This document shows positions 1-64,000 of a stretch of DNA of 64,000 nucleotides, piece after piece. The notes beneath the pieces are model-generated. The model saw only the letters and a list, made by a program, of their open reading frames with translations. It did not search any database and was not told the origin of the DNA. The stretch comes from Solimonas variicoloris DSM 15731 (lineage in GTDB: Bacteria; Pseudomonadota; Gammaproteobacteria; Nevskiales; Nevskiaceae): assembly GCF_000382285.1 (NCBI RefSeq), contig NZ_KB907939.1:1-64000 (forward strand), read 5' to 3'. Position 1 is the first letter of the stretch, and each line of letters starts with the position of its first letter. The translations under genes and the position numbers were made by a program.

Positions 1-1
1 T

Positions 2-238
2 GGCAGCGTCGGCGATTCCTACGACAACGCGCTGGCCGAGACGATCAACGGGCTGTACAAGGCCGAGGTGATTCACCGGCGCTCGTGGAGGAACCTCGAA
101 GCGGTCGAACTGGCCACGCTGGATTGGGTGGACTGGTTCAACCACAAGCGACTGCTAGGGCCGATCGGGAACATCCCGCCAGCGGAAGCCGAAGAGGCTT
201 ACTATCGGCAACAGGCCGCGCTGCCGCTGGCAGCGTGA
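2..238 (+). CDS. IS3-family transposase OrfB, C-terminal part
   Basis: The last 78 residues of a DDE transposase of the IS3 family. The fragment contains the hallmark GDSYDNALAET, whose glutamate is the third residue of the DDE catalytic triad, followed by the conserved WVDWFNHKR region and the PPAEAEEAYY tail before the stop at 236-238. The N-terminal part, including the two catalytic aspartates and the programmed-frameshift partner OrfA, lies upstream of the window. The family call is firm; the exact IS name cannot be given from this fragment. Confidence 0.88.
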   Translation, partial: GSVGDSYDNALAETINGLYKAEVIHRRSWRNLEAVELATLDWVDWFNHKRLLGPIGNIPPAEAEEAYYRQQAALPLAA

Positions 239-250
239 CTCAAACCAAAC

Positions 251-277
251 AGCCTCCGGAATTTCCGGGGCGGTTCA
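251..277 (-). repeat. IS3-family right terminal inverted repeat
   Basis: The outer 27 bp of the IS read TGAACCGCCCCGGAAATTCC and onward on the minus strand, beginning with the TG dinucleotide common to IS3 ends. The repeat lies 12 bp after the transposase stop codon, the expected position of the right end. It marks the exact junction with the interrupted relaxase gene. Confidence 0.8.
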
Positions 278-278
278 G

Positions 279-1256
279 ATCGAGCTTTGCAGGGATTTAG
301 GTTCAAAGCTGGTTGAACGCTTTGGCTTTGCCTTGCAGTTCAATGTCCATCTGCCAGACAAGCCCGGTGGCCTCAACCACCATGTACACATGCTGGCTTC
401 AACCAGAAAGCTGGAAGCAGGAGGCTTCACCGACAAAACCCGCGAACTCGATGAGATGGCCAAGGCCAAGGATGAAGACGGCAAGCGCTTCAATCCTGCC
501 ATTCTGGAAGTCAGAAAGCTGGTCGCTGATGTCACTAACGAACACCTTGCTCATGCAGGTTTCAGCGTGCGTGTTGACCATCGTTCTTTGCTGGATCAGC
601 AGCAGGCAGCAGCAGATGCCGGCGATCTCAAAGCCTTGGTCCATGCCAACAGACGGCCCACCATCAAGGAAGGGCATGGAGCAGGCAGCGAACACAGGAA
701 GGCAGTGAATGTTCAGATTAGGGCCGAGAACTTCCAGCAGCAGCGGGAATTCATCGACCTGCTGAAAGCAGAAATCAATCCCATCGAGATCAAGAAGGAA
801 GCGCTGGCAATGCTGGGCCTGAGCGCCGAACCCAGCAAGGCAAGACCTTCTGGACCCATTGCCACCTCAAGCCCACATGCTCGCTTTGAGCAGTTTGGAA
901 ATCTGGTTGCACATCTGGCAGGCCAGCAGGCTCCATCAATGTCCAGCAGTTCGGGCAGTTCAATGGATGGCTCGATAGAAGCCACCATCAGCCAAATCGA
1001 TGCCCTAGAAGCTCAGCTTGCAGCGTTACCTGGTGCTTTTAACCCCAAAGTCAGCCAGCAGCGTGCCAGCCTCAAGAAACAGATTGAGAACCTGAAGTCC
1101 CAGCTTGCTCAGCAGTTGGACCAGAAAGCGAAGCAGAAGGGGGCCAGCAGCACAGGCCCCACATTCCCCAGCAGGCCAACGGCCACACCAGTAGCCACAG
1201 GTCCACCAGTGCCCGCCGTGAAGCTGCCAGCACTAAGGTCCCGAAGGCTTATTTAG
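279..1256 (+). pseudogene. MobA/MobL-type relaxase, 5' truncated by the IS
   Basis: The frame is open from the IS junction at 279. It encodes ALQFNVHLPDKPGGLNHHVH, the HUH metal-binding region of MobA/MobL relaxases, which nick the transfer origin of mobilizable plasmids. The N-terminal region with the catalytic tyrosine and first conserved motif is missing because IS sequence lies directly upstream. The rest continues about 300 residues: a helical middle, a Ser/Gly-rich linker near 210-225, a coiled-coil-like segment (IDALEAQLAAL and following) and a Pro/Thr/Ala-rich tail. A TTG at 333 could in principle start a shortened product, but it would lack catalysis. The stop overlaps the convergent gene by 24 bp. 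Confidence 0.8.
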
Positions 1257-2408
1257 GCTCATGTGTTGCCCCTTTTTGGAGGGACGCAAACGAACAAGCC
1301 CTAATGCCAGCAGTGGCAGAAGAAGAAATGGATCGATGGAGCCACCGCCACCTTGATCCGTGTCGTCATCTGCGGTTGCTTTCGATAAATCAGCAACTGC
1401 CACGACGCTGCTCAGCCCATTTTCTGAAGGATGGTCGCAAAGAGCCATGAAGCCCGGAATGCTGTCTGGGCTGCCTGTGCCATCTGCACTGTTGTTCGAA
1501 TTGCCAAGGCTGCCAGAAAAATCACCAGCACTGTTTCCGGGACAATACGTGTCTTGAGCCTGTGAACGATCGCCAAATCCATAGGGATTGTTGTAGGGCA
1601 CCCCAACATAAAAAATGTGGACCTGCCCTGACGCTCCTTGATCCAAACTCACGGCGTCTGTTAGCACGCCAGAATTTGAGATATTGCCCGAATTATTCTG
1701 CCCAGTTGCATCCGGAATATTGGCCGGACCAACAGTGTGAAGCACCACGTTTTTTGTGCTGGTATTGATGTCAGTTTCTGGGTTCCAAGTGACCGTGAAA
1801 CCCCGAGTCTGGTAGGTGCTAGTGTAGTTCAAATTCGCATACTGCCGACCTTTCCCAGCGTCCAAGGCAAGTGGAGAAGGATGCACACCATTGACGATCA
1901 AGCCTTCTGCTGGCTCTGAAATTGCAACAATGTCAGGCGTGGTGCCTGCACTTTGATCACCCGCAGCATAGACGAAACGATAAGTCTCATATTCTTTCGT
2001 GGCAGGGTCATAGTGATAAGCCGTGCTTCCATTGGGAATTACGTGCTCCCCTTCGCCTGAAATTACTTCAATGTCGCGCGGGTTCCCTGAGTTGCATTGA
2101 AATGAACGGAAGGGGCTTGATGTTGAGCCTTTCGAATTGACCGTGAAGACTTGGCACTGCCGCCCACCGGCTTCTGTCTTGATGCCTAGTACATAGATGT
2201 CGCCATTGACGACGTTTTGATCGAGACCCACCGCCTTAAAGCCTGTGAGGGCAAGGGAAAGCGTCTTTTGCTTTCCCTCGTCATCAAATGCAGTGATTTT
2301 TGACTGTCCGGCTGTATCAACCTGCAGAAAGGCGGTGTTGAAGTAAGCGAACGCGCAAGATGGAGCAAAAGAAAGAATGGCTAAAAGATTGGCGTTATAG
2401 GTCTTCAT
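1233..2408 (-). CDS. Secreted protein with GlyGly-CTERM-like tail
   Basis: A 391-residue protein I do not recognise by function. It starts with a signal peptide (residues 1-21, hydrophobic core ending SCAFA). A long region rich in Asn, Ser, Thr and Gly follows, with many beta-type stretches and few cysteines. Near the C-terminus is a DQGGGGSIDPF motif, then a hydrophobic segment LLLPLLALGLV and basic residues RLRPSKK. That layout of glycines, transmembrane stretch and basic tail is the plan of GlyGly-CTERM sorting signals, which are cut by rhombosortase in Gammaproteobacteria. No rhombosortase is visible here. The gene overlaps the convergent relaxase remnant. Its composition fits element cargo, and surface or secreted display is inferred. 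Confidence 0.6.
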   Translation of the reverse strand: MKTYNANLLAILSFAPSCAFAYFNTAFLQVDTAGQSKITAFDDEGKQKTLSLALTGFKAVGLDQNVVNGDIYVLGIKTEAGGRQCQVFTVNSKGSTSSPFRSFQCNSGNPRDIEVISGEGEHVIPNGSTAYHYDPATKEYETYRFVYAAGDQSAGTTPDIVAISEPAEGLIVNGVHPSPLALDAGKGRQYANLNYTSTYQTRGFTVTWNPETDINTSTKNVVLHTVGPANIPDATGQNNSGNISNSGVLTDAVSLDQGASGQVHIFYVGVPYNNPYGFGDRSQAQDTYCPGNSAGDFSGSLGNSNNSADGTGSPDSIPGFMALCDHPSENGLSSVVAVADLSKATADDDTDQGGGGSIDPFLLLPLLALGLVRLRPSKKGQHMSLNKPSGP

Positions 2409-2526
2409 TGTTCTTGGCGTGATAAGTAGCGACAGAGTGAACTCGACGATATGTCTATTTTGTTTGATACCCGAGTACGTCCGATACTTCTTTCAGGAGT
2501 CCGAAGGCTTGAACGGAAGCGGGTAA

Positions 2527-2562
2527 AGAAAAACCTGCCATCAATTGCTTGGTGGCAGGTTC
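2527..2562 (-). terminator. Rho-independent terminator
   Basis: A perfect 9-bp stem (AACCTGCCA paired with TGGCAGGTT at 2532-2540 and 2553-2561) has a 12-base loop. On the minus strand it is followed by TTTTTCTTT. It sits just downstream of the membrane-protein gene that ends at 2579 on the minus strand, so it ends that transcript. Confidence 0.8.
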
Positions 2563-2578
2563 TGTTGAGTACAAGAAA

Positions 2579-3313
2579 TCAGCGGAAGCCCATAATGTTG
2601 CCAACTTCTGCCATGAGGCCATATGCCTGCGCTTCATTCAGGGCGCTGCCAATGATGTGCCTATTGCCCCCTGCCTCGAAGCAAACCATGTTACCCACTG
2701 CTGCCACCTGAGCTTCACGAGCTTGGCGAATTGAATCAGTGATGGCATTTGCAACACCTGCGGCCATCATGGTCCCTGATGTGCCCACAATCGTTGTAGA
2801 GGTGGACTCTTTGCCCGTCATGACATTACGTGTCAGAACCCGAGCAATCGAAGACACAGGGTAAGTCCGGCCATCGAGCGTCAGTTCATTTTCACTGACT
2901 ACAAATTCATAGGGGCGGCCGAGCGTCTGCTTCTGGAAGCCCTTCTTTGCAGAATGGCGCCAGAGCACCGTCAGCCAGGTAGCAAAGATGGCCGGAGTAA
3001 CGATTAAACCCGCGATGCCTGTTGCCAAGCCCAAGTTGACGTCCTTGTCCCCCGTAACAATAACGGCAAGGCACATCATCCCAATAAATCCGCCGATGAA
3101 GCCTCCCACCAGAGTGATGAAGGAGGTGCCAAGGTATTTGCCTTGATCAACATTCGGGGAAACGGTGAACTTCCATTTCCCAGCCCCGGCCTGCGTTCTT
3201 TCGTAGCCCGGTATCGCTTTGGTGGAAATCCGCCTTGAGCGCATTACTTGCAGGTGGGTCCACATGAAGAAGCAGAGGCCACCTGAAATTGCCAAATAGA
3301 TAAGCAGTCTCAT
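2579..3313 (-). CDS. Predicted membrane protein, unknown function
   Basis: A 244-residue protein not recognised. It has an N-terminal membrane segment (about 3-21), then two more strongly hydrophobic segments (about 62-90 and 94-118) forming a likely three-helix membrane anchor. The cytoplasmic C-terminal half begins with a beta-rich patch resembling a bacterial PH-like fold (YEFVVSENELTLDGRTYPV), followed by a Gly/Ala-rich stretch. The ATG is at 3311-3313. The gene lies 10 bp from the upstream lipoprotein gene on the same strand, so the two are probably one operon ended by the terminator at 2527-2562. The PH-like suggestion is inference only. Confidence 0.6.
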   Translation of the reverse strand: MRLLIYLAISGGLCFFMWTHLQVMRSRRISTKAIPGYERTQAGAGKWKFTVSPNVDQGKYLGTSFITLVGGFIGGFIGMMCLAVIVTGDKDVNLGLATGIAGLIVTPAIFATWLTVLWRHSAKKGFQKQTLGRPYEFVVSENELTLDGRTYPVSSIARVLTRNVMTGKESTSTTIVGTSGTMMAAGVANAITDSIRQAREAQVAAVGNMVCFEAGGNRHIIGSALNEAQAYGLMAEVGNIMGFR

Positions 3314-3323
3314 GGGTGCCGCC

Positions 3324-3623
3324 TTACTTTCCGGTCAGGGGATTAACAGCAGGTTTCCCCTTCTCGTTGCAGATGGCGTCTGAGACGTTCTTGCCAGTGA
3401 TGCCAATGGTGCCCATCACATAGCAGTTGTATTGCTTGCCGGCCTTCGTCTTCACTGAGTAGGTCGTTTTCAGCCCTTCATCCATGCGGTTTGCGATCGT
3501 GAAATCTCCCACGTCCAGGCCCAAGGCAAAGGCCGTGTTCTGTTCCAGCCTTTGATCTGTGACAGCCATTGAAGCGCAGGCCGACAACAGGACAGCAAAA
3601 CCCCCAACCGCTACTTTTTTCAT
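3324..3623 (-). CDS. Small lipoprotein
   Basis: A 99-residue protein with a lipoprotein signal peptide, MKKVAVGGFAVLLSACASM, whose lipobox LSAC predicts lipidation of the cysteine. The start at 3623 is preferred over an upstream in-frame start because GGGAG lies six bases before it. The mature part has two further cysteines (NCYVMG and DAICNE), possibly a disulfide. No known domain is recognised. It is the first gene of a two-gene operon with the membrane protein, behind a promoter region carrying an inverted repeat. Confidence 0.6.
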   Translation of the reverse strand: MKKVAVGGFAVLLSACASMAVTDQRLEQNTAFALGLDVGDFTIANRMDEGLKTTYSVKTKAGKQYNCYVMGTIGITGKNVSDAICNEKGKPAVNPLTGK

Positions 3624-3640
3624 GCGTGGCTCCCGTAATT

Positions 3641-3655
3641 CTCCCAAAATGGGAG
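3641..3655. promoter_or_regulatory. Inverted repeat, putative operator
   Basis: CTCCCAAAATGGGAG is a perfect 6-bp inverted repeat around three bases. It lies 17 bp upstream of the lipoprotein start and between that gene and the divergent XRE regulator. A divergent regulator with a palindrome in its control region is the usual plan of phage- and element-type repressors, so this is a candidate binding site. Regulator and site are linked by position only. Confidence 0.4.
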
Positions 3656-3661
3656 TACAGA

Positions 3662-3683
3662 TAGCCTAGCGGTAGCCTAGTTG
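3662..3683. repeat. Tandem 11-bp direct repeat in divergent promoter region
   Basis: TAGCCTAGCGG and TAGCCTAGTTG stand head to tail between the lipoprotein gene and the XRE gene. A TATAGA hexamer follows at 3688-3693 and could be a -10 for the regulator. Spaced one helical turn apart, the repeats may bind a regulator, but no partner is shown. Confidence 0.35.
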
Positions 3684-3720
3684 GCTGTATAGACGGCATG
3701 TCTCCCGAGAACATGGGCGA

Positions 3721-4074
3721 ATGCCAAAAGGAGCACGAAACACAACCATCCGCCGCCATCTTGGGATGAACCTCAAGTACGGCAGGACCCTGCTGGGGCT
3801 GACCCAGGAACAGTTGGCAGAGCGGGTCAATGTAGACCGCAGCCTTGTGGGTGCCATCGAGCGGGGAACCAGCGGGGCCAGCATCGACTCACTGGTAACG
3901 CTGGGGGCGGCCATCCATGTGCCTGCCCATGTCCTCATCATGCCACCGGCAGAAGCGCATCCCCTGATACTGGCTGGCATTCAGCCACTGCTGCAGAAGG
4001 CGCAAATTGACGGCCTGATTGAAGGCAAAAACCTTCCAGCAGGAAAGAAGCGGAAACGCTACACCGGCTTATAG
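3721..4074 (+). CDS. XRE-family helix-turn-helix regulator
   Basis: A 117-residue protein with an HTH_3/Cro-CI domain over about residues 16-70 (YGRTLLGLTQEQLAERVNVD then SLVGAIERG and a third helix at SIDSLVTLGAAI). The spacing of the two helices and the conserved LTQEQLA/ERG pattern make the family clear. The C-terminal 40 residues are basic and unassigned. A second in-frame ATG at 3766 would begin just at the domain and is an alternative start. It is divergent from the lipoprotein operon and probably regulates genes of the mobile element. Confidence 0.8.
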   Translation: MPKGARNTTIRRHLGMNLKYGRTLLGLTQEQLAERVNVDRSLVGAIERGTSGASIDSLVTLGAAIHVPAHVLIMPPAEAHPLILAGIQPLLQKAQIDGLIEGKNLPAGKKRKRYTGL

Positions 4075-4692
4075 AACTGGGCGGTCTTCACCAGTCGGCA
4101 AATCTTTGTGGGCCATGTCAGCCTTAATCGTTGCGTCCTGCTCGGCCGCCCTCTCGGCATCTAAGTGCTTCTGCCTTGCTGCCAGATACTGAGGAAGTGT
4201 CAGCCACTGGCCTTCCGTGTCTTCAGATAGGTTCTGCGTCAGAGAGTGGAAGAATTCCAGCGGTTTCCCGGCCTCGATCATGAAGGGCCACAGTGAGTCA
4301 TGGCCTTCGTTCATGAAGGCACTGAAAGAAGCACTCATCAAGCCACTGGTGAGCTTCCGTTCATGGCTTGAGGCTTGGGCAGTGCTCTTGAACGTATTGC
4401 CTCGAACGTACTCGCGGATTGCCTGAATGCTGTACCGGTTCGATCCACCCACCTTTGTGAATGGCGGGGGACGGCCTGCCGCTCGGTCATCGCTGAGTTG
4501 CTTCGGTGTTCTTGAGAGAATGATGGACGCCTGCTGGGGGGTCACCAGCAGCATCCCATCAAGCTGCGACAACTCACGCAGCAACACTTCCGTAGGAATG
4601 CCAGGGATTTCTTTTGGCACAGGCAACTCCGAGGCTCTTTTTCTCAGGCGAGGATACCTGCTGGCGAGCCAAAAGAAGCAGCAAAAGGGCAA
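4069..4692 (-). CDS. Excisionase/MerR-like DNA-binding protein
   Basis: A protein of up to 207 residues whose central part (about 47-95) has a winged helix-turn-helix look: LLVTPQQASIILSRTPKQL, then PPPFTKVGGSNRYSIQAI with EYVR, the pattern of HTH_17/excisionase-like domains. The C-terminal half is charged and helical with no known family. The longest frame starts with TTG at 4692; ATG at 4554 would start right at the domain and is equally possible. It overlaps the end of the convergent XRE gene by 6 bp and is the last gene before the attachment site, a position that fits an excision or transfer control role. That role is inference. Confidence 0.55.
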   Translation of the reverse strand: MPFCCFFWLASRYPRLRKRASELPVPKEIPGIPTEVLLRELSQLDGMLLVTPQQASIILSRTPKQLSDDRAAGRPPPFTKVGGSNRYSIQAIREYVRGNTFKSTAQASSHERKLTSGLMSASFSAFMNEGHDSLWPFMIEAGKPLEFFHSLTQNLSEDTEGQWLTLPQYLAARQKHLDAERAAEQDATIKADMAHKDLPTGEDRPVL

Positions 4693-4740
4693 CGGTAAAT
4701 GCCCGTATAAGCCGGAGCCATGCCGGAGCCATAATCAAAT

Positions 4741-4817
4741 TGGTGGGCCCACCCGGACTTGAACCGAGAACCTACGAATTATGAGTTCGCTGCTCTAACC
4801 GATTGAGCTATAGGCCC
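4741..4817 (-). tRNA. tRNA-Ile2 (anticodon CAT), intact
   Basis: A 77-nt cloverleaf on the minus strand. The acceptor arm GGGCCTA pairs with TGGGCCC, followed by A and an encoded CCA. The D-stem is GCTC/GAGC, the anticodon arm GCGAA-CTCATAA-TTCGT, and the T arm CTCGG-TTCAAGT-CCGGG. The CAT anticodon with an Ile2-like body, rather than an initiator or elongator Met body, suggests the tRNA that TilS converts to read AUA. It lies on the mobile-element side of the disrupted chromosomal copy, suggesting it is a replacement carried by the element. Confidence 0.88.
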
Positions 4818-4856
4818 TTTTTACACTTTCCCCAACCAGCGCCTTCGACTTCTGAA

Positions 4857-4874
4857 AATCCCAAACGCGGGATT
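4857..4874. repeat. Inverted repeat at the integration junction
   Basis: AATCCC-AAACGC-GGGATT is a perfect 6-bp inverted repeat with a 6-bp centre. It spans the point where tRNA identity stops. Paired core-type arms around a 6-8 bp crossover are what tyrosine recombinases use, so this could be the attR core. No integrase is visible in the window to confirm it. Confidence 0.4.
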
Positions 4875-4910
4875 ATGAGTCTCCTGCTCTAACCATTGAG
4901 CTATAGGCCC
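4869..4910 (-). pseudogene. 5' fragment of tRNA-Ile2(CAT), attachment-site remnant
   Basis: On the minus strand this reads GGGCCTATAGCTCAAT, then a D arm, GGAGA and CTCATAATCCC. It is the acceptor 5' strand, D arm and anticodon loop of a tRNA-Ile2(CAT). Identity stops after the anticodon loop: the expected TCTCC is absent and no T arm or 3' acceptor follows. The first 16 nt are identical to the intact tRNA at 4741-4817, but the D loop and anticodon stem differ, so this is not a simple duplication. It marks the right junction (attR) of the element with the chromosome. Confidence 0.8.
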
Positions 4911-4958
4911 GCGCGGAGCGCGCATCTTACGCGAAGGGCGCGGCGGACCGGAATGCGC

Positions 4959-6293
4959 TCAGGGCGGTGGCGCGATGGGCAGCTCGATGCGCACGCGCAG
5001 GCCGCCGCCGTCGCGGTTTTCGGCGGCGATGCGGCCGCCGCTGGCTTCGATGACGCGCTTGGCGATCGCCAGGCCCAGTCCGTAGCCGCCGCTTTCGCGC
5101 TCGCGCGCCTCGGAGACGCGCACGAACGGCTGGAACACGGCTTCGAGGCGGTCGGCGGGAATGCCGGGGCCGCGGTCTTCCACCTCGATCGTGCAGCGCC
5201 CGCCGACCGCCTGCAGGCGGACCTCGACGGCGCTGCCGGGCGCGGTGTAGCGGATGGCGTTGCGCACGACGTTCTCGATCGCACTGTGCAGCAGGTTCTC
5301 CTGCCCGCGCACGTGGACGTCGGGCTGCAGCTGGCTGCGCACTTCGATGCCGCGTGCGCGGGCCTCGAAGCGGGCGTCCTCGCACAGGGCTTCGACCAGT
5401 CCGTCGAGTTCGAGCACTTCGCTTCCGAGCGGCGTCTCGCGGTGCTCGAGGCGGGCGATCAGCAGCAGCTGGGCGATCAGCTCCTCGAGCTTGGCGGCTT
5501 CGGTTTCGATGCGGTCGAACTGCGCGTCGGCGTGCGTGTCGCGCGCCAGCTCGGCGGCGATCTGCAGGCGCGCGAGCGGCGAGCGCAGTTCATGCGAGAT
5601 GTCGCGCAGCAGCTGCTGCTGCGCGTCGAGCAGGCGCTGCAGGCGCTCGGCCATGTGATTGAAGTCGACGGCCAGCGCGCCGATCTCGTCGTGGCGGCCG
5701 GCGACCTCGGCCGGCACGCGCGCGTCGAGGTGACCTTCGGCGACGGCGCGGCTGGCGCGCTGCAGCGCGGCGACCGGTTGCGTGATGCGGCGTGCGACGA
5801 GCCAGGCGGAAAGCGTCATGACGACGATGCCGACGGCCAGCAGCAGCAGCGTGTCGAGGCGGCGCATGTCCGGGCCGCGCGGCGGCGGGATGACGGCGAC
5901 CCAGCGCAGGCGGTGGCCGTCCTCAGTCAGCACGATGGCGGTCTTGAGCAGGGCGCCGCCGGGCAGCTGCACGAGGCTGTTGCCGGCTTCGGACGCGGCG
6001 ATGGCGTCGCGCAGACGCGGCGGCGGCGGGCCGTCGTGGCCGGTCAGCGGCGCGCCGTGCTCGTCGAGCAGCAGGCGGTAGATGCCGTCCTCGCGGCGCA
6101 GCTGGCGTTGCCAGCGCTCGACGGCGCGCGGGCCTTCCTCCGCGAGCAGCGCCGCGGCGGTGCGCGCTTCGGCGGCGGCGTCATATTCGCGGTACATCAG
6201 GCGCCAGAGCTGCGAGCCGAGCGTGAAGCTCATCGCCACGGTGACGACGATGCCGAGCGTGAACCACAGCGCCAGACGCGTGCGCAGGCGCAT
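4959..6293 (-). CDS. cpxA: CpxA-like sensor histidine kinase
   Basis: A 444-residue inner-membrane kinase of the envelope-stress type. TM1 spans about 7-26, a periplasmic sensor about 30-145, TM2 about 147-166 and a HAMP domain about 167-220. The phospho-acceptor motif DISHELRSPL has H234. An N-box (NVVRNAIRY), DRGPGIP and GGYGLGLAI form the ATP lid. All catalytic motifs are present. It lies 55 bp downstream of the cognate regulator and is the last gene of cpxP-cpxR-cpxA. Assignment to Cpx rather than another OmpR-family kinase rests on the regulator's sequence, the CpxP/Spy gene and the CpxR box upstream. Confidence 0.82.
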   Translation of the reverse strand: MRLRTRLALWFTLGIVVTVAMSFTLGSQLWRLMYREYDAAAEARTAAALLAEEGPRAVERWQRQLRREDGIYRLLLDEHGAPLTGHDGPPPPRLRDAIAASEAGNSLVQLPGGALLKTAIVLTEDGHRLRWVAVIPPPRGPDMRRLDTLLLLAVGIVVMTLSAWLVARRITQPVAALQRASRAVAEGHLDARVPAEVAGRHDEIGALAVDFNHMAERLQRLLDAQQQLLRDISHELRSPLARLQIAAELARDTHADAQFDRIETEAAKLEELIAQLLLIARLEHRETPLGSEVLELDGLVEALCEDARFEARARGIEVRSQLQPDVHVRGQENLLHSAIENVVRNAIRYTAPGSAVEVRLQAVGGRCTIEVEDRGPGIPADRLEAVFQPFVRVSEARERESGGYGLGLAIAKRVIEASGGRIAAENRDGGGLRVRIELPIAPPP

Positions 6294-6348
6294 CAGCAGG
6301 ACTCCGGACGGGTGCGCGCGGCGCGCAACGGGGCAGGCGGCCGGTGCG

Positions 6349-7050
6349 TCATTCGGTAGCGGCGTAGAGATAGCCGCGGTTGCGCACCGAGCGCACGCGC
6401 GGCGAGCCGTCGCTGTGCGGGCCGAGCTTCTGGCGCAGGCGGCTGACGTGCATGTCGATCGAGCGGTCGAAGGCGCCGAGCCGGCGGTTCAGCGCGCGCC
6501 GCGAAAGGTCTTCCTTGGCGATCACCTGGCCGGCGTCCTCGATCAGCGCGCGCAGCACGTCGAACTCGGCGCCGGTCAGCTCGACCGGACGGCCGCCGAC
6601 TTTCACCAGGCGCGCGGCCGGTACCAGTTCGAGATCGCCGCAGCGCAGCGGCGCCGGGTCGGCGGCGGCCGGGTGCGAGCGGCGCAGCACGGCGCGCAGG
6701 CGGGCGGCCAGCTCGCGCGGGTTGCAGGGCTTGGCGACGTAGTCGTCGGCGCCGAGTTCGAGGCCGACGATGCGGTCGACGTCCTCGCCGCGCGCGGTCA
6801 GCATGACGACCGGCAGGCGGTGGCTGCTGCGCAGGCGTTCGAGTACGCGGAAGCCGTCGGCCTTCGGCATCATCACGTCGAGCACCAGCACGTCGTGCGC
6901 GCCGCGCCCGGCCTGTTCGATCGCGGCCAGGCCGTCATGGACGGCGTCGACCTCGAAGCCCTGACTGCGCAGGTATTCGGACAGCAACTCGCAAAAGCCG
7001 ACGTCGTCGTCGGCGAGCAGCACGCGCGGTTTGCCGGATTCCAGGCTCAT
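6349..7050 (-). CDS. cpxR: CpxR-like response regulator
   Basis: An OmpR-family regulator of 233 residues. The receiver domain (about 7-118) has the acidic pair ADDD, phosphorylated D58 in VLVLDVMMP, and K in YVAKPCNPREL. The C-terminal winged helix ends with FDRSIDMHVSRLRQKL and RNRGYLYA, close to E. coli CpxR in pattern. The ATG at 7050 is preferred to a GTG at 7062. It sits between cpxP and cpxA on one strand and probably activates the operon through the box at 7779-7793. Confidence 0.85.
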   Translation of the reverse strand: MSLESGKPRVLLADDDVGFCELLSEYLRSQGFEVDAVHDGLAAIEQAGRGAHDVLVLDVMMPKADGFRVLERLRSSHRLPVVMLTARGEDVDRIVGLELGADDYVAKPCNPRELAARLRAVLRRSHPAAADPAPLRCGDLELVPAARLVKVGGRPVELTGAEFDVLRALIEDAGQVIAKEDLSRRALNRRLGAFDRSIDMHVSRLRQKLGPHSDGSPRVRSVRNRGYLYAATE

Positions 7051-7109
7051 GATCGCCGCCACTTTACGCGGTCGCGGCGCCCGCAGGCGCCGCGATCGGT
7101 TCGGAACCG

Positions 7110-7697
7110 TCAGTCATGCGCGCGCGGCGGGGCCTGCGGGCGCTCGGCATGGCGTTTCGCGCGCTCGGCGCGGCGCTCCTGCAGCTGCCGGGCCTGTTCC
7201 GGGGTCAGGGTCGCGACCAGCTCGGAGCTGACGCGGGCGCGCAGGCGCAGCTGGTCGCGTTCGATCTGGCCGGCCTGCTCGGCGAGCTTGTCGCTCTGCG
7301 CGACGTAGTCCTTGGCCTGCGGATCGAGCGCGGCGAGGCTGCGGTGCAGATCGCGCTCGCGCTTGAACAGGTCGCGCCGTTCGCGGTGATGCTTGACGGA
7401 AATGTCGTCGATCGCGTCCTGCTGCGCGTCACTGAGGTCCAGGCCGCGCAGCTCGCGCCCCAGCGGGCCGCCGGGACCGACGTGCATCGGGTTGCCGGCG
7501 CGGCCGCGGCCTTCGCCGTGCCGCATCGCATGGTGCAGGCCGCGCCCGCCCGGCGCCGGGGCGAGCTCGGGCGCGTCGGCTTCGGCCGCCGGCGGCGGCA
7601 GCGGTGCGGCGGCCGGCGCGGCGGCGAAAGCCGCGGTCGTGGCGGCGGCGAGTGCCAGCGCGGCGCCGAGCGAGGCCTGTTTGAAGGAAAGTTTCAT
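7110..7697 (-). CDS. cpxP: CpxP/Spy-family periplasmic protein
   Basis: A 195-residue exported protein starting MKLSFKQASLGAALALAAAT, a signal peptide with cleavage near AFA-AAP. A Pro/Ala-rich linker and a His/Gly-rich patch are followed by the helical LTxxQ domain (LSDAQQDAIDDI and LTPEQARQLQERRAE) typical of CpxP, Spy and CnrX relatives. Such proteins bind misfolded proteins or metal in the periplasm and damp CpxA. It is the first gene of the operon and the likely direct CpxR target. Longer upstream starts would precede the signal peptide and are unlikely. Confidence 0.78.
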   Translation of the reverse strand: MKLSFKQASLGAALALAAATTAAFAAAPAAAPLPPPAAEADAPELAPAPGGRGLHHAMRHGEGRGRAGNPMHVGPGGPLGRELRGLDLSDAQQDAIDDISVKHHRERRDLFKRERDLHRSLAALDPQAKDYVAQSDKLAEQAGQIERDQLRLRARVSSELVATLTPEQARQLQERRAERAKRHAERPQAPPRAHD

Positions 7698-7740
7698 TGT
7701 CGACTCCGGGGTCGGATGCGCCACAAGTGATGGCGTCGAC

Positions 7741-7793
7741 GTTATAGGCCCGGGGCGCGCAAGGATGCGCTGCGCTTTGTAAAGAATAGTAAC
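7741..7793 (-). promoter_or_regulatory. cpxP promoter region with CpxR box
   Basis: GTAAAGAATAGTAAC at 7779-7793 matches the CpxR consensus GTAAA-N5-GTAAA at nine of ten defined bases. A -10-like TATAAC on the minus strand (7741-7746) places the box about 40-50 bp upstream of the start point, an activator position. The box lies between cpxP and the divergent EAL-protein gene, so it could affect either. Confidence 0.65.
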
Positions 7794-7876
7794 CATCGGC
7801 CTCGGCTTGTCGTTATCCTCCCCGTAGAATGAAGATGGATGTCCATAGTGGGTAAATGGGGGAATAGCTGTCGGCG

Positions 7877-9937
7877 ATGAGGGTCCGGACCAAACTCCTG
7901 GCCGTAATGATCCTGGTGAACCTGGCCATCGTGCTGGCCGGGCTGGTGATCGTGCCGTCCCTCGATGCCGACCGCGACATCGAGTCGGACGTGCTCGGCC
8001 GTGCCAACCGCGTGGCGATGACGGTGGTGCTGCAGCGCGCGCTGGCCGATGTCCGCCGCGAGAGCGCCGCGCTGCAGGCCGACCTCGCGGCCGGCGCCGA
8101 TCCGGCGCTGGCGCTGGCGCGGCTGCAGTCGGCCCGCGCCATGGTCCGCAACCAGCTTGCCTTCCTGCCGTCCCGCAACGAGGCCGGCGTCACCGCGCTG
8201 CGCCAGTACATCGAGGACGGCGACGCCCAGCTCGAGGCCCTGCTGCAGCCGCCGCTCGATGCCGCGCGCGCCGAGCAGGCGGTGCGCCTCGGCGCGGCGC
8301 TCGACGATCGCGCCGGCCGGCAGCTGTCGACGTTGATGGAGCGCGACAACGCCGAGGGGCTGCGAGATACGGCGACCGAATTCACGCGGCTGCACCGCCG
8401 GCTCGCCATCGCGCTCGGCGCGGTGCTCGGTGCGCTGCTGCTGTCGGTGGCGCTGTCGGTGTTCGCGTACCGGCGCGTGCTGCGGCCGCTCGGCTCGGTC
8501 ACCGGCAGCCTCAACGCGGTGCTGACCGGCCGCCAGCCGAACAGCAACATGATCGAGACCGCCGACGAATTCGGCGACATCGTGCGCGCGATGCGGCGCA
8601 TCCAGGCGCAGGCCGAGCACATCCGCCGCATCGCCTATCTCGATCCGGGCAGCGGCCTGCCGAATCGCAACAGCCTCGACGCCGAGCTGCGCGAGGTGCG
8701 TCGCCTGCGGCCGATCGATGGCACGCACGGCCTGCTGCTGATCGGCGTCGACACTTACGTGGCGATCCGCAGCGGCTTCGGCACGCGGCTGGCCGAGGCG
8801 GCGATGCGCACGGCCGGCGAACGCCTGCGCAATCTGGACGTGCTGCCGACGCAGACCTTCCGCGTCGACGCCGAGACGATCGCCCTGCTGATCGACCGCG
8901 GCAGCACCGAGGCGGTGACCCGCGTCGATCTCAAGCGCATCGCCGCCGAGGCGCTGCTGCGCCTCGCGCAGCCGGTCGAGGTCGACGAGCAGCGCTTCCT
9001 GCTGACCGCCAACGCCGGCGGCGCGGTGTATCCGGACGACGCGCGCGATCCGGAGGAATACGTCAACGTCTGCCTCGAGGCGCTGCGCCTGGCGCGCAGC
9101 GAGGGCGCCGGCCACCTGCGCTTCGGCGAGCGCGGCCACACGCATCGTCTGCGCCGCCATCTGGCGCTGACCGAGCAGATCCGCAGCGGCCTGCGCCAGG
9201 GCCAGTTCGTGCCGTTCTTCCAGCCGATTGTCGACGTCGCGCGCCGCAAGGTCGTCGGCGCCGAGACGCTGACGCGCTGGCGCCAGCCGGACGGCCGCGT
9301 CACGCTGCCGAGCGAGTTCATCTTCGTCGCCGAGGGCTCGGACCTGATCGCCGACATGACGCGCGCCGTGCTGGCGCGCGCCTGTACCACCTTCCGCAAC
9401 TGGAACGATCGCGGCTACGAGCTGCGCGTGTCGTTCAATCTGTCCGCCAAGCTGCTGTCGGCGAACGTGCTCGACATCGTGCGCGAGGCGCTCAAGGAGA
9501 GCAGCATCAATCCGGCCCATCTGGTCGCCGAGGTCACCGAGACGGCGCTGGTCGGCAACGTCGACGACGTCAGCCTCGTGCTCGACGACCTGCGCAATCT
9601 CGGCGTGATGCTGTCGCTCGACGACTTCGGCACCGGCTATTCGTCGCTAACGCATCTGTATCGCTTCGATGTCGGCGGACTCAAGATCGATCCGGTGCTG
9701 ACGCGTGCCGCGGCGCAGAACCGCCGCGTGCAGGAAATCATCCGCAGCCTCGTGCAGCTGACCAGCGCGCTCGACATCACGCTGATTTCCGAAGGCGTCG
9801 AGACCGAGGACGACATGCGCCTGATGCGGAAGCTCGGCGTGCGTCTGATGCAGGGCTTCTTCTTCAGCCGTGCGATGCCGGAGGAGCAGTTCCTCGACTG
9901 GCTGCGCAATTACGAGGCTGGCATTCTCGCCGCCTGA
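7877..9937 (+). CDS. HAMP-GGDEF(degenerate)-EAL membrane protein
   Basis: A 686-residue signalling protein. TM1 is about 7-28, a periplasmic helical sensor about 30-175, TM2 about 176-200, then a HAMP-like linker. The GGDEF-type domain (about 255-420) has lost its signature: the motif position reads RVDAETIALL, so it should not make c-di-GMP. The C-terminal EAL domain is well kept: GAETLTRW (EAL read as ETL, glutamate kept), FNLSAKLL, EVTETALV, LDDFGTGYSS, KIDPVL and SEGVETEDD. It is therefore probably a c-di-GMP phosphodiesterase or receptor. Only 40 bp separate it from the RiPP precursor gene, so co-transcription is likely. Confidence 0.85.
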   Translation: MRVRTKLLAVMILVNLAIVLAGLVIVPSLDADRDIESDVLGRANRVAMTVVLQRALADVRRESAALQADLAAGADPALALARLQSARAMVRNQLAFLPSRNEAGVTALRQYIEDGDAQLEALLQPPLDAARAEQAVRLGAALDDRAGRQLSTLMERDNAEGLRDTATEFTRLHRRLAIALGAVLGALLLSVALSVFAYRRVLRPLGSVTGSLNAVLTGRQPNSNMIETADEFGDIVRAMRRIQAQAEHIRRIAYLDPGSGLPNRNSLDAELREVRRLRPIDGTHGLLLIGVDTYVAIRSGFGTRLAEAAMRTAGERLRNLDVLPTQTFRVDAETIALLIDRGSTEAVTRVDLKRIAAEALLRLAQPVEVDEQRFLLTANAGGAVYPDDARDPEEYVNVCLEALRLARSEGAGHLRFGERGHTHRLRRHLALTEQIRSGLRQGQFVPFFQPIVDVARRKVVGAETLTRWRQPDGRVTLPSEFIFVAEGSDLIADMTRAVLARACTTFRNWNDRGYELRVSFNLSAKLLSANVLDIVREALKESSINPAHLVAEVTETALVGNVDDVSLVLDDLRNLGVMLSLDDFGTGYSSLTHLYRFDVGGLKIDPVLTRAAAQNRRVQEIIRSLVQLTSALDITLISEGVETEDDMRLMRKLGVRLMQGFFFSRAMPEEQFLDWLRNYEAGILAA

Positions 9938-9977
9938 TCCCACGACGCGGACCCGTCCGCCCATGCCGGAGCCATCG

Positions 9978-10295
9978 ATGAAAACCCCTGCCTGCAAGTC
10001 GCTCGCGCTGGCGCTCGGCGCCGCCTTCGCCGCCGGCGCCGCCAACGGTTTCGCCGCCACTGACCTCGGCCGCGGCTACGAGCTGGCCGCCAACACCGAG
10101 CCGGCGCCGAAGACGCCGGCGGCCCCGGTTGCCGCGCCGGCGTCGCAGCCGGCCGATGCCGGCAAAGCCGCCGACAAGACGGCCGACAAGGCGGCGGAAA
10201 AGGCTGCCGACAAGGCGAACGGCAAGGCCGACAAGGCCGCCGAGCACGCCTGCGGCGAGGGCATGTGCGGCAGCGCGCCGCCGCCGGCGCGTTGA
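9978..10295 (+). CDS. HvfA/BufA-like RiPP precursor peptide
   Basis: A 105-residue secreted precursor. It starts with a signal peptide (MKTPACKSLALALGAAFAAG, cleavage near NGFA-ATD), then an Ala/Pro-rich and Ala/Lys/Asp-rich spacer (repeats of the type DKAADKTADKAAEKA). The C-terminal EHACGEGMCGSAPPPAR contains two tandem E-x-x-C-G motifs, EHACG and EGMCG. HvfA of Haemophilus has repeated EGKCG motifs whose cysteines become oxazolone/thioamide copper ligands through a DUF692 enzyme, and the next gene here is DUF692. The start at 9978 is chosen because the signal peptide begins there. The product is probably a periplasmic copper-binding peptide; the chemistry is inferred from the family. Confidence 0.8.
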   Translation: MKTPACKSLALALGAAFAAGAANGFAATDLGRGYELAANTEPAPKTPAAPVAAPASQPADAGKAADKTADKAAEKAADKANGKADKAAEHACGEGMCGSAPPPAR

Positions 10296-11104
10296 ACGAC
10301 CGCGGGCGCGTCGGCCTCGGCCTGCGCCGCGGTCTGCTCGACGCGCTGGAAGGTGAGGACGCGCCGCTCGACTTTCTCGAACTCGCGCCCGAAAACTGGC
10401 TCGAGCTCGGCGGCCGCGACGCGCGCCGTCTGCGCGCGCTGGCGGCCCGCTTTGCGCTGAAGGCGCACGGGCTGTCGCTGTCGCTCGGCGGCTTCGCGCC
10501 GCTCGATCTCGACTTCGTCGGCCAAGTGGCGCGCTTCCTCGATGCGTTCGGCATCGACGACTACAGCGAGCACCTGAGCTGGTGCGCCGACGACGGCCAG
10601 CTCTACGAGCTGCTGCCGATGCCGTTCAGCGCCGAGGCGGTCGAGCACGTCGCCGCGCGCGTGCGCCGCGTGCAGGCGCTGACCGGCCGCCGCCTGGCGC
10701 TGGAGAACATCAGCTATTACGCGAGCCTCGGCGGCGAGCTCGACGAGCCGCAGTTCATCGCCGCGGTGCTCGACGCGGCCGACTGCGAGCTGCTGCTCGA
10801 CGTCAACAACGTCTACGTCAACGGCCGCAATCACGGCTACGACCCGCGCGCCTTCATCGACGCGCTGCCGGCGGCGCGCGTGCGCGGCTTCCACATCGCC
10901 GGTCACCGGCGCGGCGACGATGGCGTCTGCGTCGACACGCACGGCGAGGCGGTGGCGCCGGCGGTCTGGGAACTCTATGCGTATGCCTGCCGGCGTTTCG
11001 GCGCGCGGCCGACGCTGCTCGAACGCGACAGCGCGCTGCCGCCGTTCGCCGAGCTGTGCGCCGAGCTGGACACGATCCGCCGCCTGCAGGCCGCGAGCGC
11101 ATGA
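10292..11104 (+). CDS. DUF692 multinuclear-iron RiPP-modifying enzyme (HvfB/BufB-like)
   Basis: A TIM-barrel protein of about 270 residues in the family of methanobactin MbnB and HvfB/BufB, which oxidise cysteines of a precursor to oxazolone/thioamide or thiooxazole groups using a multi-iron centre. Visible family signatures are APENW, KAHGLSLSLGG, DDYSEHLSW, LALENISYY, LDVNNVYVNGRNHGYDP, HIAGH and DTHGEAV, which supply the His, Asp, Glu and Asn ligands. A TTG start at 10292 overlaps the precursor stop (TTGA); a GTG at 10265 is an alternative. The stop overlaps the next start (ATGA). The tight coupling supports a dedicated precursor-enzyme pair. Confidence 0.88.
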   Translation: MNDRGRVGLGLRRGLLDALEGEDAPLDFLELAPENWLELGGRDARRLRALAARFALKAHGLSLSLGGFAPLDLDFVGQVARFLDAFGIDDYSEHLSWCADDGQLYELLPMPFSAEAVEHVAARVRRVQALTGRRLALENISYYASLGGELDEPQFIAAVLDAADCELLLDVNNVYVNGRNHGYDPRAFIDALPAARVRGFHIAGHRRGDDGVCVDTHGEAVAPAVWELYAYACRRFGARPTLLERDSALPPFAELCAELDTIRRLQAASA

Positions 11105-11853
11105 GCGAGACCGCGCTCGCCGCGCGCCAGCACGCGTTCGCCCGGGCCCTGCGCGATCCGTCGCTGCCGGCGCCGGCCGGGCTCGATCCGGCGCGCCTGG
11201 CGCTGTACCGGCGGCTGCTGCGCGATAACGTCGACCGCGCGCTGGCGCGAGTGTTTCCGGTGCTGCGGCGCACACTCGCGGCGGCGACCTGGGACGCCTG
11301 CCGCGACGACTTCCTGCTCCGCCACCACTGCCGCACGCCGCTGTTCCGGGCGCTCGGCGGCGAGTTCGTGCGCTATCTGGAGCACCGCGACGGCGGGCCG
11401 CCGCTGCCGGCCTACGCGGCGGCGCTGGCGCATTACGAGTGGCTGGAGGCCTGGCTGGCGGCGGCGCCGGACCCGGCCGAGCCCGGGCCGCTGCGCGACG
11501 GCGACCTGCTCGACGGCGTGCCGGTGCTGTCGCCGCTGGTCGTGCTGCAGGCCTACGACTGGCCGGTGCACCGCATCGGCGCGGCGCTGCAGCCGGCGGC
11601 GCCGCTCGCCGTGCCGGTGTTCCTGCTGCTCAACCGCGACGCCGCCGGCACGGTGCGTTTCCTGGAGGTCGACGCGCTCGGCGCGGCGCTGGTCGACAGC
11701 CTGCGTCGCGCGCCGCAGCGCAGCGGGCGCGCCCAGCTGAGCGCACTGGCGGCGCATCACGGCCTGGCGCCGGACGTCGCGTTCGCCGCCGGCGGCGCCC
11801 TGCTGGCCCGCCTGCGCGAGCGCGGCGCGATACTGGGCGTGCGCGCCGCCTGA
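11101..11853 (+). CDS. DUF2063 RiPP partner protein (HvfC/BufC-like)
   Basis: A 250-residue protein of the DUF2063 family, the usual partner of DUF692 enzymes and thought to present the precursor leader. The N-terminal helical domain carries the family pattern [43 protein letters not shown] and FVRYLE. The C-terminal half is a mixed domain ([19 protein letters not shown]). Its ATG overlaps the DUF692 stop by 4 bp, so translation is coupled. No DoxX-type fourth gene follows; the next gene is prfC after about 210 bp. Confidence 0.85.
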
Positions 11854-12039
11854 GGCGGCGGGGGCGCTCGCCGCGCGTTCGCCGTCCGCCGGCGCGGCCC
11901 GGCCGCAGTGCCGCGCGGCGCGGCGGCCGCGGCGGGGCGTGCAGCGCCGTTGCCAGCCGCTCCGGCGGGGTAGGGCGACCGTTCGTCGCTGCCCGCCGGA
12001 CCCCGGCCGGCGCGGCGGCGTGCGGGGCGGTGCAGCGGG

Positions 12040-12045
12040 TACAAT
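12040..12045 (+). promoter_or_regulatory. -10 element of prfC
   Basis: TACAAT is followed by a GC-rich discriminator (GCGCGC) 22 bp upstream of the prfC start. A CCGGAGG ribosome-binding sequence lies between them. No good -35 is visible. The 214 bp between the RiPP cassette and prfC holds nothing else I can identify. Confidence 0.45.
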
Positions 12046-12067
12046 GCGCGCCCACCCGGAGGCCTCC

Positions 12068-13666
<1,599 letters not shown>

Positions 13667-13756
13667 GGGGGCATGCCGCTGCTGGCGCGACTTTCGCATC
13701 CTTTTTCCGCTGTTCCCGGCGCACTGTCGCGCTGTCACCGTCGATGCAAGACTTAG

Positions 13757-14918
<1,162 letters not shown>

Positions 14919-14926
<8 letters not shown>

Positions 14927-16172
14927 GACGCCGGCGCCGGCGCGGCATGATCCGTATGCCGCGCTGCGCTATCCGGAGTTCCGGGCGCTGGCGGTCGGCG
15001 CTTTCCTGCTCAGCTGCGGGCTGCTGATCCAGGAAGTCGCGCTCGCCTACGAGATCTACCGCGTTACGCACGACCCGCTGTCGCTCGGCCTGATCGGTCT
15101 GGCCGAAGCGGTGCCGTTCATCACGCTGGCGCTGTTCGGCGGGCATCTCGCCGACCGCCGCGAGAAGCGCGGCATCATCCGCGCCGCGATCGCGGTGATC
15201 TTCGCCGGCTCGCTGGCGCTGGCGGCGCTGTCATGGCCGGGCGTGCGCGCGCAGCTGGCGCCCCACGTCTGGCTGTTCAGCGCCTACGGATTGATCGCGC
15301 TGGTCGGTTTCGCGCGCGGCTTCTACTCGCCGGCGGCGTCTTCGCTGCGCGCCTTTCTGGTGCCGCGCGAGGTCTACGGCAACAGCGCAACCTGGTGGAG
15401 CACCTTCTTCCAGACCGGCGCGATCCTCGGCCCGGTGTCGGCCGGCTTCCTGTTCGCGCTCGGCGGCCTGTCCGGCACGCTGGCGGTCGTGGTCGCGATG
15501 TTCACCGGCAGTCTGCTGCTGATCTCGTTCGTGAAGCCGCGCCCGGTGGCGCCCGGCGCCAGCGCCGGCAATCTGTGGGCGAGCCTGCGCGAAGGCATCG
15601 ACTACGTTTTCGGCAACAAGATCATCCTCTACGCGATCTCGCTCGACATGTTCTCGGTGCTGTTCGGCGGCGTGGTCGCACTGCTGCCGGTCTTCGCCGA
15701 GGACATCCTGCGCGTCGGGCCCGAGGGGCTCGGCCTGCTGCGCGCGGCGCCGGCGATCGGCGCGCTGCTGACCGTGGTCTGGTGCGCCTACCATCCGCCG
15801 CTGGCGCGGCCGTGGCGCAACCTGCTGCTGGCGGTGCTCGGCTTCGGCCTGGCGACCTTCGTGTTCGCGGTGTCGAAGTGGTTCTGGCTGTCGATCGCGG
15901 CGCTGTTCGCGACCGGCGCGTTCGACAGCGTCAGCGTCGTGATCCGCAACACCATCATGCAGGCGGTGCCGCCGGATCACCTGCGCGGCCGCGTGCAGGC
16001 CGTCAACAGCATCTTCATCAGCTCGTCGAACGAGCTGGGCGCGTTCGAATCCGGGCTCGCCGCCAAGCTGCTCGGCACGGTGCCGTCGGTGATCGCCGGC
16101 GCGGCGGTGACCTGCGGCGTCGTCGCCTGGATGTGGCGGCGCTCGCGCGAGCTGTTCACCGTGAAACTGTAG
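14919..16172 (+). CDS. MFS transporter, EntS-like
   Basis: A 417-residue membrane protein with about 12 hydrophobic helices. It resembles the MFS_3 family (EntS enterobactin exporter and relatives). The loop [16 protein letters not shown] is the MFS motif A between helices 2 and 3, and [21 protein letters not shown] near helices 10-11 is typical of the EntS subgroup. The substrate is unknown; the family exports siderophores and drugs. The gene starts inside the end of the desaturase gene, and the operon may continue into the LOG gene 11 bp on. Confidence 0.8.
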
Positions 16173-16183
16173 GGCCGAATTCC

Positions 16184-16765
16184 ATGCGCATTTGCGTCTT
16201 CTGCGGTTCCAGCGCCGGCGCGCGGCCGGCCTATTGCGCGGCGGCGGTTGCGTTCGGCGAGGCGCTGGCCGATGCCGGCATCGGCCTGGTCTACGGCGGC
16301 GCTTCGGTCGGCCTGATGGGCGCCGTCGCCGACGCAGCGCTGGCGCGCGGCGGCGAGGTCATCGGCGTGATGCCGCGCGCGCTCGCCGATCGCGAGCTGG
16401 CGCATCGCGGCCTGACGCAGCTGCACGTGGTCGGCTCGATGCACGAGCGCAAGGCGCTGATGGCGGAGCTGTCCGATGCCTTCGTCGCGCTGCCGGGCGG
16501 GCTCGGCACCTTCGAGGAACTGTTCGAGATCTGGACCTGGGTGCAGCTCGGTCATCACCGCAAGGCCTGCGCGATGCTCAATACCGAGGGCTACTACGAC
16601 GGCCTGCTCGCCTTCCTCGACCACGCCGTCGACGAGGCGTTCATCAAGCCGCTGCATCGCGGCACGCTGCGCGTCGAGCGCGATCCGGCGGCGCTGCTCG
16701 ATGCGATCCGCGCCTATATGCCGCCGCCGGCGACCGGCAAGTGGATCGGCCGCAACGAGACTTGA
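16184..16765 (+). CDS. LOG-family phosphoribohydrolase
   Basis: A 193-residue Rossmann-fold protein with the signature [13 protein letters not shown] (PGGxGTxxE) and the N-terminal FCGSSAG nucleotide-binding loop. The LOG family (TIGR00730) cleaves ribose 5-phosphate from AMP and cytokinin riboside monophosphates; in most bacteria the physiological role is unclear. Length matches short type-I LOGs. It lies 11 bp after the MFS gene on the same strand and ends 15 bp before a convergent gene. Confidence 0.9.
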
Positions 16766-16780
16766 ACGCGGGGCTGCGCC

Positions 16781-17476
16781 TCAGGGCTTCTGGCGCGCGG
16801 TGTTGACCACCGTCGCCGCGAGTCCGAACGGCTGATCGCCGATCAGCTCGCGCAGGCGCGTCGGCAGGTGGCGCTTGTCGAGCTGCAGCACCGAGACCTG
16901 CGCGAAACCATCCGTCGCTTCGCCGGCCCAGGTCTCGGCGATCGGCTGATCGCCGGTGCGCTTGGGGCGGATGCCGAGCGCGGCCAGACGTTCCTGCTGC
17001 GGCAGCAGGCCATGGCTGCCGGCGTCGAGCGAAGCGGTCGAGGCCTGGATCTCGACCCAGGTGTTGAGATCGAGCTGCAGCAGCGGCTCGGCCAGGCGGC
17101 GGACCAGCGGCACGGCGAGCGCGCGCTGCGCGACGCTCTGCACGGCATGGCCGGCGCGTTCGGCGAGGCGCAGCGAGCGGCCGGCCGGCGCCGGCGGCGT
17201 TGTTCCGGCGGGCGGCAGCGCCGCGCGCTCCGAGCCGTCTTGCCGCGCCTGTGCGGCGGCCAGCGCCGGCCGCAGCGCGCTCGCGAAATTGGTTTGCAGG
17301 TGCGCGCGCAGGCGCAGCCGTTCGCCGTCGGCCTGCGGCTCGGTGACCATCTGCACCTGCAGCTTCCACAGGGGTTCTTTTTCGCCGACCGGCAGCTCGG
17401 CGACGAACGCGAAATTCTCGGTGGCCGGCGCCACCGCCTGCGTCTTGTGCTTGCCGCGCCGGTTTAAGATCGCCAT
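16781..17476 (-). CDS. Hypothetical protein
   Basis: A 231-residue soluble protein not recognised. It begins MAILNRRGKHKTQ, basic and without a signal peptide. It has an Ala/Gln-rich middle (about 70-110), a hydrophobic patch around LVRRLAEPLLQLDL, and a C-terminal half with alternating beta/alpha character (WVEIQASTASLDAG, VSVLQLDKRHLP). The ATG at 17476 is preferred because longer frames run into the divergent acylphosphatase region. It is convergent with the LOG gene and divergent from acylphosphatase by 27 bp. Confidence 0.55.
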   Translation of the reverse strand: MAILNRRGKHKTQAVAPATENFAFVAELPVGEKEPLWKLQVQMVTEPQADGERLRLRAHLQTNFASALRPALAAAQARQDGSERAALPPAGTTPPAPAGRSLRLAERAGHAVQSVAQRALAVPLVRRLAEPLLQLDLNTWVEIQASTASLDAGSHGLLPQQERLAALGIRPKRTGDQPIAETWAGEATDGFAQVSVLQLDKRHLPTRLRELIGDQPFGLAATVVNTARQKP

Positions 17477-17503
17477 GGGTTTTCCTCGATGCACACTTCG
17501 AGC

Positions 17504-17776
17504 ATGTCGACATCGTACCGGTTCCGCGTCCGCGGCCGCGTCCAGGGCGTCTTCTTCCGGCAATCGACGCGCGAACGCGCCGACGCGCTCGGTTTGTCGG
17601 GCTGGGTCGAAAACCGTCCCGACGGCAGCGTCGAGGGCCTGGCCTGCGGCGCCGCGCCGGCGCTCGATGCCTTGCGCGAATGGCTGCAGCACGGCCCGCC
17701 GCGGGCGCGCGTCGATGCGCTCGACTGGGAGCGCAGCGACGAGCCCGCGGCGGCCGGCTTCAGCGTGCGGCGCTAG
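17504..17776 (+). CDS. acyP: Acylphosphatase
   Basis: A 90-residue acylphosphatase that hydrolyses carboxyl-phosphate bonds. The family pattern is complete: FRVRGRVQGVFFRQSTRERA with the catalytic arginine after VFF, and GWVENRPDGSVE with the catalytic asparagine. Length equals the family norm if translation starts at the second ATG (17504); a start at 17489 would add five residues. The stop codon shares CTAG with the stop of the convergent GMC gene. Confidence 0.93.
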   Translation: MSTSYRFRVRGRVQGVFFRQSTRERADALGLSGWVENRPDGSVEGLACGAAPALDALREWLQHGPPRARVDALDWERSDEPAAAGFSVRR

Positions 17777-19380
17777 GCAGCCGCCTTGGCGGCCGGCGCC
17801 AGCGCTTCGGCGAGTGCGGTGGCATTGCGCGAGACGAAGCCGTAGATCGTCAGCTGCGGGTTGGCGCCGATCGAGCTCGGGAACATCGAGCCGTCGAAGA
17901 TCGACAGGTTCTCGGTCTCGTGATGGCGACCGCGGCTGTCGATCACGCAGCGCTGGCGGTCTTCGCCCATCGCGCAGCCGCCCATCAGGTGCGCCGTGAC
18001 CAGGCCGGTGCGGTGCTTGCGCATCGGCAGCGCCGCGATCGCCGCGCGCGCCTCGTCCATGTTGGCGCACGGCTCGGCGTCGATGTGCGCCGGACGCACG
18101 GACTTGGCGCCCGCCGCAAACTGGATCTCCGCCATCTGCACGAAGGCATGGCGCAGGGCGTTCCACAGCGGCTCGTGCACGTCGTAGTCGAACACCGGCT
18201 GGCCGGCGTCGTCGATGCGCACGCGGCCGCCGGCCGATTGCTCGTGGAAGCCGTCGCGCATCAGCGCGATCAGCACGTTGGTGTTCGGCAGCTGCGCCAT
18301 GTCCTGCGCGAGCGCGTCGCCGTAGCGCGCGAGCACGCTGCTGGCGAGCATCGGCTGCAGCGGCGGCACTTCGAGCTTGTAGCCGATGCCGCCGTCTTCC
18401 GGCCACAGGAAATGGTCGGAGTAGATCGACTGCGGCGCGCCGTGAAAGCCGTCGATCTGGCGCTCGAACACGGCGAGGCTGGCGTTGACCGGATGCACGC
18501 AGGTGCGCTGGCCGATGCGCTGATGCGGATCCGGCGCCTTCGAGCGCAGCAGCAGCGCCGGCGTGTTGATCGCGCCGCCGGCGAGCACGTAGTGCCTGGC
18601 GCGCACGTTCAGCGTGATGCCGGTCGGATGCCGCGTGTCGGCGTCGAGCGCGTGCACAGTCAGGCCGTTGACGCGGCCGCCGGCGAACTGCAGGCGGTCG
18701 GCGCGGGCGTGATGGACCAGCGTCATGCCGCGGTCGAGCGCCGCCGGGATCGTCGTCACCAGCATCGACTGCTTGGCGTTGACCGGGCAGCCGACGCCGC
18801 AGTAGCCGAGGTTCCAGCAGCCGCGCACGTTGCGCGGGATCGTCTTCCAGTGCAGACCGAGCTTCTCGCAGCCGTCGCGTAGCACGGCGTTGTTGGCGTT
18901 CGGCTCGGCCGCCCACGGCGCGACGCCGAGACGCTCTTCCATCTTCGCGAACCACGGCGCCATGTCGTCGCTGGCGGAGCTCTTCAGGCCGAAGTCGCGG
19001 GTCCAGTATTCGAGCGTCTGCGCCGGCGTGCGAATGCTGGTCGTCCAGTTGACCAGCGTGGTGCCGCCGACCGCGCGGCCCTGCAGGATCGGGATCGCGC
19101 CGTCCGAGGTCGCGCGTCCGGCGGCCTCCTGGTAGAGCTTGCTGTACGAGCTGAATTCGTCGAGCGCCTTGAAGTCGCGCGAGGTGTAGAGCGCGCCTTC
19201 TTCCAGCATCAGCACCGACAGGCCGGCCGCGCTGAGGATCTCGGCGGCGGTACCGCCGCCGGCGCCGCTGCCGACGATGACGACGTCGGCTTCCAGCGTC
19301 TCGTCGCGCGTCAGCGTCGAGGCGTCGCGAATCTTCCAGCCCTTGGCGAGGCCGTCGGTGTAAAGGTCATTGATGGCCAT
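17773..19380 (-). CDS. GMC-family oxidoreductase (alcohol oxidase/dehydrogenase-like)
   Basis: A 535-residue flavoprotein. The FAD dinucleotide motif VVIVGSGAGGGTAAEIL is at about 35-51. A Cys-rich segment (GCWNLGYCGVGCPVNAKQS) matches the long-chain-alcohol-oxidase branch of GMC enzymes. The C-terminal block HLMGGCAMG and DGSMFPSSIGANPQLT carries the FAD/active-site end of the fold. Substrate is not determinable, but the desaturase neighbours and the branch suggest long-chain alcohols or sterol-like lipids. It is 8 bp downstream of the Tat-leader protein, a typical small-subunit partner. Confidence 0.85.
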   Translation of the reverse strand: MAINDLYTDGLAKGWKIRDASTLTRDETLEADVVIVGSGAGGGTAAEILSAAGLSVLMLEEGALYTSRDFKALDEFSSYSKLYQEAAGRATSDGAIPILQGRAVGGTTLVNWTTSIRTPAQTLEYWTRDFGLKSSASDDMAPWFAKMEERLGVAPWAAEPNANNAVLRDGCEKLGLHWKTIPRNVRGCWNLGYCGVGCPVNAKQSMLVTTIPAALDRGMTLVHHARADRLQFAGGRVNGLTVHALDADTRHPTGITLNVRARHYVLAGGAINTPALLLRSKAPDPHQRIGQRTCVHPVNASLAVFERQIDGFHGAPQSIYSDHFLWPEDGGIGYKLEVPPLQPMLASSVLARYGDALAQDMAQLPNTNVLIALMRDGFHEQSAGGRVRIDDAGQPVFDYDVHEPLWNALRHAFVQMAEIQFAAGAKSVRPAHIDAEPCANMDEARAAIAALPMRKHRTGLVTAHLMGGCAMGEDRQRCVIDSRGRHHETENLSIFDGSMFPSSIGANPQLTIYGFVSRNATALAEALAPAAKAAA

Positions 19381-19388
19381 GGCGGGAC

Positions 19389-19967
19389 TCAGGCGTTGAG
19401 GGCGGCGACCGCCCAGGCCGGCGGGCCCGGGTAGCGCGCCAGCGGATAGGCGACCGGCTGGCTCCAGAAGACGATGCTGCCGATCTTCGCGAGCGCGCGG
19501 AAGGCGCCGTTGAGCAGGCCCAGGCGGCTGGCGCTGAAGTTGGCGAGCAGGGCCTGCATGTCGGCCGCCGTGGCTTCCGACCACGGCTTGGCGACGCCGC
19601 CGGCGAAGCGGCGGAACGGCCCCCACTGCAGGAGGTCGAACAGCTTGCGCACTTCCTTCTGCGCTGGCGCGCCGAGCGCGTCCAGGCAGATGTCGATGCG
19701 GCGCACGCCTTCTTCGAGGGCGGCGTCGGCGACCGCCGGGTCGGCGGGCAGCGCCGAGCCGGCGACGCCGGCGACGAGCAGGCGCGCGAATGGCAGGTCG
19801 GCGGCGGTCAGCCAGCGGAAGCCGGCGGCGGCCGGCGTGGCCTGCTGGCTGCAGCCGGCGAGCTGCACGCTGGCGCCGAGCAGGGTGAAGGCGGCGGCGC
19901 TGCCGGCGCCGAGTTTGAGAAAGCCGCGGCGATCCAGCGCCGTGGCGGGCGCCCAGTCGGGGGACAT
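19389..19967 (-). CDS. Tat-exported small partner of GMC oxidoreductase
   Basis: A 192-residue protein with a twin-arginine leader, DRRGFLKLGAGSAAAFTLLG, followed by a lipobox-like LAGCS. The mature part is helical with no cofactor motif. Its length, leader and position upstream of a GMC gene fit gluconate-2-dehydrogenase-subunit-3-type small subunits, which escort the large subunit through Tat. The start at 19967 is chosen because GGAGGAG lies just before it; a longer frame to 20012 would run through the palindrome. Confidence 0.75.
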   Translation of the reverse strand: MSPDWAPATALDRRGFLKLGAGSAAAFTLLGASVQLAGCSQQATPAAAGFRWLTAADLPFARLLVAGVAGSALPADPAVADAALEEGVRRIDICLDALGAPAQKEVRKLFDLLQWGPFRRFAGGVAKPWSEATAADMQALLANFSASRLGLLNGAFRALAKIGSIVFWSQPVAYPLARYPGPPAWAVAALNA

Positions 19968-19994
19968 CGGGACTCCTCCGTTCGGTCTTGTATT

Positions 19995-20014
19995 AATTGA
20001 ACGATAGATCAATT
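19995..20014. promoter_or_regulatory. TetR-type palindromic operator upstream of GMC operon
   Basis: AATTGA and TCAATT are separated by 8 bp; the inner half-sites read TTGAACGAT and AGATCAA. Palindromes of this kind are bound by TetR-family regulators such as those controlling fatty-acid genes. The site is 27 bp upstream of the Tat-leader gene. No TetR gene lies in the window, so the regulator would act in trans. The rest of the 200-bp gap to the acyl-ACP desaturase shows nothing clear. Confidence 0.5.
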
Positions 20015-20168
20015 CCGGCCCGCAGAGCGGACCGGAGACGCCGCGACTCTAGCGCGGCGGCATCCGGTCTGCGATTGGCCCTGGCGCCCGCGAGGTGGGC
20101 GACCGACCGTCAGAAGCGATCAGCAGCGCGAGGTGCGCGCCGCAGCAGGGCGGCGGCCGGCGCGTGCC

Positions 20169-21152
20169 TCAGAGACGGATCGCGCGGCCGAAGATGAAGT
20201 CGAAGTGGAAGTCGCGGGCCGCGGTCTTGGCGTTCTGGAAATCCGCCATGCGCGCGAGGCGCGTCGGCACCTTCATCAGCTTTTCCTGGGCTTCGCGCCC
20301 GGCGGCCGACAGGTTGGTCATCACGCCGATCTTCCAGAAGTCGAGTAGTTCCTCGACGATTTCCTTGTACTGGCTCGCGCAGAAGACCCCGGCGCGGCGC
20401 ACGACCTCGCTCATGTCGTCGTAGCCGCGGATCGCGTGGCCCGGCATCGCGAAGTTCAGCGTCACCTTGAGCAGCGACTGCAGCGCGCGGTTCGGGTCGC
20501 GCTCGAGGATCGCGCCGAACACGGCGCGATAGAACTGGTAGTGGCGCGACTCATCACTGGCCAGATGGGCGAGCACCTTCTGCGCCATCGGCTCGATCGC
20601 CGAGCACAGGCGGCCGGCGTTGGCGTGCGAGATCTGCGTGGCCTTTTCCTGCAACGAGGTATACGCGAGCAGGCGATACGGATCCTGCTCCCAGTCCGGG
20701 TTGAAGCCGGCCTCGATGTAGCGGTACTGCAGCTTCTCGAGCGCCCCCATGTCGAACAGGCGGGCGTCGCGCACGTAGTCGCGCAGCGCGCAGCCGTGGC
20801 GATCCTCTTCGGCCGTCCACAGATTGTTCCAGTCGCTCCACGGCGTGCTGTTGCCGAGGTGCACGGCGATCAGGCGATGGAAGTGCGGCAGGCCTTCTTC
20901 GGTCAGCAGGTTCAGCGCGATGGCGACGCGGACGGTGTCCGGCAGGCCGCGCGCGGCATCGCGGATGCGGGCCAGCTCGGCGTCGGCGGCGGCGTCGAGA
21001 TTGGCGTCGGCCGGCATCAGATCGTTCGGGAACCACAGGCGGCGCTTCTCGACATGCAGTGCCATCTGCTGGGCGACCACACCTTCGATCGCGACCAGGG
21101 TCTCGATTTGATCGGGAGAGCCGAAACGCGCATTGAGCGCCAAGCCAGACAT
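20169..21152 (-). CDS. Acyl-ACP desaturase (soluble di-iron, FA_desaturase_2)
   Basis: A 327-residue soluble desaturase of the stearoyl-ACP/DesA1 type, making monounsaturated acyl chains. The di-iron ligands appear as the paired motifs EEDRHG (about 115-120) and DESRHYQFY (about 205-213), with the first Glu in the helix AIEGVVAQQM. Overall length matches bacterial members. The ATG at 21152 has GGAG nine bases upstream; a TTG at 21176 is less likely. This is a second desaturase, unrelated in fold to the membrane one at 13757-14926. It precedes the GMC operon on the same strand. Confidence 0.88.
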   Translation of the reverse strand: MSGLALNARFGSPDQIETLVAIEGVVAQQMALHVEKRRLWFPNDLMPADANLDAAADAELARIRDAARGLPDTVRVAIALNLLTEEGLPHFHRLIAVHLGNSTPWSDWNNLWTAEEDRHGCALRDYVRDARLFDMGALEKLQYRYIEAGFNPDWEQDPYRLLAYTSLQEKATQISHANAGRLCSAIEPMAQKVLAHLASDESRHYQFYRAVFGAILERDPNRALQSLLKVTLNFAMPGHAIRGYDDMSEVVRRAGVFCASQYKEIVEELLDFWKIGVMTNLSAAGREAQEKLMKVPTRLARMADFQNAKTAARDFHFDFIFGRAIRL

Positions 21153-21229
21153 CGTCAATAACTCCGGGTGATTCAATGGGAGCGGCCGCTTTGCCGGCCA
21201 CGGTAAGGCGAGCTTATAAGAAATTCACA

Positions 21230-21775
21230 TTACCCGCGACGGACCAGACTGAGGAACTCCTCGCGGGTCCGGTGATCTTCCCGGAAGCGGCCCACCATCA
21301 TCGACGTGACCATCGTCGAATTCTGCTTCTGGACACCGCGCATCATCGCGCACAAATGCTGCGCCTCGATGACGACGCCGACGCCGTGCGCGCCGGTCAC
21401 CGACTGGATGCAGGTGCCGATCTGCTGGGTCAGGTTCTCCTGGATCTGCAGACGGCGCGCGAACATGTCGACGATGCGCGGAATCTTCGACAGGCCGATG
21501 ACCTTGCCGGCCGGCAGGTAGGCGACGTGCGCCTTGCCGATGAACGGCAGCAGATGGTGCTCGCACAGCGAGTACAGCTCGATGTCGCGGACGATCACCA
21601 TTTCGTCGTTGCTCGACTCGAAGACGGCGCCGTTGACGATCTCGTTGACGTCCTGCTCGTAGCCGCGGGTCAGGAACTCCATCGCCTTGGCGGCGCGGTG
21701 CGGCGTGCGCAGCAGGCCCTCCCGCTCGGGGTTCTCGCCGATCGCTTCGATGATGGCGCGAAAGTTCTCTTCCAT
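21230..21775 (-). CDS. folE: GTP cyclohydrolase I
   Basis: A 181-residue type-IA enzyme that converts GTP to 7,8-dihydroneopterin triphosphate, the first step of folate and tetrahydrobiopterin synthesis. Zinc ligands are visible: Cys and His in [11 protein letters not shown] and Cys in [10 protein letters not shown]. The conserved [14 protein letters not shown] and [12 protein letters not shown]-type blocks are present. It is divergent from parB with a palindrome in the shared control region. Confidence 0.95.
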
Positions 21776-21796
21776 CGTCCCTTCCGTTATTCGTTG

Positions 21797-21808
21797 TAAT
21801 GCGCATTA
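21797..21808. promoter_or_regulatory. Palindrome upstream of folE
   Basis: TAATGCGCATTA is a perfect 12-bp palindrome 22 bp upstream of the folE start. It is AT-rich at its ends in an otherwise GC-rich stretch and could be an operator or part of the folE promoter. No regulator is identified. Confidence 0.35.
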
Positions 21809-21878
21809 TTCCACGCCTTGGCGGCGCGGCGTGCGCCTGGGGCCGTCGGCGCGGCGGGCGCGGCGCGGCGGCGGCCCG

Positions 21879-21890
21879 TAAAATGCGCGC
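21879..21890 (+). promoter_or_regulatory. -10 element of parB, possibly leaderless
   Basis: TAAAAT at 21879-21884 is followed by GCGCGC and then directly by the parB ATG at 21891. If the hexamer is the -10, transcription would begin at or within a base or two of the start codon, giving a leaderless mRNA. No Shine-Dalgarno sequence is visible. No good -35 is present. Confidence 0.4.
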
Positions 21891-22691
21891 ATGAGCCGCA
21901 AGCGCGCCCCCGGCGAAATCCGCGATATCCCGATCGACCTGATCCGGCCCGGCAGTCAGCAGGCGCGTCGGCACTTCGACGCCGATGCGCTGCGCGAGCT
22001 GGCCGGCAGCATCAAGGAATCCGGCGTCGTGCAGCCGATCGTGCTGCGCACGCGGGTCTGGGGCTACGAGCTGCTGGCCGGCGAACGGCGCTGGCGCGCC
22101 GCGCAGCAGGCCGGGCTGCACGAGATTCCGGCGCTGATCCGCGACGACCTGTCCGACAGCGAAGCCTTCGTGCTCGGCCTGATCGAGAACCTGCAGCGCG
22201 AATCGCTGACGCCGATGGAGACCGCCGCCGGACTGAAACGCCTCGGCGAACTGTTCTCGCTCAAGCACAGCGAGATCGGCGAGCGCATCGGCAAGTCGCG
22301 CGAATACGTGACGAACTACCTGCGCCTGCTCAATCTCGCGCCCGAGGTGGCGGCGCTGGTCAACGAAGGGCATATCCTGCTCGGCCACGCCAAGGTGCTG
22401 GCCGGTGTGCCGGTGGCCGACCAGGTGCGCTATGCCGACGAGATCATCCGCCACAAGCTCACCGTGCGCGGACTCGAGCAGCGCATCGCCGCGGCGCGCG
22501 ACAAGCTCGTCGTGTTCCGGCCGGGCAAGCCGAGCGACTGGCAGCGCCTCGAGCGCGAGCTCGCCGATCATCTGGCCTGCCCGGTGACGGTCAGCGCCGA
22601 CAAGGCGGGCAAGGGCGAGCTGCGGGTGAAGTTCCATTCGCTTGACGAGCTCGACGGCGTATTGGCCAAGATCGGCTATGTCGCCAAGTGA
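21891..22691 (+). CDS. parB: ParB/Spo0J/Noc-family partition protein
   Basis: A 266-residue protein with the CTP-binding ParB/Srx domain (about 10-105, including GYELLAGERRWRAAQQAG and VLGLIENLQRESLTPMETA) and a central HTH DNA-binding domain (about 115-190, with IGERIGKSREYVTNYLRLL and HILLGHAKVLAG). The C-terminal dimerisation region is short. It lacks a parA gene beside it, unlike canonical chromosomal parAB. No consensus parS (TGTTTCACGTGAAACA type) was seen nearby, but three DnaA-box-like repeats start 10 bp after its stop. It could be the chromosomal ParB or a paralogue. Confidence 0.88.
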   Translation: MSRKRAPGEIRDIPIDLIRPGSQQARRHFDADALRELAGSIKESGVVQPIVLRTRVWGYELLAGERRWRAAQQAGLHEIPALIRDDLSDSEAFVLGLIENLQRESLTPMETAAGLKRLGELFSLKHSEIGERIGKSREYVTNYLRLLNLAPEVAALVNEGHILLGHAKVLAGVPVADQVRYADEIIRHKLTVRGLEQRIAAARDKLVVFRPGKPSDWQRLERELADHLACPVTVSADKAGKGELRVKFHSLDELDGVLAKIGYVAK

Positions 22692-22700
22692 TCGCGGCGA

Positions 22701-23007
22701 GTTGTCCCCAGAGCGCGGGGAAAAGCCTGTGGATAGCCGTCGGATGAAGTGCGTGTGATGCCGATGGCGGCTGCGTTTCAAGCCGATCGGCGCTTTTTTC
22801 GGCGACCGGCGGTGCGCGGATGCCGAGTTATCGACAATGGCGCGGGATAAGCTTGTGGATAGCGCGCGGATGAAGTGGCGCAGAGCTTGCTGCGACAAGC
22901 CTGAGCTGCGGTGCCGGTGAAAAATTCAGCAGCGGCGCGGGCTTGGCGGCAAGAGTTATCGACAGCGGGGCGGGATAAGCCTGTGGATGAGTTGCGGATG
23001 GAGTGCC
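22701..23007. repeat. Three copies of a ~53-bp block with DnaA-box-like motifs
   Basis: Blocks begin at 22701, 22827 and 22955, about 127 bp apart. Each has a TTATCGACA-like box at the left (22828-22836 and 22956-22964; the first copy reads TTGTCCCCA), then a G-run with GGGATAAGC or GGGAAAAGC. An inverted TGTGGATAG/TGTGGATGA box follows (22728-22736, 22854-22862, 22982-22990), then CGGATGAAGTG or CGGATGGAGTG. Internal spacing is the same in all three: 28 bp from block start to right box. After blocks 2 and 3 the next 50 bp also match, including an A5-6 run. TTATCGACA and CTATCCACA each differ by one base from the DnaA box TTATCCACA. The repeats fill the 395-bp gap from parB to the next gene. 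Confidence 0.75.
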
Positions 23008-23086
23008 ACCGGGCCAGCTGTGATGCGGCCTGCTGCGGGGCTGCGCAAAAAATCATCGCGCCGGCGGGCTGAACGGCAGGAGCGGC

Positions 23087-23833
23087 ATGCAGATCGAATT
23101 GTTCCGCGACGACTATCACTTCGAGGAGCGGGTCAGCGCCAAGGCGCGCAGCATCCGTCTCGAAGTGCGGCCGGACCGTCGCGTGGTGCTCGTCTACCCG
23201 CGCTGGACGCCGCGCGCCGAGGCCCTGGCTTTCCTGCGCTCGCGCGAGCGCTGGGTGCGCGAGAAGCTGGCCGAGATGGCGCAGCTCGCCGCCGCCCGGC
23301 CGCTGCCGCAACAGCTGCGCTGGGACGGCAGCGATCTGCTCCAGCTGCGCGGCCGCGAGCTGGCGGTGCGCGTCGAGCCGGCGCGCCTGCGCAGCGTCAA
23401 CGTGCGTTTCGAGCCCGAGCGCATCGTCGTGTTCGCGCCGCCGGCGCTGCGCGAGACGCCACGCAAGCTGGAGGCGGCGCTGCGCCAGGCGCTCGCGCAT
23501 CAGGCGCGGCTGGACGCAGTGCGCCTGCTCGAGGACGGCGCCGCTCCGCTCGGCGTGCGCTACCGCGAGCTGCGCATCAACGATCCGCAGACGCTGTGGG
23601 GCAGCTGCAATCCGGGCGCGGTGATCTGCCTGTCGTGGCGCCTGGTGATGGCGCCGCCCGAAGTGTTCCGCTACGTCGCGGTGCACGAGCTCTGCCATCT
23701 GGTCCATCTCGATCACTCGGCGCGGTTCTGGAACCTGGTGGGGCGGCAGATGCCCGATTACGAAACGCACAAGCGCTGGCTGCGCGACCACGGCCACCAG
23801 CTGCACGGCTGGCTGCCGCGGCGCAAGGCTTGA
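23087..23833 (+). CDS. YgjP/WLM-type zinc metallopeptidase (DUF45)
   Basis: A 248-residue protein of the DUF45/YgjP family. The zinc-peptidase motif HELCHLVHLDHSARFW is at about residues 204-219; the upstream DPQTLWGSCNPGAVICLSWRL is the family hallmark. An N-terminal beta domain (SIRLEVRPDRRVVLVYP) precedes it. Family members are related to SprT/Wss1-type proteases but most have no known substrate. GGAG lies upstream of the ATG at 23087. The last repeat of the DnaA-box-like array lies just upstream. Confidence 0.85.
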   Translation: MQIELFRDDYHFEERVSAKARSIRLEVRPDRRVVLVYPRWTPRAEALAFLRSRERWVREKLAEMAQLAAARPLPQQLRWDGSDLLQLRGRELAVRVEPARLRSVNVRFEPERIVVFAPPALRETPRKLEAALRQALAHQARLDAVRLLEDGAAPLGVRYRELRINDPQTLWGSCNPGAVICLSWRLVMAPPEVFRYVAVHELCHLVHLDHSARFWNLVGRQMPDYETHKRWLRDHGHQLHGWLPRRKA

Positions 23834-23904
23834 GTGCGCCCCGCGCAGGGGCTATCGTCGGCTCACAAACGCCACTGCGCGTCGGGCGGATCGAGGAGAG
23901 CGAT

Positions 23905-24309
23905 ATGGCCACGCTGGAAAAAGTCAGCGTCCGCGACTACATGAGCACGCGGCTGATGAGCTTCACCCCCGAGATGGAGGTGATGAACGCTGTGCACCAG
24001 CTGGTCAAGAGCGGTCACTCCGGCGCGCCTGTGGTCGATGCGCAGGGCACGCTGGTCGGCATGCTGTCGGAGCGCGACTGCCTGCAGATCGCGATGGTTG
24101 CCGCGCAGGACACCTGCGTCGCCGGCCCGGTCAGCCAGTACATGAGTACCAAGGTCGAGACCGTCAGCTCGGACATGAGCCTCGCGCAGCTGGCGGGCTT
24201 GTTCATCAGCAACCGCCACTTCCGCCGCTACCCGGTGGTCGACGGCGGCAAGCTGGTTGGGCAGATCTCGCGTTCCGACGTGCTGCGCGCGATCAGCCAC
24301 TGCTGCTGA
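23905..24309 (+). CDS. CBS-domain pair protein
   Basis: A 134-residue protein made of two CBS domains (about 10-65 and 75-130), with the typical VRDYMSTRLMSFTPEM, HSGAPVVDAQGTLVGMLSERD and RRYPVVDGGKLVGQISRSDV patterns. Such pairs bind adenine nucleotides and regulate partners, or act alone as sensors. There is no fused effector domain. GAGGAG precedes the ATG. A GC palindrome GCGGCGCGCGCCGC follows the stop at 24311-24324, shared with the convergent gene. Confidence 0.88.
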   Translation: MATLEKVSVRDYMSTRLMSFTPEMEVMNAVHQLVKSGHSGAPVVDAQGTLVGMLSERDCLQIAMVAAQDTCVAGPVSQYMSTKVETVSSDMSLAQLAGLFISNRHFRRYPVVDGGKLVGQISRSDVLRAISHCC

Positions 24310-24324
24310 GGCGGCGCGCGCCGC

Positions 24325-24804
24325 TCAGGGCGTGCAGGGCCCCATGTAGCGGCCGTTGATCTTCTGCGTCATCTCGATCGGGGCGCCGCTGCGGTCCTTG
24401 CCGGTGACGTGGGTCGTCGAGGTCATCGTTCCGCCGCTGTAGGTCGCGGTGCCCGTCGCATTCATCTTGCCGTGCGGCGAATCGCAGACCGAGGCCCACT
24501 CGACGGTGTTGCCGCGGCGATCCATGCGCGTGATCTTGCAGTGCTCGCCGCTCTGGTCGTTGCGCGGGACCAGGTCCGCCTGCGTCAGGCAATGCTCGTA
24601 GTTCATCGTCATGCCGCCCGCGCCCATCTGCGGCAGTGCCATGCCGGGCGGCAGCTTCGAGGCATCGACTTTCGGCATCGCGGGCATGTTCGGCATTTCC
24701 ATGGTCATGGTGTAGGCCCAGCGGCCCTCGCGAATGTCCTCGGCCTGCGCGCCAAAAGTCGCGGCCAGCAGCAGGCCGGCGAGCGCCGGTGCGATCGTCT
24801 TCAT
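24325..24804 (-). CDS. DUF3617-family exported protein
   Basis: A 159-residue protein with a signal peptide (MKTIAPALAGLLLAATFGAQA-ED). The DUF3617 pattern follows: EGRWAYTMTMEMP, HCLTQADLVP, CKITRMDRRGNTVEW, GTATYSGGTMTSTTHV and a C-terminal CTP motif. Cysteines are paired as in the family. The function is unknown; members are periplasmic or outer-membrane associated. A Met/Pro-rich segment (MPNMPAMPKV) near 37-65 is unusual and could bind copper or simply be a linker. It lies 23 bp downstream of the next gene on the same strand. Confidence 0.75.
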   Translation of the reverse strand: MKTIAPALAGLLLAATFGAQAEDIREGRWAYTMTMEMPNMPAMPKVDASKLPPGMALPQMGAGGMTMNYEHCLTQADLVPRNDQSGEHCKITRMDRRGNTVEWASVCDSPHGKMNATGTATYSGGTMTSTTHVTGKDRSGAPIEMTQKINGRYMGPCTP

Positions 24805-24827
24805 GGTCGGTTTCTCCGGTGCCGGCT

Positions 24828-25076
24828 TTACTTGAACAGCTTGTTGAAGACCTTGTCGAGCGCCTTGTCGACGGCCTCGTCGGTCTTTTCGTCGACCTTG
24901 TTGTCGACGCGCTGGGTGACGCGGTCGGTCTGGCGCTCGACCTTGCCGCCGGCGTAGTCACCGGCCGCGTCGGCGGCCTGGTGGCCGGCGTCTGCTTCCC
25001 CGGCCGGCGGTTCGGCGGCGAGCGCGCTGCCGAACAGCAGGGCGGCGGTCACGGCGAGATAGGCAGGCTGGTTCAT
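24828..25076 (-). CDS. Small exported Lys/Asp-rich protein
   Basis: An 82-residue protein, not recognised. The signal peptide MNQPAYLAVTAALLFGSALA is followed by a mature chain with repeated charged heptad-like units (VDNKVDEKTDEAVDKALDKV) that look like an amphipathic helix. The start at 25076 has GGGGGAG before it. It is the first gene of a two-gene unit with the DUF3617 protein. The charged helical repeat resembles small periplasmic stress proteins only in general character. Confidence 0.6.
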   Translation of the reverse strand: MNQPAYLAVTAALLFGSALAAEPPAGEADAGHQAADAAGDYAGGKVERQTDRVTQRVDNKVDEKTDEAVDKALDKVFNKLFK

Positions 25077-25221
25077 GGTTCTCCCCCAAGATGTCGTGGT
25101 GCAAGACGGCGCATGGTCGAAGAATCGCCGATCGCCAACCGAGACCTGGGTAGCAACGCGGCGGCGGGTTCGTGCGCCAGTCCACACCCGGCCTGCCGGC
25201 AGTCGCCAGGACGCGGGCAAT

Positions 25222-25256
25222 AAAAAAGGGCTCTCTCGGGGGGGTGAGAGAGCCCT
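25222..25256 (-). terminator. Rho-independent terminator of mnmG
   Basis: A stem AGGGCTCTCTC/GAGAGAGCCCT (25228-25237 with 25246-25255) has a G-rich loop. On the minus strand it is followed by TTTTTTA. It lies 155 bp downstream of the mnmG stop on that strand. The rest of the 334-bp gap (25077-25410) shows no gene. Confidence 0.85.
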
Positions 25257-25410
25257 CGGGGCGCCCTGCGGGGGGATGCAGGGCTGGGGGGACTATTCAG
25301 CAGGGCGACGACGATCTGGTTCGTGTCGCGCTGGCCCGGATGTCCTTGCGGTCCGATCCGGCCGTGACATGCAGACTACGGGCCCGCGCTGAATTGCAGA
25401 TGAACGGGTG

Positions 25411-27300
25411 TCAGCCCTGCCGGCGCAGCCGCCCGGTTTTCTTCAGGTGGATCAGCAGCAGCGAGACCGCGGCCGGTGTGACGCCGGAAATGCGGCCGGC
25501 CTGCGCGACGGTTTCCGGGCGATGCTCGACGAGCTTGGCGCGGACTTCGTTGGAGAGGCCGATGACGCTGTGATAATCGAGATCGACCGGCAGCGGCGCC
25601 GCCTCGTAGCGCTGCACGCGCTCGATCTCCAGCTGCTGGCGATCGATGTAGCCCGCGTACTTGGCCTGGATCTCGACCTGTTCGGCGACCTGCGGATCGA
25701 TGTCGGCCGGCGCCAGCCCCTGCGCCTGCAGGAAGGCATAGTCGCCTTCGGGCCGGCGCAGCAGGTCGGTGCCCGACAGGCCGCTGTCGCTCGGGGCCGG
25801 CCCGAAGCGCTCGACCAGCGCGGCCTGCGCGAGTTGCGCCGGCTTCAGCCACAGCGCATCGAGCCGTGCGCGCTCGCGCTCGATCGCCTCGCGCTTGCGC
25901 GCGAACGCGTCCCAGCGCTCATCGTCGACCACGCCCAGCTCCCGGCCGAGCGGCGTCAGGCGCAGGTCGGCATTGTCCTCGCGCAGCAGCAGGCGGTGCT
26001 CGGCGCGCGAGGTGAACATGCGATACGGCTCGTTGGTGCCGCGCGTGATGAGGTCGTCGACGAGCACGCCGATGTAGGCCTCGTGGCGCTGCGGCGTCCA
26101 CGGCTCGCAACCCTGCACCTGCCGCGCGGCATTGAGGCCGGCGAGCAGGCCCTGTGCGGCGGCTTCCTCGTAGCCGGTCGTGCCGTTGATCTGGCCGGCG
26201 AAGTACAGGCCGGCGATGACCTTGGTCTCCAGCGAGCGCTTGAGGTCGCGCGGATCGAAGTAGTCGTACTCGATCGCGTAGCCCGGCCGCGTGATGCGTG
26301 CCTGCTCGAGGCCGCGGATGCTGCGCACGAAGCGTTCCTGGATGTCATACGGCAGCGAGGTCGAGATGCCGTTCGGGTAGATCTCGCGCGTGTTCAGGCC
26401 TTCCGGTTCGAGGAAGATCTGATGGCTGTCCTTGTCCTGGAAGCGGTTGACCTTGTCCTCGACGCTCGGGCAGTAGCGCGGGCCGACGCCCTCGATGACG
26501 CCGGTGAACATCGGCGAGCGGTCGAAGCCGCTGCGGATGATCTCGTGCGTCTGCGCGTTGGTATGCGTCAGATGGCAGGGCACCTGACGCGGATGCTCGG
26601 CGCGCGAGCCGAGGAACGAGAACACCGGCGTCGGCTCGTCGCCCGGCTGCGGCACCAGAAGATCCCAGGCGATCGTGCGCCCATCGAGGCGCGGCGGCGT
26701 GCCGGTCTTCAGCCGGCCGACGCGCGGGTGCAGTTCGCGCAGGCGTGCGGCCAGCGCGTTGCTCGGCGGATCGCCGGCGCGGCCGCCCTGGTGGTTGGCC
26801 AGCCCGACGTGGATGCGGCCGGCGAGGAAGGTGCCGGTCGTCAGCACCACGGCCGGCGCGTAGAACTTCAGGCCGAGGCGCGTGACGATGCCGCGCACCG
26901 CGCCGCCTTCGACGATGAGGTCCTCGACTTCCTGCTGGAACAGCGACAGGTTCGGCTGGTTCTCGAGCGCCTCGCGCACGACCCATTTGTAGAGCATGCG
27001 GTCGGCCTGCGCGCGCGTCGCGCGCACTGCCGGACCTTTCGAGGCATTGAGGATGCGGAACTGGATGCCGGCGCGGTCGGCGGCGCGCGCCATCAGGCCG
27101 CCCAGCGCGTCGACTTCCTTGACCAGATGGCCCTTGCCGATGCCGCCGATCGCCGGATTGCAGGACATCTGTCCGAGCGTTTCGATCGACTGCGTGACGA
27201 GCAGGGTGCGGCAGCCCATGCGCGCCGGGGCGAGCGCGGCCTCGGTGCCGGCGTGGCCGCCGCCGATGACGATGACGTCGAAATGATGCAGGTCCGACAT
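25411..27300 (-). CDS. mnmG: tRNA uridine 5-carboxymethylaminomethyl modification enzyme
   Basis: A 629-residue FAD enzyme that with MnmE modifies the wobble uridine of certain tRNAs. The N-terminal FAD motif [19 protein letters not shown] is followed by the GidA signatures [40 protein letters not shown] and [20 protein letters not shown]. The C-terminal helical domain ([19 protein letters not shown]) is intact. Length matches the family. It is transcribed after two small genes on the same strand. gidB/rsmG and parA, its usual neighbours at many origins, are absent here, but parB lies 2.7 kb away. Confidence 0.97.
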
Positions 27301-27368
27301 GGGCTGATTCGGCTGGTTCCGCGGGGCGCGGATTCTACGCCAAAGCCGTCGGCGCGGCTAAAAAATGC

Positions 27369-27773
27369 TCAGGGCAGCGGCGCCAGATCCGGCTCGACGA
27401 AATCCTGGCGGGCCGCTGCGCTGCCGAGCCGCTGTGCCGAGTAGTGCCGAGCGACGAGGCTGCGCGCCTCGCCGAACAGTTCGGGATGGGCGGCGGCGAA
27501 GGTGTCCCAGTCGGCCTGCGGCATCTGCCGGCGGCGGGCTTCGATCAGGCGCAGCAGGGCGATCGTCAGCGTGTGGTGGTACTTGGTTTCGGCGCCCAGC
27601 GCCGCGACATAGCCGCGCAACAGCGCCACGAAGCGCTGCTCGGCCGCGGCGCGATCGGGGGCCTGCTGCAGGCATTGCCAAGCGGCCTCGACGTGGCGGA
27701 CATGATCGAACGCCGCTGGTGGCAGCGAGCCGTCGGCCAGCTGTTCCAGCAGGCCGCGGTCGTCGGCCGGCAT
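27369..27773 (-). CDS. Conserved hypothetical helical protein
   Basis: A 134-residue protein with no assigned function. It is mostly helical, with conserved-looking motifs FDHVRHVEAAWQCLQQ and AETKYHHTLTIALLRLIE. The paired histidines (HVRH and YHH) suggest a metal-binding or hydratase-like helical bundle, but that is a guess. It begins 3 bp after the Mpo1-like gene and is followed by mnmG after 68 bp, so the three are probably one transcript. Confidence 0.6.
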   Translation of the reverse strand: MPADDRGLLEQLADGSLPPAAFDHVRHVEAAWQCLQQAPDRAAAEQRFVALLRGYVAALGAETKYHHTLTIALLRLIEARRRQMPQADWDTFAAAHPELFGEARSLVARHYSAQRLGSAAARQDFVEPDLAPLP

Positions 27774-27776
27774 GGC

Positions 27777-28085
27777 TTAGAACGCGAGGCGTCCGCTCAG
27801 CATTTCCCACCACATGCGCCAGTCGCCCATGAAGGAATAGAACGGATGCTTGAAGGTGGCCGGCCGGTTCTTTTCGAAGAAGAAGTGGCCGACCCAGGCG
27901 AAACCGTAGCCGAGCACCAGCGCCAGCGGCAGATACCACCACAGGCCCTTGATCGCGGCGAACAGCACGCAGGCCAGCGCCAGGCTGCTGCCGGTGAAGT
28001 GCAGGCGCCGTGCGGTCTGGTTCGAGTGTTCGGTCAGATAGAACGCGTAGAAATCGGAGAACGTCTTGTACTGCGCGACAGCCAT
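27777..28085 (-). CDS. Mpo1-like (DUF962) membrane protein
   Basis: A 102-residue protein of the DUF962/Mpo1 family. Its fungal member Mpo1 is an Fe-dependent 2-hydroxy fatty acid dioxygenase. Four conserved histidines are visible: YLTEHSNQTARRLHFTGS and WVGHFFFEKNRPATFKHPFYS. Two or three hydrophobic helices (about 33-66) match the family. In bacteria the role is unproven; lipid alpha-oxidation is possible. It starts the short operon that reads into mnmG and is divergent from the rimB-like gene. Confidence 0.8.
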   Translation of the reverse strand: MAVAQYKTFSDFYAFYLTEHSNQTARRLHFTGSSLALACVLFAAIKGLWWYLPLALVLGYGFAWVGHFFFEKNRPATFKHPFYSFMGDWRMWWEMLSGRLAF

Positions 28086-28189
28086 GTCCCACCCCCGTGA
28101 CGAGAGTTCGAGTATAGGCGGCCCGCGTGACGCCGCGCAGCCACGGCTTCGCCGCTATGCTTGTCGGACGACGACGATACGGAGTGCTC

Positions 28190-28642
28190 GTGAGGCGACG
28201 CGACAGTGAACCCCTGCGGGAGCTCGGCTGGCGGGAGTGGCTTGCGTTGCCCGAACTCGGCGTGGCGCGGATCAAGGCCAAGGTCGACACCGGCGCGCGC
28301 TCCTCGGCGCTGTACGCCTCGGCGATCGAGACCTTGCCGGACGGGCGCGTGCGCTTCGCGCTGCGGCCGCTGCAGAACTCCGGCCGCGAGCAGTGGTGCG
28401 AGGCGCAGCTGATCGACCGTCGCTGGGTCACCGATTCGGGCGGCCGCCGCGAGTTGCGGCCGTTCATCCGCACCGAGGCCGTGCTCGGCGGCGAGCGTTG
28501 GCCGATCGAGATCTCGCTGTCGGCCCGCGACAGCATGCGCTTCCGCATGCTGCTCGGCCGAACCGCGATCGCCGGGCGCTTCACGGTCGATCCGGCGGCC
28601 AGCTACGTGCAGGGGCGCCGCGTCGCGAAGGAGCACGCATGA
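28190..28642 (+). CDS. RimB-like retropepsin-type protease (pfam05618)
   Basis: A 150-residue protein of the so-called ATP-dependent zinc protease family (RimB-like). The active-site-like motif is [14 protein letters not shown], an aspartyl-protease DTGA loop, followed by the family block [21 protein letters not shown] and [16 protein letters not shown]. In pseudomonads RimB works with RimK in control of S6 glutamylation. GTG at 28190 is chosen because GGAG lies six bases before it. It overlaps rimK by 4 bp (ATGA). Confidence 0.78.
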
Positions 28643-29544
28643 AGATCGCCCTGCTGTCGCGCAACCGCCGTCTGTACTCGACGCGGCGTCTGATCGAGGC
28701 GGCCGAGGCGCGCGGCCACAAGGTCCAGGTCATCGACGTGCTGCGCTGCTACATGAACATCCAGCCGGGACGGCCGGAGATCTGGTATCGCGGCCGGCGG
28801 CTCGAGGGCTTCGACGCGGTGATTCCGCGCATCGGTGCGTCGGTGACGTTCTACGGCACGGCGGTCGTGCGCCAGTTCGAGATGCAGGGCGTCTACACCC
28901 TCAACGAATCGGTCGCGATCACCCGCGCCCGCGACAAGCTGCGCGCGCTGCAGCTGCTCGCGCGCAAGGGTGTCGGCCTGCCGCGCACCGGCTTTGCCCA
29001 TGCGCCGGACGACACCGAGGGCCTGATGAAGCTGGTCGGCGGCGCGCCGATGGTCATCAAGCTGATCGAGGGCACGCAGGGGCAGGGCGTGGTGCTGGCC
29101 GAGACCGACAACGCCGCCGCCTCGGTGATCGAGGCTTTTCGCGGGCTCGACGCCTACTTTCTGGTCCAGGAGTTCGTCGGCGAGGCCAACGGCAGCGACA
29201 TCCGCTGCTTCGTCGTCGGCGGCGAGGTGATCGCGGCGATGCAGCGTACCGCCTGCGCCGGCGAGTTCCGCTCGAACCTGCACCGCGGCGGCAGCGCGGC
29301 GCCGGTCGAGATCAGCGCCGCCGAGCGGCGCACGGCATTGCGCGCCGCCAAGATCATGGGGCTCAACGTCGCCGGCGTCGATCTGCTGCGCTCGAAGTCC
29401 GGACCGATGGTGATGGAGGTGAACTCCTCGCCGGGTCTCGAGGGCATCGAGGCGGCCTCCGGCATCGACATCGCCGACGCGATCATCCGCCTGGTCGAGG
29501 CGCGTGCCCGGCCCGGCAGGACGGGCACGCAGGGCCGCGGCTGA
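28639..29544 (+). CDS. rimK: Ribosomal protein S6--L-glutamate ligase
   Basis: A 301-residue ATP-grasp ligase that adds glutamates to the S6 C-terminus and can make poly-alpha-glutamate. Visible signatures are [48 protein letters not shown] (ATP-grasp), [25 protein letters not shown] and [16 protein letters not shown] (metal ligands E and N). Length equals E. coli RimK. It is coupled to the upstream RimB-like gene and followed after 70 bp by an M14-type hydrolase. Confidence 0.95.
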
Positions 29545-29614
29545 TGGCCGGGACGGGCCGCAGCCGGGCAGGTAGGGCGCCCGGCCGGCGTGGCGTCTCT
29601 ATAAAAGGTGTGGC

Positions 29615-30682
29615 ATGGCGATAAAAAGGCAGCGTCGCGCCGGCGACGGCTTCGAACTGGGCGGGCAGCAGATCGCGCCCGGCGAGGCGCGCGTCGTCGA
29701 GCTGCCGGTCGCCAATCTCTATACGCATACCCCGGTGACGCTGCCGGTGCGCGTGCTGCGCGGCCGCGAGCCGGGGCCGACGCTGTTCATCAGCGCCGCG
29801 CTGCATGGCGACGAGATCATCGGCGTCGAGATCATCCGGCGCCTGCTGCTGCAGCGGGCGCTCAAGCGCCTGCGCGGCACGCTGCTGGCGGTGCCGGTCG
29901 TCAACACGCTGGCCTTCCTGCACCAGTCGCGCTACCTGCCGGACCGCCGCGATCTCAATCGCAGCTTTCCGGGCAGCGAGAAGGGATCGCTGGCGGCGCG
30001 GCTCGCGCATCTGTTCCTGAAGGAGATCGTCGGCCGCGCGCAGTACGGGGTCGACCTGCACACCGGCGCGATTCACCGCCCGAACCTGCCGCATATCCGC
30101 GGCGATCTCGGCAACCCGGAGATCCTGCGGCTGGCGCAGGCCTTCGGTGTGCCGCTGGTGCTGAATTCGCCGCCGACCGCCGGCACGCTGCGCCATTACA
30201 CGACCGAGCGCGGCATTCCGGTGCTGCTGTACGAGGCCGGCGAGGCGCTGCGCTTCGACGAGCTGGCGATCCGGACCGGCGTGCGCGGCCTGCTCAACGT
30301 GCTCAAGGCGCTGGGCATGCTGCCGGCCGACGGCCGGCCGGACCGCATGCCGGCGCCGGTCGTCGCTCGCGCCAGCAGCTGGGTGCGGGCGCCGGCCAGC
30401 GGCGTGCTGCGCGCCCAGGTGGCGCTCGGCGAGGAGGTGCGCAAGGGTCAGGTGCTCGGGGTGATCGGCGATCCGCTCGGCACCAGCGAGGTGGCGGTGC
30501 TGGCCACGGCGCATGGCGTGGTCGTCGGTCGCGCGGCGCTGCCGCTGGTCTATGAAGGCGACGCCCTGTTCCACCTGGCGCGCTTCGATGCGCCGGAAAC
30601 CGCTGCCGGCGTTGCGCGCAACATCCGCAACGCGCGCCGCGTGCTCAAGCGCAGCCGGCGCAACCAGCCCCGCGTGGTCTGA
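29615..30682 (+). CDS. Succinylglutamate desuccinylase/aspartoacylase-family hydrolase
   Basis: A 355-residue M14-like zinc amidohydrolase. The zinc motif ALHGDEIIG (HxxE) and the third ligand region YGVDLHTGAIHR are visible, with NRSFPGS between. The C-terminal part contains a biotinyl/lipoyl-like beta sandwich (SGVLRAQVALGEEVRKGQVLGVIGDPLG). Family members remove acyl groups from amino acids. Its place behind rimK hints at trimming glutamyl or N-acyl products, which is inference. GGTG precedes the ATG. Confidence 0.8.
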   Translation: MAIKRQRRAGDGFELGGQQIAPGEARVVELPVANLYTHTPVTLPVRVLRGREPGPTLFISAALHGDEIIGVEIIRRLLLQRALKRLRGTLLAVPVVNTLAFLHQSRYLPDRRDLNRSFPGSEKGSLAARLAHLFLKEIVGRAQYGVDLHTGAIHRPNLPHIRGDLGNPEILRLAQAFGVPLVLNSPPTAGTLRHYTTERGIPVLLYEAGEALRFDELAIRTGVRGLLNVLKALGMLPADGRPDRMPAPVVARASSWVRAPASGVLRAQVALGEEVRKGQVLGVIGDPLGTSEVAVLATAHGVVVGRAALPLVYEGDALFHLARFDAPETAAGVARNIRNARRVLKRSRRNQPRVV

Positions 30683-30699
30683 TCTCCGGTCGGTGCCGC

Positions 30700-30716
30700 G
30701 GGGGGATCTTCCCCCC
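30700..30716. terminator. Short GC hairpin after the rimK module
   Basis: GGGGGG-ATCTT-CCCCCC forms a 6-bp stem 18 bp after the stop of the M14 hydrolase gene. There is no T-run, so termination by it alone is doubtful. Confidence 0.3.
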
Positions 30717-30811
30717 AGTCAATTCGAATCGTTTCCCGATCTGGCTGCAAAAACGTTGTACGGAGCGCCGGGCTACGTCGTTCAAGCCGTTGATTTCGGC
30801 TTATGAACGGT

Positions 30812-30843
30812 CGGAATTGTGCGGCCAGTCATATACAATTCCG
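30812..30843 (+). promoter_or_regulatory. Inverted repeat over the likely nuo -10 element
   Basis: CGGAATTGT (30812-30820) and ACAATTCCG (30835-30843) form a perfect 9-bp inverted repeat with a 14-bp centre. TATACA (30832-30837), a candidate -10, lies at its right arm, so a protein bound here would cover the promoter. It is 70 bp upstream of nuoA. No -35 is obvious. Confidence 0.5.
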
Positions 30844-30913
30844 CCACTTTACGCGGGCGCAACCCGGCAACGACGCCATTGCGCCCATCTGGATGGCACT
30901 CAAGAGGCTTGCG

Positions 30914-31351
30914 ATGGCTCCCATCAGCGCGTGGTCCGCTCAAACCTGGTCCCTGATCGTCTACGTGGTCGCGGTCATCGGTCTGGTGGCGCTGATGCTG
31001 GGCCTGTCCTGGGTGCTGGGCGGACGCGACTGGGGCCGCGCCAAGAACGAACCGTTCGAGTCCGGCGTGCTCGGCCAGGGCGGCGCGCGCCTGCGTCTGT
31101 CGGCCAAGTTCTATCTGGTCGCGATGTTCTTCGTGATCTTCGACGTCGAAGCCTTGTTCCTCTATGCCTGGGCCGTTTCCCTCAAGGAAGCCGGCTGGGC
31201 CGGCTTCGCCGAGGCTTTCATTTTCATCTTCATCCTGACCGCCAGCCTCGTCTATTTGTGGAAGATCGGTGCGCTCGAGTGGGCGCCGGCCTCCCGCGCG
31301 AAACTGGCCAAGGAACGGCAGGCCGAGCGGCCGACGCCACCCTCGCGCTGA
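30914..31351 (+). CDS. nuoA: NADH dehydrogenase I subunit A
   Basis: A 145-residue membrane subunit of complex I near the quinone site. It has three TM helices (about 13-37, 67-90, 97-118) with the conserved loop [20 protein letters not shown] and [13 protein letters not shown]. The start at 30914 follows AAGAGG; earlier in-frame starts lack support. It opens a 13-gene operon in the standard order that runs to 45730 with overlaps or short gaps. Confidence 0.93.
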
Positions 31352-31384
31352 CCTAAGCCGCCAGCCTACGCAGAGCAAGCAGCC

Positions 31385-32053
31385 ATGGAATACACACTCA
31401 CGCGAATCGACCCGAACGCGCAGCGCTACCCGATGCAGGAGCGCGAGAAAGTGCGCGATCCGCTCGAGGAGCAGGTCGAGAAGAACGTCTTTCTGGGCAC
31501 GCTGGAAGGCGCGCTGCACGGCGTCGTCAACTGGGGACGCAAGAACTCGATCTGGCCGTACAACTTCGGCCTGTCGTGTTGCTACGTCGAGATGGCGACC
31601 GCCTTCACGCCGACGCACGATCTCGCCCGCTTCGGCGCCGAGGTCATCCGCGCTTCGCCGCGCCAGGCCGACCTGATGGTCATCGCCGGCACCTGCTTCA
31701 TGAAGATGGCGCCGGTCGTGCAGCGTCTCTATGAGCAGATGCTGGAGCCGAAGTGGGTCATCAGCATGGGCTCCTGCGCCAATTCCGGCGGCATGTACGA
31801 CATCTATTCGGTGGTGCAGGGCGTCGACAAGTTCCTGCCGGTCGACGTTTACATCCCCGGCTGCCCGCCGCGTCCCGAGGCCTTTCTGCAGGCGCTGAAC
31901 CTGCTGCAGGACTCGATCGGCAAGGAGCGCCGCCCGCTGTCGTGGGTGGTCGGCGACCAGGGCGTCTACAAGGCCGAGTTCCCGTCGCGGCGCGAGACGC
32001 TGCGCCCGGAGCGCAGCGCGCAGACGACGCTGCGCACGCCGGACCAGGTCTGA
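31385..32053 (+). CDS. nuoB: NADH dehydrogenase I subunit B
   Basis: A 222-residue peripheral-arm subunit that carries cluster N2. The ligand-bearing motif [10 protein letters not shown] has the tandem cysteines; the other ligands are in GTCFMKM and PGCPPRP. The C-terminus extends about 30 residues past the conserved core, longer than minimal homologues. It is second in the nuo operon. Confidence 0.96.
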
Positions 32054-32062
32054 GGAAAGGCG

Positions 32063-33856
32063 ATGGCAGACGACGTCCCGCACGCCGCGCCGGGCCTCGA
32101 TAACGAGGTCCTGCGCGAGCTCTACGCCCGCTTCGGTGCCGACGCTTTCGTCGCGCAGCAGACGAAGGACGGCATGCCGACCCTGTGGGTCGGCGCCGAG
32201 CGCATCATCGAGGTGCTGCGCTTCCTGAAGGGCAGCATCGCCAAGCCGTACAAGACGCTGTACGACCTGACCGCGGTCGACGAGCGCCTGCGCAAGAACC
32301 GCCAGGGCCTGCCGCCGGCTGATTTCACGGTCGTCTACCAGCTGCTGTCGGTGGAGCGCGACATGACGCGCGCCGGCACGCCGGACCTGCGCCTCAAGGT
32401 CGCGCTGCACGGCGAGTTCCCGCACCTGCCGACGGCGACCGCGGTCTACGCCAACGCCAACTGGTACGAGCGCGAGGTCTGGGACCTGTTCGGCATCGTC
32501 TTCGACGGCCATCCGAACCTGCGTCGCATCCTGCTGCCGCCGCGCTGGGTCGGTCATCCGCTGCGCAAGGAGCACCCGGCGCGCGCCACCGAGTTCGATC
32601 CGTTCGTGCTCGACCAGATGCGCCAGGATCTCGATCAGGAAGCGCTGCTCTTCAAGCCCGAGGAATGGGGCATGAAGAAGGGCACGGAGAACGAGGACTA
32701 CATGTTCCTCAACTTCGGCCCGAACCATCCCGCCGCGCACGGTGCGTTCCGCATCGTGCTGCAGATGGACGGCGAGGAGATCGTCGACTGCGTGCCGGAC
32801 ATCGGCTACCACCATCGCGGCGCCGAGAAGATGGGCGAGCGCCAGTCCTGGCATTCGTACATTCCGTACACCGATCGCATCGACTATCTCGGCGGGGTGA
32901 TGAACAACCTGCCGTACGTGATGACGGTCGAGAAGCTCGCCGGCATCCAGGTGCCGCCGCGCGCGCAGACCGTGCGCATCATGATGTCGGAGTTCTTCCG
33001 CATCACCTCGCACCTGCTGTTCTACGGCACCTTCCTGCAGGACGTCGGCGCGATGTCGCCGGTGTTCTACGCCTTCGTCGACCGCCAGAAGGCCTACGAT
33101 GTCATCGAGGCCGTCACCGGCTTCCGCATGCATCCGGCGTGGTTCCGCATCGGCGGTCTGGCGCACGACCTGCCGCAGGGCTGGGAGCGTCTGGTCCGCG
33201 AGTTCGTCGACTACCTGCCGAAGCGTCTCGACGACTACCAGAAGGCGGCGGTCGAGAACAGCCTGGTCATCGCCCGTACGCGCGACGTCGCGGCCTACAC
33301 CACGGCCGAAGCGCTCGAGTGGGGTACGACCGGCGGCGGTCTGCGCGCCACCGGCCTCGGTTACGACCTGCGCAAGGCGCGCCCGTACTGCGGCTACGAG
33401 AACTTCGACTTCGAGGTGCCGACCGGCTCGCGCGGCGACGCGTACGACCGCCTGGTGCTGCGCGTCGAGGAGATGCGCCAGTCGGTGCGCATCATCAAGC
33501 AGTGCCTCGAGAACATGCCGTCGGGCCCGTACAAGGCGGATCACCCGCTGACGACGCCGCCGCCGAAGGACCGCACGCTCAAGGACATCGAAACGCTGAT
33601 CACGCACTTCCTGCAGGTGTCGTGGGGACCGGTGATCCCGGCCGGCGAGGCATGCACCATGGTCGAGGCGACCAAGGGCATCAACAGCTACTACCTGACG
33701 TCGGACGGCAGCACGATGAGCTACCGCACGCGCATTCGCACGCCGAGCTACGCGCATCTGCAGCAGATCCCGAGCGCGATCCGCGGCGAGATGATCGCCG
33801 ACCTGGTCGTGTACGTCGCGTCGATCGACTTCGTCATGGCCGACGTGGATCGTTAA
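32063..33856 (+). CDS. nuoCD: NADH dehydrogenase I subunit C/D fusion
   Basis: A 597-residue fused protein. The NuoC part (about 1-190) holds [25 protein letters not shown]. The NuoD part (about 210-597) holds [38 protein letters not shown] and a C-terminal [10 protein letters not shown]. NuoD builds the quinone-binding cavity with NuoB. Fusion of C and D is normal in Gammaproteobacteria and supports that placement. Confidence 0.96.
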
Positions 33857-33859
33857 GTT

Positions 33860-34405
33860 ATGAGCGATACCGTCATCAAAGATACCGTCATCAAGCTGGC
33901 CGATCTGGTCGGCAAGCCGGCTGCCAAGCCCGAGCCGTTCGTGCTGTCCGACGCGGAAAAGCACGAGATCGAGCACGAGCTGACGCACTTCCCGGACGGC
34001 CGCGCCGCCAGCATCGAGGCGCTGAAGATCGTCCAGAAGCACCGCGGCTGGGTGCCCGACGCGGCGCTCGAGCCGGTCGCGCAGCTGATCGGCATCACCG
34101 CCGCCGAGCTCGAAGGCGTCGCCACGTTCTATTCGCAGATCTACCGCAAGCCGGTCGGCCGCCATGTCGTGAAGGTCTGCGACAGCATCACCTGCTTCCT
34201 GGTCGGCTTCGAGGAGATCAAGGCCGCGCTCGAGCAGCAGCTCGGCATCGGCTTCGGCCAGACCACCGCCGACGGCCGCTTCACGCTGCTGCCGATCTGC
34301 TGCATCGGCGCCTGCGACAAGGGCCCGGCGCTGATGGTCGACGACGATCTGCATTACGACCTGACGCCGCAGAATCTGGCCACGGTCCTGGAGGCGTACA
34401 AGTGA
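33860..34405 (+). CDS. nuoE: NADH dehydrogenase I subunit E
   Basis: A 181-residue subunit carrying the [2Fe-2S] cluster N1a. Four ligand cysteines are in [11 protein letters not shown] (first pair) and [13 protein letters not shown] (second pair). An N-terminal helical region ends in [15 protein letters not shown]. Its stop overlaps the GTG start of nuoF. Confidence 0.95.
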
Positions 34406-35754
34406 GCGATTACGCCCAAATCGAAAAGGAACTGCTCGTCCGTCCGCTGACGGCGCGCATCAACGCCAGGCTGTCGGTCGACATCGCTTCGTACGAGGCG
34501 ACCGGCGGCTACCGCGCGATCCGTCAGGCGATCAAGGACCTGTCGCCGGCCGACGTACAGACGCGCGTCAAGGATTCGAACCTGCGCGGCCGCGGCGGCG
34601 CCGGCTTTCCGACCGGCGTGAAGTGGGGCCTGGTGCCGATGGGCCCGGACGCCGGCAGCAAGTATCTCGTCTGCAACGCCGACGAGATGGAGCCGAACAC
34701 CTTCAAGGACCGCCTCCTGATGGAGGACGCGCCGCACCAGCTGATCGAAGGCATGCTGGTCGCCGCGTACGCGATCCAGGCCACCGCCGGCTACATCTTC
34801 CTGCGCGGCGAGTACGTGAAGTCCGCGCAGCGCCTCAACGCGGCGCTCGCCGAGGCGCGCGCCGCCGGCCTGCTCGGCGACAACATTCTTGGTTCGGGCT
34901 GGAGCTTCACGCTCATCGTCCACACCGGCGCCGGCCGCTACATCTGCGGCGAGGAAACGGCGCTGATCAATTCGCTGGAAGGCCGCCGCGCCAATCCGCG
35001 CGCCAAGCCACCGTTCCCGCAGATCGCCGGCGCCTGGGGCCGGCCGACCGTCGTCAACAACGTCGAGTCGCTGTCGAACCTGGCACACATCGTCAACAAC
35101 GGCGCCGACTGGTTCAAAGGCCTGTCGCAGGGCAAGTCCAAGGACGGCGGCACCAAGCTCTACGGCGCCAGCGGTCGCGTCAAGCGCGGCGGCATCTACG
35201 AGTTGCCGATCGGCACCAGCGCGCGCGAGATCCTCGAAGAGCATGCCGGCGGCATGCGCGACGGCTACACGCTGAAGTGCTGGCTGCCCGGCGGCGCCTC
35301 GACCGACTTCCTGATGCCCGAGCATCTGGACCTGGCGATGGACTTCGACACCATCGCCAAGGCCGGCTCGCGCATGGGCACCGGCCTGATTCTCGCGCTC
35401 GACCAGACCCACAACATGGTCTCGGCGGTGCGCAACCTCGAGGAATTCTTCGCGCGCGAGTCCTGCGGCTGGTGCACGCCGTGCCGCGACGGCCTGCCGT
35501 GGAGCGTGAAGATGCTGCGCGCGCTCGAGGAAGGCCGCGGCAGCGCCGAGGACCTCGTCCAGCTGCAGAAGCTGACGCGCCTGCTCGGTCCCGGCAAGAC
35601 CTTCTGCGCGCACGCGCCCGGCGCGATGGAGCCGCTGCAGTCGGCGCTGAAGTTCTTCCGCTCCGAATTCGAAGCCGGCATCGCCCAGACGCCGGCCCCT
35701 GCCGCAGCCGGGGCGCCCGTCGCCGCCGGCGCAGCCAGTGCCAAGGTCGCATAA
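34402..35754 (+). CDS. nuoF: NADH dehydrogenase I subunit F
   Basis: A 450-residue subunit that binds NADH, FMN and cluster N3. Visible are [13 protein letters not shown] (NADH/FMN), [33 protein letters not shown] (FMN) and the cluster motif [12 protein letters not shown]. It starts with GTG at 34402 inside the nuoE stop (GTGA), the only start that keeps the conserved N-terminus. An Ala-rich tail of about 20 residues ends the protein. Confidence 0.96.
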
Positions 35755-35760
35755 GCTCTC

Positions 35761-38451
35761 ATGGCCACGATTCACGTAGACGGCAAGCAGTACGAGGTCA
35801 ACGGCGCCGACAACCTGTTGCAGGCCTGCCTCAACCTCGGACTCGATATCCCGTATTTCTGCTGGCACCCGGCGCTCGGCAGCGTCGGCGCCTGTCGCCA
35901 GTGCGCGGTCAAGGCGTTCCGCGACGAGAACGACAAGCAGGGCCGCATCGTCATGTCGTGCATGACGCCGGCTTCGAATGGCACTTTCATCTCGATCGAC
36001 GACGACGAGGCCAAGCAGTTCCGCGAGGCGATCGTCGAGTTCCTGATGACCAACCACCCGCACGACTGTCCGGTCTGCGAGGAAGGCGGGCACTGCCACC
36101 TGCAGGACATGACGGTGATGACCGGCCACCACAGCCGCTCGTACCGTTTCGAGAAGCGCACGCACCTGAATCAGGAACTCGGGCCGTTCATCGGCCACGA
36201 GATGAACCGCTGCATCTCGTGCTACCGCTGCGTCCGTTATTACAAGGACTACGCCGGCGGCACCGATCTTGGCGTCTACGGCGCGGCCGCCAACGTCTAC
36301 TTCGGCCGCGCCGAGGAAGGCACGCTGGAGTCGGAGTTCTCCGGCAACCTGACCGAGGTCTGCCCGACCGGCGTGTTCACCGACAAGACCCACAGCGAGC
36401 GCTACAACCGCAAGTGGGACATGCAGTACGCGCCGAGCATCTGCGAGAGCTGCGCGGTCGGCTGCAACCTGTCGCCGGGCGAGCGCTACGGCGAGATCCG
36501 CCGCGTCGAGAACCGCTACAACGGCGAGCTGAACGGCTACTTCCTCTGCGATCGCGGCCGCTTCGGTTACGGCTACACCAATCGCAAGGACCGTCCGCGC
36601 CAGCCGCTGGTGCAGGGCGAGGTGGTGACGCGCGAGACCGCGATCGCCGCCGCCGCCGCCGCGCTCAAGGGTGCCGGCAAGCTCATCGGCATCGGCTCGC
36701 CGCGCGCGTCGGTCGAAGCCAACTTCGCGCTGCGCGGTCTGGTCGGCGCCGAGAGCTTCCATGACGGACATGCGCTCGGCCATGGCGAACTGGTGCAGCT
36801 GGCGCTGAACATCGTCCGCAACGGCCCGGCGCGGACGGCGACGATCAGCGAGATCGAGGATGCCGACGCCGTGCTGGTGCTCGGCGAGGACGTCACCGCC
36901 ACGGCGCCGCGCTTCGCGCTGGCGATCCGTCAGGCCGCGCGCGGCAAGGGCAAGGCGCTGGCCGCCGAAAAGAAAGTCTCCGAGTGGCAGACGATCGCGC
37001 TGTCCGATCTGCTGCAGCGCGACAGCTATCCGGTCTACCTCGCCAGCGTCGACAGCACCCGCCTCGACGACGTTGCGCGTGCCACCTACCGCGCCGCGCC
37101 GGAAGATCTGGCCCGCCTCGGCTTCGCCGTTGCGCATGCGCTCGATGCCGCCGCGCCGGCCGTCGTCGGCCTCGACGCCGCAACGGCCGAGCTGGCGCAG
37201 GCGATCGCCGCGGCGCTCGGCCAGGCCAAGCGTCCGCTGGTCGTCTCGGGCACCGGCGCCGGTTCGGCGGCCGTGCTGCAGGCGGCGGCCAACGTCGCTT
37301 GGGCGCTGAAGGCGAAGAACGAGAATGCCGGTCTGGCGCTGGCGCTGCCGGAAGCCAACAGCTTCGGCCTCGCGCTGCTCGAACCGCAGCCGCTCGATGC
37401 GGCGCTGTCCGCCATCGAGCGCGGCGCGGTCGACACGCTGGTCGTGCTCGAGAACGATCTGTACCGGCGCGCGCCGAAGGCTCGCGTCGACGCCGTGCTG
37501 GCCAAGCTCAAGAACCTGATCGTCATCGACCACCAGGTCACGCCGACCGCCGACAAGGCCCAGGTCGTGCTGCCGGCGGCGACGGTGTTCGAGGGCGACG
37601 GCACGCTGGTCAACTACGAAGGCCGCGCGCAGCGCTACTTCCAGGTCTTCGACCCGACCTATTACGACAGCAAGATCGGCCTGATCGAGTCCTGGCGCTG
37701 GCTGGCGACGCTCGAGCATGCGTCCGGCTGGAAGATCCTCGACGACATCGTGCTGGCCTGCGCGCAGGCTTTCCCGGCGCTGGCCGGCATCGTCGGGGCG
37801 GCGCCGAACGCGGCGTTCCGCATCGACGGCCTGAAGATCGCGCGCGAACCGCACCGCTACTCGGGCCGCACCGCGATGCGCGCCAACCAGAGCGTGCACG
37901 AGCCGCGTCAGCCACAGGACCCGGACACCGCGCTGAGCTTCTCGATGGAAGGCTACAACGGCGTCGGCAGTCTCGACCGCCCGTCGGAGCTGACGCCGTA
38001 CGCCTGGTCGCCGGGCTGGAACAGCCCCTCGGCCTGGAACAAGTTCCAGCAGGAAATCGGCGGCGCGCTGCGCGGCGGCGATCCGGGCCTGCAGCTGTTC
38101 GCCGGCGGCAGCCCGCAGCCGTACTTCGGCGAGGTGCCGGCGGCGTTCGCGCCGCGCGGCGATGCCTACCGCGTGCTGGCGCTGAACCTGCATTTCGGCG
38201 GCGAAGAGCTGTCGTCGCGCGCCGAGCCGATCGTCAAGCGCGCCTCGCCGGCCTTCGTCGCGATCGCTCGCGCCGACGCCGCGCGGGCCGGCGTCAACGG
38301 CCACGCGACGGTTGCGATCGACGGCCAGCTCGTGCAGTTGCCGACCTTCGTCAGCGACACGCTGCCGGCCGGCACGATCGGTCTGCCGGCGGGTTTCGCC
38401 GGCGTGCCGTTCATCGCGCCGGGCGCGATGGCGACCGTGACGGGAGCCTGA
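35761..38451 (+). CDS. nuoG: NADH dehydrogenase I subunit G
   Basis: An 896-residue subunit of the electron-input module. The N-terminal ferredoxin domain has the N1b cysteines ([17 protein letters not shown]) and the N5 ligands with a histidine ([12 protein letters not shown]). N4-type motifs are in [11 protein letters not shown] and [15 protein letters not shown] further cluster motif, [13 protein letters not shown], starts the molybdopterin-oxidoreductase-like part, which lacks a cofactor role in this family. Length matches gammaproteobacterial NuoG. Confidence 0.95.
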
Positions 38452-38453
38452 GC

Positions 38454-39470
38454 ATGGACGCCATTGCCAACTGGTTCGCCGCGCATCCGCAGTTCACTGC
38501 GGCGCTGATCGCCTGCATCAAGGCCGTCGTCATCCTGCTCGCGACCGTGATCGTCGCGGCCTGGATGATCTGGCTTGAGCGTCGCCTGCTCGGCCTCTGG
38601 CAGGACCGCTACGGGCCGAACCGCATCGGTCCGTTCGGCCTCGGCCAGGTCATCGCCGACATGATCAAGATCTTCTTCAAGGAAGACTGGATCCCGCCGT
38701 TCGTCGACAAGTTCACGTTCATCCTCGCCCCGGCGATCGCGATGGGCCTGATGCTGCTGATGTTCGCGCTGATCCCGGTGACGCCGACCTGGGGCGTCGC
38801 CGACTTCAACGTCGGCATCCTGTTGTTCCTGGCGCTCGCCGGCCTCGAGGTCTACGCGGTGATGCTCGGCGGCTGGTCGAGCAACAGCAAGTACGCGCTG
38901 CTCGGCGGCCTGCGCGTGACCGCGCAGACGGTCTCGTACGAAGTGTTCATGGGCATTTCGCTGATGGGCATCGTCATGCTGGCCGGCAGTTTCGACCTGC
39001 GTCAGGTCGTCGAGTACCAGGCCCAGAACGGCTGGAACATCGTCCCGCAGTTCTTCGGCTTCTGCGCCTTCGTGATCGCCGCGATCGCGGTCGTGCACCG
39101 CACGCCGTTCGATCTGCCGGAAGCCGAGTCCGAACTGGCCGCCGGCTTCCACACCGAGTACTCGGGCATGAAGTTCGGCATGTTCTTCGTCGGCGAGTAC
39201 GTCGGCATCGTGCTGGTCTCGGCCATCACCGTGGTGCTGTTCTTCGGCGGCTGGAGCGGTCCGGGCGTCGCCAGCCATGCCTGGCTGGCGTTTCCGTGGT
39301 TCGCGCTCAAGTGCCTGTTCTTCATGTCCGGCTTCATCCTGCTGCGCGCGTCGCTGCCGCGTCCGCGCTACGACCAGATGATGGCCGTCGGCTGGAAGGT
39401 CTGCCTGCCGCTGTCCCTGATCAATCTGCTCGGCACGGCCGCGGTCGTGCTCGCCGGGCAAGGAAGCTGA
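38454..39470 (+). CDS. nuoH: NADH dehydrogenase I subunit H
   Basis: A 338-residue membrane subunit with about 8 helices linking the quinone site to the proton pumps. Conserved blocks are [64 protein letters not shown] and RPRYDQMM. The ATG at 38454 is 2 bp after the nuoG stop. Confidence 0.96.
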
Positions 39471-39471
39471 T

Positions 39472-40059
39472 ATGGCCGAGACCATCGCCAAGACCAATTC
39501 GGAGCGCGGCGCGTTCGGCGCGCTCAAGGGCCTGCTGTGGGGCATCTACACGCAGCTGCGCAGCATCTGGATGATCTTTTCGCACTCGTGGCACAAGCGC
39601 GACGTCATTGCGTATCCGGAAGTGAAGCCGTACCTGCCGCCGCGCTACCGCGGCCGCATCGTGTTGACGCGCGATCCGGACGGCGAGGAGCGCTGCGTCG
39701 CCTGCAACCTCTGCGCGGTCGCCTGTCCGGTCGGCTGCATTTCGCTGCAGAAGGCGGAGAAGGAAGACGGCCGCTGGTATCCGGAGTGGTTCCGCATCAA
39801 CTTCTCGCGCTGCATTTTCTGCGGCCTGTGCGAGGAAGCCTGCCCGACCACCGCGATCCAGCTGACGCCGGATTTCGAGCTCGCCGAGTACAAGCGCCAG
39901 AGCCTGGTCTACGAAAAGGAAGACCTGCTGATCAGCGGCACCGGCAAGTATCACGAGTACAACTTCTATCGCGTCGCCGGCATGGCGATCGCCGGCAAGC
40001 CGAAGGGCGCGGCGGCCAACGAGGCGGCGCCGGTCGACGTCAAGAGCCTGCTGCCATGA
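39472..40059 (+). CDS. nuoI: NADH dehydrogenase I subunit I
   Basis: A 195-residue ferredoxin-like subunit with two [4Fe-4S] motifs, [15 protein letters not shown] and [15 protein letters not shown] (clusters N6a and N6b). The N-terminal amphipathic helix and a C-terminal extension match the family. It starts 1 bp after nuoH and overlaps nuoJ by 4 bp. Confidence 0.96.
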
Positions 40060-40544
40060 CGATCTTCTTCTATATCGCGGCCGCGGTTGCCGTCGTCTCG
40101 ACGCTGTTCGTGATCAGCGGCCGCAATCCGGTGCACGCGCTGCTCAACCTCGTCGTGTCGCTGCTCGCGGTGGCCGGCATGTTCTTCATGCTCGGCGCGC
40201 CGTTCGCCGGCGCGCTCGAGGTGATCGTTTACGCCGGCGCGATCATGGTGCTGTTCGTGTTCGTCGTCATGATGCTGAACCTCGGCAAGGCCACCACCGA
40301 GCAGGAGCGGCACTGGCTGACGCCGAAGAACTGGGTGGCGCCGAGCATCCTCGCCGGCGCGCTGCTCCTGGCGCTGCTGGTGGTGATCGCCGGCGGCGGC
40401 ATGCACCCGGCGGCCCTGGCCGGAGTCGACGCCAAGCAGGTCGGCATCGCGCTGTTCGGTCCGTATCTGCTCGCGGTCGAGCTGGCCTCGATGCTGCTGC
40501 TGGCGGCGCTGGTCGCCGCCTACCATCTCGGCAAGCACGACTAA
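40056..40544 (+). CDS. nuoJ: NADH dehydrogenase I subunit J
   Basis: A 162-residue membrane subunit with five predicted helices. The conserved segments are [15 protein letters not shown] and [22 protein letters not shown], the latter a pi-bulge helix region. It overlaps nuoI by 4 bp. Confidence 0.94.
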
Positions 40545-40562
40545 ACGACAAGCACAACGACT

Positions 40563-40901
40563 ATGGAAACTGGCACTGGTTTGGCGACGGGCTTGGTCGG
40601 GATTCCGATGGAGCACGGACTGGCGGTTGCCGCCGTCCTGTTCTGCCTCGGACTCGCCGGCGTCATGGTGCGCCGGAACATCTTGTTCATGCTGATGTCG
40701 CTCGAGGTGATGATGAACTCGGCGGCGTTGGCCTTCGTGGTCGCCGGCAGCCGCTGGCAGCAGCCCGACGGACAGATCATGTTCATTCTCGTGCTGACGC
40801 TGGCCGCTGCCGAGGCGTCGGTCGGTCTGGCGATCCTGATGCAGCTGTATCGCCGCTTCCACACGCTGGACGTCGATTCGGCCTCCGAGATGAGGAGCTA
40901 A
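40563..40901 (+). CDS. nuoK: NADH dehydrogenase I subunit K
   Basis: A 112-residue three-helix subunit, an MrpC homologue. The conserved parts are [20 protein letters not shown] (with a membrane glutamate) and [14 protein letters not shown] (second glutamate). The N-terminus is about 15 residues longer than typical; an internal ATG at 40608 (MEHGLAVA) would give the usual length. Confidence 0.94.
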
Positions 40902-40905
40902 GGCG

Positions 40906-42750
40906 ATGCATCTGCTCTTCCTCGTCTTCCTGCTGCCGCTGCTCGGCTTTCTCACGCTGGCGCTCGGCCGCTCGCGCGTTTCCGAGAACGCGGCGGCGGT
41001 CATCGGCGTCGGCTCGATCGGTCTGTCGGCGCTGCTGACCGCGTTCATCGGCTGGCAGTTCTACCAGCTGCCGGCCGGAGAGTCCTACACCCAGGTGCTG
41101 TGGACCTGGATGAACGTCGACGGTTTCGCGCCGCGCTTCGCGCTGCGCCTCGACCAGCTGTCGATGCTGATGATGTCGGTCATCACCGGCGTCGGCTTCT
41201 TCATCCACCTGTTCGCGTCCTGGTACATGCGCGGCGACGAGGCGTATCCGCGCTTCTTCGCGTACATGAACCTGTTCGTCGCGGCGATGCTGTTCCTGGT
41301 GCTCGGCGACAATCTGCTGTTCCTGTACTTCGGCTGGGAGGGCGTGGGTCTGGCCTCGTACCTGCTGATCGGCTTCTGGTACAAGGATCCGGCCAACGGC
41401 GCCGCGGCGCGCAAGGCTTTCGTCGTCACGCGCGTCGGCGACACCTTCATGGCGATCGGCCTGTTCATCCTGTTCCATGAGCTCGGCACGCTCGACATCC
41501 AGCAGCTGCTGACGCTGGCGCCGCAGAAGTGGCCGGAAGGCGGCACGATGGTGACCATCGCCGCGCTGCTGCTGCTCGGCGGCGCGGTCGGCAAGTCGGC
41601 GCAGCTGCCGCTGCAGACCTGGCTGCCGGACGCGATGGCCGGTCCGACGCCGGTCTCGGCGCTGATTCACGCGGCGACCATGGTTACCGCCGGCGTCTAC
41701 CTGATCGCGCGTACGCACACGCTCTTCGAGCTGTCGCCGCTGGCGCTCGATGCGGTCGGCTGGATCGGCGGCCTGACGCTGCTGATGGCGGGCTTCATCG
41801 CGCTGACGCAGTCCGACATCAAGAAGGTGCTCGCGTATTCGACGATGTCGCAGATCGGCTACATGTTCCTCGCGCTCGGCGCCGGGGCCTACCAGCCGGC
41901 GGTGTTCCACCTGATGACGCACGCCTTCTTCAAGGCGCTGCTGTTCCTGTCGGCGGGCTCGGTGATCCTGGCCTGCCATCACGAGCAGGACATCTTCAAG
42001 ATGGGCGGTCTGCGCAAGCAGATTCCGTTCACGTTCTGGGTGTTCCTGATCGGCTCGCTCGGCCTCGTCGCGTTCCCGCTGACCTCCGGCTTCTTCTCGA
42101 AGGACGAGATCCTGTTCCAGGCCTGGGCCTACGGCCACCACGAGCTGTTCTGGATGGGCCTGGTCGGCGCCTTCATGACCGCGCTGTACACCTTCCGCCT
42201 GATCTTCATCGCCTTCTTCGGCGAGGCACACGGGCACGAGGTGCACAAGCCGCACGGCGTCGATCACACGCTGCCGCTGGCCGCGCTCGCGGTCGCCGCG
42301 CTGCTCGGCGGCTTCATCCACATCCCGCTCGACGCGGTGCTGCCGCAGGCGGCGATCCCGGAAGAACTGGAGCCGATGAAGCACACGCTGGCGTTCGCGT
42401 CGGTCGGCGTGTCGTTCGTCGGCATCTTCCTGGCGTGGTTCTTCTTCCTGCAGAACCGCGGCTTGGCCGCCGCCATCAAGAACTCCGCCATCGGCCAGCT
42501 GCTGTTCCGCTGGTGGCGCGCTGCGTTCGGCTTCGACTGGCTGTACGACAAGCTGTTCGTCAAGCCGTACCTGTTCCTCGTCCACATCAACCGTAACGAC
42601 ATCGCCGACCAGGCGATCGGCCTGTTGCCGCGCCTGACGCTCGCGCTCAATGCGCGCCTCACGCGCACGCAGACCGGGCAGCTGCGCTGGTACGCCGGCG
42701 CCACGGCTGCCGGTGCCGTCGTCGTGATCGCCGCGGTGGTGCTCCTATGA
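40906..42750 (+). CDS. nuoL: NADH dehydrogenase I subunit L
   Basis: A 614-residue antiporter-like proton-pumping subunit with about 15-16 helices and the lateral helix at the C-terminus. Conserved motifs are FGWEGVGLASYLLIGFWY, KSAQLPLQTWLPDAMAGPTP, SALIHAATMVTAGVYLIART and DIKKVLAYSTMSQIGYMFLA. It overlaps nuoM by 4 bp. Confidence 0.96.
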   Translation: MHLLFLVFLLPLLGFLTLALGRSRVSENAAAVIGVGSIGLSALLTAFIGWQFYQLPAGESYTQVLWTWMNVDGFAPRFALRLDQLSMLMMSVITGVGFFIHLFASWYMRGDEAYPRFFAYMNLFVAAMLFLVLGDNLLFLYFGWEGVGLASYLLIGFWYKDPANGAAARKAFVVTRVGDTFMAIGLFILFHELGTLDIQQLLTLAPQKWPEGGTMVTIAALLLLGGAVGKSAQLPLQTWLPDAMAGPTPVSALIHAATMVTAGVYLIARTHTLFELSPLALDAVGWIGGLTLLMAGFIALTQSDIKKVLAYSTMSQIGYMFLALGAGAYQPAVFHLMTHAFFKALLFLSAGSVILACHHEQDIFKMGGLRKQIPFTFWVFLIGSLGLVAFPLTSGFFSKDEILFQAWAYGHHELFWMGLVGAFMTALYTFRLIFIAFFGEAHGHEVHKPHGVDHTLPLAALAVAALLGGFIHIPLDAVLPQAAIPEELEPMKHTLAFASVGVSFVGIFLAWFFFLQNRGLAAAIKNSAIGQLLFRWWRAAFGFDWLYDKLFVKPYLFLVHINRNDIADQAIGLLPRLTLALNARLTRTQTGQLRWYAGATAAGAVVVIAAVVLL

Positions 42751-44279
42751 TTCTGCTCTGGCTCATCCTCATCCCGTTCATCGGCGGCCTGCTGGCCTGG
42801 CAGGGCGAGCGTATCGTCGGCCGCGGCTTCCCGCGCTGGATCGCGCTCGGCACGATGCTGGTCGCGCTCGCCATCTCGGTGTGGCTGTGGGTGGTCGGCG
42901 ACTGGTCGCTGGCCTCGGTCGGCGGCGTGCCGCAGTGGACCATCGAGTATCAGGCGGCGTGGATTCCGCGCTTCGGCATCTCGCTGCATTTGGCGATGGA
43001 CGGCCTGTCGCTGCTGCTGGTCGTGCTGACCAATCTGCTCGGCGTGATGGCGGTGGCCTGCTCGTGGCGCGAGATCGACCGCAACGTCGGCTTCTTCCAT
43101 CTGAACCTGCTGTGGAACCTCGGCGCGGTGGTCGGCATCTTCCTCGCGCTCGACCTGTTCCTGTTCTTCGTGCTGTGGGAAATGATGCTGGTGCCGATGT
43201 ACTTCCTGATCGCGCTGTGGGGCCACAACGCCCCCGGCGGCAAGGGACGCATCTACGCGGCGACCAAGTTCTTCATCTTCACGCAGGCCTCGGGTCTGGT
43301 CATGCTGCTGGCGATCCTCGGCTTGGTGATCGTGCATTACCAGCAGACCGGCGCCGTCACTTTCGACTACATGGCGCTGCTGAAGACCGAGATGTCGGCG
43401 AACGTCGAGATGCTGCTGATGCTCGGCTTCTTCGTCGCGTTCGCGGTCAAGACGCCGATGGTGCCGCTGCATTCCTGGCTGCCTGACGCGCACTCGCAGG
43501 CGCCGACTGCGGGCAGCGTCGACCTCGCCGGCATCCTCCTGAAGACGGCGGCCTACGGCATGCTGCGCTTCTCGCTGCCGCTGTTCCCGAACGCCTCGGC
43601 GGCGTTCGCGCCGGTGGCGATGTGGTTCGGCGTGATCGGCATCGGCTACGGCGCGTTCCTGTGCTTCGCGCAGAACGACATCAAGCGCCTGGTCGCGTAC
43701 TCGTCGGTCAGCCACATGGGCTTCGTGTTGATCGGCATCTACGCCGGCACCGAGTACGCGCTGCAGGGCGTCGTCGTGCAGATGCTGGCGCACGGCCTGT
43801 CGGCCGGCGCGCTGTTCATCCTCAGCGGCGAAATCTACGAGCGCCTGCACACGCGCGAGCTGTCGAAGATGGGCGGCCTGTGGGCGCGCTTCCCGTACCT
43901 GCCGCCGATCGCGTTGTTCTTCGCGGTCGCCGCGCTCGGTCTGCCGGGCCTCGGCAACTTCGTCGGCGAGTTCCTGATCCTGCTCGGCAGCTGGCCGGTC
44001 AATCCGCTGATCACCGTGCTGGCGTCGACCGGCCTGATCCTCGGCGCCGTCTATTCGCTGATCCTCGTGCAGCGCGCTTTCCATGGCGCGCCGCCGGAAG
44101 GGGCGCCGCCGCTCAAGGATCTGGGCAGCCGCGAGCTCAGCATGATGGCGGTGCTGATGGTGCTGCTGATCGCGCTCGGCATCTATCCGCAACCCGTACT
44201 CGACACATCGGCAGCCGCGATGCAGCAGGTGCACAGCATCTATAGCGCCGCCCAGGCGCTGACCGGGGTGACGCCATGA
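42747..44279 (+). CDS. nuoM: NADH dehydrogenase I subunit M
   Basis: A 510-residue antiporter-like subunit with about 14 helices. Signatures are LWEMMLVPMYFLIALWG, KTPMVPLHSWLPDAHSQAPT and FCFAQNDIKRLVAYSSVSHM-type residues around NDIKRLVAYSSVSHMGFV. It starts within the nuoL stop and overlaps nuoN. Confidence 0.96.
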   Translation: MILLWLILIPFIGGLLAWQGERIVGRGFPRWIALGTMLVALAISVWLWVVGDWSLASVGGVPQWTIEYQAAWIPRFGISLHLAMDGLSLLLVVLTNLLGVMAVACSWREIDRNVGFFHLNLLWNLGAVVGIFLALDLFLFFVLWEMMLVPMYFLIALWGHNAPGGKGRIYAATKFFIFTQASGLVMLLAILGLVIVHYQQTGAVTFDYMALLKTEMSANVEMLLMLGFFVAFAVKTPMVPLHSWLPDAHSQAPTAGSVDLAGILLKTAAYGMLRFSLPLFPNASAAFAPVAMWFGVIGIGYGAFLCFAQNDIKRLVAYSSVSHMGFVLIGIYAGTEYALQGVVVQMLAHGLSAGALFILSGEIYERLHTRELSKMGGLWARFPYLPPIALFFAVAALGLPGLGNFVGEFLILLGSWPVNPLITVLASTGLILGAVYSLILVQRAFHGAPPEGAPPLKDLGSRELSMMAVLMVLLIALGIYPQPVLDTSAAAMQQVHSIYSAAQALTGVTP

Positions 44280-45730
44280 GCTTCACGTCCGAACTCTTCG
44301 CGGCACTGTCGCCGATCCTGGCGCTGTCGGCGACGATCGTCGCCGTCATGCTGGCGATCGCCTTCCGCCGCCGTCACACCGCCAATGCGACGCTGGCCGT
44401 GATCGGCCTGAACCTCGCGCTCGCCGCCTGCGTGGCGCTGATCTGGACCGCGCATCCGGCGACGATCGTCACGCCGCTGCTGGTGGTCGACGGCTACGCG
44501 CTGTTCTACATGGCGCTGATCCTGGTCACGACGCTGGCGACCGCGACGCTCTCGCACGCGTACCTCGAGAACGCCAGCGGCGAACGCGAGGAGATGTACC
44601 TGCTGCTGACGCTGTCGGCGCTCGGCGGCCTGACGCTGGCCTGCGCGCAGCACTTCGCGTCGCTGTTCATCGGCCTCGAACTGCTCAGCGTGCCGCTGTA
44701 CGCGATGATCGCCTATCCGGTGAAGGGGCATCGCCCGCTCGAGGGTGGCCTCAAGTATCTGGTGCTGTCGGCAGTCGCTTCGGCCTTCCTGCTGTTCGGC
44801 ATCGCGCTGATGTACTCGCAGGCCGGCAGCCTCGGCTTCTCCGAGATCGGTGCGTACTTCGCGGCCGGCGGCACGCCGATCGCCCTGGTCGGCGGCGCGA
44901 TGCTGCTGATCGGTCTCGGCTTCAAGCTGTCGCTGGTGCCGTTCCATCTGTGGACGCCGGACGTCTACGAAGGTGCTCCGGCGCCGGTCGCCACCTATCT
45001 GGCGACGGCGTCGAAGGTCGCGGTGTTCGCGGTGCTGACGCGCTACTTCGTCGAGGCCGGCGGCTATTACCAGACCTCGCTGGTGCAAGTGCTCGCCTGG
45101 CTCGCCTTCGCGTCGATGCTGATCGGCAACCTGCTCGCGGTGCGCCAGAACAACGTCAAGCGCATGCTCGCGTATTCGTCGGTCGCGCACTTCGGCTACT
45201 GCATGGTCGCGCTGATCGCCGGCGGCCCGCTCGCCGTCGAAGCGGTCGGTGCCTACCTGCTGACCTACGTCGTCACCTCGATCGGCGCGTTCGGCGTCAT
45301 CACGCTCAGCTCCAACGCCGGCGGCGAACGCGACGCGGATGTCATCTACGACTACCGTGGCCTGTTCTGGCGTCGCCCGTACCTGGCCTCGATCCTCACC
45401 GCCATGCTGCTGTCGCTGGCCGGCATCCCGCTGACGGCCGGCTTCCTCGGCAAGTTCTACGTGATCACCGCCGGCGTCGACGCGCATCTGTGGTGGCTGC
45501 TCGGCGGTGTCGTCGTCGGCAGCGCGATCGGTCTCTACTATTACCTGCGCCTGATGGTCTCGCTGTTCCTGCTCGATCCGTCGAAGCATCGCTTCAGCGC
45601 CAAGCTCGACTGGGCGCAGCGCTCGGGCGGCATCATGGTGCTGCTGGCGATGATCCTGATGCTGGTGCTTGGCCTGTATCCGCAGCCGTTCGTGCAGCTG
45701 CTGCGGATCGCGACGCTGATTCCCGGCTGA
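44276..45730 (+). CDS. nuoN: NADH dehydrogenase I subunit N
   Basis: A 484-residue antiporter-like subunit, last of the operon. Key blocks are GLELLSVPLYAMIAY, FKLSLVPFHLWTPDVYEGAP and NNVKRMLAYSSVAHFGYCMV, with membrane Lys/Glu at the usual places. A strong terminator follows 24 bp later. Confidence 0.95.
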   Translation: MSFTSELFAALSPILALSATIVAVMLAIAFRRRHTANATLAVIGLNLALAACVALIWTAHPATIVTPLLVVDGYALFYMALILVTTLATATLSHAYLENASGEREEMYLLLTLSALGGLTLACAQHFASLFIGLELLSVPLYAMIAYPVKGHRPLEGGLKYLVLSAVASAFLLFGIALMYSQAGSLGFSEIGAYFAAGGTPIALVGGAMLLIGLGFKLSLVPFHLWTPDVYEGAPAPVATYLATASKVAVFAVLTRYFVEAGGYYQTSLVQVLAWLAFASMLIGNLLAVRQNNVKRMLAYSSVAHFGYCMVALIAGGPLAVEAVGAYLLTYVVTSIGAFGVITLSSNAGGERDADVIYDYRGLFWRRPYLASILTAMLLSLAGIPLTAGFLGKFYVITAGVDAHLWWLLGGVVVGSAIGLYYYLRLMVSLFLLDPSKHRFSAKLDWAQRSGGIMVLLAMILMLVLGLYPQPFVQLLRIATLIPG

Positions 45731-45753
45731 AGCCGCGACACAACCGACCGGCG

Positions 45754-45786
45754 AGGCCGCGCCCGGCGAAGGCGCGGCCTTTTTTG
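45754..45786 (+). terminator. Rho-independent terminator of the nuo operon
   Basis: A 10-bp perfect stem, AGGCCGCGCC with GGCGCGGCCT, encloses a 7-base loop and is followed by TTTTTT. It begins 24 bp after the nuoN stop. Confidence 0.93.
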
Positions 45787-45891
45787 TGCGCCATGACCAC
45801 CGGCCCGGGCCTCCGCGGCTGGCGAGCGCCCGCCATTTCGCATAACGTGTTCGCTACACGACAAGGGGGAGCCGGAATCACCGGCGGCGGC

Positions 45892-46743
45892 ATGCAGGCG
45901 TACGAGAAATTGAAGGATCTGGCGCGGCTGGCTTCGCGCGAGGAGTGGTACCGGCGCATCGTCACGCCGGAGATCGAGCAGCAGATTGCGCGCATGCCGA
46001 AGCCGGTCGGCAGCTTCGGTTACGACGCCTGGGGCTACAACGAAAACGCGGCCAAGCTGGGCCTCGGCATCGTCAAGCTGCTCTATGAAAAGTACTTCCG
46101 CGTCACCGCGCACGGGCTCGAGCACATCCCGCCGCACGGCCACGTGCTGGTGATCGCCAACCATTCCGGGCAGCTGCCGCTGGACGGCGTGCTGATCGGC
46201 GGCGCGATGGCGATGAACCCGCTCGGCCCGCGCGCGCCGCGGGCGATGGTCGAGCGCTTCTTTCCGACGGTGCCCTGGCTCGGCAGCATGCTGACCGGTC
46301 TCGGCGCCGTGATCGGCGATCCGCTCAACTGCGTCAAGATGCTCGAACAGGACGAGGCGATCATTGTCTTTCCCGAAGGCGTGCGCGGCTCGGGCAAGCT
46401 TTATCGCCATCGCTATCAGCTGCAGCGCTTCGGCAACGGCTTCATGCATCTGGCGATGCAGACCGGCGCGCCGATCGTGCCGGTCGGCGTGGTCGGCTGC
46501 GAGGAGACCATGCCCTCGCTCGCCAATCTTTCGCCGCTGGCCCGGCTGCTCGGTCTGCCCTATGTGCCGGTCGCGCCGCCGCTGCCGCTGCCGGCGCGCG
46601 TCTACCTCAATTTCGGCGAGCCGCTGCACTTCGATGCGGCGGCCTGCAGCGAGGAGGAAGTGACGGCGCGCGTCGAGACCGTCAAGGAGCGCATCCGAGC
46701 CCTGATCGATCGCGGTCTGGCCGAACGCAGCAGCGTGTTCTGA
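45892..46743 (+). CDS. PlsC-like lysophospholipid acyltransferase
   Basis: A protein of about 283 residues of the 1-acylglycerol-3-phosphate acyltransferase superfamily. The acceptor motif reads NHSGQLPLDG (histidine with the aspartate seven residues on), a variant of the usual NHxxxxD. IIVFPEGVRGSGK is the FPEG block, and APIVPVGVVG the last one. No long TM helix is present. An earlier in-frame ATG at 45793 is possible but would add 33 residues of low-quality sequence. It is paired with an SDR 16 bp downstream. Confidence 0.8.
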   Translation: MQAYEKLKDLARLASREEWYRRIVTPEIEQQIARMPKPVGSFGYDAWGYNENAAKLGLGIVKLLYEKYFRVTAHGLEHIPPHGHVLVIANHSGQLPLDGVLIGGAMAMNPLGPRAPRAMVERFFPTVPWLGSMLTGLGAVIGDPLNCVKMLEQDEAIIVFPEGVRGSGKLYRHRYQLQRFGNGFMHLAMQTGAPIVPVGVVGCEETMPSLANLSPLARLLGLPYVPVAPPLPLPARVYLNFGEPLHFDAAACSEEEVTARVETVKERIRALIDRGLAERSSVF

Positions 46744-46759
46744 ACGGCGGCACGCAGTC

Positions 46760-47710
46760 ATGAACGAAAAGAAGAAAACCGTCCTCGTCACCGGCGCCGC
46801 CGGCTCGCTGGCCAAGCGCGTCATCGCGCGCCTGCACGGCCGCTATCACGTCGTCGCCGTCGATTTCCGCCGCAAGGTCGAGACCGATGCGGACATTCCC
46901 TCGTACAAGGTCGAGATCCACAAGCGTGGCTTCGAGGACGTGTTCCGTCGCCACAAGATCGATGCCGTGCTGCATCTCGGCCGCATCTTCGCGCATGAGG
47001 GCGATCGCACGCGCCGCTACAACGCCAACGTGCTCGGCGGCAAGAAGCTGTTCGAGCTGTGCCGCAAGTACGGCGTCGGCCAGGTCATCGTGCACTCGAC
47101 CTACTTCGTCTACGGCGCCTCGGCTTTCAATCCGGCGCTGCTCGACGAGGATGCGCCGCTGAAGGCCAGCGAGGTGACGCAGGATCTCGTCGATTCGGTC
47201 GAGCTCGAAAATCTCGCGCAGATCTACCTGTGGAAGGCGCCGGAACTGAACATCACGATCCTGCGTCCCTGCAACGTGCTCGGCCCCGGCGTCCGCAACA
47301 CGATGTCGGTGCTGCTGTCGCGGCCGCTGGTGCCGGTGCTGGTCGGCTTCTCGCCGCTGATGCAGTTCCTGCACGTCGACGACATGGCCGACGCCATCGT
47401 CTGCGCGTTCGAGCAGAACAAGCCGGGCATCTACAACGTCGCGCCGGACGATTATGTGACCTACCAGGTCGCCGTCGAGCAGTGCGGCTGCCGCAAGCTG
47501 CCGGTGCCGTCGATTCCGCCGCTGCTGCCGAAGATGATCAGCGGGGCGCTGAACTGGAACGCGTTCTTCCCGCCGTACCTGATCAACTACTTCAAGTATC
47601 CGGTGATCATCGACGGGCGCCTGTTCCGCCAGACCTTCGGCTGGAAGCCGAAGCGCAATCTCAACGACATCTTCAGCTACTACCGCAAGCACAAGCTGCT
47701 GATGGCGTGA
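46760..47710 (+). CDS. Extended SDR / NAD-dependent epimerase-like protein
   Basis: A 316-residue Rossmann protein with the nucleotide motif VLVTGAAGSLAKRVIARL, an AVLHLGRIFAHEGD segment and STYFVYGA. The usual YxxxK catalytic pair is not clear: the place where it is expected reads DLVDSVELENLAQIY. The C-terminal IYNVAPDDYVTY and an ILRPCNVLGPG block match NAD-dependent epimerases. The substrate is unknown. The neighbouring acyltransferase suggests lipid or steroid modification. Confidence 0.75.
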   Translation: MNEKKKTVLVTGAAGSLAKRVIARLHGRYHVVAVDFRRKVETDADIPSYKVEIHKRGFEDVFRRHKIDAVLHLGRIFAHEGDRTRRYNANVLGGKKLFELCRKYGVGQVIVHSTYFVYGASAFNPALLDEDAPLKASEVTQDLVDSVELENLAQIYLWKAPELNITILRPCNVLGPGVRNTMSVLLSRPLVPVLVGFSPLMQFLHVDDMADAIVCAFEQNKPGIYNVAPDDYVTYQVAVEQCGCRKLPVPSIPPLLPKMISGALNWNAFFPPYLINYFKYPVIIDGRLFRQTFGWKPKRNLNDIFSYYRKHKLLMA

Positions 47711-47759
47711 ATGGCGCCGGAAGCGCCGGCGACTCGATAGCCGGTCTCAATCGCGCGGC

Positions 47760-47802
47760 TTGATAAAGATCATTTTGCCGGCGTGATGATGCACTCTAAA
47801 CT
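47760..47802 (+). promoter_or_regulatory. dps promoter with FNR-like site
   Basis: TTGATAAAGATCAT at 47760-47773 matches the FNR/Anr consensus TTGAT-N4-ATCAA at nine of ten bases. A TTGCCG -35 (47775-47780) and TAAACT -10 (47797-47802), 16 bp apart, follow immediately. The site lies just upstream of the -35. AGGAG precedes the dps ATG at 47831. Confidence 0.5.
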
Positions 47803-47830
47803 CATTTGCATCATTCGACAGGAGCCACGC

Positions 47831-48331
47831 ATGGCCAAGAGCAAAGCCAAGGAAGCCGGGTCCGCCAAGATCGACATCGGCATCGACAAGCAGCAGCGCA
47901 AGGCGATCGCCGAAGGCTTGTCGCGTCTGCTCGCCGACGAATACACGCTGTATCTGAAGACGCACAACTTCCACTGGAACGTCACCGGGCCGATGTTCAA
48001 CTCGCTGCACCTGATGTTCGAGACGCATTACACCGAGTCGGCGACGGCGGTCGATCTGGTTGCCGAACGGATTCGCGCGCTCGGCTTCCCGGCGCCGGGC
48101 ACCTACAAGCAGTACGCCGCGCTGTCCTCGATCGAGGAAACCGACGGCGTGCCGGAGGCGATGGACATGGTCCGCCTGCTCGTGAAGGGGCATGAGGCCT
48201 GCGCGAAGACCGCGCGCAGCGTGTTCCCGATCGCCGAATCCGCGCAGGACGAACCGACCTGCGATCTGCTGACGCAGCGTCTGCAGCTGCACGAGAAGAC
48301 GGCCTGGATGCTGCGCTCGCTGCTCGAGTGA
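47831..48331 (+). CDS. dps: Dps-family DNA-binding ferritin-like protein
   Basis: A 166-residue protein that stores iron and protects DNA under oxidative or starvation stress. The Dps signature [20 protein letters not shown] supplies ferroxidase residues shared across subunits. The Lys-rich N-terminal tail ([13 protein letters not shown]) is typical of DNA-binding members. Length fits. ATG at 47831 is chosen over an upstream frame because of the GGAG before it. Confidence 0.94.
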
Positions 48332-48340
48332 GCGTCACCG

Positions 48341-48378
48341 CCGCCGCCGGCCGGGCGAGTCCGGCAGGCCGGCGGCGG
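48341..48378. terminator. Strong GC hairpin downstream of dps
   Basis: CCGCCGCCGGCC (48341-48352) and its exact complement (48367-48378) form a 12-bp stem around 14 bases, 10 bp after the dps stop. No T-run follows, so it may be a Rho-assisted stop or an mRNA-stabilising structure. Confidence 0.45.
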
Positions 48379-48437
48379 GACGTGCCGTTCTCGGCGTCGG
48401 GGCGCCCGCCGTAAAATGGTGCGGTTGTGCGCTGCCG

Positions 48438-49526
48438 ATGCGAGATCGGCCTGCTTACCAGAGTCGTGCCGCGGTGCGTCCCGTTCCCATTGCTTCGAAT
48501 TCCGGCGCCGAGTCGCCCCTGCTGGCGGTGCGCCAGCTGCGCGTCCACTATCACGGCCGCCGCTGGCTGCCGTGGCAGGCGCCGAGCCTGCTGCGCGCCG
48601 TCGACGATCTCAACTTCAATCTGCGGCGCGGCGAAACCCTCGGCGTGGTCGGCGAATCCGGCTCCGGCAAGTCGACGCTGGCCCGGGCACTGGCCGGGCT
48701 CGAACCGATCACGGCCGGTTCGGTGCGCTTCGAGGGCCGTGAGCTCAAGGGCCTCGACAAGCGTGGCTGGAAAGGCCTGCGCCGTGATGTCCAGATGGTC
48801 TTCCAGGATCCGCTGGCGAGCCTCAATCCCAAGTTCAAGGTCGGCCGCTGCGTCGGCGAGCCGCTGAAGGCCTTGCACCCGGAGCTGCCGGCCGACGAGC
48901 GCCGCCGCCGCGTGCTGGAGATGCTGGAGCGGGTCGGCCTGTCGGCGGCCGATGCCGAGCGCTATCCGCGCGAATTCTCCGGCGGCCAGTGCCAGCGCAT
49001 CGCCATCGCCCGCGCGCTGATCGTGCGGCCGAAGCTGCTGATCTGCGACGAGGTGGTGTCGGCGCTCGACGTCTCGGTGCAGGCGCAGATCATCAACCTG
49101 CTGCGCGAATTGCAGCGCCAGTACCAGCTGGCGATCCTGTTCATCTCGCACGACCTCGCCGTCGTGCGCCACATCAGCGACCGCGTGCTGGTCATGTACT
49201 TCGGCAAACTGATGGAGCAGGCCGAGCGCGACGCGCTGTTCGCCACGCCGCGGCATCCATATACGAGGGCCCTGCTTGCGGCGATCCCCGGACACGACGC
49301 GTTCGCGGCCTTTCGCGCCCGCGACGGCGAGCTGCCGAGTCCGTACGCGCAAGCGGTCGGCTGCCTGTTCGTGTCGCGCTGTCCGATGGCCGACGAGCGC
49401 TGCACGCGCCAGCCGCCGCACTACCGACGCTATCCGGACGGGGCCGTTGCGCTATGCCATTACGCCAGCGAATTCGGCCGCGACGGTATCGTCGATTTCG
49501 AGACGGCGGCGCTGGCACGCTCCTGA
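48438..49526 (+). CDS. Oligopeptide/dipeptide-type ABC transporter ATPase
   Basis: An ATPase of up to 362 residues of the Opp/Dpp C-terminal type (OppF/DppF-like). It has Walker A GVVGESGSGKSTLARALAG, Q-loop QMVFQDPLASLNP, signature EFSGGQCQRIAIARAL, Walker B LLICDEVVSALD and H-loop ISHDL. A C-terminal oligopeptide-transporter domain has the CLFVSRCPMADERC cysteine cluster seen in OppF/DppF. No permease or binding-protein gene is adjacent, so it is an orphan here. ATG at 48438 or GTG at 48474 may be the start. Confidence 0.85.
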   Translation: MRDRPAYQSRAAVRPVPIASNSGAESPLLAVRQLRVHYHGRRWLPWQAPSLLRAVDDLNFNLRRGETLGVVGESGSGKSTLARALAGLEPITAGSVRFEGRELKGLDKRGWKGLRRDVQMVFQDPLASLNPKFKVGRCVGEPLKALHPELPADERRRRVLEMLERVGLSAADAERYPREFSGGQCQRIAIARALIVRPKLLICDEVVSALDVSVQAQIINLLRELQRQYQLAILFISHDLAVVRHISDRVLVMYFGKLMEQAERDALFATPRHPYTRALLAAIPGHDAFAAFRARDGELPSPYAQAVGCLFVSRCPMADERCTRQPPHYRRYPDGAVALCHYASEFGRDGIVDFETAALARS

Positions 49527-49571
49527 AGCCGCTGCCATGATGGCGCCCCCCACGCAATCAGGAGCACGGCG

Positions 49572-50414
49572 ATGCGGATTCTCTGGGCCTGTGCCGCGGT
49601 CGGCGCTCTGGCGCTGAGCGCTTGCGACGACGGTCGGCTCGATCTGCAGCTGACCGACGCGCCCTATACGGACGCGAGCAGCGTGCTGGTGACGATCACC
49701 GGCGTCGAGCTCAGGTCCGTCGACAAGGGCTGGCAGCGTTTCGAGTTCGCCACGCCGCGGCGGGTCGATCTGCTGGCGCTCAACGGCGGCAAGACGCAGT
49801 CGCTGCTGAGCAATGAGAGCGTGCCGTCCGGCGACTACGATGCCGTGCGCCTGCTGCTGCGCACGGCCGAGGACAGCACCGCCGACGCCTACGTGCGCCT
49901 GCGGACCGGCGAGACCTTGCCGCTCCACGTCGCCGACGACAGCGACGCTCGCCTGGCGATCGAGTCCGAATTCTCGGTCGACGATGTCGACAACACCGCG
50001 CTGACGCTCGATGTCGATCTGCGCCGGGCCCTGCTGAAGCCGACCGACGCCAAGCCGGACGTCTATCGCTTGGTATCGGCACTGCGCCTGGTCGACAACG
50101 ACAAGGCCGGCACGCTCAGCGGCACGGTCGCGGCGCAGGGCTCCGGCTGCGTGCCGGCGGTCTATGTCTACGAGGGCGAGGTCACGCCCGACGACATCGG
50201 TGGCAGCGGCGCCGAACCGCTGACCTCGGCCGCGGTGACGACCAGCGGCAGCGGCGGCAGCTTCACCGCCGCGTTCCTGCCCGAGGGTCGCTATACCGCC
50301 GCGCTGACCTGCCAGGCCGACGAGGACGATCCGGCCCGCAACGACAGCATCGACTTCTCGGACGCGGTCCGTTTCGACGTCGACCGGGGGCAGACGACGA
50401 CGATCCGCTTCTGA
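49572..50414 (+). CDS. DUF4382-domain lipoprotein
   Basis: A 280-residue lipoprotein (signal peptide MRILWACAAVGALALSAC, lipobox LSAC). It has the DUF4382 pattern: LQLTDAPYTDASSVLVTITG, VDLLALNGGKTQSLLSNESV and GDYDAVRLLL. The C-terminal third holds a carboxypeptidase-regulatory-like beta sandwich (LPEGRYTAALTC). The function is unknown; it is an extracytoplasmic beta-rich protein. GGAG precedes the ATG. Confidence 0.8.
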   Translation: MRILWACAAVGALALSACDDGRLDLQLTDAPYTDASSVLVTITGVELRSVDKGWQRFEFATPRRVDLLALNGGKTQSLLSNESVPSGDYDAVRLLLRTAEDSTADAYVRLRTGETLPLHVADDSDARLAIESEFSVDDVDNTALTLDVDLRRALLKPTDAKPDVYRLVSALRLVDNDKAGTLSGTVAAQGSGCVPAVYVYEGEVTPDDIGGSGAEPLTSAAVTTSGSGGSFTAAFLPEGRYTAALTCQADEDDPARNDSIDFSDAVRFDVDRGQTTTIRF

Positions 50415-50435
50415 GCGCGCCGCCGTCGCGCGCAT

Positions 50436-50468
50436 GAAAAAGGCCGCGGCTTTGCGCCGCGGCCCTTT
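50436..50468. terminator. Bidirectional terminator
   Basis: GGCCGCGGC-TTTGC-GCCGCGGCC forms a 9-bp stem. AAAAA precedes it and CCCTTTCC follows. It sits between the DUF4382 gene (plus) and the convergent acyl-CoA dehydrogenase gene (minus), and the A-run makes it a good terminator for the minus strand. Confidence 0.75.
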
Positions 50469-50496
50469 CCGTTCTCTCCTCCAGAGGCCCTCTGGA

Positions 50497-51705
<1,209 letters not shown>

Positions 51706-51737
51706 TACCGCATCTCCGGAGGAATTCGGGTGAGCAG

Positions 51738-51809
51738 TTATAAGGCGCCTTCGGATTTAGCGTCAATGCTGGGCGCGCATCGAATGATGCAAAGGTAAAT
51801 ATAGTTACC
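51738..51809 (-). promoter_or_regulatory. Promoter and palindromic operator of the acyl-CoA dehydrogenase
   Basis: On the minus strand TTGACG (51761-51766) and TTATAA (51738-51743) are exactly 17 bp apart, a near-consensus sigma-70 promoter. GGTAA-ATATAG-TTACC (51794-51809), a perfect 5-bp inverted repeat, lies 28 bp upstream of the -35 and could bind a TetR/MerR-type regulator of fatty-acid or branched-chain catabolism. No regulator gene is adjacent. Confidence 0.65.
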
Positions 51810-51824
51810 GAACGACTCGCGCCA

Positions 51825-52673
51825 TCACCGCCTCGGCACGTCGCCAGCGGTGGCGCGGGGCCTCGGCAGCTTGGCGAGGCGCAGCTCGTACATCACCGGC
51901 CAACGCTTGCCGGTCACGTAGTAGCGATCACGCGCGGCGTCATGGGCGATGCCGTTGAGGACGTTGTCGGTGGCATCCCAGTCGGAGCCGTGCTCGATGT
52001 GCTGCGTCAGCGCCGACAGGTCCAGCCAGGCGAGCACGGCGCCGTCGGCCGGATCGATCGCGGCGATGCGATCCGACTGCCAGATGTTCGCCAAGATCAG
52101 GCCGTGCGCGTACTCGAGCTCGTTGAGGCGCTCGACCGCGCGCGCGCCGTCGTGCACCTCGATCGTGCGCGCGATGCTGAAATCGTCGCGGCGGCGGAAG
52201 GACAGGGTCGCGCTGCCGTCGCTCATGATGAGGTGCTCGCCATCGTGCGTCAGGCCCCAGCCTTCGCCTTCGTAGTGCAGCACGGCGCGCGGTTGCAGCT
52301 GGCGGTCGTAGACCACGGCAGTGCGCTCGCGCCAGCTGATCTGGTAGATGCGATCGTCCACGCAGGTCGCGCCTTCGGCAAAAAAAGCGGGCGGCAAGCG
52401 ATAGCGCTGCAGCGCTTCGCCGCTGTCGATGTCCTTCCGAATCAGCGCAGAAACGCCATACAGGCCGACACTCTCGATCATCGTGCCGTCACAGATTTCG
52501 AGGCCCTGCGTGAAGTCGGAACGCGCATGCGGCAGCGTGCGAACGATCTCGTAGCGCAATGCTGTGGATGCCTCGAAACCCGCATCAGAGCTGGGTTTCA
52601 GCGCGATGGCCGGTACGCTGAAAAGCGTGATCGAAGCGATGCAGATTGCGGCGATGCAGAGGTGTCGGCGCAT
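51825..52673 (-). CDS. Glutaminyl-peptide cyclotransferase-like exported protein
   Basis: A 282-residue protein (signal peptide about 1-24) of the bacterial/plant-type glutaminyl cyclase family, a five-bladed beta-propeller that converts N-terminal Gln to pyroglutamate. Family signatures are SDFTQGLEICDG, GEGWGLTHDGEHLIMSDGS, NELEYAHGLILANIWQSD, IAAIDPADG and VLNGIAHDAARDRYYVTGKRWP. Length fits. It is upstream of and on the same strand as the acyl-CoA dehydrogenase gene, but that gene has its own promoter. Confidence 0.85.
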   Translation of the reverse strand: MRRHLCIAAICIASITLFSVPAIALKPSSDAGFEASTALRYEIVRTLPHARSDFTQGLEICDGTMIESVGLYGVSALIRKDIDSGEALQRYRLPPAFFAEGATCVDDRIYQISWRERTAVVYDRQLQPRAVLHYEGEGWGLTHDGEHLIMSDGSATLSFRRRDDFSIARTIEVHDGARAVERLNELEYAHGLILANIWQSDRIAAIDPADGAVLAWLDLSALTQHIEHGSDWDATDNVLNGIAHDAARDRYYVTGKRWPVMYELRLAKLPRPRATAGDVPRR

Positions 52674-52818
52674 GATGTCTTGAGTTCGGTCCTGATGAAG
52701 ACATTGATTTGAAAACTTTTTATCAGTAAAAATTCACAACGTGGAAATACGCAAGCAAGCGATTCCCGAATCTGCGCGGAGATTTCCGCGAACCTTGTCT
52801 CTCGAGGAGGATGTCCAG

Positions 52819-53013
52819 ATGGCGACTGCGAAGAAGGCTGCGAAGAAGGCGACGAAGAAGGCTGTGAAGAAGGCGCCGGCCAAGAAGGTGGCGAAGAAGG
52901 CGGTCAAGAAGGCGCCGGCCAAGAAAGTCGCGAAGAAGGCGGCCAAGAAGGTCGTGAAGAAGGCGGCGAAGAAGGTTGCCAAGAAGGCTACGAAGAAGGC
53001 GGCGAAGAAGTAA
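52819..53013 (+). CDS. Histone H1-like Lys/Ala-rich protein
   Basis: A 64-residue protein made almost wholly of Lys, Ala, Val, Pro and Thr (MATAKKAAKKATKKAVKKAP, then repeats of the type KKAPAKKVAKKAVKK). It resembles the C-terminal tails of eukaryotic H1 and bacterial AlgP/HctB-like nucleoid proteins. It contains two APAKK and many KKVAKKA units. GAGGAGG is 8 bp before the ATG at 52819; an earlier GTG frame would add an unlike leader. It probably coats DNA non-specifically or affects transcription; this is inference from composition. Confidence 0.8.
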   Translation: MATAKKAAKKATKKAVKKAPAKKVAKKAVKKAPAKKVAKKAAKKVVKKAAKKVAKKATKKAAKK

Positions 53014-53200
53014 GCGGACTGTCTCCGCAAGGGCGGTTCTCCCAGGGAGTAAATGCCGCAACGGCTGCCGCCCGGTTTCAATCGAAGTAGCACACGCTTC
53101 ACTCTTACGCCGCGGCTATGCGAACGCTCGTCTAGCCGCGTTTTCTTCGGCGCGATCCGCCGTCCTGGTCCATCCCGCCGTCATCCCGCCGCGACGCCGC

Positions 53201-53206
53201 TACAAT
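53201..53206 (+). promoter_or_regulatory. -10 element of yicC
   Basis: TACAAT is followed by a GC-rich discriminator, 55 bp upstream of the yicC start. A weak -35 (CCGTCA at 53178-53183) is 17 bp away. The 248-bp gap from the histone-like gene holds no other clear feature. Confidence 0.4.
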
Positions 53207-53261
53207 GCCGCGTCATCCGGTCCGCCCTCGGCGGCGGACAGCCAACGGGAGTTCACATCAC

Positions 53262-54128
53262 ATGATCCACAGCATGACGGGCTATGCCCGTGTCGAGGCC
53301 GCATTCCCCTGGGGGCGCCTCAGCTGGGAGCTGCGATCCGTCAATCATCGCTACTTCGACGTGCAGTTCAAGGTGCCGGAGGAATTCCGCGTGCTCGAGG
53401 GCGAGCTGCGCCAGGCGGCCGGCGCCAAGATCGCGCGCGGCAAGGTCGAGTGTGGCTTGCGCTACGTGCGCGAGGCAGCGGTCGCCGACCGCATCGAGCT
53501 CGATCGTCCGCGCCTCGTGCAGCTCAAGGACGCGCTCGACGCGCTGGCCGCGGAACTGGGCGCCACTGCCGTTCCCGAGCCGATGCGCGTGCTCGCCTAT
53601 CCGGGCGTCGTCCGCGAAGAGCAGGCCGATTTCGCGCCGCTGCTCGCCGAGGCGCGCACGCTGTTCGACGCCGCGCTGCGTGACTTCGCCGCGGCGCGTG
53701 CGCGCGAAGGCGAGCGCCTGCAGCAGTTCATCGTCGAGCGCTGTGCGGCGATCGAGACGCTGGTCGCCGACGTCCGTGCCCGGCATCCGCTGGTGCGCGA
53801 TCAGTGGCTGGCGCGGCTCAAGGCACGCTGCGCCGAGCTTGGCGTCGAGGTCGAGCCCCAGCGCCTCGCCCAGGAGCTGGCGCTGATGGCGCAGCGCCTG
53901 GACGTCGAAGAGGAGATGTCGCGCCTGCTGAGCCATCTGCAGGAAGTGCGCACCTCGCTGGCGCGCGGCGAATCGGTCGGTCGTCGGCTCGATTTTCTGA
54001 TGCAGGAGCTCAACCGCGAGGCGAACACCCTGTCGTCGAAGTCGCAGGATGCGGAGATGACGCGCTGCGCGGTCGAGATGAAAGTGGCGATCGAACAGAT
54101 CCGCGAGCAGGTCCAGAACATTGAGTGA
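53262..54128 (+). CDS. yicC: YicC-family endoribonuclease
   Basis: A 288-residue protein of the YicC/YloC family, linked to RNA turnover. It has the N-terminal MIHSMTGYARVEA, the middle SVNHRYFDVQFKVPEEFR and the C-terminal block LLSHLQEVRTSL, GRRLDFLMQELNREANTLSSKS. Length is the family norm. The start at 53262 follows from MIHSMTGYA. gmk follows after 30 bp, a common pairing. Confidence 0.93.
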   Translation: MIHSMTGYARVEAAFPWGRLSWELRSVNHRYFDVQFKVPEEFRVLEGELRQAAGAKIARGKVECGLRYVREAAVADRIELDRPRLVQLKDALDALAAELGATAVPEPMRVLAYPGVVREEQADFAPLLAEARTLFDAALRDFAAARAREGERLQQFIVERCAAIETLVADVRARHPLVRDQWLARLKARCAELGVEVEPQRLAQELALMAQRLDVEEEMSRLLSHLQEVRTSLARGESVGRRLDFLMQELNREANTLSSKSQDAEMTRCAVEMKVAIEQIREQVQNIE

Positions 54129-54158
54129 GCGGCGACCGGACGCAGGAGCGCGCAGCGC

Positions 54159-54788
54159 ATGAGCCAGGGCAGTCTTTTCATCGTTTCGGCGCCGAGCGGC
54201 GGCGGCAAGACCAGCCTGACGCGGGCGCTGGTGCCGGCGCTCGCGCGGCACGGCGTCACCGCGACGATCTCGGTGTCGTTCACGACGCGTGCGCCGCGGC
54301 CGGCCGAGACCGACGGCGTGCACTACCACTTCATCGACGAGGCCTGCTTCGTCGACAAGATCGGCCGCGGCGATTTTCTCGAGCACGCCGAGGTGTTCGG
54401 GCGTCGCTACGGGACCGGGCTGTCGGAGACGCGCGCGCTGCTCGACGCCGGCCACGACGTCATCCTCGACATCGACTGGCAGGGCGCCCGGCAGGTCAAG
54501 CGCGAGTGGCCGCAGGCGATCGGCATCTTCATCCTGCCGCCGTCGCTCGCCGAGCTGGAGCGGCGCCTGCGTGGTCGCAGCCAGGACTCCGACGCGGTGA
54601 TCGCGGCGCGGATGCGCGAGGCGCATGAGGAGATCGCCCACCACGCCGAGTACGACTACCTGATCGTCAACGAGGACTTCGAGTGTGCGCTGGCCGAGAT
54701 GGTGTCGATCTTCCTCGAGCCGCGCCTGCGTGGTCAGCGGCAGATCGCGGCGCATGCCGGCCTGATCGCCCAGCTTCTGGCCAATTAG
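54159..54788 (+). CDS. gmk: Guanylate kinase
   Basis: A 209-residue enzyme that phosphorylates GMP to GDP. The P-loop is VSAPSGGGKTSLTRAL; SVSFTTRAPRPAETDGVHYHF and GDFLEHAEVFGRRYGT bind GMP; ILDIDWQGARQVK is present. Length fits. yicC lies upstream and rpoZ and spoT downstream, the standard order linking guanine nucleotides and ppGpp. Confidence 0.96.
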   Translation: MSQGSLFIVSAPSGGGKTSLTRALVPALARHGVTATISVSFTTRAPRPAETDGVHYHFIDEACFVDKIGRGDFLEHAEVFGRRYGTGLSETRALLDAGHDVILDIDWQGARQVKREWPQAIGIFILPPSLAELERRLRGRSQDSDAVIAARMREAHEEIAHHAEYDYLIVNEDFECALAEMVSIFLEPRLRGQRQIAAHAGLIAQLLAN

Positions 54789-54845
54789 TGCCCGTTCCGG
54801 TATGATCCGCGCCCTTCCGTTGTAACGCCCGATGGTAGCGAAGTC

Positions 54846-55109
54846 ATGGCACGTGTAACCGTTGAAGATTGCCTGAAGCTGATTCCGAACCAGTTCGACC
54901 TGACGCTGGTCGCCGCCAAGCGTGCCCGCCAGCTGGCGCGCGGCGCCGAAGCCAAGCTGCCGTGGGGCAACCACAAGTCGACGGTGCTGTCGCTGCGCGA
55001 GATCGCCGAGGGTTACACCGACCGTTCGGTGCTCGACGAAGTCGATCTGCCGGCGATCCAGCAGCCGAAGATGGAACTCGAGGCGCTCGACCCGTCGTTC
55101 GACGCCTGA
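54846..55109 (+). CDS. rpoZ: RNA polymerase omega subunit
   Basis: An 87-residue omega subunit. The conserved [20 protein letters not shown] and [12 protein letters not shown] are followed by [15 protein letters not shown]. It starts 57 bp after gmk. TATGAT at 54801-54806 with a GC-rich discriminator is a possible -10. A terminator follows, so spoT has its own start. Confidence 0.95.
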
Positions 55110-55128
55110 TCCGTCCCGCTTCGGTCCG

Positions 55129-55155
55129 AAGGCCCGCCTCGTGCGGGCCTTTTGC
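55129..55155 (+). terminator. Rho-independent terminator after rpoZ
   Basis: AAGGCCCGC and GCGGGCCTT form a 9-bp stem around five bases, followed by TTTGCTTTT. It lies 20 bp after the rpoZ stop. The gap to spoT (55156-55360) shows nothing else. Confidence 0.85.
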
Positions 55156-55360
55156 TTTTCCGGCTGCAGGAGGGGAGGGTCGGCGCGGGGCCCCGTTCGT
55201 GCTCGGGCTGTCCGCGCGGCGCCAGCGGCGCCGGGCCATGGTCGGCGCCCGCGACCGGCGGGTCGTGATCGCGATGCGCCGGCGGGCGGCGCCGCGGTCC
55301 GTTTGCGGATCGGCAGGTTTTGCTTGCGCGAGCACCGTCACGCCTTCATATACTCCTGCC

Positions 55361-57523
55361 ATGGAGCAGCTTTCCGTCATTCAGCGTCTGGGCAATGCCC
55401 TGCGCACGCAGCGTGCCGAGCGCGAGTTCGGCATGGATGCGCTGACGCGCATGCTCGAAGGCTATCTGCCCGAAGAGCAGATCGCCCAGGTGCGCCGCGC
55501 GGCGGAGTTCGCCAAGAACGTTCATGAGGGACAGCGGCGCACGTCCGGCGAGCCGTACGTGTATCACCCGCTGGCAGTGGCCCGCATCCTTGCCGAGATG
55601 CGCCTCGATCACACGACCTTGAGCGCCGCGATCCTGCACGACGTCATCGAGGACACCGGCATCTCGCGCGAGCAGCTGGCGACCGAGTTCGGCCCCGATG
55701 TCGCGGCGCTGGTCGACGGCGTCAGCAAGATCGCCAAGATCGAGGGCCGCTCGCGCGCCGAGATGCAGGCGGAGAGCTTCCGCAAGCTGCTGCTGGCGAT
55801 GACGCAGGATCTGCGCGTCATCCTCGTCAAGCTCGCCGACCGCCTGCACAACATGCGCACGCTCGGCGCCATGGCGTCCGAGAAGAAGCGGCGCATCGCC
55901 CGCGAGACGCTCGACATCTATGCGCCGATCGCGCAGCGGCTCGGTATCTACTTCATCCGCACCGAACTCGAGGACCTGGCCTTCGCCAACCTCTATCCGC
56001 GCCGTTACGCGGTGCTGGTGCAGGCGATCAAGGCCCAGCTCGGCGATACCCGCAAGCTGATCCGCGAGGTCGAGCAGAAGCTGTCGACGGTCCTGCGCGA
56101 GGAGGGCATCGGCGCCAGCGTCGTCGGCCGCGAGAAAAACGTCTACGGCATCTATCAGAAGATGCGGCGCAAGAAGCTGAAGCTGCTGAAGGTCACCGAT
56201 CTGCTCGGCTTTCGCGTGATCGTCAACAAGGTCGATGACTGTTACCGCGCGCTCGGCGTCGCCCATCACGTCTACAAGCCGGTGCCCGGCGAGTTCGACG
56301 ACTACGTCGCCAATCCGAAATCGAACGGCTACCAGTCGCTGCATACCTCCTGCGTCGGCCCGGGCGGCCACAAGATCGAGATCCAGATTCGCACGCGCGA
56401 CATGCACCACGTCGCCGAGAGCGGCATCGCCGCGCACTGGCAGTACAAGCTCGGCGAGCGCGACAGCCAGTCGGCCCCGCAGGTGCGTGCGCGCGAATGG
56501 GTGTCGGGCCTGCTCGACGAATTCGGGTCCACCAATGCGATGGACTTCGTCGACAACGTCAAGGTCGATCTCTTCCCGGACGAGGTCTACGTGTTCACGC
56601 CGCGCGGCGAGATCCGCCGCCTGCCGCGCGGCGCGACTTCGGTCGACTTCGCCTACGCGGTGCATTCGGAACTCGGTGACCACTGCGTCGCGGCGCGTCT
56701 CGATGGCCAGCTCGAGCCGCTCAACACGCATCTGCGCAACGGTCAGACGGTCGAGATCATCACCTCGCGGCACGCGCGCCCGAACGCCGCTTGGCTCAAC
56801 TTCGTCAAGACCGCCAAGGCCCGCGCCGCGGTGCGCGGCTATCTGCGCACGCAGCGCGAGGACGAGGCCGTGCGGCTCGGGCGGCGTCTGCTCGAGATCG
56901 CGCTGCGCGAGCTCAACGTGCCGGCCGCGGTGCTCAAGGATGAGGCGCGCCTGCAGCCGGTGCTGAAGATGCACCAGATGCACGACGTCGAGGAGCTGTT
57001 CGCGGCGATCGGCTCGGGCGAGCGTCTGGCCGCGCTGGTCGCCCGTCATTTTCTGCCGGAAGGCGAGGCGGACCGCCAGCCGGGACAGGCGGCGCCGCTG
57101 GCGATCGAAGGCACCGAAGGGCTGGTGCTCGATTACGCGCGCTGCTGCTACCCGCTGCCGGGCGACGAGATGCGCGGCCACGTCAGCACCGGGCGCGGCA
57201 TCGTCGTGCACCGCCTCGACTGCCGGCAGGCCAAGGCGCGGCCCCAGGACTGGGTGCCGCTGGCCTGGTCGGATCGCGTGCAGGGCGATTTCCTCTCGGA
57301 AATCCGCATGAAGACGATTCGCAAGCGCGGCATGCTGGCCAAGGTCACGGCCGAGATCGCCGGCGCCGAGTCGTCGATCGAGAACGTGCAGATGCCGGAC
57401 CGCGCCGGCAGCGAGGCGGTCGAGATGCGCTTCATCATCACCGTGCGCGATCGCGTGCACCTGGCGCGCGTGCTGCGCCGCCTGCGCCGCATCGAGGGCG
57501 TCGAGCGCGTCTTGCGCGCGTAG
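55361..57523 (+). CDS. spoT: Bifunctional (p)ppGpp synthetase/hydrolase
   Basis: A 720-residue RelA/SpoT-type enzyme. The HD hydrolase domain is intact (YVYHPLAVARIL, AILHDVIEDTG, LADRLHNMRTL), so it can degrade ppGpp. The synthetase domain follows (GREKNVYGIYQKMRRKKL, KSNGYQSLHTSC). TGS (VYVFTPRGEIRRLPRGATSV), helical and C-terminal ACT domains complete it. The presence of the HD motif assigns it to SpoT rather than RelA. ATG at 55361; rpoZ and gmk lie upstream. Confidence 0.95.
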   Translation: MEQLSVIQRLGNALRTQRAEREFGMDALTRMLEGYLPEEQIAQVRRAAEFAKNVHEGQRRTSGEPYVYHPLAVARILAEMRLDHTTLSAAILHDVIEDTGISREQLATEFGPDVAALVDGVSKIAKIEGRSRAEMQAESFRKLLLAMTQDLRVILVKLADRLHNMRTLGAMASEKKRRIARETLDIYAPIAQRLGIYFIRTELEDLAFANLYPRRYAVLVQAIKAQLGDTRKLIREVEQKLSTVLREEGIGASVVGREKNVYGIYQKMRRKKLKLLKVTDLLGFRVIVNKVDDCYRALGVAHHVYKPVPGEFDDYVANPKSNGYQSLHTSCVGPGGHKIEIQIRTRDMHHVAESGIAAHWQYKLGERDSQSAPQVRAREWVSGLLDEFGSTNAMDFVDNVKVDLFPDEVYVFTPRGEIRRLPRGATSVDFAYAVHSELGDHCVAARLDGQLEPLNTHLRNGQTVEIITSRHARPNAAWLNFVKTAKARAAVRGYLRTQREDEAVRLGRRLLEIALRELNVPAAVLKDEARLQPVLKMHQMHDVEELFAAIGSGERLAALVARHFLPEGEADRQPGQAAPLAIEGTEGLVLDYARCCYPLPGDEMRGHVSTGRGIVVHRLDCRQAKARPQDWVPLAWSDRVQGDFLSEIRMKTIRKRGMLAKVTAEIAGAESSIENVQMPDRAGSEAVEMRFIITVRDRVHLARVLRRLRRIEGVERVLRA

Positions 57524-57704
57524 CCCGGCCGGCGGATCTGCCGTTCCGGGCCGCGGCGCGTGTGCCGTCATCGCCGGCCGTGTCCGGCGGCGAGCGCGGC
57601 GGCTGCCGGCAAGTCCGCGCCTGCCGCCTTGGCTGCCGCGCCGGCTTCGCCGACAATCTCCGGCGCTTCATCCCCATCCGCAAAAGAACTAGAGCAGAAA
57701 CGAC

Positions 57705-58088
57705 ATGGCACGGCAGATCATTCACACGGACGCCGCCCCGGCGGCGATCGGCACGTATTCGCAGGCGGTCCGCTGTGGCAACACGGTGTACCTCTCCGGG
57801 CAGATTGCGCTCGACCCGCAGACCATGCAGCTCCGCAATGCCACGATCGAGGACGAGATCCATCAGGTGTTCAAGAATCTCGACGCCGTCGCCAAGGCCG
57901 CCGGCGGTACGCTGAGCCAGCTCGCCAAGCTCAACGTCTACCTGACCGACCTGGCGCACTTCGCCAAGGTCAACGAGATCATGGCGCAGTACTTCAGCGC
58001 GCCGTATCCGGCGCGGGCGGCGATCGGCGTCGCCCAGCTGCCGCGCGGCGCGCGCATCGAAGCCGACGGCGTTCTCGTTCTCGACTGA
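57705..58088 (+). CDS. ridA: RidA-family reactive imine/enamine deaminase
   Basis: A 127-residue protein of the Rid/YjgF/YER057c family, which hydrolyses 2-aminoacrylate and other enamines. Signatures are [30 protein letters not shown] and [20 protein letters not shown], with the catalytic arginine in the last. Its place behind spoT is standard in many Gammaproteobacteria. Confidence 0.95.
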
Positions 58089-58092
58089 TCCC

Positions 58093-60189
58093 TTGGCAGC
58101 CGCACGGCCGGCGTCCGGTGCTCCGCGTCCTGCGCTGACGCTCGACACCGAGGCGACCTTCCTCAAGGGCGCCGGCCCGGCGGTGGCGATGCGCCTGCGC
58201 ACGCTGGGGCTCGTCCGCGTGCGCGATCTGCTGTTCCATCTGCCGCTGCGCTACGAGGACCGCCGTGCGCATCAAGCGGTCGCGCGTCTGCGCATCGGTC
58301 AGGAAGCGCTGGTCCGCGGGCGCATCGTCGGGCAGGACCTGCGCTTCGCCGGGCGGCGCACGCTGCGCGTCACCATCGACGACGGCAGCGGGCCGCTGCT
58401 GCTGCGCTTCTTCCACTTCAACGACGCGCAGCGCGCCCAGCTCGCCAGCGGCCGCTGGCTGCAGGCCTTCGGCGACGTGCGCGCCGGCAGCGGCGGCCTC
58501 GAGATGGTGCATCCGCAGTACCGCGTCGCCGATGCGCCGGAAGAACTGCAGCCCGAGGCGACGCTGACGCCGATCTATCCGCTCACCACCGGCCTCACGC
58601 AGGCACGTCTGCGCCTGCTGATCGAGCAGACGCTGGCGCTTGCCGCGCGCGACGCCGATCTGGCGCGCGCGCTGCCCGGACTCGACGGTCCGGACACGCT
58701 GGCGGCACTGCATGCGATCCACCAGCCGAAAGACGATCGCGACGCGCAGCGCCTGCTCGCGCAGACGCACCCGGCGCAGCAGCGCCTGAAGTGCGAGGAG
58801 TTGCTCGCGCACCAGCTGAGCCTGCGCGTGCTGCGCCAGCGGCAGCGCAGCCGGCCGTCGCCGCGCCTGCCGGACGCCGCGCGGGCGACGGCCGAGCTGC
58901 AGGACGTGCTCGGCTTCGCGATGACCGGCGCGCAGCGGCGCGTGATCGCCGAGGTCTGTCGCGACCTCGGCGCCGCGCAGCCGATGCTGCGACTCGTGCA
59001 GGGCGATGTCGGCAGCGGCAAGACCGTGGTCGCGGCGGTGGCGATGCTCGCGGCCGCGCGCGCCGGGCTGCAGGCGGTGCTGCTGGCGCCGACCGAACTG
59101 CTCGCCGAGCAGCATCAGCGCAACCTCGAACGCTGGTTCGCGCCGCTCGGCTTCGCGCCGGTGCTGCTCGCCAACAAGCTGAAGAAGGCGCGCCGCGAAG
59201 CGGCGCTGGCGGCGATCGCCGACGGCAGCGCCGCGCTGGTCGTCGGCACGCACGCGGTGTTCCAGGACGAGGTGCGCTTTCACCGGCTTGCAGTGGTCGT
59301 GGTCGACGAGCAGCACCGCTTCGGCGTGCAGCAGCGTCTGGCCCTGCGCGACAAGGGCGGGGCCTGGGCGCCGCACCAGCTGATCATGTCGGCGACGCCG
59401 ATCCCGCGCACGCTGGCGCAGACCGTCTATGCCGATCTCGACGTGTCGGTGATCGATGAGCTGCCGCCGGGGCGTACGCCGGTGCAGACCGTGGTGCTGT
59501 CGAACGAAAAGCGCGACGAAGTGCTGGCGCGTATCGGCGAGGCCTGCCGGCAGCAGCGTCAGGCGTACTGGGTCTGCACCCTGATCGAGGAGTCCGAGGA
59601 GCTGGACGCCGAGGCCGCCGAGGCGACCGCGACGCGCCTGCGCGCCGAGCTGCCGGGCGTGCGCGTCGGCCTCGTGCACGGGCGCATGAAAGGCGAAGCC
59701 AAGGACGAGCAGATGCGCGCGTTCAAGGACGGCGTCACGCAGCTGCTGGTCGCCACCACGGTGATCGAGGTCGGCGTCGATGTGCCGAACGCCAGCATCA
59801 TGGTGATCGAGAACGCCGAGCGTCTCGGTCTGTCGCAGCTGCACCAGCTGCGCGGCCGTGTCGGCCGCGGCAGCGAGAAGAGCCAGTGCGTGCTGCTGTA
59901 TCAGGGGCCGCTCGGCGAGGCGGCGCGCGCGCGGCTGGAGACGATGCGGGCGACCACCGACGGCTTCGCGATCGCGCAGCGCGATCTCGAATTGCGCGGG
60001 CCCGGCGAACTGCTGGGCCGTCGCCAGACCGGCGAGATCGGCATGAAGCTCGCCGACCCGCTGCGCGACGCGGCACTGGTGCCGCCGCTGCAGCAGCTCG
60101 CCGAACGCTATCTCGAACGCGAGCCGGAACTCGCCAAGCTGCTGATCGCGCGCTGGGTCGGCGACCCGGACCGCTACGCGCGCGTCTGA
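58093..60189 (+). CDS. recG: ATP-dependent DNA helicase RecG
   Basis: A 698-residue monomeric helicase that remodels stalled forks. The N-terminal wedge/OB domain (about 1-210, RYEDRRAHQAVARLRIGQEA) is followed by helicase motifs: LVQGDVGSGKTVVA (I), LLAPTELLAEQH (Ia), VVVDEQHRFGVQQRL (II), MSATPIPRTLA (III), TTVIEVGVDVPNASIMVIENAERLG (V) and QLHQLRGRVGRG (VI). It starts with TTG at 58093, 4 bp after ridA; no better start is seen. Confidence 0.95.
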   Translation: MAAARPASGAPRPALTLDTEATFLKGAGPAVAMRLRTLGLVRVRDLLFHLPLRYEDRRAHQAVARLRIGQEALVRGRIVGQDLRFAGRRTLRVTIDDGSGPLLLRFFHFNDAQRAQLASGRWLQAFGDVRAGSGGLEMVHPQYRVADAPEELQPEATLTPIYPLTTGLTQARLRLLIEQTLALAARDADLARALPGLDGPDTLAALHAIHQPKDDRDAQRLLAQTHPAQQRLKCEELLAHQLSLRVLRQRQRSRPSPRLPDAARATAELQDVLGFAMTGAQRRVIAEVCRDLGAAQPMLRLVQGDVGSGKTVVAAVAMLAAARAGLQAVLLAPTELLAEQHQRNLERWFAPLGFAPVLLANKLKKARREAALAAIADGSAALVVGTHAVFQDEVRFHRLAVVVVDEQHRFGVQQRLALRDKGGAWAPHQLIMSATPIPRTLAQTVYADLDVSVIDELPPGRTPVQTVVLSNEKRDEVLARIGEACRQQRQAYWVCTLIEESEELDAEAAEATATRLRAELPGVRVGLVHGRMKGEAKDEQMRAFKDGVTQLLVATTVIEVGVDVPNASIMVIENAERLGLSQLHQLRGRVGRGSEKSQCVLLYQGPLGEAARARLETMRATTDGFAIAQRDLELRGPGELLGRRQTGEIGMKLADPLRDAALVPPLQQLAERYLEREPELAKLLIARWVGDPDRYARV

Positions 60190-60222
60190 GCATCACGCCG
60201 CGATGCGATACTGCGCCCGATC

Positions 60223-61092
60223 ATGAATCCGCTTTCCCGCGACAAGCTGGTCGACTACTGGCGCCTCACGCGCATGGACCGGCCGATCGGCATCTACCTG
60301 CTGCTGTGGCCGACGCTGTGGGCGCTGTGGTTCGCCGCCGGCGGACCGCCGTCGCTGCACGTGCTCGCGGTCTTCGTGCTCGGCACGGTGCTGATGCGCG
60401 CGGCCGGCTGTGCGATCAACGATTACGCCGATCGCGATTTCGATCCGCACGTCAGCCGCACGCGGCAGCGGCCGGTCGCCGCCGGTCGCGTCAGCGGCCG
60501 CGAGGCGGTCGGCGTGTTCGTCGTGCTGTCGCTCGTCGCCTTCGCGCTGCTGCTGTCGCTGCGCAATGCCTATGCCGTCGCGTTGTCGGTGCCGGCGGTG
60601 CTGCTCGCCGGCAGCTACCCGTTCGCCAAGCGCGTGCTGTCGATTCCGCAGGCGATTCTCGGTCTGGCCTTCTCGGCCGGCATCCCGATGGCCTACGCCG
60701 CCGTGCATGGCACCGTCGACTGGGGCATGGCGACGGCGCTGATCGCCGCGAACCTGTGCTGGGTGATCGCTTACGACACCTACTACGCGATGGCCGATCG
60801 CGAGGACGATCTGAAGATCGGCGTGAAGTCGTCGGCGATCCTGTTCGGCCGCCATGACCGCCTGATCACCGCGGCGCTGCAGGCGCTGTCGCTGCTGATC
60901 CTGCTGGGCGTCGGCCTGCACGACGGGCGCGGCGCGGCCTACTACGCCGGGCTGGCGGTCGGCGCCGGCTGCGCGGTCTACGAGCAGTGGCTGATTCGTG
61001 CGCGTGAGCCGGCGGCGAGCTTCCGCGCCTTCCTGCACAGTCATTACATCGGTCTGGCGATCCTGGTCGGGCTCGCGCTCGATTGGCGTTAG
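60223..61092 (+). CDS. ubiA: 4-hydroxybenzoate polyprenyltransferase
   Basis: A 289-residue membrane prenyltransferase of ubiquinone synthesis. The two Asp-rich motifs are NDYADRDFDPHVSRT (first) and YDTYYAMADREDDLKIGVKS (second); about eight TM helices are present. Length equals E. coli UbiA. ubiC is not adjacent. It begins 33 bp after recG. Confidence 0.95.
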   Translation: MNPLSRDKLVDYWRLTRMDRPIGIYLLLWPTLWALWFAAGGPPSLHVLAVFVLGTVLMRAAGCAINDYADRDFDPHVSRTRQRPVAAGRVSGREAVGVFVVLSLVAFALLLSLRNAYAVALSVPAVLLAGSYPFAKRVLSIPQAILGLAFSAGIPMAYAAVHGTVDWGMATALIAANLCWVIAYDTYYAMADREDDLKIGVKSSAILFGRHDRLITAALQALSLLILLGVGLHDGRGAAYYAGLAVGAGCAVYEQWLIRAREPAASFRAFLHSHYIGLAILVGLALDWR

Positions 61093-61113
61093 CCGGGCCG
61101 GTCGCCGACGCCT

Positions 61114-61803
61114 TCAGGCGACGCGCGCGAGGGCCCAGGCCTCCACCGTCACGGCGCCGGCACGCCGGCAGCTGCGCGCCAGTTCGCCGAGCGTCGCGCC
61201 GGTCGTCATCACGTCGTCGAGCAGCGCCACGCGCAGGCCGCGCACGCCGGCGTCGACGCTGAACGCGCCGCGCACATTGCGCCGTCGCGCGACCGCATCC
61301 ATGCCGATCTGGTCCTGCGTCGCGCGCATGCGTCGCGCCCAGCCGGCTTCGACGCGCAGTCCGGCTTCGTCGGCGAGCGGCCGCGCCAGCTCGACGCTCT
61401 GGTTGTAGCCGCGCCGGCGCAGACGCCCCGGATGCAGCGGCACCGGAATGACGACGTCCACGTCGTCGCCGCCGCGTGCGCGCAGGCTCAACGCCAGCAG
61501 ACGGCCGAGCGTGCGCGCCGGCACGAAGTCGGCGGCGTACTTCAGTGCGTGAATCTGCTCGCGGATCGGCGCTTCGAGACGGAATGGTGCCCAGGCGCGG
61601 ACGTACGGCGGCGGATGCGCAAGGCAATGGGCGCAGGGCTGATCGTGCGTCTGCGGCAGCGCGCAGCGCGGGCAGGCCGGGTGATTCCACGGCAGATCGG
61701 CGCGACAGGCCGCGCACAGCGCCAGCTCGTCGCTCGGCGCGGCACAGAACTGACACCGGGCGGGCGACAGCAGGGCCAGCAGCTCCTGGCGGATGTCAAC
61801 CAT
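61114..61803 (-). CDS. comF: ComF-family phosphoribosyltransferase-like protein
   Basis: A 229-residue protein with an N-terminal Cys-rich zinc-ribbon (CQFCAAPSDELALCAACRAD and CPRCALPQTHDQPCAHC) and a C-terminal PRTase domain with the PRPP loop VALLDDVMTTGATL. ComF is linked to competence/DNA uptake and in some bacteria to metabolism of nucleotides. ATG at 61803. It is convergent with ubiA and divergent from bioB. Confidence 0.9.
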   Translation of the reverse strand: MVDIRQELLALLSPARCQFCAAPSDELALCAACRADLPWNHPACPRCALPQTHDQPCAHCLAHPPPYVRAWAPFRLEAPIREQIHALKYAADFVPARTLGRLLALSLRARGGDDVDVVIPVPLHPGRLRRRGYNQSVELARPLADEAGLRVEAGWARRMRATQDQIGMDAVARRRNVRGAFSVDAGVRGLRVALLDDVMTTGATLGELARSCRRAGAVTVEAWALARVA

Positions 61804-61826
61804 GTCAGTGCATTTTGAGTTGACAA

Positions 61827-61846
61827 GTTCCGGCGTGACCCGGAAC
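61827..61846. promoter_or_regulatory. Inverted repeat between comF and bioB
   Basis: GTTCCGGCGTGACCCGGAAC is a perfect 7-bp inverted repeat with a 6-bp centre. It overlaps a TTGACA-like hexamer (61820-61825), a possible -35 toward bioB. It could bind a biotin-gene regulator, but no known Bir/BioR/BioQ consensus is matched. Confidence 0.4.
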
Positions 61847-61945
61847 ACTAAAACCGCTGGCGCACCGACGCTTCGTGCGCTTCGCTGCGTCTAAAAATCA
61901 TTATTCCAACTTTTATCACAGGGTTCGCTCCCTGAAGGAATTCGC

Positions 61946-63055
61946 ATGTCGGCCGTGCTCAGCCCCAGCGTATCCACCGCGTCCGGCGCTGCCGAGACGC
62001 ACCGCACGGACGACGGCCTGCGCCACGACTGGCGCCATGACGAAGTCCAGGCGCTGTTCGATCTGCCGTTCAACGACCTGCTGTTCCAGGCCCACACCGT
62101 GCACCGGCAGCATCATGAGCCGAACACCGTGCAGCTGGCCACGCTGCTGTCGATCAAGACCGGCGCCTGTCCCGAGGATTGCGCGTACTGCCCGCAGTCG
62201 GTGCGCTACGAAACCGGCCTGAAGAAGGAGCCGCTGCTGCCGCTCGACGCGGTCGTCGAGGCGGCGAAGGAAGCCAAGGCCAACGGCGCGACGCGCTTCT
62301 GCATGGGCGCCGCCTGGCGCTCGCCGAAGGATCGCGACATCGAGCGCGTCGAGGCGATGGTGCGCGCGGTCAAGGACATGGGTCTGGAGACCTGTGTGAC
62401 GCTCGGCATGCTCAAGCCGGCGCAGGCGCAGCGTCTCGCCGACGCCGGCCTCGATTACTACAACCACAATCTCGATACCTCGCCGGAGTTCTACGGCAAG
62501 ATCATCAGCACGCGCACCTACGAGGATCGCCTGCAGACGCTCGACAACGTACGCGAGGCCGGCATCAAGGTCTGCTGTGGCGGCATCGTCGGCATGGGCG
62601 AACAGGAGCAGGATCGCGCCGAGCTGCTGCGCCAGCTGGCCAATCTCGACGTGCATCCGGAAAGCGTGCCGATCAACAACCTCGTGCAGGTCGAAGGCAC
62701 GCCGCTGCAGGGCCAGGATGAGGTCCATCCGATCGACTTCGTGAAGATGATCGCGGTGGCGCGCGTGCTGATGCCGAAATCGCAGGTGCGCCTGTCGGCC
62801 GGGCGCCAGCAGATGAGCGAGGAGATGCAGGCACTGTGCTTCTTCGCCGGCGCCAACTCGATCTTCTATGGCGAGCGCCTGCTGACGACCGAGAACCCGC
62901 AGAACGCCAAGGACCGTGCGCTGATCGCGCGCCTGGGCATGCGCACCGAAGGTCGCGTCGAGACGGCCGACCCCTGCGCGCACGAGCATGGCCGCGGGCC
63001 TGAGCACGGGCACGCGCAGGGTGGCTGCAACGCCGCCGCCTGCGCCCACGGCTGA
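61946..63055 (+). CDS. bioB: Biotin synthase
   Basis: A 369-residue radical-SAM enzyme that inserts sulfur into dethiobiotin. The SAM cluster motif is [14 protein letters not shown]. The second-cluster ligands are in [17 protein letters not shown] and [11 protein letters not shown], with the arginine in [12 protein letters not shown]. After the usual end (about 340) it carries a tail with histidines, glycines and cysteines ([19 protein letters not shown] then NAAACAHG), unusual for BioB. bioF follows after 10 bp. Confidence 0.95.
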
Positions 63056-63065
63056 GCGTCCGGCG

Positions 63066-64000
63066 ATGGCGGCTGACGACGCACGCGCGGCGCGGTCGCC
63101 GCTGGGCTCGCACCTGGCGGCCGAACTGGCGCGCATCCGCGCCGCCGATCTGTATCGCGTGCGTCGCGTCATCGACGGCGGCCACGGCGCGCAGATTCAC
63201 GTCAACGGCCGCCGCTGCATCAACTTCTGCAGCAACGACTATCTCGGTCTCGCCGCCGATCCGCGCCTCGCCGAAGCGGCGCGGCGCGCGCTGGCGGGCG
63301 GCACCGGCAGCGGCGCCTCGGCGCTGGTGTCCGGCTACAACCGCGAGCATCAGCGGCTCGAAGAAGAAGTCGCCGCCTTCGTCGGCCGGCCGCGCGCGCT
63401 GCTGTTCTCGACCGGCTGGGCCGCCAATCTCGGCGTGCTGCGCGCCTTGCTTGGCCGCGACGATCTGCTCGTCGCCGACGAACTCAACCACGCCTCGCTG
63501 ATCGACGGCGGTCGCCTGTCGGGCGCGCGCTACCAGCGTGTCGCGCATGCCGACGCCGCCGGCTTCGATGCGGCGTTGCGCGATGGCGGCGCGGCAGGGC
63601 TGAAGCTGCTGGTCAGCGACGGCGTGTTCAGCATGGACGGCGATCTCGCGCCGCTCCCGGCGCTCGCCGCGGCGTGCGCCGCGCACGGTGCAGCGCTGAT
63701 GGTCGACGATGCGCACGGCTTCGGCGCGCTCGGTGCGCAGGGGCGCGGCGTGTTCGAGCTGAGCGGCGTGACGCCGGATGTCCAGGTCGGTACCTTCGGC
63801 AAGGCGGCCGGCGCCGCCGGCGCCTTCGTGGCCGGCGACGAGGATCTCATCGAATACCTGATCCAGCGTGCGCGCAGCTGGGTGTTCTCGACGGCGCCAC
63901 CGCCGGCGGTCGCCGCCGCCGCGCGCTGCGGTCTGCGTCTGATTCAGGAAGAACCCGAGCGCCGCGCGGCGCTGCACGAGAACCTGCGCCGTTTCCGCGA
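63066..64000 (+). CDS. bioF: 8-amino-7-oxononanoate synthase, N-terminal part
   Basis: The first 311 residues of a PLP-dependent synthase that condenses pimeloyl-ACP (or CoA) with alanine in biotin synthesis. The frame is open to the window end. Signatures are NFCSNDYLGLAADPRL, GSGASALVSGYN, MVDDAHGFGALGAQGRG and TFGKAAGAAGAFVAG, whose lysine is the PLP Schiff-base residue. The stop is outside the window. With bioB it forms a biotin operon. Confidence 0.93.
   Translation, partial: MAADDARAARSPLGSHLAAELARIRAADLYRVRRVIDGGHGAQIHVNGRRCINFCSNDYLGLAADPRLAEAARRALAGGTGSGASALVSGYNREHQRLEEEVAAFVGRPRALLFSTGWAANLGVLRALLGRDDLLVADELNHASLIDGGRLSGARYQRVAHADAAGFDAALRDGGAAGLKLLVSDGVFSMDGDLAPLPALAAACAAHGAALMVDDAHGFGALGAQGRGVFELSGVTPDVQVGTFGKAAGAAGAFVAGDEDLIEYLIQRARSWVFSTAPPPAVAAAARCGLRLIQEEPERRAALHENLRRFR

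Follow-up and report, generated by a model that had tools for sequence, protein, structure and literature searches.

The cassette described here is best read as one of a known kind, the captophorins (fontiphorin, oxazolin), in a lysine-free form with two sites and perhaps a retuned enzyme. It lies in a window of 64 000 nucleotides (the whole stretch of DNA that was analysed) and very probably works, making two thiooxazoles for copper. A closely similar core is found in a sister genome (G002), the MNIO enzyme of which is 96% identical to that of the window. A search of the literature found no biochemistry on the proteins of the window cassette. The features of the locus are as follows.

7779–7793, + strand: CpxR-box-like site GTAAAGAATAGTAAC, flanked by the Cpx-like genes on one side and the EAL gene on the other, with one mismatch to GTAAA-N5-GTAAA
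7877–9937, + strand: upstream gene for a GGDEF/EAL protein, stop codon 40 bp before the precursor
9978–10295, + strand: precursor gene (A), 105 residues, with signal peptide, TDLxxGY element, Ala/Lys/Asp/Pro-rich linker, core EHACGEGMCG and tail SAPPPAR
9978–10055, + strand: predicted Sec signal peptide, precursor residues 1–26 with the cleavage site placed by eye; the leader is common to the family precursors
10059–10079, + strand: TDLGRGY element following the signal peptide, read from the sequence
10242–10271, + strand: core of two abutting ExxCG units, EHACG EGMCG, precursor residues 89–98 (EHACG EGLCG in the sister)
10292–11104, + strand: MNIO (DUF692) enzyme (B), 270 residues from TTG 10292; PF05114, 317.2 bits
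10325–10330, + strand: Arg12-Arg13 of the MNIO, equivalent by alignment to FonB Arg15-Arg16
11027–11032, + strand: Asp246-Ser247 of the MNIO, equivalent to FonB Asp249 and Phe250, with Phe replaced by Ser
11101–11853, + strand: PME1/HvfC-type partner (C), 250 residues, with DUF2063 and NGO1945 C-terminal domain
12068–13666, + strand: prfC (release factor 3), downstream edge of the locus

Re-reading of the frames from the sequence bore out the coordinates, gene order, overlaps and two-unit motif given in the initial annotation. The precursor has its start codon, ATG, at 9978, preceded by GGAG, and reads from MKTPACKSLALALGAAFAAGAANGFA-ATDLGRGY through an Ala-rich linker to EHACGEGMCG; the core is thus as first described, but it does not end the protein, since SAPPPAR comes after it. 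With the predicted cleavage, the mature exported part would comprise 79 residues from Ala27. The core contains two cysteines and the leader a third. The TDLGRGY element is a possible partner-recognition site; a crude LxxG[YF] pattern is present in 115 of 139 surveyed precursors. The precursor and MNIO genes overlap at TTGA (10292) and the MNIO and PME1 genes at ATGA (11101). The former overlap holds for a start at TTG 10292, which has no Shine–Dalgarno-like sequence, whereas the rival start GTG 10265 has GAGG just upstream and appears at least as good; the MNIO start is therefore not fixed at TTG. A scan of 9700–12200 found no σ70 promoter or terminator, and an Rfam search returned only one tRNA. 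Because the precursor begins 40 bp after the EAL stop codon, read-through is possible and the two genes may be co-transcribed.

All three proteins have relatives in the expected families. The partner passes the NCBIfam HvfC (RRE) model NF050145 (227.1 bits against a cut-off of 142), matches PF09836 and PF22106 and resembles PDB entry 3dee (E 7.5e-9). The MNIO, the only such match in the genome, scores best on the HvfB model NF003818, falling 1.4 bits short of the cut-off of 360 when read from the TTG start (358.6 bits), and fits the BufB model less well (261 bits, cut-off 310). The placement of the genes as an HvfABC/bufferin-type RiPP cassette accordingly stands. The precursor exceeds no Pfam or NCBIfam cut-off and hence lacks a DUF2282 match, and plasmid sequences searched by tblastn with it gave no match. 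When 33 family precursors, including the probable FonA but neither the window nor the sister, were made into a profile, this gave a single match at E values up to 10 among 922 window frames, namely this gene (E 7e-8). The pattern E..CGE..CG likewise occurs once in the 922 six-frame stretches of at least 30 residues, at the precursor gene.

An AlphaFold model of the MNIO (mean pLDDT 91.3, pTM 0.90, from a 22-row alignment) is closest in fold to 3bww (TM 0.82/0.88; sequence E 1.5e-63), followed by TglH and MbnB. Residues H59, H94, E138, D170, N172, N173, H201, D215, H217, E244 and Asp246 are invariant in 22 aligned family MNIOs, as are Arg12-Arg13, His94-Leu95 and Asp215-Thr-His217-Gly. The site-3 ligands of HvfB are N175, D242 and H244 (PMC13419390), to which N173, D215 and H217 of the window enzyme probably correspond, as mapped by motif.

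The cassette has the gene content expected of a captophorin: an MNIO gene, a PME1 with DUF2063 and recognition element, and a homologous Cys-bearing precursor. It has neither the DUF2282 domain nor the 6- or 12-Cys precursor of bufferins Buf1 and Buf2, nor the adjacent DoxX gene of the bufferin and HvfX systems, a feature that is not obligatory and that fon lacks as well. Descent from the Lys-Cys (EGKCG/oxazolin) subgroup is indicated by the leader profile and the MNIO Arg-Arg pair; the Lys before Cys and the Phe at the FonB 250 site that mark this subgroup are absent (EHACG, EGMCG; Ser247), and in trees the cassette sits next to Lys-free members on the margin of the Lys-Cys group.

A survey of related loci shows how unusual the core is. 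With the window MNIO as query, matches were found in 7/11 genomes of the genus, 48/58 of the family and 53/85 of the order, and in 145 of 369 genomes of a class sample at E 1e-60. The 195 distinct MNIO loci retained (the returned loci, 60 fetched from lists and the best 80 of at least 582 confirmed contig matches, with identical MNIOs removed) were screened for a precursor bearing two or more [ED]xxCG motifs within 1 kb upstream of the MNIO. This filter passed 139 loci; the 56 dropped include many loci from Pseudomonas, Cys-Lys types and truncated contigs. The 139 precursors hold 827 motifs, with Lys at position 3 in 690, Ser in 58, Arg in 18, Ala in 17, Gln in 12, Asn in 11, Gly in 11, Thr in 4, Val and His in 2 each, and Leu and Met in one each. 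The single Met is that of the window and the single Leu that of the sister; position 3 is Ala and Met in the former and Ala and Leu in the latter, and the ten-residue cores are otherwise identical. A role for Met as a selectively maintained copper ligand was rejected because the sister carries Leu there.

The motif residues thus differ from EGKCG, as was recognized from the start. The number of motifs, given at first as one reason for a possibly distinct minimal member, does not set the cassette apart: exactly two are present in 15/139 precursors, and with fon also devoid of DoxX (PMC13097082) neither character can be used to argue for uniqueness. Position-3 Lys is missing altogether from 12/139 precursors, eight of them in the window's own family (the window, L003, L010, L011, L013, L016, L028 and L029). 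These eight all have two motifs, the first EH[AS]CG (DHACGG in L028) and the second EG[G/M/L]CG; position 2 of the first motif is His in every one, and they are spread over three genus groups. Among 274 class genomes the pattern EHACGEG[L/M/V]CG occurs in one, that of the window (the sister lies outside this sample). Literature searches with EGMCG, EHACG, EGLCG or EGGCG gave nothing on the subject by title; the supplementary 5-mer tables of PMC13097082 may list such motifs.

Several further observations arose from the survey. The Nevskia record L054 has the same precursor as the family genome L015. Pseudomonas loci L034–L036, L038–L042, L044–L047 and L049 encode HvfB-like MNIOs 56–60% identical to that of the window, with no ExxCG precursor found by the filter within about 1 kb upstream (L037 has one); these may be orphan enzymes or act on another substrate. 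In L036 the frame upstream of the MNIO is one that we take to be acetamidase-like. EF-hand-like stretches, recognized by eye, lie between or after ExxCG motifs in L024, L043, L052, L055, L059 and others; Buf_EGKCG/EF-hand fusions have been reported (PMC12452194).

The second distinctive feature is Ser247. In the published FonB model, Phe250 is placed against Lys3 and Gly5 of the substrate, Arg15-Arg16 flank the Glu at motif position 1 and Asp249 is the proposed catalytic base; the F250D variant, unlike the wild type, is able to process a substrate with position-3 Phe fully (PMC13097082). The Phe250 site is Phe in 8, Ser in 3 and Asn in 1 of the 12 Lys-free cassettes, and Phe in 123, Thr in 2, Ala in 1 and Asn in 1 of the 127 Lys-bearing ones (Fisher p 0.002 for Lys loss against loss of Phe, relatedness ignored). 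Ser also occurs in L028, which has an Ala/Gly core. Supported branches provide three independent pairs differing in Lys (one agrees, two show no difference) and four differing at the Phe250 site (about one agrees, three show no difference); since fewer than six informative pairs cannot reach 0.05, this test falls short of significance. The Ser/Lys association is a lead and not a result, the independent cases being too few. As a separate matter, the family includes 14 MNIOs of the [IV]ERD type, of which 13 have Asp at this site and 0/13 readable ones have the second Arg; a CKG-repeat precursor is visible at 9/14. The sister G002 (L009) has a CKG-repeat (Cys-Lys) bufferin-type cassette too, with Asp at the Phe250 site.

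These figures bear on the strongest alternative, namely that the cassette is a working captophorin cassette in which loss of Lys and the change of Phe to Ser are drift that left specificity unchanged; it conflicts with the best reading only on retuning and we give it somewhat less than an even chance. Wild-type FonBC accepts EAACGEGACG, so that Ala at position 3 is tolerated, and F250A still yields modified product (PMC13097082); eight of the 12 Lys-free cassettes keep Phe and four of the 127 Lys-bearing ones do without it, which speaks against retuning, and the paucity of independent cases leaves the Ser/Lys link short of demonstration. Drift accounts less readily for Lys-free two-motif cores in three genus groups with His at position 2 in 8/8, and for the restriction of position-3 Met or Leu, among 139 precursors, to the window and sister, both of which have Ser at the Phe250 site.

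The locus itself is conserved. In 11/11 genus genomes one interval is bounded by the EAL/GGDEF gene and prfC, and a cassette lies within it in six: G000 and the sister G002 have the Lys-free form with two motifs, and forms with six to eight motifs and Lys occur in G003, G006, G008 and G010. The other five have no MNIO between EAL and prfC, one of them (G001) having a Cys-Lys-type MNIO elsewhere. A family of lipoprotein-like genes of ∼400 residues also occurs in the interval in G003, G004, G005 and G008 (L229, L230, L236, L238); in G004 and G005, two of the five without an MNIO there, such a gene occupies the interval, and in G003 and G008 its relatives follow the cassette. The congeneric G010 (L004) is very probably the fontiphorin genome, given that at the EAL–prfC locus it encodes the published fontiphorin fragment SGEAKCGEGKCGEK and seven motifs, and that its MNIO has Arg, Arg, Asp and Phe at 15, 16, 249 and 250 counted from a Met start, the FonB numbers. 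Fontimonas is a member of the Nevskiaceae, which is probably the family of the window as well.

In an MNIO tree of 52 of the 195 rows (35 from the family, 2 from the order and 15 chosen by hand), the window and sister group (99/97) with four cassettes of genus group g4 that are likewise Lys-free, and two Lys-free cassettes of group g6 fall among Lys-bearing relatives. Forcing the window and sister together with their canonical congeners gave p-AU 0.289, and forcing together all eight Lys-free family cassettes gave p-AU 0.278, so that neither arrangement is rejected. The stem branch of the window and sister is long (1.04 changes per column), and a quick tree of 143 rows gave a warning of long branches meeting. 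Transfer of the cassette from group g4 was considered; inheritance in place seems the simpler reading in view of the p-AU value for the congeners, the long branch and the shared locus. The simplest account would be a cassette long resident at a single locus, from which it has disappeared more than once, and remodelled in the lineage of the window; the grouping with g4 in the MNIO tree counts against this account.

Window and sister were compared by the NG86 method. The MNIO gives dN 0.020 and dS 0.096 (dN/dS about 0.21) and the partner dN 0.037 and dS 0.130 (about 0.28), ratios that exceed those of EAL (dN 0.012, dS 0.170) and prfC (dN 0.0075, dS 0.130) three- to fivefold; the precursor gives dN 0.155 and dS 0.246, with an uncertain linker alignment. 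The MNIO and PME1 are under purifying selection that is weaker than that on their neighbours, as the long MNIO stem branch also indicates. This weaker constraint, the lack of any EGKCG motif and the MNIO score just below the HvfB cut-off count against the best reading. Another reading is a decaying cassette that is heading for loss and gives little or no product, to which the five genus genomes without an MNIO in the interval, the reduction to two motifs, the long branch and the raised dN/dS would all conform. We consider this unlikely: the three frames are open in both window and sister, the catalytic residues are intact, the dN/dS of both enzymes is well below 1 and the core differs from that of the sister only at Met/Leu.

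For a working captophorin cassette, the following course can be proposed. The PME1–MNIO pair would bind the precursor in the cytoplasm, and the iron enzyme would take four hydrogens off each of the two core cysteines, so that each Cys closes a 5-thiooxazole with the carbonyl of the preceding residue, here Ala and Met and not Lys. The carbonyl oxygen of that residue becomes part of the ring (PMC13097082), so that with Ala or Met in place of Lys the ring substituent would be altered and a charge beside the copper-binding sulfur removed. The exported peptide would serve as a copper buffer, with Cu(I) held by the two ring sulfurs and perhaps a neighbouring His. The change of Phe to Ser in the enzyme may make room for a residue other than Lys at position 3, or may simply drop a contact. 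The initial annotation had named an oxazolone/thioamide product, an assignment that has since been superseded, the group having been reassigned to 5-thiooxazole and the class named captophorins (PMC13097082; PMC13419390). That Ala-Cys and Met-Cys instead receive a different modification, such as oxazolone/thioamide or another MNIO reaction, is most improbable: MNIO reactions are diverse (PMC13419390) and the authors regard 5-thiooxazole as not yet established as the sole product of MNIO–PME1 clusters, but every characterized case, the FonBC product included, is reported to be 5-thiooxazole (PMC13097082) and the active-site residues of the window MNIO are conserved.

The absence of a DoxX-like gene from the cassette, remarked on at the outset, holds: the two Pfam DoxX (PF07681) matches in the whole genome are both on contigs other than the window's. 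A tblastn search with a family DoxX query (E 1e-4) found none in the window or at the eight Lys-free family cassettes and found one at 19/27 Lys-bearing family cassettes (Fisher p 0.0005, uncorrected for relatedness and with flanks mostly of 1.5 kb). Distant DoxX genes can be missed, as in a control the query found one of the genome's two known DoxX loci.

Upstream, at 4959–7796 on the − strand and divergent from the EAL gene, lie a histidine kinase, a regulator and a Spy/CpxP-like gene; the best NCBIfam models of the first two are CpxA and CpxR, and all three fall below the NCBIfam cut-offs while their Pfam domains pass. The CpxR-box consensus is GTAAA-N5-GTAAA. A similar site, GTAAAGAAT[A/G]GTAA[A/C], lies 97–111 bp before the EAL gene in 6/6 congeners with the Cpx-like genes and in 0/5 without them, the six being close kin; taken singly, only two of the six show it clearly above shuffled sequence. 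The window as a whole contains seven matches to the pattern against 3.1 expected, a number reached by 4/100 shuffles. The site is not specific to the cassette, as four of the six genomes carrying it have no cassette there, and Cpx-like regulation of the cassette may be taken as a weak lead. Copper is reported to be linked to CpxAR in E. coli (PMC11005409); a search for papers on CpxR with copper and MNIO found none. Elsewhere, the GC content of window positions 1–4000 drops to 0.54 against 0.66–0.74 in the rest, beside tRNA-Met at 4741–4817, and this stretch looks like an integrated element.

A bolder proposal can be offered tentatively, as possible but on the whole doubtful: a Lys-free subclass in the window's family would make thiooxazoles from Ala-, Ser-, Gly-, Met- or Leu-Cys, with uncharged substituents, as a minimal two-ring Cu(I) site; in the window lineage the enzyme would have been naturally retuned for this by the exchange of Phe for Ser, and the Cpx-like envelope-stress system upstream may drive the cassette.

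Four known systems come closest. The bufferins Buf1 (DUF2282) and Buf2 (Cys-Lys) share with the window cassette the class of enzyme and partner and an exported Cys-bearing precursor (PMC12452194; PMC13097082), but their precursors belong to different families. The bulbicupramide (mmr) system of Microbulbifer also pairs an MNIO with a DUF2063 partner, its precursor differing in having five to eight Cys in EGKCG units (PMC12538549). Oxazolin hvfABCX of Haemophilus has an exported precursor, the MNIO HvfB, the partner HvfC and ExxCG-type motifs; HvfA has three AEGKCGEGKCG motifs and the system includes the DoxX-like HvfX (PMC13419390), whereas the window has a single double unit that lacks Lys, a locus without DoxX and an MNIO just short of the HvfB cut-off. 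Fontiphorin fonABC of Fontimonas thermophila likewise consists of A, B and C without DoxX (PMC13097082) and agrees in its Sec leader and ExxCG core, its Arg-Arg pair and catalytic Asp and, in the very probable fon genome, its EAL–prfC locus. The two differ in that fon has seven motifs, Lys before each Cys and Phe250, against two motifs, Ala/Met and Ser in the window, and their MNIOs are 61% identical. The natural exchange of Phe for Ser in the window lineage may be likened to the engineered exchange of Phe for Asp in FonB (PMC13097082). FonBC modified a two-repeat substrate and not a one-repeat substrate (PMC13097082); the two-site window peptide matches this shortest accepted form and is therefore a simple object for copper stoichiometry. 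One genus offers, at one locus, a natural pair of a seven-site Lys/Phe enzyme and a two-site non-Lys/Ser enzyme, with which the specificity rule is directly testable.
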